IMG/VR virus record: IMGVR_UViG_3300044635_000579
Coordinates: 1-24,134 of that record
From: a virus
Reading direction: 5' to 3' (one strand)
Length of the DNA stretch: 24,134 nt
Translations under genes and position numbers: made by a program
Notes under the pieces: model-generated
Told to the model about the DNA's origin: nothing
The model's database searches: none
The model's input: only the letters and a program-made list of their open reading frames with translations
Shown: positions 1 to 24,134 of the stretch, one piece after another
Layout of the letters: every line of letters begins with the position of its first letter
Numbering within the stretch: the stretch's first letter is position 1

Positions 1-86
1 AGGATCAGGCGATAGATTACCCCGGCGACCTCGGTTTCGCGTATGTTGCGGCATTGCAGGACGCGCAAATCACATGGGGCCGCTGA
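1..86 (+). CDS. 3' end of an upstream tail-module gene (partial)
   Basis: An open frame enters from the left edge (codons from base 3) and stops with TGA at 84-86. Only 27 residues are visible, ending in ...ALQDAQITWGR. The stop overlaps the next ATG by one base (TGATG), the same coupling used between later genes in this operon, which supports it as a real gene end. The family cannot be recognised from so short a tail. From its position just before a DUF6950 gene and a gpJ-like gene, it is probably a tail-tip assembly protein, but that is inference. Confidence 0.5.
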   Translation, partial: DQAIDYPGDLGFAYVAALQDAQITWGR

Positions 87-505
87 TGATAGCACGCCGC
101 GAAGATTGGCCGTCGAGGCTCGCCGCCGCGCTCGAGGATGCGCGCGACAAGCCGTTCGAGTGGGGCCAGCACGACTGCGGTCTCTTTGCGGGCGACTGCG
201 TGCTGGCGATGACCGACACCGACCCGGTGGCGCTCTATCGCGGCCAGTACACCGACGAGGAGGGCGCGCGCGCCACGATGCTCGCGCTGTCCGGCGGCGG
301 GCTGCGCGCGGTGTGGAGCAAGGCTCTCGGGCCAGCGATGAACAACACGCTGATGGCGAAGCGCGGCGACGTCGTGCTGGTCACCACCGACTACGGCGAG
401 ACCGAGGCCACCGGGATCGTCGCAGGAGCGCGTGTGGCGTGCCTTTCGCAGTCGGGGCTACTGATGATGCCTTCGCGCTGCATCGTCGCTGCCTGGGGCG
501 TCTGA
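86..505 (+). CDS. DUF6950-family tail-module protein
   Basis: This 139-residue protein has the hallmark N-terminal signature of the DUF6950 family: a WP...R....R..PF.WG.HDC core (WGQHDC near residues 28-33) followed by FAGDCVLAMTDTDP. The family is common in phage tail operons just before the tip protein. Its HDC motif recalls the catalytic Cys region of NlpC/P60-like enzymes, so a tail-associated cell-wall role is possible but unproven. I prefer the ATG at 86 because it overlaps the previous stop and has GGGG six bases upstream. An in-frame ATG at 74 would add four residues. The stop at 503-505 overlaps the next ATG by one base. Confidence 0.78.
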   Translation: MIARREDWPSRLAAALEDARDKPFEWGQHDCGLFAGDCVLAMTDTDPVALYRGQYTDEEGARATMLALSGGGLRAVWSKALGPAMNNTLMAKRGDVVLVTTDYGETEATGIVAGARVACLSQSGLLMMPSRCIVAAWGV

Positions 506-3312
506 TGCCGTTTGTTGTCCCGGCTATTGCCGCTGCGGTGAAAATCATCGGGATTGGCGGCGTCGTTTCCGCCAGCCTCGTCGGAATAGTGGGCGGACTT
601 GCGGTTGCAATGACGCTCTCGGCCATCGCCGGGGCGATCTTCCGCCCCAAGCGGCCAAAGCTCTCCGACCCCTTCGCGGGCGCGCAGCGCACGCAGACCG
701 TGCGCGAGCCGATCACGCCGTGGCGCGTGGTCTATGGTCAGGTGCGGACCGGCGGTGCGATCACGTTCCTTCACACCACCGACTCCAATTCCAAGCTCCA
801 CCTCGTCATCACGCTCGCCGGTCATGAGTGCGAGGAGATCGGCGACATCTACTTCGATGACGAAATCGTCCCGCTTGATGGCAGCGGCAACGCTACGGGC
901 AAATACGCCGGATACGTCCGTGTTCAGAAGAAGCTCGGCACCGACGGGCAAACGGCGTTCGCCGACCTCATCACCGAGGCGTCCGACAAGTGGACCGCTG
1001 ACCACCGGCAGCGTGGTCGCGCGTGCATCTACGTCCGCTTGACGCACAATTCCGACCTGTTCGCATCCGGCATCCCGAATATCACGGCGGTGCTGAAGGG
1101 CAAGAAGGTCTACGACCCTCGCACATCCACGACCGCGTGGAGCGCGAACGCGGCGCTCTGCTTGGCCGACTACTTGACCGACCCGATACGCGGTCTCGGC
1201 GTGGACTACGCCACGCGCATCGATGAAGCCGACCTGATCGCCGCCGCGAATATCTGCGACGAAAACGTAACGCTGGCGGCGGGCGGCACCGAAGACAGAT
1301 ACACCATGAATGGCACCTTCGACACCTCGCAGCGCCCGCGTGACATCATCGCATCGATGACTGGCGCAATGGCTGGCCGCGCGTCGCTGGTCGGCGGGAC
1401 ATGGTCGATCTTCGCGGGCGCATACACCGCACCGACCATCACGCTGACCGAGGCTGATCTGCGCGGGCCAATCCGCGTGTCGTCGCGACTGAGCCGTCGC
1501 GATCTCGCCAACGGGGTCAAGGGGACGTTCGTCTCGCCTGACAACAAGTGGCAAGCCTCGGATTTCCCGCCGGTCTCGAATGCCACCTACGTCTCCGACG
1601 ACGGCGGCGAGAAGCTCTGGCGCGATATCGATCTCCCCTTCACGACCAGCGCGGCTACCGCGCAGCGCATCGCGCGCATCGAGCTACGCAAGGCGCGGCA
1701 ACAGATCAGCGTGCAGCTGGCGGCGAAGCTCACCGCGTATCGGCTGGTGCCTGGTGACGTCGTCGGCCTGACCAACACGCGCATGGGCTGGACGGCGAAG
1801 CCCTTCGAGGTCACCGGCTTGCGCTTCGTCACCGATGGCGACGGCAGTCTCGGCGTCGATCTCGATCTGCGCGAGACCGCCTCGACCATCTACGACTGGA
1901 CGGCGGGCACCGACGAGGAAGAAGTCGATCCCGCGCCGGACACCGATCTGCCGAACCCCTTCAGTGTCAGCGCGCCGACGTCGCTGGTCCTGGCGAGCGG
2001 CGACGCCGAGATCCTTCAGCTGGCCGAAGGCTCGGTGATCAGCCGCATCAAGGCCACATGGACCGCGCCGAGCGATGCGCGCGTGGCGAACTACGAACTC
2101 GCCTGGAAGAAGAGCGCCGAAACCGACTGGGATAGCGTCCTGTCCTCGGCGTCGGTCACCGTCGGCTACGTCGCGCCAGTCGAGGACAGCACGGCCTACG
2201 ATGTGCGTGTGCGTTCGATCTCGGGCCTCGGCGTGGTCTCGGGCTGGGTGACGGTGACGGGCCATGTCGTCGAAGGCAAGAGCGCGCCGCCGCCGCGTCC
2301 TGATACGTTCCAGGTCGCGCGTATTGCGGACGGAACGCGGCGCTTCACCTGGAGCCTCGCGAGCCTCCCGGCGGATGTGCGATCCGGCGGCGGCTACCGC
2401 ATCCGCTACAAGACCAGCAGCACGACCGACTGGTCCTCGATGACGGCGCTGCATGAAGGGCTGCTCATCTCATCGCCGTACGAGACGGCGGATCTCGCCA
2501 GCGGAACATATTGGTTTGCCATCAAGACCGTGGATAGCTCGGGCAACGAAAGCACCGACGCGCGCTTCATCGCGTCCGCCGTGCTCGGCGATCCGCCACT
2601 GCGTGATGTGCTGCTCCAGCGGATCGAACAGTCGCTCGTATGGCCGGGGACGAAGACGTCGTGCTTCCTCGACCGAGATAACGCGCTCCACGCGACCAGC
2701 AGCCAGAACTGGTCGAACCTCCCGAGCGCTTGGTCGAGCCTTGCCGCGACCTGGGACAACATCCTTAACAACAACAGCCCGATCCGATACGAGACGCCGG
2801 TCCTCGATCTCGGGGCGGATGTCAATTTCACACCGCTCGTCACTGCTGTCGCCAACGGCACGGTGACGCTGGAGATGAAAACGGGCACTCAAGCCGATGG
2901 CACCGTCACCGGCTCCTGGGTCGCGCTGGCGCTGGTCGAAGGCAAACGCTACGTCCAGATCCGCGCCTCGGTGTCTGACACGACGCCGGTCCTGTCTGGC
3001 CTGACGACAATCATCTCTTCGTCGTCGTATACGGACACCTACGAGGACGTGAACACGGCGACCGAGACGGCGTCGTGGTTCTCTTCGGTCGCGGCGGGTC
3101 ATTTCAAGATCGGGGCGCGCGGCCAGCTGGCGGCGATCAGCACCGCGCGTATCCTGGCCTTGCAGAACGTCGGCGCGGGCTGGTCGTGGGAGTTGATCTC
3201 CAAAACGCAGACAGTAAACAGCGAGCCAGCGGCTGAATTTAAAGTGTATAATTCTTCTGGTACATTGAGCAATGCTACAATCGATGTAGAGCTGCGAGGG
3301 CCACAGGCATGA
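505..3312 (+). CDS. gpJ-like tail tip / host-specificity protein with fibronectin type III domains
   Basis: This 935-residue protein starts at the ATG overlapping the previous stop; the frame is open further upstream but that part is the antisense-like shadow of the DUF6950 gene. The N-terminus (about 1-45) is hydrophobic and Ala/Gly-rich, followed by a conserved tip-protein segment (PITPWRVVYGQVRTGG..., IYFDDEIV, DPIRGLGV) seen in lambda gpJ-type proteins. Two fibronectin III-like repeats follow a PNPF linker, at about residues 485-590 and 595-700, and a beta-rich C-terminal region ends in ATIDVELRG. Known gpJ-type proteins sit at the tail tip and carry the receptor-binding determinants, often in the C-terminal part. 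The last 100 bases are clearly AT-richer than the rest of the gene. It overlaps the fibre gene by ATGA. Confidence 0.87.
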   Translation: MPFVVPAIAAAVKIIGIGGVVSASLVGIVGGLAVAMTLSAIAGAIFRPKRPKLSDPFAGAQRTQTVREPITPWRVVYGQVRTGGAITFLHTTDSNSKLHLVITLAGHECEEIGDIYFDDEIVPLDGSGNATGKYAGYVRVQKKLGTDGQTAFADLITEASDKWTADHRQRGRACIYVRLTHNSDLFASGIPNITAVLKGKKVYDPRTSTTAWSANAALCLADYLTDPIRGLGVDYATRIDEADLIAAANICDENVTLAAGGTEDRYTMNGTFDTSQRPRDIIASMTGAMAGRASLVGGTWSIFAGAYTAPTITLTEADLRGPIRVSSRLSRRDLANGVKGTFVSPDNKWQASDFPPVSNATYVSDDGGEKLWRDIDLPFTTSAATAQRIARIELRKARQQISVQLAAKLTAYRLVPGDVVGLTNTRMGWTAKPFEVTGLRFVTDGDGSLGVDLDLRETASTIYDWTAGTDEEEVDPAPDTDLPNPFSVSAPTSLVLASGDAEILQLAEGSVISRIKATWTAPSDARVANYELAWKKSAETDWDSVLSSASVTVGYVAPVEDSTAYDVRVRSISGLGVVSGWVTVTGHVVEGKSAPPPRPDTFQVARIADGTRRFTWSLASLPADVRSGGGYRIRYKTSSTTDWSSMTALHEGLLISSPYETADLASGTYWFAIKTVDSSGNESTDARFIASAVLGDPPLRDVLLQRIEQSLVWPGTKTSCFLDRDNALHATSSQNWSNLPSAWSSLAATWDNILNNNSPIRYETPVLDLGADVNFTPLVTAVANGTVTLEMKTGTQADGTVTGSWVALALVEGKRYVQIRASVSDTTPVLSGLTTIISSSSYTDTYEDVNTATETASWFSSVAAGHFKIGARGQLAAISTARILALQNVGAGWSWELISKTQTVNSEPAAEFKVYNSSGTLSNATIDVELRGPQA

Positions 3313-4190
3313 CGCTCCCGACGAACGCATCCAAGGCGAACTTGGACAGCGCGACGGACGATCCGAAGCTCGCGCGTCCTGACCTCGCGGACCTGGTGGA
3401 CAAGTTCAATGACTTGCTCACCCACCTCAATCTCAGCACGATCACCAGCGGGCCAGCGTCGATACCGCTCTCGTTGGCAAACGGCGGCACGGGCGCGGCG
3501 ACCGCCGCAGCAGCGCGCACCAACCTCGGCGTCGAGGACGCCACCGAAAGCGCCGCCGGTCGCATCGAGATCGCGACGCAGACCGAAAGCAACAACGGCA
3601 CCGATGACACGCGCGCGCTGACGCCGCTGAAGCTCGCGAGCATCTCGCCGGCGTCGGTGACCTACTCGACCAGCGACCAGATCCTCATCCTCGACGCAAG
3701 CGACAGCAATAAGCTGAAGCGCGCGACGGTGACGACGGGCAAGGTTCTCCAGGTCATCAACACGACGAGCAGCGCCGTCGCCACGAACACGACGGCGATG
3801 CCCTACGACGACACCATCCCGCAGAACACGGAAGGCGCGGAACTGATGACGGCGACGATCACGCCGTCGAACTCGAGCAACAAGCTTCGCATCGACGTCA
3901 CCGTGTTCTGTGCCTCGTCGTTCGGCGACATGGTGGTCGCGCTGTTCCAGGACAGCACCGCGAATGCGCTGGCGGCGGGCGGGCATGACATCATCAACCG
4001 CGCCAACGCGATGATCGAGATATCGTTCAGTCACTACATGACCGCCGGCACGACGTCCGCCACGACGTTCAAGGTGCGCGGCGGGCAGAGCAATGCGGGA
4101 TCGACCTTCACCTTCAACGGCGACAACGGCGCGCGGCTGTTCGGCGGCGTCATGTCGTCCTCGATCACCGTCACCGAGATCGCAGCATGA
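3309..4190 (+). CDS. Tail fibre protein
   Basis: This 293-residue protein has two segments typical of phage tail fibres. One is a GGTGA-type motif ending in ARTNLGV (residues 59-75), and the other is RIEIATQTESNNGTDDTRALTP (about 85-106), both common in trimeric fibre shafts. The C-terminal half (about 140-293) is rich in Thr, Ser and Asn with alternating hydrophobic residues, as expected for a beta-sandwich tip domain that would bind host or decorate the particle. No chaperone or peptidase domain is evident. The start overlaps the gpJ stop and the stop overlaps the next ATG, both as ATGA, so it is translationally coupled on both sides. The receptor cannot be predicted. Confidence 0.82.
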   Translation: MTLPTNASKANLDSATDDPKLARPDLADLVDKFNDLLTHLNLSTITSGPASIPLSLANGGTGAATAAAARTNLGVEDATESAAGRIEIATQTESNNGTDDTRALTPLKLASISPASVTYSTSDQILILDASDSNKLKRATVTTGKVLQVINTTSSAVATNTTAMPYDDTIPQNTEGAELMTATITPSNSSNKLRIDVTVFCASSFGDMVVALFQDSTANALAAGGHDIINRANAMIEISFSHYMTAGTTSATTFKVRGGQSNAGSTFTFNGDNGARLFGGVMSSSITVTEIAA

Positions 4191-4405
4191 GCGATCACAT
4201 AGACCCGCGCGATTTCGGTCGCCTAGAAGCCGAGGTCGCCGCGCTCAACAAATCTGTCGAGGCGATGGCCGCAGACCTCAGGGCCGTGCGTTCTGCACTC
4301 GACGCAGCGGGCGGTGGCTGGCGGGTGCTGATCGCTGTCGGCGCGGTATCCGGCGCAGTGACGGCGCTGCTGGTCAAGCTCCTGCCATTCCTGCCGCTGC
4401 GCTGA
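4187..4405 (+). CDS. Small coiled-coil/membrane protein, possible holin-like or XhlA-like protein
   Basis: The 72-residue product has a charged, heptad-like N-terminal helix (about residues 10-42, FGRLEAEVAALNKSVEAMAAD) followed by one hydrophobic segment (about 46-70, VLIAVGAVSGAVTALLVKLLPFL) and a short basic end. This coiled-coil plus C-terminal anchor layout resembles the XhlA class of holin-associated proteins and other small phage membrane proteins. It lies between the fibre gene and the metallophosphoesterase, about 1.4 kb before the clear 3TM holin, so it may be a second membrane factor in lysis. Identity rests on architecture only. Starts and stops overlap both neighbours (ATGA, TGATG). 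Confidence 0.6.
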   Translation: MSDHIDPRDFGRLEAEVAALNKSVEAMAADLRAVRSALDAAGGGWRVLIAVGAVSGAVTALLVKLLPFLPLR

Positions 4406-5622
4406 TGCCGACGCCGCCGATCTCGCGGGCCGAGGCTCACCGCCGCATCGACGCCATCGAACAGGCGCTGCGCGAGGGCGGCACTCCAATGGGGGTGATG
4501 TCGAGGCCAGGGACTCGGTCCGCCGCGCGTGTCGCGTGGGACCGGCTCGGTCTGCGGCAGAGCGTGGACAGGGCGTCGGTGGAAAAGATTGAGGCGGCAG
4601 CAGGTCGGCAGATCGACTGGTCTCTGTCGCCCGACGCCCGAATCGCCAACGATGCGACGCCGAGGCCGCGCTTTGATCCGCCGTCGATCCCAGACGCAGA
4701 CGTCCCGGTCGAAGAGCTGATCGAGAAGCTTGAGCGCAACTATCGCCGCCGTGCCGAGCACAAGGCAGCGAAGACATGGGCGCGGTTCACCCTGCACGAC
4801 GACGGTCCGTATTGCCTCGCGGTGGTGGGCGATCCGCACCTCGATGACCCAGGCACCGACTGGGGGCTGCTGCGCCAGCATCACAAGCTCATGCGCCGCG
4901 CGCATGTCCATGGCGTGTGCCTTGGCGACGTCGTGAACAATTGGGCGGGCCGCTTGCAGCGCCTCTACGCCGAGCAAGAGGTGACGCGCACACAGGGCTG
5001 GAAGCTCGCGCAGTGGTTCTTCGTGACGGTGCCGTGGCTGGTAATCTGCAAGGGCAACCATGACCTGTGGTCAAGCTCGCACGGCACGGGCGATCCGCTC
5101 GACTGGATGTCGCGCGGTGGAGCCATGCTCGAGGACTGGTCTGCGCAGTTCGAGGTCGCGACGCCAGCGGGCCACGCCGTCCGCATCTGGGCGGCGCACG
5201 ATTTCAAAGGGACGTCGATCTACAATCCGCTGCACGGGCCGATGCGCGCGGCCAAGTTCAGCGGCGGAGATGCTGACGTCTACGTCGCGGGCCATCAGCA
5301 CCATTGGGAACTATTCAACGGCGAAGACGCGAACAAGTCGTCGCGTCCGTTCTGGCTCGCGCGGGCGCGCGGATACAAGTTCCTGGACGCCTACGCCGAC
5401 CAGCACCAGTTCGGCTCTCAGAAGCACGGCGCGACGATTGGCATTGTGGTCGATCCGACACGCGAGGGACCGGCGGCTCTGCATTGCTATGCCGACCTGG
5501 CCGAAGCCGTCGAGATCATGGAATGGAAGCGCGCGCGGTGGGAGGCGGCAGCATGCCACGACGCAAAGCCGGATACGACGACCCCGACTGGCAAGAAGCC
5601 GCCTCGCACACGGGAGAGATGA
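4405..5622 (+). CDS. Calcineurin-like metallophosphoesterase
   Basis: This 405-residue protein carries the complete metallophosphoesterase signature in order: GDPHLD (142-147), GDVVNNW (174-180), KGNHD (216-220), AHDFKG (264-269) and GHQHHW (296-301). These Asp, His and Asn residues bind the two-metal centre in this superfamily, whose members cleave phosphomonoesters, phosphodiesters or nucleotides. Residues 1-130 form an N-terminal extension with a helical, possibly HTH-like start (SRAEAHRRIDAIEQAL). The start ATG overlaps the previous stop by one base. An earlier in-frame start would overlap two genes and is not credible. The substrate is unknown. Its place between tail and lysis genes suggests late expression. 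Confidence 0.85.
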   Translation: MPTPPISRAEAHRRIDAIEQALREGGTPMGVMSRPGTRSAARVAWDRLGLRQSVDRASVEKIEAAAGRQIDWSLSPDARIANDATPRPRFDPPSIPDADVPVEELIEKLERNYRRRAEHKAAKTWARFTLHDDGPYCLAVVGDPHLDDPGTDWGLLRQHHKLMRRAHVHGVCLGDVVNNWAGRLQRLYAEQEVTRTQGWKLAQWFFVTVPWLVICKGNHDLWSSSHGTGDPLDWMSRGGAMLEDWSAQFEVATPAGHAVRIWAAHDFKGTSIYNPLHGPMRAAKFSGGDADVYVAGHQHHWELFNGEDANKSSRPFWLARARGYKFLDAYADQHQFGSQKHGATIGIVVDPTREGPAALHCYADLAEAVEIMEWKRARWEAAACHDAKPDTTTPTGKKPPRTRER

Positions 5623-5637
5623 TGCAGGGCTCCATCC

Positions 5638-5853
5638 ATGAGCTACGATCCTCCGATCCGCCAGGAAAGCCGTTTGAGCCGCAGCGCGGGCCGCTCGGCT
5701 TCTGCATCGACCCGGCGGCGTATCGCGCCGGCGGTCGTCGTCGTCGCGTGGCTGCGCGTCGGCGAACCGATCCCTGATGGCTGGCGCGTCGCCGCGCAAC
5801 GGGTGACGCATCACCATCGACATGCCTTCCTCATCGAACAGGTGACACCATGA
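5638..5853 (+). CDS. Small hypothetical protein, possibly frameshifted
   Basis: A 71-codon frame whose second half (AWLRVGEPIPDGWRVAAQRV...HAFLIEQV) reads like a conserved small phage protein, while its first half is low-complexity Ser/Arg. The stop overlaps the holin start by ATGA, which supports the 3' end. A different frame (5619-5777) begins with an ATGATG that overlaps the metallophosphoesterase stop and looks the more natural N-terminus. The two frames meet around 5733-5748, a GTCGTCGTCGTC run. The true gene could therefore be 5619-5853 with a +1 shift, or simply this frame. Function unknown. Confidence 0.5.
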   Translation: MSYDPPIRQESRLSRSAGRSASASTRRRIAPAVVVVAWLRVGEPIPDGWRVAAQRVTHHHRHAFLIEQVTP

Positions 5854-6239
5854 TCGCAGCCCTCCTTCCCGCGCTCGTTCCCATCTTGGGCAAGGCTCTC
5901 GGAAATCTCATCCCCGACGCCACAGCCCGCGCCCAGGCCGAGGCCGAGGTCGCGAAGCAGCTGCTCGCGTCCAGCGCAGAACTTGAGCGCGCGGCGGGCG
6001 AGATTGTGCTGGCCGAAGCACGCAGCGAGCATTTCCTGGCCGCGTGCTGGAGGCCGATCTTGATGCTGACGTTCGGCGGGCTGATCGTGGCGCGCTGGCT
6101 CGGCTACAGTGCGCCGGGCATCTCGGAGGCCGAGGTGTTGAAGCTCTGGGACATCGTGCAGCTTGGACTCGGCGGCTATGTCATCGGACGCAGCGCCGAG
6201 AAGATCGCGCCGCAGATCGTGGCGGCGATCAAGAAATGA
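5850..6239 (+). CDS. 3TM holin of the gene-transfer-agent type
   Basis: This 129-residue protein matches the family of three-transmembrane holins first described for gene-transfer-agent release (PF11351). It has an N-terminal hydrophobic helix (about 1-20), a central amphipathic helix with many Ala/Glu, the conserved WRPILMLTFGG segment (67-77) at the start of the second membrane span, and the C-terminal GGYVIGRSAEK motif (about 108-118). Such proteins oligomerise in the inner membrane to release or trigger the endolysin. It is coupled by ATGA to both the upstream small gene and the downstream endopeptidase, forming a holin-endolysin pair. Confidence 0.88.
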   Translation: MIAALLPALVPILGKALGNLIPDATARAQAEAEVAKQLLASSAELERAAGEIVLAEARSEHFLAACWRPILMLTFGGLIVARWLGYSAPGISEAEVLKLWDIVQLGLGGYVIGRSAEKIAPQIVAAIKK

Positions 6240-6616
6240 GCCTGACGCCGCGCGACCGGAAACGCCTAGAAGGCGTCCATCCTGACCTCGTCCGTGTGGT
6301 CGAGCGCGCGTCGCTCGGCAAGGTGCGCTTCATCGTCACCGAGGGTCTTAGGACGATGGAACGCCAGGCGCAGCTAGCGCGCGAGGGCCGCTCGCAGACC
6401 ATGCGCTCGCGGCACCTCACCGGCCACGCGGTCGATCTCGCGGTGCTTGATGAGGCGGGCAAAGCGCGCTGGGATGCGCCGGCATACCGCACGCTCGCCG
6501 CCGAGGTGAAGGCGGCGGCGGCGGTGGAGGGTGTGCCTGTCGAGTGGGGCGGGGATTGGCGAAGCTTCTTCGACGGGCCGCATTTTCAGCTGCCGTGGGC
6601 GAGTTATCCGGCCTAG
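6236..6616 (+). CDS. M15-family endolysin (L-alanyl-D-glutamate / D-Ala-D-Ala-type peptidase)
   Basis: This 126-residue single-domain protein has the M15 (VanY/T5 endolysin) zinc-peptidase layout: a TEGLRTMERQ region near 35-44, SRHLTGHAVDLAV with the putative zinc ligands H60 and D67, the EWGGDW segment (103-108), and GPHFQL with the third ligand H116. The family cuts peptide cross-links of peptidoglycan, so this is the probable lysis enzyme partnering the 3TM holin. It has no signal peptide, so it needs the holin to reach the wall. Start overlaps the holin stop by ATGA. Its TAG stop shares the palindrome CTAG (6613-6616) with the stop of the convergent minus-strand gene. Confidence 0.9.
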   Translation: MSLTPRDRKRLEGVHPDLVRVVERASLGKVRFIVTEGLRTMERQAQLAREGRSQTMRSRHLTGHAVDLAVLDEAGKARWDAPAYRTLAAEVKAAAAVEGVPVEWGGDWRSFFDGPHFQLPWASYPA

Positions 6617-6879
6617 CTATATCCCGACTTGTCGCGCGCCTCGATCTCCATCGGGTGCCGCCAGTATCCATACCGCGCCAGCCACCAGAGATACCGCGCC
6701 GTGAAGCCTAGCGCGCCGTACCGCTCGATCTGCTCTAGGTGAACCTCCTCATGCGCGACGAGCCCGTGGTCCGGTGGCCACGTCGCGTAGTAAGCGACGC
6801 GCCAGGGCATCGTGATCGCCTCGTAGCCGGTGGCGCGCAGCCACCAGCGGATGACGAGCGGGGCGGGGCGGTGTGTCAT
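6613..6879 (-). CDS. Small HExxH-containing protein, metallopeptidase-like
   Basis: An 88-residue basic, aromatic-rich protein with HEEVHLEQ (43-50), a gluzincin-style HExxH motif, followed by a WRHPMEIEAR segment (about 73-82) that could give the third Glu ligand. Small phage proteins with this combination are frequent and usually left unnamed. Whether they are active peptidases is not known. It is the last gene of the minus-strand operon and its start overlaps the previous stop by ATGA. Unlike its neighbours it lacks a clear GGAGG upstream, so it probably relies on translational coupling. Confidence 0.68.
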   Translation of the reverse strand: MTHRPAPLVIRWWLRATGYEAITMPWRVAYYATWPPDHGLVAHEEVHLEQIERYGALGFTARYLWWLARYGYWRHPMEIEARDKSGYS

Positions 6880-7094
6880 GGGGTGGCCGCATCGTGGATG
6901 ACGTACTTTTCGAAAATCCAGACGTCATCAACCCAGATCCCGGCAAACTTTTTGTCGTGCTTCTGGGCCGTGATGTAGGCGGCGCATTGTTCTGCCAACT
7001 TTCGGTCAGCATAGACCCTGTAGACCCAATCTATGGTATCCAAGTCGATGGAGCATCCCTTGATAACCACGAGCCAGACGACGTTCTTGGTCAT
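6876..7094 (-). CDS. Small hypothetical protein, paralogue A of a tandem pair
   Basis: A 72-residue protein: beta-like start (NVVWLVVIKGC), a conserved block VYRVYADRKLAEQC, then HDKKFAGIWVDDVWI and an acidic end. About 64 percent of residues are identical to the neighbouring gene at 7091-7309, with no gaps, so the pair arose by tandem duplication. The layout (strand, helix with LAEQ, terminal strand) resembles the many small alpha/beta phage proteins of the DUF7336 kind, but I cannot assign the family firmly. GC content is visibly lower than in the structural genes. ATGA overlaps link it to both neighbours. Function unknown. Confidence 0.72.
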   Translation of the reverse strand: MTKNVVWLVVIKGCSIDLDTIDWVYRVYADRKLAEQCAAYITAQKHDKKFAGIWVDDVWIFEKYVIHDAATP

Positions 7095-7106
7095 GGCTTG
7101 GCCTCC
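7091..7106 (-). repeat. Junction repeat, copy 1 (core only)
   Basis: TCATGGCTTGGCCTCC on the plus strand; on the minus strand it reads GGAGGCCAAGCCATGA, so it holds the ribosome site, the end of one gene (EAKP and stop) and the start of the next. Confidence 0.75.
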
Positions 7107-7309
7107 TCGTCTAAGACATACTCGTCTGAGATCCAGGCGTCATTAACCCAAATCCCGTCGAACTTCTTGTCGTGATTTTGGACCGCGATGTATTTGAGAC
7201 ATTGTTCTGCCAACTTTCTGTCAGCATAGACCCTGTAGACCGTCCTCCTGGTATGTCCTTCAATGAAGCATCCCTCGATGAACACCAACCAAACGACTTT
7301 CTTGGTCAT
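7091..7309 (-). CDS. Small hypothetical protein, paralogue B of a tandem pair
   Basis: A 72-residue paralogue of the gene at 6876-7094, same length, sharing the block VYRVYADRKLAEQC and the HDKKF..GIWV.D.WI segment. The differences cluster at residues 12-23 and at the C-terminus, which suggests that the central block is the constrained part. It ends in ...EEAKP, and the bases encoding that end contain the GGAGG used by the next gene, as at three other junctions in this cluster. Lower GC than the flanking head and tail genes. Function unknown. Confidence 0.72.
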   Translation of the reverse strand: MTKKVVWLVFIEGCFIEGHTRRTVYRVYADRKLAEQCLKYIAVQNHDKKFDGIWVNDAWISDEYVLDEEAKP

Positions 7310-7332
7310 GGCTTGACCTCCAGCGCGGCGCG
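7306..7332 (-). repeat. Junction repeat, copy 2
   Basis: The core with one change (GACCTCC for GGCCTCC) plus the extension AGCGCGGCGCG. It encodes RAALEVKP and a stop, and serves as the ribosome site of the 7091-7309 gene. Confidence 0.75.
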
Positions 7333-7572
7333 GGTCGCACGCAGATGACCTATGGTTAATACACTACCCCAAGCCAGATGATCGTCGTCACCCTCTGGCG
7401 GATCATACCTATCAGCCTCGGCGGATAGTGGAGCCAACAACCCCTCCAGCACCGCCACGCGGGCGCGCAGCCGCTCGATCTCGGCGGCGGCTTCGCCGAT
7501 CACGCCGACACGTCCAAAGTCCGTCATGAGATCTGGCGGGACGCGCAGTTTCTTTACGATATCTTCGCTCAT
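7306..7572 (-). CDS. Small coiled-coil hypothetical protein
   Basis: An 88-residue protein, MSEDIVKKLRV..., with a coiled-coil stretch GEAAAEIERLRARVAVLEGLLAPL at about residues 26-49 and a C-terminal RAALEVKP. The ATG at 7572 overlaps the stop of the upstream membrane-protein gene by ATGA, which is why I reject the longer in-frame start at 7626. A 34-base block encoding the coiled coil is identical to one in the gene at 8178-8576, so the two share a duplicated module. Function unknown. Confidence 0.68.
   Translation of the reverse strand: MSEDIVKKLRVPPDLMTDFGRVGVIGEAAAEIERLRARVAVLEGLLAPLSAEADRYDPPEGDDDHLAWGSVLTIGHLRATRAALEVKP
7453..7486 (-). repeat. 34-base coiled-coil repeat, copy 1
   Basis: This block is identical base for base to 8310-8343. 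It encodes the EIERLRARVA coiled-coil heptads of the 7306-7572 gene, pointing to recent duplication or recombination. Confidence 0.75.
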
Positions 7573-7754
7573 GGCATCGTCACCAAAATTGCAGGGGATA
7601 CACTCAGTAAGCTCGACAGAAGCCACAGCATCATCCCGCTGATCGCGGCGGCGTATGACGCCTTCAGAATGCGCTCGCTCAAATCAAGGAGCGCGCCCAA
7701 GACCATCGCGGCTATGCCGCCGAATACCAGCACACTCCCGGCCAGGAAGATCAT
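7569..7754 (-). CDS. Small two-helix membrane protein
   Basis: A 61-residue protein with two hydrophobic segments, about residues 2-24 (IFLAGSVLVFGGIAAMVLGALL) and about 33-58 (YAAAISGMMLWLLSSLLSVSPAILV), joined by a short polar turn DLSERILK. It is presumably an inner-membrane hairpin. The start sits right after the GGAGGCCAAGCC junction sequence and overlaps the upstream stop (ATGA). Small membrane proteins in phage early operons can act in superinfection exclusion or in lysis control. Nothing here tells which, so the function is unknown. Confidence 0.66.
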   Translation of the reverse strand: MIFLAGSVLVFGGIAAMVLGALLDLSERILKASYAAAISGMMLWLLSSLLSVSPAILVTMP

Positions 7755-7777
7755 GGCTTGGCCTCCAGCGCGGCGCG
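7751..7777 (-). repeat. Junction repeat, copy 3
   Basis: The core and extension match copy 2 except for the one core base. It encodes RAALEAKP and a stop, and serves as the ribosome site of the 7569-7754 gene. Confidence 0.75.
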
Positions 7778-8026
7778 AGCCTCCTCAATCGGCAAAGCGG
7801 GGACATTAACGTAGACAGACCGCCGCATTTGCGCTTCCACGGTCATACCTCCCGCGCCACGTTCAACTGTGTAACCAGCATCGCAAGCGTCCAACACAGA
7901 TTTCAGCGCAGTTCGCAGCCGCTCGATCTCGTCAGCGAGCTTGCAGTACAACGCGCCGTCAGCCAGACGGTCGTCGCGATACGCAGCACGAGCCATCGCC
8001 ACGATGTCCTCGATGTCGTCGCTCAT
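7751..8026 (-). CDS. Small hypothetical protein with helical N-terminal half
   Basis: A 91-residue protein, acidic at its start (MSDDIEDIVAMARAAY), with a predicted helix LADEIERLRTALKSVLDACDAGY at about residues 30-52 and the same C-terminal tag RAALEAKP found in two neighbours. The start has a good GGGAG eight bases upstream inside the preceding gene and overlaps its stop by ATGA. The shared EIERLR helix and C-terminal tag suggest a common origin with the genes at 7306-7572 and 8178-8576. Function unknown. Confidence 0.68.
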   Translation of the reverse strand: MSDDIEDIVAMARAAYRDDRLADGALYCKLADEIERLRTALKSVLDACDAGYTVERGAGGMTVEAQMRRSVYVNVPALPIEEARAALEAKP

Positions 8027-8181
8027 GGCTCATCTCCCGCATCTGGCCCACAGTCATCAGCCTCAGACTTTCTCTCTACGATCTTCAAGATGTTAAGGAG
8101 ATGTCCGGTTGTCAGGGGAATCGACCCATTTCGTTTCACCGATTCCTGCATCACCTCGATTAGACGCTCTAAGTCGCTCAT
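8023..8181 (-). CDS. Short hypothetical protein
   Basis: A 52-residue acidic protein, MSDLERLIEVMQESVKRNGSIPLTTGHLLNILKIVERK..., with an amphipathic N-terminal helix and a second helix after a short turn. I use the ATG at 8181, which overlaps the previous stop (ATGA) and follows GGAGGCCAAGCC; the frame is open further upstream but that region belongs to the preceding gene. Not recognised. Its reality rests on the conserved coupling at both ends. Confidence 0.58.
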   Translation of the reverse strand: MSDLERLIEVMQESVKRNGSIPLTTGHLLNILKIVERKSEADDCGPDAGDEP

Positions 8182-8204
8182 GGCTTGGCCTCCAGTGCGG
8201 CGCG
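8178..8204 (-). repeat. Junction repeat, copy 4
   Basis: The core is identical to copies 1 and 3; the extension has one change, AGTGCGGCGCG. It encodes RAALEAKP and a stop, and serves as the ribosome site of the 8023-8181 gene. Confidence 0.75.
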
Positions 8205-8576
8205 GACACGCTCGATCAGCCTGTCGCACGCATCGGGATTGCCCGCCAGCATGACGCGGATATGATCGTTGTTTCTGCCCGCAACGTATTCAAAGAGATC
8301 TTTCAACATCGCCACGCGGGCGCGCAGCCGCTCGATCTCGGCGTGCGCCGCCGCTGCCTCGGCGCAATGCTGCGTCAGCCCCTGGTTTCGGGCGCAGCCA
8401 CCGGCGCGCAAACGCCTGATCTCATTCCTGGCATCGATCAAGAGCGCGAGATCGATGTTCCTCGCGCGCCAGACCAGCGGATGCGAATAGACCTCGTCGG
8501 CCGGTATCAAGCTGTCGATGCGTGAGACGACGTCGTCCGGCTGGACGAGCGGCTGGCCGTATGTTGGATCGCTCAT
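8178..8576 (-). CDS. Coiled-coil hypothetical protein
   Basis: A 132-residue protein with an N-terminal region MSDPTYGQPLVQPDDVVSRIDSLIP..., a long helical middle (LALLIDARNEIRRLR, HAEIERLRARVAMLKDLFEYV), then DHIRVMLAGNPDACDRLIERVRAALEAKP. It shares a 34-base identical coiled-coil block with 7306-7572 and the RAALEAKP end with its neighbours. The ATG at 8576 overlaps the upstream stop by ATGA, so I do not use the longer frame. Probably oligomeric through the coiled coil. Function unknown. Confidence 0.66.
   Translation of the reverse strand: MSDPTYGQPLVQPDDVVSRIDSLIPADEVYSHPLVWRARNIDLALLIDARNEIRRLRAGGCARNQGLTQHCAEAAAAHAEIERLRARVAMLKDLFEYVAGRNNDHIRVMLAGNPDACDRLIERVRAALEAKP
8310..8343 (-). 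repeat. 34-base coiled-coil repeat, copy 2
   Basis: Identical to 7453-7486 and in the same reading frame within the 8178-8576 gene. The first 16 bases of the coiled-coil part (CAGCCGCTCGATCTCG) recur a third time at 7916-7931 in the 7751-8026 gene. Confidence 0.75.
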
Positions 8577-8752
8577 CGCCCATCCTCCGCTTCCACGACC
8601 GCCAGCCCCGCGCGCCGCACGGTCTCCAGCGTGTCCTTCCATCGCTCGATGGCGTGGTGACGAAAATGCGGGGTCACCCGCGCCCAGAACTCCTCGCCCA
8701 CATCCGCCCGCGCGAGGCGGGCGGCGAGGGTGGTGGTGTCGGTGCTGCTCAT
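8573..8752 (-). CDS. Short hypothetical protein (59 aa)
   Basis: Reading the minus strand from the ATG at 8752 gives MSSTDTTTLAARLARADVG... then EEFWARVTPHFRHHAIERWKDTL and a stop at 8573. Both ends overlap neighbours by ATGA, exactly as in the rest of the operon, and the codons are GC-rich at third positions, so this looks like a real short gene. The EFWARVTPHFRHHAIERW segment resembles small helical phage proteins with a W..L.P..R..AI.RW pattern. No function can be assigned. Confidence 0.6.
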   Translation of the reverse strand: MSSTDTTTLAARLARADVGEEFWARVTPHFRHHAIERWKDTLETVRRAGLAVVEAEDGR

Positions 8753-8901
8753 CGGAACCCTCCCACCAGGACGACCGTCCCCACGACCGCCGCGAGCAGC
8801 AGAACGACCGCAATCCAGTATCGCCGCGCGCCGCTGCGTGGCCTGGTCTCCTCCAGCCAGCCGAACGCGAGGCCGGAACGGGCGATGTCGTCGTTTTTCA
8901 T
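8749..8901 (-). CDS. Short single-span membrane protein (50 aa)
   Basis: Starting at the ATG at 8901, the frame gives 50 residues: a polar, mildly basic N-terminus (MKNDDIARSGLAFGWLEETR) and one membrane span (about residues 28-47, YWIAVVLLLAAVVGTVVLVG). The ribosome site AAAGGTGA lies in the last codons of the upstream ParB-like gene, with the spacing expected, and the stop overlaps the next start by ATGA. Positive residues before the span suggest the N-terminus stays in the cytoplasm. Function unknown. Confidence 0.6.
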   Translation of the reverse strand: MKNDDIARSGLAFGWLEETRPRSGARRYWIAVVLLLAAVVGTVVLVGGFR

Positions 8902-8905
8902 GTCG

Positions 8906-9775
8906 TCACCTTTTCGCATAACGAGTATCCAGAAGGGTGATGTCTGCGCGCGGATCTCGCACGATGACCTTGGAGAGGTCACGGCCCTCAATGTAGGCGT
9001 TCCAACAGGAGGCGACTGCATTGGCGAGGTAGCCGATTCCGCTTCGCGACACTGGCGCGCGTCGCAGAACCTCGAGCATCTTCTTTCGCGGATCATTCGC
9101 CCTCAATCCGTCGTCTTTCGCCGCTTCATTCCAGAACGCCTGGGCATTGTGCGGCGCATCAGCGAACGTCACGATGCCGATTGCCGCGACTTCCCGACGC
9201 TCAAACAGCGTCTTTTCCGCCGAACCATGTATCGCGGCGAAGTATTCCCGCGCTGGCTTCTGCCATTTTTCCATCTCTGCATGGCGCGCTTCAGCCGACT
9301 TGCTGTCATAACTGTTGCCGGAAATTGATTTTGATTGCAGACCAATCCGAAGCAAGACGGCGGCTTGAGAAAAGACCTTCAGGTCCGTTTGAGACATTTG
9401 ATTATCGCGCGCGATAAGGCCGAGAGCCTTCATCGCGTCAACCATGTTCCTTTGCCTTCCGCGATCGATGCGCGCATAGACCCTCGCGACATCTTCGTCG
9501 GATTGGCATTTGGTATACACGACGACCATATCGACGGTCGTTTCGCCGCTCGCGATAGCGTGCAATCTGTGCTGTCCGTTGAGCAGAACCCACGGCGTAT
9601 TGGGACTCATACCGAAGCGGATTGGCTCTCCGCCGTCAAACTCTCCGGCCTTCATCGTGTCTCGCAGAAATTGAACGTGATGAGCGGACACGCTTCGCTG
9701 GAGCGAAAAGTTTAGTTCCAGCATCGACCGCGCTGTCCTCGGATCAATGGTCGTAACGACCGCCTTGTGCTCCAT
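8906..9775 (-). CDS. ParB/DndB-like protein with NGQHRL motif
   Basis: A 289-residue protein. The N-terminal part (TTIDPRTARSMLELNFSLQRSVSAHHVQFLRDTMKAGEF) leads to WVLLNGQHRLHAIASGETTVDMVVV, the (D/N)GQHRL box found in phage ParB-like proteins and in DndB-type DGQHR proteins. A VARVYARIDRGRQRNMVDA segment follows, then a helical C-terminal region. In related families the motif belongs to a ParB/sulfiredoxin-like nucleotide-binding fold. The phage members have no settled role. The ATG at 9775 has GGAGA just upstream; another at 9787 adds four residues. It is the largest gene in the minus-strand cluster and has lower GC than the structural genes. Confidence 0.72.
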   Translation of the reverse strand: MEHKAVVTTIDPRTARSMLELNFSLQRSVSAHHVQFLRDTMKAGEFDGGEPIRFGMSPNTPWVLLNGQHRLHAIASGETTVDMVVVYTKCQSDEDVARVYARIDRGRQRNMVDAMKALGLIARDNQMSQTDLKVFSQAAVLLRIGLQSKSISGNSYDSKSAEARHAEMEKWQKPAREYFAAIHGSAEKTLFERREVAAIGIVTFADAPHNAQAFWNEAAKDDGLRANDPRKKMLEVLRRAPVSRSGIGYLANAVASCWNAYIEGRDLSKVIVRDPRADITLLDTRYAKR

Positions 9776-9829
9776 CTGCTTCTCCATCTGAAATACCGGG
9801 AAGCCGCCCGGCGCGCTCACCACATGAAC

Positions 9830-9848
9830 GACGGCGGGTGACGCCGTC
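9830..9848 (-). terminator. Hairpin right after the 9849-10094 stop
   Basis: A perfect 7-bp stem, GACGGCG (9830-9836) with CGCCGTC (9842-9848), and a 5-base loop, starts at the base after a stop codon on the minus strand. There is no U-tract after it, so it is either a weak terminator, a processing or stability hairpin, or chance in GC-rich DNA. Confidence 0.35.
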
Positions 9849-10094
9849 TTAGTCCTTTCGCCCCTGCGCCGCGCGTCGCGCGGCCTGTTGGCGCTCGCTC
9901 TGGCATTCCTGCCAGATCAAGCGAATGTGCACCGGCAACATCTGCCGGATGGCCTCCGCGTGCTGGAGGCACTCTGCCCTGGTCTGAGCGGGTATCTCGA
10001 CGCCGCCGCAGTGGCGGTCGATCCCGTGCTGGCCGGTGCAGAGTACGCCGAGCATGAGCCACGGGGTCAGGTCAGCCACAGCAGCACCGTCCAC
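9849..10094 (-). CDS. Small hypothetical protein, possibly exported or membrane-anchored
   Basis: The frame runs 81 codons from a GTG at 10094 (68 from an ATG at 10055). The N-terminal part is hydrophobic (VADLTPWLMLGVLCTG), then TGQHGIDRHCGGVEIPAQTRAECLQHAEAIRQMLPVHIRLIWQEC, with four Cys that could pair if exported. Similar short Cys-containing phage proteins with a CTGQH...C....R.EC pattern occur but have no function. Neither start has a strong ribosome site, so the 5' end is uncertain. A hairpin follows the stop directly. Confidence 0.55.
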   Translation of the reverse strand: MDGAAVADLTPWLMLGVLCTGQHGIDRHCGGVEIPAQTRAECLQHAEAIRQMLPVHIRLIWQECQSERQQAARRAAQGRKD

Positions 10095-10147
10095 ATCGCC
10101 GTCCAGATGCCCGCCGTGGCGGCGGCGAACTCAACCGCGCGAGCCAT
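10067..10147 (-). CDS. Possible 26-residue hydrophobic peptide
   Basis: A very short frame on the minus strand from ATG 10147, MARAVEFAAATAGIWTAMWT..., ending in LLWLT. It is almost entirely hydrophobic and would make one membrane span. It overlaps the end of the upstream gene by 17 bases and the start of the downstream gene by 28. It may be a real tiny membrane peptide, a translational coupler, or nothing. No family evidence. Confidence 0.25.
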   Translation of the reverse strand: MARAVEFAAATAGIWTAMWTVLLWLT

Positions 10148-10373
10148 CGCGGACCTCCTCGATACGGGCCAGCTGCGCCGTGGTCTCCTCGGTGATGATC
10201 TCGGAAACATCGCTCATGATCCGACGCATCAGCACTTCGGCGTCGATCAGCGGCGCTCCCGGCGTCTCATCGGCCAGTCGCACAATCCGGCGGCAGAGCT
10301 TCAGCACCGCGACGCCGCACGCGGTGATCGCCTCGGCCTCGGCCAGTCGGACGTCGAACTCATCGCTCGACAT
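10131..10373 (-). CDS. Small helical hypothetical protein
   Basis: An 80-residue acidic, helix-rich protein, MSSDEFDVRLAEAEAITACG..., with a middle segment LKLCRRIVRLADETPGAPLIDAEVLMRRIMSDVSEIITEE. I use the ATG at 10373, which lies in the last codons of the upstream gene (14-base overlap); the open frame upstream of it is that gene's shadow. Not recognised. Likely cytoplasmic. Confidence 0.62.
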   Translation of the reverse strand: MSSDEFDVRLAEAEAITACGVAVLKLCRRIVRLADETPGAPLIDAEVLMRRIMSDVSEIITEETTAQLARIEEVRDGSRG

Positions 10374-10617
10374 TGAGAGCCTCCCGCGCCCGGGCGAGAT
10401 CGGCGCGGCGTTGCGCGACCGCCTCGGTGATGATCGCCGCGAGCCGCTCGGCATCCGGGGCGTCGAGATGCAAAGTGACCTGCGTCTCGGCGCAGCGGAT
10501 GATCATGGCTGTCGCGAGGTATTCCCGCGCGCCGGCCTCGACCGCCTCGTCGGCGGGCCAGATCCAGCGGACGCTGAGCGTCTCGCCTCGGTTGAGATGT
10601 ATCCCGGTGCCGGGCAT
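10360..10617 (-). CDS. Small hypothetical protein
   Basis: An 85-residue protein, MPGTGIHLNRGETLSVRWIW..., ending in a helical stretch AERLAAIITEAVAQRRADLARAREAL. The N-terminal half has alternating hydrophobics (IIRCAETQVTLHLDAPDAE), as in a small beta-sheet, and the C-terminal half is a helix. An ideal ribosome site, AGGAGG, is seven bases upstream of the ATG, so the start is secure and translation is probably strong. Function unknown. Confidence 0.7.
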   Translation of the reverse strand: MPGTGIHLNRGETLSVRWIWPADEAVEAGAREYLATAMIIRCAETQVTLHLDAPDAERLAAIITEAVAQRRADLARAREALNVER

Positions 10618-10692
10618 GTGTCGTCCTCCTGTTGCTGGCGCGCCACCCTGGCGCTCCCTGCTGCCGCCCGCGTGGAGCGGTAGCCGGGAGGG

Positions 10693-10914
10693 TCAGGCGT
10701 TGCGGGTGGCGCGCCGCTTGACGTAGGCGATCTGCCTGGGGGTCAGGCTATGGCACGTCGTCCAGTGACCAGCCACGTCATCCCAGACGATGACCGCGCC
10801 GTCGGCGGTGACTCGCGCGACGTAGCCCCATTGGGGCGAGCCGGCGAAGGGGTGTCCAGACAGGACTGCTACATCGTCACTCATGGCTTTCATCACCCTA
10901 TCCATGGCTTTCAT
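10693..10914 (-). CDS. Small hypothetical protein
   Basis: Up to 73 residues: MKAMDRVMKAMSDDVAVLSG..., then WGYVARVTADGAVIVWDDVAGHWTTCHSLTPRQIAYVKRRA. The core looks like a small SH3-like beta protein (GYVARV..DGAVIVWDDVAGHW). The first 11 residues are a repeated MKAM element with four possible ATGs (10914, 10905, 10893, 10884), so the start is ambiguous. MSDD at 10884 would match the style of neighbouring proteins. Function unknown. Confidence 0.62.
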   Translation of the reverse strand: MKAMDRVMKAMSDDVAVLSGHPFAGSPQWGYVARVTADGAVIVWDDVAGHWTTCHSLTPRQIAYVKRRATRNA

Positions 10915-10932
10915 CTCCCTCTGTCTGATCGA

Positions 10933-11163
10933 TCAGGCCGCGACGAAGCGCGACACCAACACCCACTCGCCGTGCGGCGGGAGCACATTGTTCGCCGGGT
11001 CGTACTCCTGCTCGGCGTCGGTGATCTCCGCGCGCTCGATCAGCGTCGAGCGGTCGCTCGCGTCGTAGGTGCGGCACCAGAGAACGCCCGCATCCCAGTC
11101 GCAGCGATAGCTGACGCTGACGATCTGGCCCGCGTCCTGCGGCATCTGTTCCCATTTGGTCAT
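10933..11163 (-). CDS. Small hypothetical protein
   Basis: A 76-residue protein, MTKWEQMPQDAGQIVSVSYR..., beta-rich (VLWCRTYDASDRSTLIERAEITDAE) and ending HGEWVLVSRFVAA. GGAGG nine bases before the ATG makes the start firm. It is the first gene after the long hairpin at 11227-11258 and therefore could be controlled by that element. Not recognised. Confidence 0.68.
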   Translation of the reverse strand: MTKWEQMPQDAGQIVSVSYRCDWDAGVLWCRTYDASDRSTLIERAEITDAEQEYDPANNVLPPHGEWVLVSRFVAA

Positions 11164-11226
11164 CGGCTTGTCCTCCGTTGCGGCCGGGTCGGCCGGTTGC
11201 GATGGGGTAAAAGTAGTCGAGAGTGA

Positions 11227-11258
11227 CAGGGTCGAGGAGTGCTGTTTCCTCGACCCTG
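11227..11258 (-). terminator. Perfect 12-bp hairpin between minus-strand genes; terminator, attenuator or operator
   Basis: CAGGGTCGAGGA (11227-11238) and its exact reverse complement TCCTCGACCCTG (11247-11258) flank an 8-base loop. It begins eight bases past the stop of the gene at 11266-11472 and lies 64 bases before the next start. No T-run directly follows on either strand, so a textbook intrinsic terminator is not complete. The perfect symmetry also fits a dimer-binding operator. Confidence 0.55.
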
Positions 11259-11265
11259 CTATGTG

Positions 11266-11472
11266 TCAGGCGCGCGCCGCCCATTCCTTCAGAGTGCGCT
11301 CCTGAGCGATCGCCAGCAGCATCGGCAGAAGCGCCGTCAATTCAGCAACGTGCCCATCGTTGCGCCCGCGCAGCGCAAGAGCGTTGCGAATGTGCCGCAG
11401 CGCGATCTGCTTTTCCGCGCAGGAGATCGTGCGAGAGAAGGCGGCGCGGTACTGGTGAAGCGACTGGGGCAT
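11266..11472 (-). CDS. Small helical hypothetical protein, first gene of the minus-strand operon
   Basis: A 68-residue basic, helical protein, MPQSLHQYRAAFSRTISCAE..., then KQIALRHIRNALALRGRNDGHVAELTALLPMLLAIAQERTLKEW. The ATG at 11472 has AGGGAGG five bases upstream; the longer frame to 11583 would run through the promoter and is rejected. It is the first gene downstream of the leftward promoter and is followed by a perfect hairpin, so it may be expressed separately from the rest. No HTH is obvious; the role is unknown. Confidence 0.66.
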   Translation of the reverse strand: MPQSLHQYRAAFSRTISCAEKQIALRHIRNALALRGRNDGHVAELTALLPMLLAIAQERTLKEWAARA

Positions 11473-11523
11473 GGAAGCCTCCCTGGAGGTGGCGCCGCAG
11501 CGCCGGTTTCGGTGGATTCGATG

Positions 11524-11546
11524 AACAGGAATATAAACGTCCTGTT
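11524..11546. promoter_or_regulatory. Inverted repeat over the leftward -10 box (candidate operator)
   Basis: AACAGGA (11524-11530) and TCCTGTT (11540-11546) are exact reverse complements 9 bases apart. The 23-bp site covers the leftward -10 element, where a bound dimer would block RNA polymerase. The neighbouring HTH protein is the obvious candidate ligand. Confidence 0.5.
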
Positions 11547-11557
11547 TCATGACGCAA
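11530..11557 (-). promoter_or_regulatory. Leftward sigma70-type promoter
   Basis: On the minus strand, TTGCGT (11557-11552) and TATATT (11535-11530) are separated by 16 bases. The -10 box lies inside the inverted repeat AACAGGA-N9-TCCTGTT. A transcript starting near 11523 would have a leader of about 50 bases before the ATG at 11472. Confidence 0.6.
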
Positions 11558-11565
11558 CACAATCT

Positions 11566-11586
11566 GCCATGCAATCCCCGCATGGC
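11566..11586. promoter_or_regulatory. Second inverted repeat in the control region (candidate operator)
   Basis: GCCATGC (11566-11572) and GCATGGC (11580-11586) are exact reverse complements with a 7-base spacer. It lies between the two divergent promoters, just upstream of the rightward -35. TGGCGCT also occurs twice directly (11583-11589, 11597-11603). Its half-sites differ from those of the first repeat. Confidence 0.45.
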
Positions 11587-11602
11587 GCTATGCGTTTGGC
11601 GC

Positions 11603-11630
11603 TTGACGGGCTAAACGGCGGGTGTATCCT
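11603..11630 (+). promoter_or_regulatory. Rightward sigma70-type promoter giving a leaderless repressor mRNA
   Basis: TTGACG (11603-11608), a 16-base spacer, then TATCCT (11625-11630). The predicted start of transcription is about 11637, the A of the repressor ATG. No ribosome-binding sequence precedes that ATG, which agrees with a leaderless message as known for lambda cI from PRM. Confidence 0.62.
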
Positions 11631-11636
11631 CGCCGC

Positions 11637-11822
11637 ATGACAGTCGCTCAACTCGTTTTCCACCTCGGCGGCAACACCGCGCTCGCGCGCGTCCTCGGCA
11701 TCTCGCCACAAGCGGTGTCGAACTGGTCCCGACGCGGCGCGATCCCCGCACGTCGCCACTACCAGGTCGCGCGCCTCGCACGGGCGCTTGGCCTCCACAT
11801 CGATCCCGAGGCGCTGCGATGA
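11637..11822 (+). CDS. Cro/YdaS-type HTH repressor
   Basis: A 61-residue protein made of one helix-turn-helix domain: TALARVLGISPQAVSNWSRR at residues 14-33, followed by GAIPARRHYQVARLARALGL. The GIS.QAVSNW.RRG.IP pattern is that of small YdaS/Cro-like phage regulators, which act as dimers on operators between divergent promoters. It lies exactly at such a region. The ATG at 11637 is preferred over a GTG at 11622 because the promoter -10 box would fall inside the longer frame. The stop overlaps the next gene by ATGA. Whether it acts as CI or as Cro cannot be told. Confidence 0.82.
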   Translation: MTVAQLVFHLGGNTALARVLGISPQAVSNWSRRGAIPARRHYQVARLARALGLHIDPEALR

Positions 11823-12442
11823 GCCTATCAAGAGACATCGCGGACATGGTCCGCAAGCACGGCCAGATGACGGTCCGCGAGATCCTCGCGGCGTTCAAGC
11901 ATGAGGACGAACAGCGCCTGGCCTACGCGGTGAGCAACGCCGCCTGCAATGGCTGGATTGTCGGGCCGAAATCGCGCGCACTGCTCCCGCATGTCGCCTA
12001 TCTCGCCGCCCCCGCTCCACGCGCTTCGCTCCGCAGCCCAGACCGGGCAGATGAGGTGGCGATCAACTACGAGAAGCAGGACGAGCGGTGGCGCTCTCAA
12101 GCGGGCGAGATCGAGTACGAGGACCATCCGCGCAGTCTCGCGGCTGCTCGCATCCTCTGGCGAGCAGCGCCGCCCCCGGCTCGGTCTCCGTGCGGATCAA
12201 GTGCGGCGTTGATGGCGGCGGCGTCGCCGGGCATCTATAACGAATCCCCAGCGAAATCCTCTACGCCCGTTGACGACGCCGAGGTTCGGCGTCGGACAAT
12301 GAATGGGCAGAGCCAGGAAAAGATCGCCGCCGCTCTCGGCATCAGCCGCTCGGCAGTCTGCTCGTCTCGACGCAGGACGAGGCGAGAGCGCGGCACGACC
12401 TTCGCGGTCAATCGTGGCGGTGGAAAGAGCAATTATGAATGA
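11819..12442 (+). CDS. Putative DNA-binding protein with two HTH-like segments
   Basis: A 207-residue protein. Residues 1-60 (IADMVRKHGQMTVREILAAFKHEDEQRLAYAVSNAACNGWI) look like a winged-helix domain with a helix-turn-helix and a wing-like VGPKSRALLPHVAYL. A poorly ordered, Ala/Pro-rich middle (about 65-150) follows. A second HTH-like element, NGQSQEKIAAALGISRSAVC, is at about 161-180, ending in a basic Arg-rich tail. It is coupled by ATGA to the repressor gene and could be a second regulator or a replication initiator. The middle has a somewhat irregular composition, so an old frameshift cannot be excluded. Function inferred only. Confidence 0.62.
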   Translation: MSLSRDIADMVRKHGQMTVREILAAFKHEDEQRLAYAVSNAACNGWIVGPKSRALLPHVAYLAAPAPRASLRSPDRADEVAINYEKQDERWRSQAGEIEYEDHPRSLAAARILWRAAPPPARSPCGSSAALMAAASPGIYNESPAKSSTPVDDAEVRRRTMNGQSQEKIAAALGISRSAVCSSRRRTRRERGTTFAVNRGGGKSNYE

Positions 12443-12608
12443 CGACGAACGCGACGAGCCGGGGCGGAAGTGGTTCGGTCGCGAACGCATCGAGCCGCCG
12501 TCGCTCCAGTCCTCCCTCGATCTCGACGCCATCGCCGTTTCGTCGTTCCGCCGCACCGCGCTAGGCTGGGGCGGATATCAAGTTCAGCCGCTGAGGAGAG
12601 CAGAATGA
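12435..12608 (+). CDS. Short hypothetical protein
   Basis: A 57-residue charged protein, MNDDERDEPGRKWFGRERIE..., ending GWGGYQVQPLRRAE. The ATG at 12435 has AAAGAG six bases upstream and overlaps the previous stop by eight bases; the stop overlaps the DUF6378 start by ATGA. The last codons carry AGGAGAG, the ribosome site for the next gene. No recognisable domain. Confidence 0.5.
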   Translation: MNDDERDEPGRKWFGRERIEPPSLQSSLDLDAIAVSSFRRTALGWGGYQVQPLRRAE

Positions 12609-12892
12609 AGCCACCGAGCATCCTGCGCGAAGCCGAAGAGATCATCTCGGCGGACCGCGAGCGCACGCATGGTCGCCCCGAGGAGAACCTCGCGAACATC
12701 GCGACGATGTGGGATGCGTGGTGTCGCGTGTCACGCGACGCGCAGATGACGCCGCATGACGTGGCGATCATGATGGCACTGCTGAAAATCGCGCGCACGC
12801 AGACCGGCACATACAATCGCGACGACTACGTCGATGCGGCGGGCTACATCGCGCTGGCTCATCGTCTTGCGGCGGCGGGCCACGAGGAATGA
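12605..12892 (+). CDS. DUF6378-family protein
   Basis: A 95-residue protein matching the DUF6378 pattern end to end: ILREAEEIISADRERTHGRPEENLANIATMWDAW, then MTPHDVAIMMALLKIARTQTG, then DDYVDAAGYIALAHRLA. The family is widespread in phages. The E/D-rich helices and conserved D-N...DAAGY motif recall the MazG-like nucleotide pyrophosphohydrolase fold, but activity is not established. AGGAGAG precedes the ATG, and the gene overlaps both neighbours by ATGA within the recombination module. Confidence 0.82.
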   Translation: MKPPSILREAEEIISADRERTHGRPEENLANIATMWDAWCRVSRDAQMTPHDVAIMMALLKIARTQTGTYNRDDYVDAAGYIALAHRLAAAGHEE

Positions 12893-13254
12893 TGCGGTCG
12901 GTGCGACTGATCCTCCACGGCGAGCCGGCGAGCAAGGCGAACAGCCGCCGCCTCGTCACGATCCGTGGTCAGGCGCGGCTCATCAAATCGCAGAAAGCAC
13001 TCGACTACGTCGCGGCGGTCAAGGCCACCTATCCACCGCTTGTGCCGCTGCTGGAGGGCGACCTTCGCATGACGGCGGATGTCTACTACGCATCGCGGCG
13101 TCCTGATCTCGACGTCTCGCTGATACTGGACGCCCTCCAGGATATCGTCTACCGTAACGACCGCCAGGTGCGCGAGATGCACCTCTATCACCACCTCGAC
13201 CGCGAGAACCCTCGCGCCGAGATAACCCTTGAGGAGATGCACGATGACCAATGA
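12889..13254 (+). CDS. rusA: RusA-family Holliday-junction resolvase
   Basis: A 121-residue protein of typical RusA length. It begins with the family's GEPASKANSRRLV motif (11-23), has IKSQKALDY (32-40), then SRRPDLDVSLILDALQDIVY with D73 and D75, and NDRQVREMHL with D91. These aspartates match the three acidic metal-binding residues of RusA. RusA dimers cut Holliday junctions symmetrically, which in phages resolves branched replication or recombination intermediates before packaging. Coupled to DUF6378 by ATGA and overlapping the GapR gene by 11 bases. Confidence 0.92.
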   Translation: MMRSVRLILHGEPASKANSRRLVTIRGQARLIKSQKALDYVAAVKATYPPLVPLLEGDLRMTADVYYASRRPDLDVSLILDALQDIVYRNDRQVREMHLYHHLDRENPRAEITLEEMHDDQ

Positions 13255-13492
13255 CGATCTGTCCCGTTTCGCCGACCGGATCGAAATGGCGATCCAGGGC
13301 ATTGAGGATGCGCGCGAAGATCTAGCGGCGATCAAGGCCGAAGCGACGGCGGCGGGCTACGACGGCGGCGCGCTGGTCAAGGTCGTGGAGATGCGGCATT
13401 CCGAGAAACGCCGACAGAAGGAAGAAGCACGCCTCGCGCTGGTCCGGCTCTACGCCGACCGGCTGGGCGTGCAGCTGCGCCTCGACATCTGA
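13244..13492 (+). CDS. GapR / DUF2312-family DNA-binding protein
   Basis: An 82-residue helical protein that follows the DUF2312 pattern: LSRFADRIEMAIQGIEDARED, then IKAEATAAGYDGGALVKVVEMRH, then EEARLALVRLYADRLGV. Caulobacter GapR, the founding member, is a nucleoid-associated protein that binds overtwisted DNA ahead of replication forks as a dimer of coiled-coil helices. The AEA...GYD...L.KVV.MR core is conserved here. GGAG eight bases upstream supports the ATG at 13244. Next to RusA it may help replication of supercoiled phage DNA or imitate the host protein; that is inference. Confidence 0.84.
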   Translation: MTNDDLSRFADRIEMAIQGIEDAREDLAAIKAEATAAGYDGGALVKVVEMRHSEKRRQKEEARLALVRLYADRLGVQLRLDI

Positions 13493-13518
13493 CAAGACGG
13501 GCCGAGGCTCCTCCCTGC

Positions 13519-13538
13519 GCGCGGCCGGCGGGCCGCGC
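13519..13538. terminator. GC-only hairpin after the GapR-like gene
   Basis: GCGCGGCC (13519-13526) and GGCCGCGC (13531-13538) form a perfect 8-bp stem with a GGCG loop, 26 bases after the stop at 13492. There is no T-tract. It may mark the end of the first plus-strand transcript or stabilise its 3' end. The rest of the 154-base gap to 13647 shows only the ribosome site GAGGA before the next ATG. Confidence 0.4.
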
Positions 13539-13646
13539 CTCCCAAGCGGTCCAGCGTGCTTCAGCGCGTCAACGCCTCCCTCGGCTTACCATGCAAAGGG
13601 CGATGGCTGCTCCCGCCACCTTATCAACCCGTATCGAGGACACATC

Positions 13647-14390
13647 ATGTCAGGCTTGCTTCTCCACCGTATCCCGCACGTTTCCGCGTCGTCCCTCAAC
13701 CTGTTCGCCGCCGAACCGGCGCTCTGGGTGATGGAGCGTCTGGTCGGAAAGAAGGGCCGCGTCGGTCCCGCCGCGCATGTCGGCACCGCCGTCGAGGCGG
13801 GCGTCGAGTCGGCGCTGCTCGGGCGCGCGAACAATATTGAGGCCGCATCGGCACTCGCAGCGGCGCGCTACGACGAACTCTGCGACGACGTTGACGCACG
13901 CGCGAAGATCGACTCCATGCTGCGCCAGGCATGGAGCGCGCTTGCGCCCTACGGACAGCCGGATGTCCCCGAGGACGGTCGGCAGCACCGCGTCGAGGTG
14001 GCGCTCGATGGCGTGCCGGTGCCGTGCATCGGATACACCGATTTCGTGTTTCACCAGCACGGCTGCATCATCGACTTGAAGACGTCCAGCACGCTCCCCT
14101 CCTCCATCAAAGTCGCCCACGCGCGACAGGGCGCGGTGTACGCGCGAGCGTTCTCGAACTACTCGATGCGCTTCGCCTACTGCACCCCGAAGAAATCCGC
14201 CGTCTACATCCTGGAGAACCCGGCGGATCATCTCGCGGCGCTGGCAAACATCGCGCGGCGGCTCGACACGTTTCTTTCGGTGTCGGCAGACCCGCAGGAG
14301 CTCGCCGCAATCGTCTGCCCCGATTACGACAGTTTCTATTGGAGCGATGCCCAGACCCGTGCGAATGGGCTGGCCCTATTCGGCTTCTGA
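13647..14390 (+). CDS. PD-(D/E)XK nuclease of the RecB/Cas4 type
   Basis: A 247-residue protein with the motif series of RecB-family nucleases: SASSLNLF.AEPALWVMERL at 13-32, HVGTAVEAGVE (44-54, with the motif I His), RVEVAL (115-120), GYTDFVF with D132, IIDLKTSS with D143 and K145, and QGAVYARAF (Q161..Y165). This order is typical of single-domain exonucleases used in phage recombination, for example with an SSB or annealing protein. An SSB-like gene follows directly. GAGGA precedes the ATG. It carries no four-Cys Fe-S cluster of the Cas4 kind. A 5'-3' or 3'-5' polarity cannot be told. Confidence 0.86.
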   Translation: MSGLLLHRIPHVSASSLNLFAAEPALWVMERLVGKKGRVGPAAHVGTAVEAGVESALLGRANNIEAASALAAARYDELCDDVDARAKIDSMLRQAWSALAPYGQPDVPEDGRQHRVEVALDGVPVPCIGYTDFVFHQHGCIIDLKTSSTLPSSIKVAHARQGAVYARAFSNYSMRFAYCTPKKSAVYILENPADHLAALANIARRLDTFLSVSADPQELAAIVCPDYDSFYWSDAQTRANGLALFGF

Positions 14391-14400
14391 GCCGATCCGC

Positions 14401-14417
14401 GACTGACGGTATCAGTC
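14401..14417. promoter_or_regulatory. Small inverted repeat before the SSB-like gene
   Basis: GACTGA (14401-14406) and TCAGTC (14412-14417) are exact reverse complements around CGGTA, ten bases after the nuclease stop and 33 bases before the next ATG. It could be a leader hairpin or a protein-binding site. Short enough to be chance. Confidence 0.3.
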
Positions 14418-14449
14418 AGGTCAACTGCACACGCAAAAGGAAAACGGAA

Positions 14450-15115
14450 ATGGCTCTCGGTATCCCCACCAACCAGAACCGCACACCCATCGTCAAATAC
14501 GACGCCCGCGCGGGCCGGTGGTTCCGCGTCGATGGCAAGGACAGCGTTGTCGATATCTCCAACGGCTTCGCCGCCGTGTTCGACTTGGCCCAGATCGACA
14601 TCGGCTGGGCGCTGTTTGCCGCTGGCGCGCCGCCCTCGACCTCGTTCGCGCGCGTTCCCGCGCCGATGCCGCCGCAGCCGAGCCCCGATCACAAGCGGTC
14701 GGTCCGGCTCATGCTCAAGCTGTCGAAGACCGCCGGCGGCGATGTCCGCGAGGTACTGACCCAGGCGGGCATCGTCCAGGCGGCGATTGACGCGCTCCAC
14801 GACGCCTACATGGCCGCGCCCGAGGCGAAGGAGGGCAAGCTGCCGGTGGTGGCATGCCCGAGCACCGAGGCCGTCGTTCAGGCGATGGGCAACGGCGCGA
14901 AATCGACCAACTACAAGCCCGTCCTCCAGATCGTCAACTGGGTGCCGCGTCCGGCGGATCTGCCGCTGACCTCGGGGCCGGTTCCGGTCGCTGTCGCTGG
15001 TCCTGCGCCGGTCGCCGCGCCGCCGTCCACCGGTTCGACGGTCGCCGCGCCGCCGCAGCCGAAGGCGGCTCCGGTGCCGCCGCCTCCCGCGCTCGGTGAC
15101 GACACCGAGTTCTGA
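14450..15115 (+). CDS. SSB-like protein with Pro/Ala-rich linker and acidic C-terminal tip
   Basis: A 221-residue protein. The N-terminal domain (1-165) contains PIVKYDARAGRWFRVDG, DISNGFAAVFDLAQIDIGW and a C-terminal YKPVLQIVNWVPRP. A long Pro/Ala/Val linker (about 168-213) follows, and the chain ends in GDDTEF. A flexible linker with an acidic tip ending in Phe is the hallmark of bacterial SSB proteins, whose tip recruits replication and repair partners. The conserved FDL...GW and W.PRP features are shared by phage proteins of unnamed function that sit before primase-helicase genes. Single-strand DNA binding is inferred from tail architecture and neighbours, not from a recognised OB-fold. 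AAGGA precedes the ATG. Confidence 0.68.
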   Translation: MALGIPTNQNRTPIVKYDARAGRWFRVDGKDSVVDISNGFAAVFDLAQIDIGWALFAAGAPPSTSFARVPAPMPPQPSPDHKRSVRLMLKLSKTAGGDVREVLTQAGIVQAAIDALHDAYMAAPEAKEGKLPVVACPSTEAVVQAMGNGAKSTNYKPVLQIVNWVPRPADLPLTSGPVPVAVAGPAPVAAPPSTGSTVAAPPQPKAAPVPPPPALGDDTEF

Positions 15116-15148
15116 TATCGAGATCCGCGCGGCCCTCCCCGCGCTGGT

Positions 15149-15223
15149 GCCGGTGTCGCCTACCGGCGGGCAAAGTGGCGAGCGAGCCGGGGCGACATCC
15201 CCGGCATCGGTCTGCCCAGACCG
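15149..15223. promoter_or_regulatory. Cluster of three hairpins in the leader of the primase-helicase gene
   Basis: Three perfect stems follow one another: GCCGGT/ACCGGC (15149-15154, 15162-15167), GCCGGGG/CCCCGGC (15186-15192, 15199-15205) and CGGTCT/AGACCG (15208-15213, 15218-15223). The last ends just before AGGAGG. They fill most of the 122 bases between two genes and could be an RNA leader that controls translation, a protein-binding region, or part of an origin. Confidence 0.42.
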
Positions 15224-15237
15224 GACAGGAGGCACGC

Positions 15238-17376
15238 ATGACACCGACACCGCAGACGCCGCTCGAAGCGGCGCTCGATTACTACGACCGGGGGCTGATG
15301 CCGATCCCGGTGCATCGCGTCATCGCGCATCGTGAAGGCAAGCCGATCTGCTCCTGCGGCGCGCGCGATGGCTGCGCGAGCCCAGGAAAGCACCCGACGA
15401 TGGCATGGTCGCAGTTCCAGAAGCGCCGCCCTCCTCGCGAGGAGGTGGCCGAGTGGTGGTCGGGCGACCGGGCGCGATACGGCGTCGGCATTCTGACGGG
15501 TTCGGCCAGCGGCAACATCTTCGTCCTCGACGTCGATGTCGGCCCAGGCAAGGACGGCGACGATAGCCTCCGCGCGCTCCAGCTGGCTCATGACGATCTG
15601 CCCGAGACCGCCGAGGTCAAGACCGGCGGCGGCGGGCTCCATCTATACTTCCGCGCGCCACCTGGCGTCGCCGTGGTGCGGAACAGCGCGAGCAAGCTCG
15701 GACCCGGTCTCGACATCCGAGGCGAGGGCGGCTTTGTGGTCGCGCCGCCGTCCTTCCATGCCTCGGGCCAGCCTTACGTCTGGTCCTGGACCAACACGCT
15801 GGCCGAAGGCATCGCGGATGCGCCGGCATGGCTGCTCGATCTGGTCCGCGCCGAGCCGGTGATCGGGGCGACGCCGCGAGATCGGGTTGCGTCGTCGCCG
15901 CCTGTAGCGTCTCCGGTCGGTGCCGGAAGCCTCGGGGTGCTGCCGCCGCCGGTGGAGGACGGGCGCGAGGAGTACATGCGCGACACCGTCTTCGCGGTCG
16001 CGCTGGAGTTGACCGGCCAGCATGGCGCGTGGCCTACCGCCGAGGAGGTCTACGAGATAGCCTGGCCGCAGTTCCTGCGGCGCGTCGATCTCTCGAGGCC
16101 AGGACGGATCAGCCGCGACAACGCCGAGCAGGAGATGAGGGCGAAGTGCGCGCAGATCGCCGCCAAGGCCGAAAGCGGCGGGCTGGGGCGGCTGGAGGAT
16201 GTCGTCGCGGCCTACCAGAGCAAGCGACGCGAACAGCCGCGCCAGGGGCCGGGAAATCGGCAGGAGGAGGCGGCGGGGGAGGCTCGGCAGGAACAGGCCC
16301 AGACGCCGCGACCGCCGACGCACTTCCCGCTCGTCTACTCTGACGAGATTCACGCGGGCGACGCCGCGCTCGACTTCGTCGAGGGGCTGTTGGTCGAGGG
16401 CGGGATGTCGGTCTGGTACGGCGACAGCAATGTGGGCAAGACATTCGCCCTCCTCGACGTCGCCATCCATGTCGCCCTCGGGCGTCCGTGGCGCGGGCGC
16501 GAGGTCGATCAAGGCGCGGTGGTCTATTGCGCGCTGGAGGGTATCGCCGGCATCAGGAACCGTATCGCCGCCTGGCTCAAGCACTACGGGATCACGCCGG
16601 ATCGCCGCGCTCTGCCTCTGGTGGTCATCCCCTCGGCCATCAACATGCTCGATCCCCAGGCCGATGTGCCGGGGCTGATCCAGTCGGTTCAAGCCGCCGA
16701 GGCTGAACTCGGACGGTCAGTGAAGATGCTCTGCCTCGACACGCTCAGTCGCGCGCTGGCCGGCGGGAACGAGAACTCTCCCGAGGACATGGGCGCGCTG
16801 GTCCGGTCATCGGACCTCGTCCGGCAGACCACCGGATCGCACCTAGCCTATGTCCACCATTCGGGAAAAGACACTGCCAAGGGCGCGCGCGGGCATTCGC
16901 TGCTCCGCGCGGCCACCGACACCGAGATCGAGATCAGCCGCGCTGAAGGATCGGAGGTCTCGGTGATGCGGGTGACAAAGCAGCGCGAGCTTGAGAGCGG
17001 TGACGACGTGGCCTTCCGGCTGGAGGTCGTCACCCTCGGGGTCAACCGTAGGGGCAAGCCGCTGACCAGCTGCGTCGCGGTCGAGGCTGATGCGCCGCCG
17101 GAACCCGAGCGGCGTGGTCGCATCAGCGGAGCACCGGCAATCGCGAGGCAAGCCCTTGAGGCATGCCTAGCCGAGAGCGGGACAAGGACGACGCGGAGCA
17201 ATGTCCCGCCGAATGTCCCGGTTGTCCCGGTCGAGATGTGGAGGCGCAAGGCATACGAAATTGGCATCTCAACAGGCGACGCCGAGGCAAAGAAGAAGGC
17301 GTTCCAAAGGGCCACCGTAAGTCTCGTCAGTGCCAAAATCGCCGCAATCAGCGATGACGTGGCGTGGCTATGTTGA
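15238..17376 (+). CDS. Primase-polymerase / RepA-type helicase fusion
   Basis: A 712-residue replication protein. The N-terminal bifunctional primase-polymerase domain (about 1-200) has GKHPTMAW, GILTGSASGNIFVLDVDV with D98 and D100, the metal-binding pair, and KTGGGGLHLYFRAP. A helical linker (about 240-360) leads to a RecA-like helicase domain of the RepA/AAA_25 kind, with Walker A GDSNVGKT (395-402), Walker B MLCLDTLSRA ending near D501, and YVHHSGKD, a sensor-like motif. Such fusions prime and unwind at phage and plasmid origins. AGGAGG is seven bases before the ATG. The C-terminal stretch NVPPNVPVVPV is encoded by repeats of the iteron-like CGGGACA motif seen right after the gene. Confidence 0.9.
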   Translation: MTPTPQTPLEAALDYYDRGLMPIPVHRVIAHREGKPICSCGARDGCASPGKHPTMAWSQFQKRRPPREEVAEWWSGDRARYGVGILTGSASGNIFVLDVDVGPGKDGDDSLRALQLAHDDLPETAEVKTGGGGLHLYFRAPPGVAVVRNSASKLGPGLDIRGEGGFVVAPPSFHASGQPYVWSWTNTLAEGIADAPAWLLDLVRAEPVIGATPRDRVASSPPVASPVGAGSLGVLPPPVEDGREEYMRDTVFAVALELTGQHGAWPTAEEVYEIAWPQFLRRVDLSRPGRISRDNAEQEMRAKCAQIAAKAESGGLGRLEDVVAAYQSKRREQPRQGPGNRQEEAAGEARQEQAQTPRPPTHFPLVYSDEIHAGDAALDFVEGLLVEGGMSVWYGDSNVGKTFALLDVAIHVALGRPWRGREVDQGAVVYCALEGIAGIRNRIAAWLKHYGITPDRRALPLVVIPSAINMLDPQADVPGLIQSVQAAEAELGRSVKMLCLDTLSRALAGGNENSPEDMGALVRSSDLVRQTTGSHLAYVHHSGKDTAKGARGHSLLRAATDTEIEISRAEGSEVSVMRVTKQRELESGDDVAFRLEVVTLGVNRRGKPLTSCVAVEADAPPEPERRGRISGAPAIARQALEACLAESGTRTTRSNVPPNVPVVPVEMWRRKAYEIGISTGDAEAKKKAFQRATVSLVSAKIAAISDDVAWLC
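17178..17229. repeat. CGGGACA repeats inside the 3' end of the primase-helicase gene
   Basis: One direct copy of CGGGACA (17178-17184) and three inverted copies, TGTCCCG (17202-17208, 17214-17220, 17223-17229), lie within the coding sequence and encode the NVPPNVPVVPV stretch. Spacings are 12 and 9 bases. They carry the same core as the intergenic array 150 bases downstream and may belong to one functional region. Confidence 0.65.
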
Positions 17377-17377
17377 C

Positions 17378-17480
17378 CGGGACAAATCGGGACAAATCGG
17401 GACATGTCCCGTTTCGCAAAATGTCCCGTTACCGGGACATATCGGGACATATCCCTTTAGGGATGTCCCGATATGTCCCG
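17378..17480. repeat. Phased iteron-like array, candidate replication origin or operator
   Basis: Nine copies of the 7-mer CGGGACA or its complement fall in 103 bases. Direct: 17378, 17388, 17398, 17433, 17443. Inverted: TGTCCCG at 17405, 17422, 17464, 17474. Copies at 17378/17388/17398, 17433/17443 and 17464/17474 are exactly 10 bases apart, one helical turn, so bound proteins would line up on one face. 17398-17411 is the perfect palindrome CGGGACATGTCCCG. 17433-17456 and 17460-17480 form a large near-perfect inverted repeat about TTTAGGG. The location just after the primase-helicase is typical of origins. Confidence 0.8.
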
Positions 17481-17500
17481 ATGACATTGACGGAGGACAG

Positions 17501-18034
17501 ATGAAGAGCGTTTCTGACTACTCCCTCGCCAAAGCCATCCTCGACGGCGTCGACGAAACCATCGCCGCGTCCGAGCGACGGTGGGGCGCGGACCGCCTCC
17601 GGCTCCTGGTCGCTGACGACCTCCGAGCACGGTGGGACCGTCAGTGGCAGTCCTGGTGTCGGGCGGTCGAGGCCAACGACCTCGGCGGCATCCAGAAGCA
17701 CGGCGCGGCGGTCCGGCGGGCGGTCGCCGCACTCGAGGCGGCAGCGGCCGCTGCCGGGGCCGAGCCGCTTGCGCCGGTGGTCTGGGAGGCGACCTACGAG
17801 GGCCGGGTGATCGCGGTGGCGCGAACGAGTGCCGAGGCGTATGCCGTGGCGACACAGGGGCGGGGCGTCGAAGTCTGGACGCTAGACGAGCTTGTGCGCG
17901 TCGCCCTGCCGAGGACCGCGATGATCGCGGCGGCGAAGGAGGTGTTCCCTGGGGCCGAGGTCGTCTCCTACAAGTCGCCGCCGACTGACTGGGCAAGCGG
18001 TGGCGATCCGCTGCCTGATTTCATGACTGCCTGA
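17501..18034 (+). CDS. Hypothetical protein next to the iteron array
   Basis: A 177-residue protein, MKSVSDYSLAKAILDGVDET..., with helical N-terminal half (DRLRLLVADDLRARWDRQWQSWCRAVEANDLGGIQKHGAAVRRAVAALEAAA as a run of helices, about 30-85) and a mixed C-terminal half (VVWEATYEGRVIAVARTSAEAYAVAT..., VEVWTLDELVRVAL). The start is set by GGAGG five bases before ATG 17501; the frame stays open through the repeat array to 17330, but that is a by-product of the repeats. Family not recognised. Because it follows the array it may be controlled by what binds there, or itself be the binder; no HTH is clear. Confidence 0.68.
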   Translation: MKSVSDYSLAKAILDGVDETIAASERRWGADRLRLLVADDLRARWDRQWQSWCRAVEANDLGGIQKHGAAVRRAVAALEAAAAAAGAEPLAPVVWEATYEGRVIAVARTSAEAYAVATQGRGVEVWTLDELVRVALPRTAMIAAAKEVFPGAEVVSYKSPPTDWASGGDPLPDFMTA

Positions 18035-18037
18035 CGC

Positions 18038-18631
18038 ATGGAGACCGAGAACATGGCCCGAGATGCCGACCGACGCTCAATCCGCCCCAGCGGCCGGAAA
18101 ACCCGCCTTGGCGTCGATCCTGCCGAGCCCGTCATCCCGCCGACCATCGAGCGCGCAAGACACGCCGAGCACGGGATCGAGGTGGCCGAGCCTGAGCGGA
18201 CCGAGCGGGGCGGTGGCAGGGCCTACACCGACGCGCAAGGGCGGGCGTCGAGGCCATGGAGGGTCGTTGATACGCTGGCGGCGATGGAGCGCCTAGGCAC
18301 CATCGACGGCGAGCAGAGGGCGGCGGGCGAGAGGTATCGCGCGCTGTTTGAGATCTCGGGGCGAGCCGGGGCATCAGCGACGCGCATCGAGCCTCGGTCG
18401 GGCGGCGGCGATCAGGCATCGGCGATCGAGCGGCGAGTGGCCGCAGGACGGGCGCTGGCCGAGGCGGCGCAGCTGCTCGGCGGGCCGGGACCGCTGCATA
18501 GCATCGTCGTGGAGATCGTGGGGCTCGGGACGTCCTGCTCGGCCTGGGATCGTGCCCATCGGTGTAGGGAGGGCAGGGCATCGGCCATGCTGGCCGAGGC
18601 GCTGGGCATCCTGGCGAGGGAGTGGCGATGA
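18038..18631 (+). CDS. DUF6456-like protein
   Basis: A 197-residue protein. The segment RPWRVVDTLAAMERLGTIDGEQRAAGERYRALFEIS (about 68-103) and the C-terminal LLGGPGPLHSIVVEIVGLGTSCSAWDRA...ASAMLAEALGILAREW match the layout of DUF6456-like alphaproteobacterial and phage proteins: a helical domain, then a C-terminal HTH-like module. The N-terminal 60 residues are charged and disordered-looking. Start at 18038 has no good ribosome site; an ATG at 18053 (MARDADRR) is an alternative. Likely DNA-binding, perhaps a late regulator before the packaging genes, but that is inference. Confidence 0.65.
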   Translation: METENMARDADRRSIRPSGRKTRLGVDPAEPVIPPTIERARHAEHGIEVAEPERTERGGGRAYTDAQGRASRPWRVVDTLAAMERLGTIDGEQRAAGERYRALFEISGRAGASATRIEPRSGGGDQASAIERRVAAGRALAEAAQLLGGPGPLHSIVVEIVGLGTSCSAWDRAHRCREGRASAMLAEALGILAREWR

Positions 18632-18705
18632 CCAAGACGGCACGCTTGACCCGGCGGCGGCGACACCCTACCCTATCCGGTATGATGCGCGAGGCGCGCC
18701 GATGA
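18628..18705 (+). CDS. Possible 25-residue bridging peptide
   Basis: ATG 18628 overlaps the DUF6456-like stop by ATGA, and the frame ends at 18705 where its stop overlaps the HNH start by ATGA. The peptide, MTKTARLTRRRRHPTLSGMM..., is strongly basic. The double overlap suggests that ribosomes reinitiate across it, so it may be a coupling element rather than a functional peptide. Confidence 0.4.
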   Translation: MTKTARLTRRRRHPTLSGMMREARR

Positions 18706-19013
18706 AGACGGTGGGCCAGCCCCTACGAGGGCAAGCGCGACGGACCCTGACGACGGTGGTCGAGGGTCGAGATAGCTACTACGACAGCGTCGAGCACCGG
18801 GCCTGGAGCCGCGAGGTACTGCGCCGCGCGGCCGGGATGTGCGCCAGCTGCGGCGCGCTAGATCGGCGACTGGTCGCGGACCACCGCGTTGAGATCCGCG
18901 ATGGCGGCTCGAGGACGGACCCTGGCAACGGGCAAGCCCTATGCTCGCCCTGCCACGGTCGAAAGACGGCGGCGACGAGAACAAAGCGGCACTCAAGCGT
19001 TAACGTCGGTTGA
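18702..19013 (+). CDS. HNH endonuclease
   Basis: A 103-residue protein with a complete HNH/zinc motif: CASC (47-50), ADHRVEI with D60-H61, the central N76 in GNGQALC, and CSPCH (81-85), followed by a basic C-terminus. The Cys pairs hold a structural zinc and the His/Asn residues bind the catalytic metal in this family. HNH proteins beside the terminase genes of HK97-type cos phages assist terminase in cutting the packaging site, and that is the likely role here. The gene ends just before a non-coding G-rich segment and TerS. Confidence 0.85.
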   Translation: MKTVGQPLRGQARRTLTTVVEGRDSYYDSVEHRAWSREVLRRAAGMCASCGALDRRLVADHRVEIRDGGSRTDPGNGQALCSPCHGRKTAATRTKRHSSVNVG

Positions 19014-19200
19014 AAGCGACCCGAAACAGGCGTTTAACTGGCCCTTTCTGCCTATGGGGTAGGGGGTGTTAATGTTTGGGGCCTGGGGACGCGCAATGCA
19101 CAGGGGGCCACCCAGAGACTTTTCCGCCTGGGTAGAGGTTAACGCCAGGCGCTGTAGGGCCAAAACAGGCGATATTTTCAACATTTCGGAGCGAAAACAC
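19014..19200. other. 187-base non-coding segment, candidate packaging (cos/pac) region
   Basis: No convincing gene is present between the HNH stop and the TerS ATG. It holds four G-runs close together, GGGG 19056-19059, GGGGG 19062-19066, GGGG 19078-19081, GGGG 19085-19088, plus another at 19103-19107. AAACAGGCG occurs twice, near 19024 and 19172, and GGCGTTTAAC near 19029 is almost inverted in GTTAACGCC near 19138. Non-coding DNA between HNH and TerS is the usual place for cos in HK97-type phages. GGAG about ten bases upstream serves TerS. Confidence 0.45.
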
Positions 19201-19512
19201 ATGCCACGCGGCGGATACCGACCCGGCGGCAGCGGGCCGCAGCCAGGATCGGGGCGTCCGAAGAAGGGCGAGCAGCCGGTCGCCAAGATGGTGCTGACCG
19301 AATCCATGCTCATCGGCATGTCGCCGCTGGAATACATGCTCTCGGTCATGCGCGACCAGTCCGCCGACGCGGCGCGTCGGGACAGGATGGCGCAGTGCGC
19401 CGCGCCCTACGTCCACGCTCGGGCCGAGGCGACCGGTAAGAAGGCTCAGGCCGAAGAAATCGCGGCGACCGCCGAACGCGGCACCGACTGGGAGCAGCTG
19501 CTGGCGAACTGA
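19201..19512 (+). CDS. Terminase small subunit
   Basis: A 103-residue protein. The N-terminus MPRGGYRPGGSGPQPGSGRP is the basic, Gly-rich GGYRPG.GRPK motif typical of small terminase and related phage DNA-binding proteins. Residues 35-60 (MVLTESMLIGMSPLEYMLSVMRD) and the following helix (RRDRMAQCAAPYVHARA) form the oligomerisation-type helices of the family. TerS recognises the packaging site and regulates TerL. The ATG at 19201 follows a modest GGAG; upstream in-frame starts run into the non-coding G-rich segment and are rejected. One-base overlap with TerL. Confidence 0.8.
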   Translation: MPRGGYRPGGSGPQPGSGRPKKGEQPVAKMVLTESMLIGMSPLEYMLSVMRDQSADAARRDRMAQCAAPYVHARAEATGKKAQAEEIAATAERGTDWEQLLAN

Positions 19513-21161
19513 TGGCCTGGGATACCTCCTGCCGAGACTGGGCTGATCGGCTCCGGTCGGGCCGGTCCCTGGTTCCAGACCTCCCGCTCGACCATGACGC
19601 CGCGCGCAGGGCGGCGGGCATATTCGACGCGCTGCGTCTGCCGGATGTCCCCGGCCAGCCGCGCATGAAGGAAGCGGCGGGCGACTGGCAGCGGGACATC
19701 GTCAAGGCGCTGTTCGGCTCGGTCGTCAATGGCCAGCGGCAGATCAGGGAATGCTTTGTCCTGGTGCCGAAGAAGAACTCGAAGACGACCGCCGGCGCGG
19801 CGATCATGCTCACGGCGCTCTTGGTCAACCAGCGACCGCGCGCCGAGTTCCTGCTCATCGCGCCGACGCAGGAGATCGCGGATCTCGCGTTCGGCCAGGC
19901 CGTCGGCATGATCGAAGCGGACCCGGTTCTGGCGAGCAAGTTTCATGTGCAAGGACACCTCAAGAGAATTTCATACCGGCAGACCAAGGCGTTCCTGAAG
20001 GTCAAGAGCTTCGATCCGAAGGTCATCACCGGAACGAAGCCCGCCGGCATCCTGCTGGACGAGACGCACGTCATCGCCGAGGCACCGGACGCGGATCGCG
20101 TGATCGGCCAGCTTCGCGGTGGTCTGATCTCGCAGCCCGAGGGCTTTCTGATCCAGATCACGACGCAATCCGAGCGACCGCCAGCTGGTGTATTCGCCGC
20201 CGAGCTGGCGAAGGCGCGCAAGGTACGCGACGGCACGCTGAGCGCGCCGCTGCTGCCGGTGCTCTACGAGTTCCCGCCGAATGTCGATTGGCAAGATCCA
20301 TCGAACTGGCATTTGGTCACGCCCAACAACGGCCGCAGCATCACTGTCGAACGGCTGATCCCCGACTACGAGGCGGCGCGCGAAGCGAGCGAGGCCGAAC
20401 TACGACGCTGGGCATCGCAGCATCTCAACGTCCAGATCGGCGTCGCGCTGCGGTCCGATGGATGGGCCGGGGCGCAGTTCTGGATCCGAGGCAACGGCGG
20501 GCCGCGCTCGCTGGACGAGCTACTCGACCGCGCCGAGGTGGCGACGATCGGCATAGACGGCGGCGGACTGGACGATCTGTTCGGATTCGCCGTCATCGCG
20601 CGCGAGCGAGACACGCGCCGCTGGCTACTCTGGGCTCATGCGTTGATCAGCCCCGAGGGACTGGACCGCCGTAAGGCGAACGCGGCGCTGTACCAAGACT
20701 TCGCGCGCGACGGCGATCTGACGGTGGTCGATGGCCTTCCTGGCGACCTTGAATGGATCAAGGCGCATGTCGGCCTGGTCCTCGACGCCGGATGCCTGGC
20801 GATGGTCGGCGCTGACCCTGCTGGCATCGGCGGCGCGGTGGACGCGCTGGCCGAGATCGGCGTGTCGGAAGAGACCAAGCTCCTGGTCGGTGTGCCGCAG
20901 GGCATCCGGCTCATGAACGCCGCGAAGACCGTCGAACGCAAGCTCGTCGATGGCTCGCTGAAACACTCTGGAAGCCGCCTCCTCGCATGGTGCGCGGGCA
21001 ACGCGAAAGTCCGCGCGACATCGACGGCGATGATGATTGAGCGAGCGGCGAGCGGATACGGAAAGATCGACCCACTGATGGCCTCATTCAACGCGGCGCA
21101 CCTGATGACGCTTAATCCGACCGTCGCCGGCCCGGCGGCGGCGTGGGCGATGCCGTGCTGA
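19512..21161 (+). CDS. terL: Terminase large subunit (HK97/Terminase_1 type)
   Basis: A 549-residue packaging motor. The ATPase half has a Walker A variant, VPKKNSKTT (85-93), APTQEIADLAFGQ (118-130), and Walker B ILLDETH with D183 and catalytic E184; QITTQSERP (about 215-223) is the coupling motif C region. The nuclease half begins near 345 with GIDGGGLDD (D349, D354/D355), and a later VGADPAGIG and ...GYGKIDPLMASFNAAHLM complete the RNase H-like fold. Full length for the family. It translocates DNA into proheads and cuts concatemers. Its end overlaps the portal gene. Confidence 0.94.
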   Translation: MAWDTSCRDWADRLRSGRSLVPDLPLDHDAARRAAGIFDALRLPDVPGQPRMKEAAGDWQRDIVKALFGSVVNGQRQIRECFVLVPKKNSKTTAGAAIMLTALLVNQRPRAEFLLIAPTQEIADLAFGQAVGMIEADPVLASKFHVQGHLKRISYRQTKAFLKVKSFDPKVITGTKPAGILLDETHVIAEAPDADRVIGQLRGGLISQPEGFLIQITTQSERPPAGVFAAELAKARKVRDGTLSAPLLPVLYEFPPNVDWQDPSNWHLVTPNNGRSITVERLIPDYEAAREASEAELRRWASQHLNVQIGVALRSDGWAGAQFWIRGNGGPRSLDELLDRAEVATIGIDGGGLDDLFGFAVIARERDTRRWLLWAHALISPEGLDRRKANAALYQDFARDGDLTVVDGLPGDLEWIKAHVGLVLDAGCLAMVGADPAGIGGAVDALAEIGVSEETKLLVGVPQGIRLMNAAKTVERKLVDGSLKHSGSRLLAWCAGNAKVRATSTAMMIERAASGYGKIDPLMASFNAAHLMTLNPTVAGPAAAWAMPC

Positions 21162-22738
21162 GTTGGCTCGACCGGCTGCGTGGCCGGGACGAAAAGAAAG
21201 CGGTCGAGTTCACCGAGGGCTGGCTGGACGCGGCCTTTGGCTATTCGCAGTCGTGGACCGGAGAGCCGGTCACCGTCTCAACGGCGCTACAGGTTCCGGC
21301 TTTCTATCGCGCGGTCATGGTCATCGCGGATGGATTGGCGCAACTGCCCATCGTTCTGATGCGACCGACCGATGGCGGCATGGAGCCGGCGACGGACCAT
21401 CCTCTGTTCGACTTGTTCGCGCGCTCGCCGAATGCCTGGCAGGACGCGAGCGAATGGGTCCGAACCACGATGATGCACAAGGCCTCGACGGGCTGTGCGG
21501 TGTCGTGGCGCAACGTGGTGAACGGCCAGATCCGCGAGCTGATCCCGATCAGGCCCGATAACGTCCAGATCACCGTCCGGCAGGATCTGGAACTGGAATA
21601 CACGATCTCGTTCGAGAACAACAAGACGTTGACCCTCGCGCGATCCGAGGTTTTCCATCTTCGCTCGCCGTCGTGGGACAGCGCACGCGGGCTCGATCCG
21701 GTGCTGCTCGGTCGCCAGGCACTCGGGCTCGCGCAAGCGAGCGAACGGTCACAGGCGGCGCTGCACAAGAACGGCGTCCGCACGACCGGCCTCTTCACCC
21801 TCGACGGCAACCCGTCGCAGGAACAGCGCGATCGGGTGCGCGAGGCCATCGCCTCGATGTACGGCTCGGCCAGCAACACGGGCAAGCCGGTGCTAGCCTC
21901 GGGCGCGCTCAAGTTCACGCCCACGCAGATGACCGGCGTCGATGCCCAGCACCTCGAAACGCGCAAGCATCAGATCGAAGAGATCGCGCGGCTGATGGGC
22001 GTCTTCTCGATCATGCTCGGCCACGCGGGCAACAACTCCCCGACGTTCGCATCCGCCGAAGCGTTCTTCGCGGCACATGTCCGCTACACGCTCCAGCCCG
22101 AGATCAAGGCGATGACCAGCGCGCTCAATGCGCAGCTGCTCACCGACGAGGAGTGGAGCGCGGGCTATCGCTTCACGATGGACACAAGCGAGCTTCTGCG
22201 CGGATCGCTCAAGGACCGCGCCGAATACTACGACCGCGCCATTCGCGGCGGCTGGATGACGCGCAACGAAGCGCGCGAGGACGACGGCTGGAACCCGATC
22301 GATGGTCTCGACAAGCCGCTGTTCCCGCTCAACATGGGCGAGGTGGTCGGCCAGGGCTCCGACGCGGATGTCGCGCAGCCTGTCGATGTCGAGGACGACG
22401 ACAACGGCGCGAAGAACCCGTGGAAGCCGACCGATGAGATGGCGGCGAACGCGCGGCGCGCGCTTGCGTGGCGCGACGAATACGGGCGCGGCGGCACCGC
22501 TGTCGGCATCGCTCGCGCGCGCGATATCAGCAACGGTCGCCGTCTGCCGCGCGACACCATCATGCGGATGGTCTCGTTCTTCGCGCGGCACGAAGTGGAC
22601 AAGGAGGCCGAGGGCTTCCGCCAGGGCGAGCCGGGATTCCCGTCGAACGGACGCATCGCGTGGGATCTCTGGGGCGGCGACGCTGGCCGCGCATGGGCGA
22701 ACAGGATCGCCGACAGGATTGAGGAGCTCGGAGAATGA
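21143..22738 (+). CDS. HK97-family portal protein with C-terminal extension
   Basis: A 531-residue protein from the GTG at 21143; a GTG at 21155 (LSWLDRLRG) is equally possible, and no ATG is near. The core (about 20-410) has family features: TVSTALQVPAFYRAVMVIADGLAQLPI, LARSEVFHLRSPSWD, GLDPVLLGRQALGLAQASE, HKNGVRTTGLF and LMGVFSIMLGHAGNNSPTFASAEAFF. It forms the dodecameric ring at one head vertex. Unusual is an extra domain of about 100 residues (from about 428: WKPTDEMAANARRALAWRDE, then RARDISN, then MVSFFARHEVDK, then WDLWGGDAGRAWANR) usually seen as a separate phage protein or attached to other head proteins. Stop overlaps the protease ATG. Confidence 0.9.
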   Translation: MGDAVLSWLDRLRGRDEKKAVEFTEGWLDAAFGYSQSWTGEPVTVSTALQVPAFYRAVMVIADGLAQLPIVLMRPTDGGMEPATDHPLFDLFARSPNAWQDASEWVRTTMMHKASTGCAVSWRNVVNGQIRELIPIRPDNVQITVRQDLELEYTISFENNKTLTLARSEVFHLRSPSWDSARGLDPVLLGRQALGLAQASERSQAALHKNGVRTTGLFTLDGNPSQEQRDRVREAIASMYGSASNTGKPVLASGALKFTPTQMTGVDAQHLETRKHQIEEIARLMGVFSIMLGHAGNNSPTFASAEAFFAAHVRYTLQPEIKAMTSALNAQLLTDEEWSAGYRFTMDTSELLRGSLKDRAEYYDRAIRGGWMTRNEAREDDGWNPIDGLDKPLFPLNMGEVVGQGSDADVAQPVDVEDDDNGAKNPWKPTDEMAANARRALAWRDEYGRGGTAVGIARARDISNGRRLPRDTIMRMVSFFARHEVDKEAEGFRQGEPGFPSNGRIAWDLWGGDAGRAWANRIADRIEELGE

Positions 22739-23445
22739 GCAACGGCGTCGCGAGCATCGCGCTCGAAGTCAAGTTCGCGTCCGACAAGCCGATGGGCTCG
22801 TTCTCGGGCTACGGCGCGGTCTACGGCAACATCGACGAGGGCGGCGACATGATCACGCCAGGCGCGATGGCGCGCAGCCTCGCGTCGTGGGGCGCGAAGA
22901 ACATGCTCCCGGCCATGTACTACAACCATGACCGCTCCAAGGGCGCTGTCGGCGTCTGGGAAAAAATGAGCGAGGACCAGAACGGTCTGCATGTCGAGGG
23001 CCGGATCATCGGCCTCGACACCGACGAGGGGAAGATGACCTACGCGCGCTTGCGTGAAGGCGCGATCAAGGGCATGAGCATCGGCTATCGTGTCCCCGCC
23101 GGCGGATCGAAGATGGGAACGGGTCGCACCGGAGAGCCGCGCCGCTGGTTGAAGGCCATCGATCTGCGCGAAGTCTCGGTCGTTGACGACCCGATGAACC
23201 CGCTCGCGAAGCTCGCCTACCTCAAGAGCGCGCCCGCGCTCATTCTCGACGCGCGCGGCCTTGAGGCTGCTCTGCGCGACGAGCACGAGATGTCCATCGC
23301 CGAGGCCAAGAGCCTCGTCTCGGTGGTCCGTCGTCATCTGCGCGATGCAGCTGACGAACACGCCGACGCCTCTCGTGATGACGAGGTCGAGGCTTTGGTC
23401 GCGTCGCTCAAGCGCGCGACTTCCATCCTCTCCACGAAAGGTTAG
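22735..23445 (+). CDS. Prohead protease (HK97 family, peptidase S78)
   Basis: A 236-residue serine protease. FSGYGAVYGNIDEGGDMITPGAM at about 23-45 is the family entry motif. Catalytic residues are visible as H65 in YNHD, S115 in KGMSIGY and E146 in LREVSVVDDPMN. The C-terminal tail (about 165-236) is helical and charged and, in the HK97 family, is removed when the protease matures. It cleaves the capsid delta domain and itself during prohead maturation. ATGA overlap with the portal gene. Confidence 0.92.
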   Translation: MSNGVASIALEVKFASDKPMGSFSGYGAVYGNIDEGGDMITPGAMARSLASWGAKNMLPAMYYNHDRSKGAVGVWEKMSEDQNGLHVEGRIIGLDTDEGKMTYARLREGAIKGMSIGYRVPAGGSKMGTGRTGEPRRWLKAIDLREVSVVDDPMNPLAKLAYLKSAPALILDARGLEAALRDEHEMSIAEAKSLVSVVRRHLRDAADEHADASRDDEVEALVASLKRATSILSTKG

Positions 23446-23449
23446 TCCA

Positions 23450-24134
23450 ATGGAACTCAACGAACTGAAGGGCGCGGTCGATGCTGTCGGCTCCGCTTTC
23501 GAGGCTTTCAAGCAGACCAACGATGCGCGTCTGGCCGAGATCGAAAAGAAGGGCTCTGCCGACGTCGTGACGCGCGACAAGCTCGACCGGATCGAGACGT
23601 CGTTGTCGAAGTACGAGTCGCTGAACCAGAAGCTGGTCCAGGCCGAGCTCGCGGCGAAGAACGCCTCCGAGACCGCCGCCGATCTGGCCGCGAAGCTGAA
23701 CCGGATGGGCTCCGGCAAGGCCGCTCCCGAGGTCGACGAGGTCAAGGCGCGTGCGAACGACTGGATGCGCGCTGTCGTGCGCTCCATCGCGCGCGGTGAT
23801 GGCGCTCTGTCCGAGAGCGAGCGCAAGAGCCTCGACGGCGTCGCCGCCGAGATGAAGTCGCTGTCGCTGTCGCCCGACACGCTCGGTGGCTATCTCGCGC
23901 CGACCGAGTACGTTCGCGAGATCATCAAGGGTGTGGTCGAAGTTACGCCGTTCCGCGCTGTCGCGCGGACCCGGCAGACCACGCAGAAGGCGATCCAGCT
24001 GCCGAAGCGCACCGGCACCTTCTCGGCGCAGTGGGTCCAGGAGCAGGGCACGCGCTCCGAGACCACCGGGCTGACGTACGGGATGGATGAGATCCCGACG
24101 CATGAGATGTATGCGCTCGTGGACATCACGAATC
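23450..24134 (+). CDS. Major capsid protein, HK97 family (5' part, runs off the window)
   Basis: 228 codons are visible and the frame continues past the right edge. Residues 1 to about 100 are a coiled-coil delta domain (MELNELKGAVDAVGSAFEAF..., DKLDRIETSLSKYESLNQKLV), which acts as scaffold and is cleaved by the protease. After that come VKARANDWMRAVVRSIARGD, SLSLSPDTLGGYLAPTEYVREIIKGV (the start of the HK97 fold with GGYLAP.E) and the E-loop-like ...GTFSAQWVQEQGTRSETTG. AAAGG eight bases upstream supports the ATG at 23450. The C-terminal half is missing only because the window ends. Confidence 0.92.
   Translation, partial: MELNELKGAVDAVGSAFEAFKQTNDARLAEIEKKGSADVVTRDKLDRIETSLSKYESLNQKLVQAELAAKNASETAADLAAKLNRMGSGKAAPEVDEVKARANDWMRAVVRSIARGDGALSESERKSLDGVAAEMKSLSLSPDTLGGYLAPTEYVREIIKGVVEVTPFRAVARTRQTTQKAIQLPKRTGTFSAQWVQEQGTRSETTGLTYGMDEIPTHEMYALVDITN

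Follow-up and report, generated by a model that had tools for sequence, protein, structure and literature searches.

An iteron array directly after a phage primase-helicase gene, a probable replication origin that changes together with the winged helix of the enzyme

An array of 7-bp repeats directly downstream of a phage primase-helicase gene is very probably the initiator-binding part of a replication origin, recognized by the primase-helicase's own C-terminal winged helix. This reading draws on the position and statistics of the array, its dyad, the predicted winged helix, and the co-variation and co-transfer of the repeats with that domain, all observed in the sequences described below. 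The window, which is the whole virus record, is a linear fragment of 24,134 bases. The features considered here are as follows.

15238 to 17376, plus strand: primase-helicase/initiator gene, with PrimPol at residues 12-198, a RepA-like AAA_25 helicase at about 374-546, and the C-terminal winged helix at about 625-712
17110 to 17373, plus strand: coding region of the C-terminal winged helix (AlphaFold2), the proposed iteron reader
17281 to 17331, plus strand: proposed recognition helix a3, AEAKKKAFQRATVSLVS, residues 682-698 (AlphaFold2 and the protein windows that track the repeat)
17178 to 17184, plus strand: in-gene iteron 1
17202 to 17208, minus strand: in-gene iteron 2
17214 to 17220, minus strand: in-gene iteron 3
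17223 to 17229, minus strand: in-gene iteron 4
17378 to 17480, unstranded: nine-copy iteron array, the proposed replication origin
Iterons of the array with their strands: 17378+, 17388+, 17398+, 17405-, 17422-, 17433+, 17443+, 17464-, 17474-
17398 to 17411, unstranded: perfect palindrome CGGGACATGTCCCG, two abutting convergent iterons
17428 to 17485, unstranded: large dyad, in which inverted arms of 23 nt enclose the core palindrome
17453 to 17462, unstranded: constant core palindrome CCCTTTAGGG, between the facing iterons 17443+ and 17464-
17080 to 17500, unstranded: exchange cassette of winged-helix coding region and array, unalignable in loci L010, L011, L013, and L017

The record of 24,134 bases contains 18 copies of the repeat CGGGACA, counted together with its complement TGTCCCG, where 4.3 copies were expected, and no shuffled sequence reached 18. 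Thirteen exact copies lie within positions 17178 to 17480, and nine of these fall in the 103 bp past the gene (17378 to 17480), as an earlier note made from the sequence alone had counted. This clustering exceeds chance: among 1,000 first-order Markov resamples, the maximum in any 303-bp span was 3 copies, compared with the 13 observed. It is the densest and strongest 7-mer cluster of the record, in agreement with the note's remark that no second one was seen, and the copies outside it (at 516, 1395, 13260, 19378, and 19692) are scattered singly, as described there. The palindrome that the note had placed at 17398 to 17411 is present and perfect, and the large inverted repeat that it had reported is also found, with arms at 17428 to 17450 and 17463 to 17485 (91%). 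Exact 10-bp phasing, another of its claims, holds for the window (17378/88/98, 17433/43, and 17464/74) but is not a rule; across loci, the spacing of same-strand iterons peaks at 9 to 10 bp (175 of 374).

The N-terminal domain of the protein encoded at 15238 to 17376 is a PrimPol (Pfam PF09250, E = 2e-37). Its helicase is a RepA-like AAA_25 domain (Pfam PF13481, E = 6e-37), and the nearest solved chain to this part is RSF1010 RepA (1g8y, phmmer E = 1.2e-4). No Pfam or NCBIfam family matched the C-terminal approximately 90 residues, and Pfam detected no RepA_N DNA-binding domain in the whole protein. With an alignment of 43 relatives, AlphaFold2 predicted a C-terminal winged helix with a mean pLDDT of 87 and the order a1-b1-a2-a3-b2-b3. 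The different C-terminal domain of locus L021 was likewise predicted to have a winged-helix-like fold (pLDDT of 78). Structure searches with the winged helix identified only the general winged-helix fold; Foldseek gave nothing below an E value of 0.1, and VIA-align matched it to many winged-helix domains at Z scores of about 8. P4 alpha and RepC were not among the structure matches listed, an absence that excludes nothing. When the C-terminal domain was sought in proteins that are not helicases, such as an origin-aimed nuclease, there was no match in phages, and the only match in plasmids was a helicase.

The earlier note had pointed to the same intergenic spot in related phages, and there an array follows the helicase stop codon in most of 101 non-redundant loci. 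A first set of 79 viral and 20 genome loci was retrieved with the primase-helicase of the window, and a second set was retrieved with the proteins of phage 16-3, CRP-831, and Caenibius. In the first set, the densest 7-mer cluster mostly starts at the helicase stop codon. CGGGACA recurs in many of these loci, even at 25 to 46% helicase identity. Others carry TCCGACA, GGGGACA, CCGGACA, GGAGACA, CGAAACA, CGTGACA, CGCAACA, CATCACA, GTGCGGA, or TGCTCCA, and the majority of iteron words end in ACA. The second set behaved in the same way and added further repeat words. Under a strict rule, which demands at least five copies and more than in any other span of the locus, 73 of the 101 loci have the array directly after the helicase stop; several of those that fail the rule have in-gene arrays or smaller ones of 3 or 4 copies. 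In certain relatives with other C termini (L082, L094, L108, L111, and L113), no array was seen, which counts against the reading. Upstream of the helicase gene in L060, L063, L047, and L042, 5.8 to 8.7 kb before its stop codon, there are other strong clusters of 7-mers, such as ATCTGGC and AATAGGC, that are unrelated to the iterons.

Named replicons, among them the isolated phages 16-3, RHph_N65, and CRP-831, have the same layout. The Rhizobium phages 16-3 and RHph_X2_25 carry 14 to 15 copies of CGTGACA; the words are GCGGAGA in RHph_N65, TTTATAC in Roseobacter phage CRP-831, TGCGGAA in plasmid Caenibius p1, and CGCAACA in plasmid M. currus unnamed4. Both plasmids are complete circles that carry phage genes, and no second initiator appears in the annotation of either. 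In M. currus a separate gene encodes a Toprim primase, and therefore the array goes with the helicase-winged helix portion rather than with PrimPol.

The identity of the repeat is best predicted by the C-terminal domain. Among 43 proteins, 20-residue windows from residues 669 to 685 distinguished pairs with the same repeat from pairs with different repeats at an AUC of 0.90 to 0.93, compared with a mean of 0.49 for helicase windows of the same proteins. C-terminal windows were again the best in the second set, at 0.97, versus a helicase mean of 0.89; this set alone would not decide the matter because its helicase tracks the repeat too. On these comparisons, repeat identity appears to follow the winged helix and not the enzyme domains.

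Exchanges between close relatives point in the same direction. Locus L010 is 95% identical to the window in PrimPol and identical at 231 of 231 helicase positions, versus 13 to 18% in the winged helix, and its repeat is TCCGACA in place of CGGGACA; winged helix and array have been replaced as one cassette of approximately 420 bp. DNA alignments of L010, L011, L013, and L017 with the window show flanks that are mostly 80 to 100% identical around an unalignable block at about 17080 to 17500. Such blocks within similar flanks indicate that winged helix and array were exchanged together. In L021, L022, L025, and L032 the replaced block begins at about 16270, and therefore the helicase was included in the exchange. 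The L021 helicase is 23% identical to that of the window in alignment A1, which agrees with the DNA profile but not with a tblastn match that extends to residue 544, and because of this disagreement the exact left border of the larger exchange is uncertain. The converse case is provided by L102 and L104, which have helicases that are 27% identical, the same EAKKKAFQRA helix, and the same CGGGACA repeat. Gene 17501 to 18034 on the plus strand (MKSVSDYSLAKAILDGVDE.., no known family) is kept in close relatives across cassette exchanges and is therefore not the determinant of repeat type.

Smaller changes are also paired. The helicases of L177 and L181 are identical over the compared span, and all nine aligned iterons differ by the same single base, GTAACA in L177 and GTACCA in L181. 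The protein differences fall within the recognition helix and immediately ahead of it, with TTNN-KRQ in L177 and TATN-KRQ in L181. Within this clade, KRQ accompanies CGTACCA in L179 to L181, which are close relatives with full arrays, and in L182, and KSQ or KNQ accompanies NATACCA. Another switch of this kind is seen in L173 and L175. These paired switches of helix and iteron suggest a readable code, drawn from few independent events. Natural swaps and co-variation together argue that the C-terminal domain sets iteron specificity. Co-variation of this kind shows a functional pair, although the two partners might conceivably serve a function different from initiation.

The iteron word is hypervariable, whereas a palindrome, CCCTWWAGGG, between facing iterons is constant. 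In the window it is CCCTTTAGGG, at the center of the large inverted repeat and the most conserved element of all; the earlier note had passed over it. Counted with a fixed pattern, CCCTWWAGGG occurs once after the stop codon in 38 of the 101 loci (0.84 per kb), versus 0.003 per kb (3 matches) elsewhere in all loci; control palindromes of like composition occurred 0 to 2 times in the rest of the loci. Many loci without the exact palindrome carry near variants, for example, CCTATAGG, CCCCTTATGGGG, or CTATAG. When the loci were aligned on the dyad, two facing iterons flanked CCCTWWAGGG, each within a few bases of it, irrespective of the iteron word, and the bases next outward paired more often than in shuffled flanks (4.29 versus 2.89 of 9, standard deviation of 0.23). 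A literature search found no paper in which GGGACA repeats act as the origin of a phage, and a free-text search for CCCTTTAGGG gave only unrelated papers among the matches listed. The constant palindrome would represent an initiation step for which no study was found.

Four copies of the repeat lie inside the gene, as the earlier note had reported, but the peptide NVPPNVPVVPV that it assigned to them is encoded by only three (17202 to 17229); the copy at 17178 instead specifies a portion of SGT. In the winged helix, the in-gene iterons correspond to the loop that connects a1 to b1. In L009, L031, and L038 the four copies are unchanged (0 of 84 positions, versus 60 of 816 in the rest of the region; P = 0.004). 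With the repeat word defined only from DNA downstream of the gene, the density of a locus's own word was 1.43 per kb over the final 300 nt of the coding sequence, compared with 0.12 over the remaining coding sequence; for foreign words the value was 0.10. The note's suggestion that the C terminus has been shaped by DNA-level selection is consistent with the conservation in this clade, but only a minority of loci (7 of 86) have two or more in-gene copies of the own word, and the suggestion is supported without being proved because protein constraint could contribute. In L101, L086, L100, and L035 the 3' end of the helicase gene extends through part of the array, and therefore iterons and palindrome are translated; the peptide GHTPIGVSRVP is common to L101 (Deltaproteobacteria) and L086 (Roseomonas).

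We infer from these patterns how binding, helicase loading, and origin firing might proceed, and what the palindrome may do. The C-terminal winged helix of the PrimPol-helicase would bind the 7-bp iterons, with the recognition helix reading the variable bases at their start and a less variable portion of the domain reading the ACA ending. The spacing of 9 to 10 bp would set monomers on one face of the DNA. Several protein copies would thereby be placed on the iterons, and the two facing sets that flank CCCTWWAGGG may load helicase rings toward the dyad, where duplex opening and PrimPol priming would take place. The initiator would load itself just after its own gene, at a site that in some clades reaches into the gene. 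GC skew, for which the earlier note had proposed an inflection at the array, gave a mixed outcome and is not counted as support. Of four complete genomes, Caenibius p1 has its skew minimum close to the array, at 0.8 kb; the distance in the other three is 4.7 to 13.7 kb, and in the window the cumulative minimum is at 15436, near the start of the primase-helicase gene and 1.9 kb upstream of the array.

The earlier note had offered an origin and an autoregulatory operator as alternatives. An operator or attenuator would bind a repressor or form an RNA hairpin, controlling gene 17501 to 18034 or autoregulating the primase-helicase. The array is just upstream of that gene, and RNA from 17376 to 17500 folds far more stably than shuffled sequences (z = -6.4). 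However, the folding is no discriminator because any set of inverted repeats folds stably. The array adjoins the 3' end of the helicase gene, and the next gene is on the opposite strand in phage 16-3, RHph_N65, and the Xanthobacter plasmid, which is evidence against an operator for that gene. Furthermore, the downstream gene varies between families, and the array follows the winged helix. A scan for promoter-like or terminator-like sites found none. Control of this type is quite unlikely, and the origin alternative of the note gained from array position, co-variation, co-transfer, and the plasmids.

Iteron-like arrays also serve in partition, and a terminase small-subunit-like gene lies 1.6 kb downstream, so the array might be a partition or incompatibility site (parS/centromere-like) or a packaging site rather than an origin. 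This is very unlikely; the array co-varies with the helicase domain and not with ParB or terminase, and its distance from terminase differs widely among relatives. Slippage can create short repeats close together, and it is conceivable that a functionless array is kept by slippage or mobile repeats, its likeness among relatives reflecting descent. We consider this extremely improbable. The copies are on both strands at positions that are irregular yet conserved, the nine aligned copies of L177 and L181 share one switch, the iterons vary less than the spacers (2 of 185 versus 15 of 179), and unrelated motifs occupy the same place in different clades.

The proposed origin has several known counterparts. 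The self-loading helicases SaPI Rep and SCCmec Cch2 use a C-terminal domain to recognize short repeats that directly follow their genes (PMC7581432). The window likewise has short repeats directly downstream of a helicase gene and a C-terminal domain as the putative reader, but its helicase is RSF1010-RepA-like AAA_25 fused to PrimPol, not of the SaPI Rep/Cch class, and 7-bp cores surround a constant CCCTWWAGGG palindrome. RSF1010 has iterons, a primase, and an oriV with stem-loop elements (ssiA/ssiB) (PMC4234260). A homologous RepA-type helicase (1g8y, PF13481), iterons, a primase, and stem-loop elements at the origin are shared with the IncQ/RSF1010 RepA-RepB'-RepC system; in contrast, the three functions are in one chain here, with a different primase family and different repeats. 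Neither a RepC-like separate protein nor a separate RepB' primase was recognized, PrimPol and winged helix being in one chain. Phage P4 alpha is a single chain that binds origin repeats and unites a Toprim-type primase and a helicase with a winged helix at the C terminus (PMC4234260). The architecture is similar, but the window protein has PrimPol (PF09250) and AAA_25 (PF13481) and no Toprim-type primase. ORF904 of pRN1 has an archaeo-eukaryotic primase, a helicase, and a C-terminal winged helix, and its origin, a large stem-loop without iterons, is just downstream of the gene (PMC4234260). It resembles the window in its AEP-type PrimPol (PF09250), helicase, winged helix, and origin position, whereas it differs in having an SF3 helicase and an iteron-free stem-loop instead of AAA_25 and iterons.

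In the Vibrio PLE, the DNA-binding domain of RepA and the origin are swapped as a cognate module, and the ICP1 nuclease Odn, which mimics RepA and cuts the PLE origin, may favor such exchange (PMC8263062). A DNA-binding domain and an origin swap as one module in the window's relatives also. However, the PLE initiator is of the RepA_N type, with an N-terminal DNA-binding domain and semi-palindromic iterons of approximately 30 bp, and no helicase is fused to RepA in the PMC8263062 account. The window system would work like the SaPI, P4, or IncQ origins and belongs to none of them. It unites such features in a different family of helicases, extends the exchange to phages, and has the constant palindrome in addition. 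By analogy with PLE, a similar selective cause, either origin-aimed competitors or incompatibility, is plausible.

We give about even weight to a broader proposal, that array and cognate winged helix form a widespread class of origin, previously unnamed, in phages and phage-plasmids. Its specificity would be labile (through cassette exchange and concerted one-base switches of all iterons), and its CCCTWWAGGG loading or priming site would be constant and common to helicase-initiators whose partner primase is PrimPol, Toprim, or unassigned. Competitors that target origins, or incompatibility, would probably have driven the diversification of this class. An origin and a specificity domain are indicated for a large, mostly unannotated group of phages and phage-plasmids that includes the long-studied Rhizobium phage 16-3, and compatibility of replicons might be predicted from iteron types. 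How a protein and its sites change jointly has long been a problem for studies of the evolution of DNA recognition. These loci offer a natural series for it, with changes in protein and DNA that are paired down to the level of single bases and in which a DNA-binding protein and approximately 10 sites appear to change together.

Other features of the window were also noted. An HNH endonuclease gene and then a terminase-small-subunit-like gene occupy 18639 to 19512 on the plus strand; the packaging module starts 1.1 to 1.6 kb past the array. A Cro/YdaS-like helix-turn-helix protein is encoded at 11622 to 11819 on the plus strand, likely in the phage's own control region. The neighboring small open reading frames at 6876 to 7094 and 7091 to 7309 on the minus strand are a gene duplicated in tandem, with products that resemble each other (..VYRVYADRKLAEQC..).
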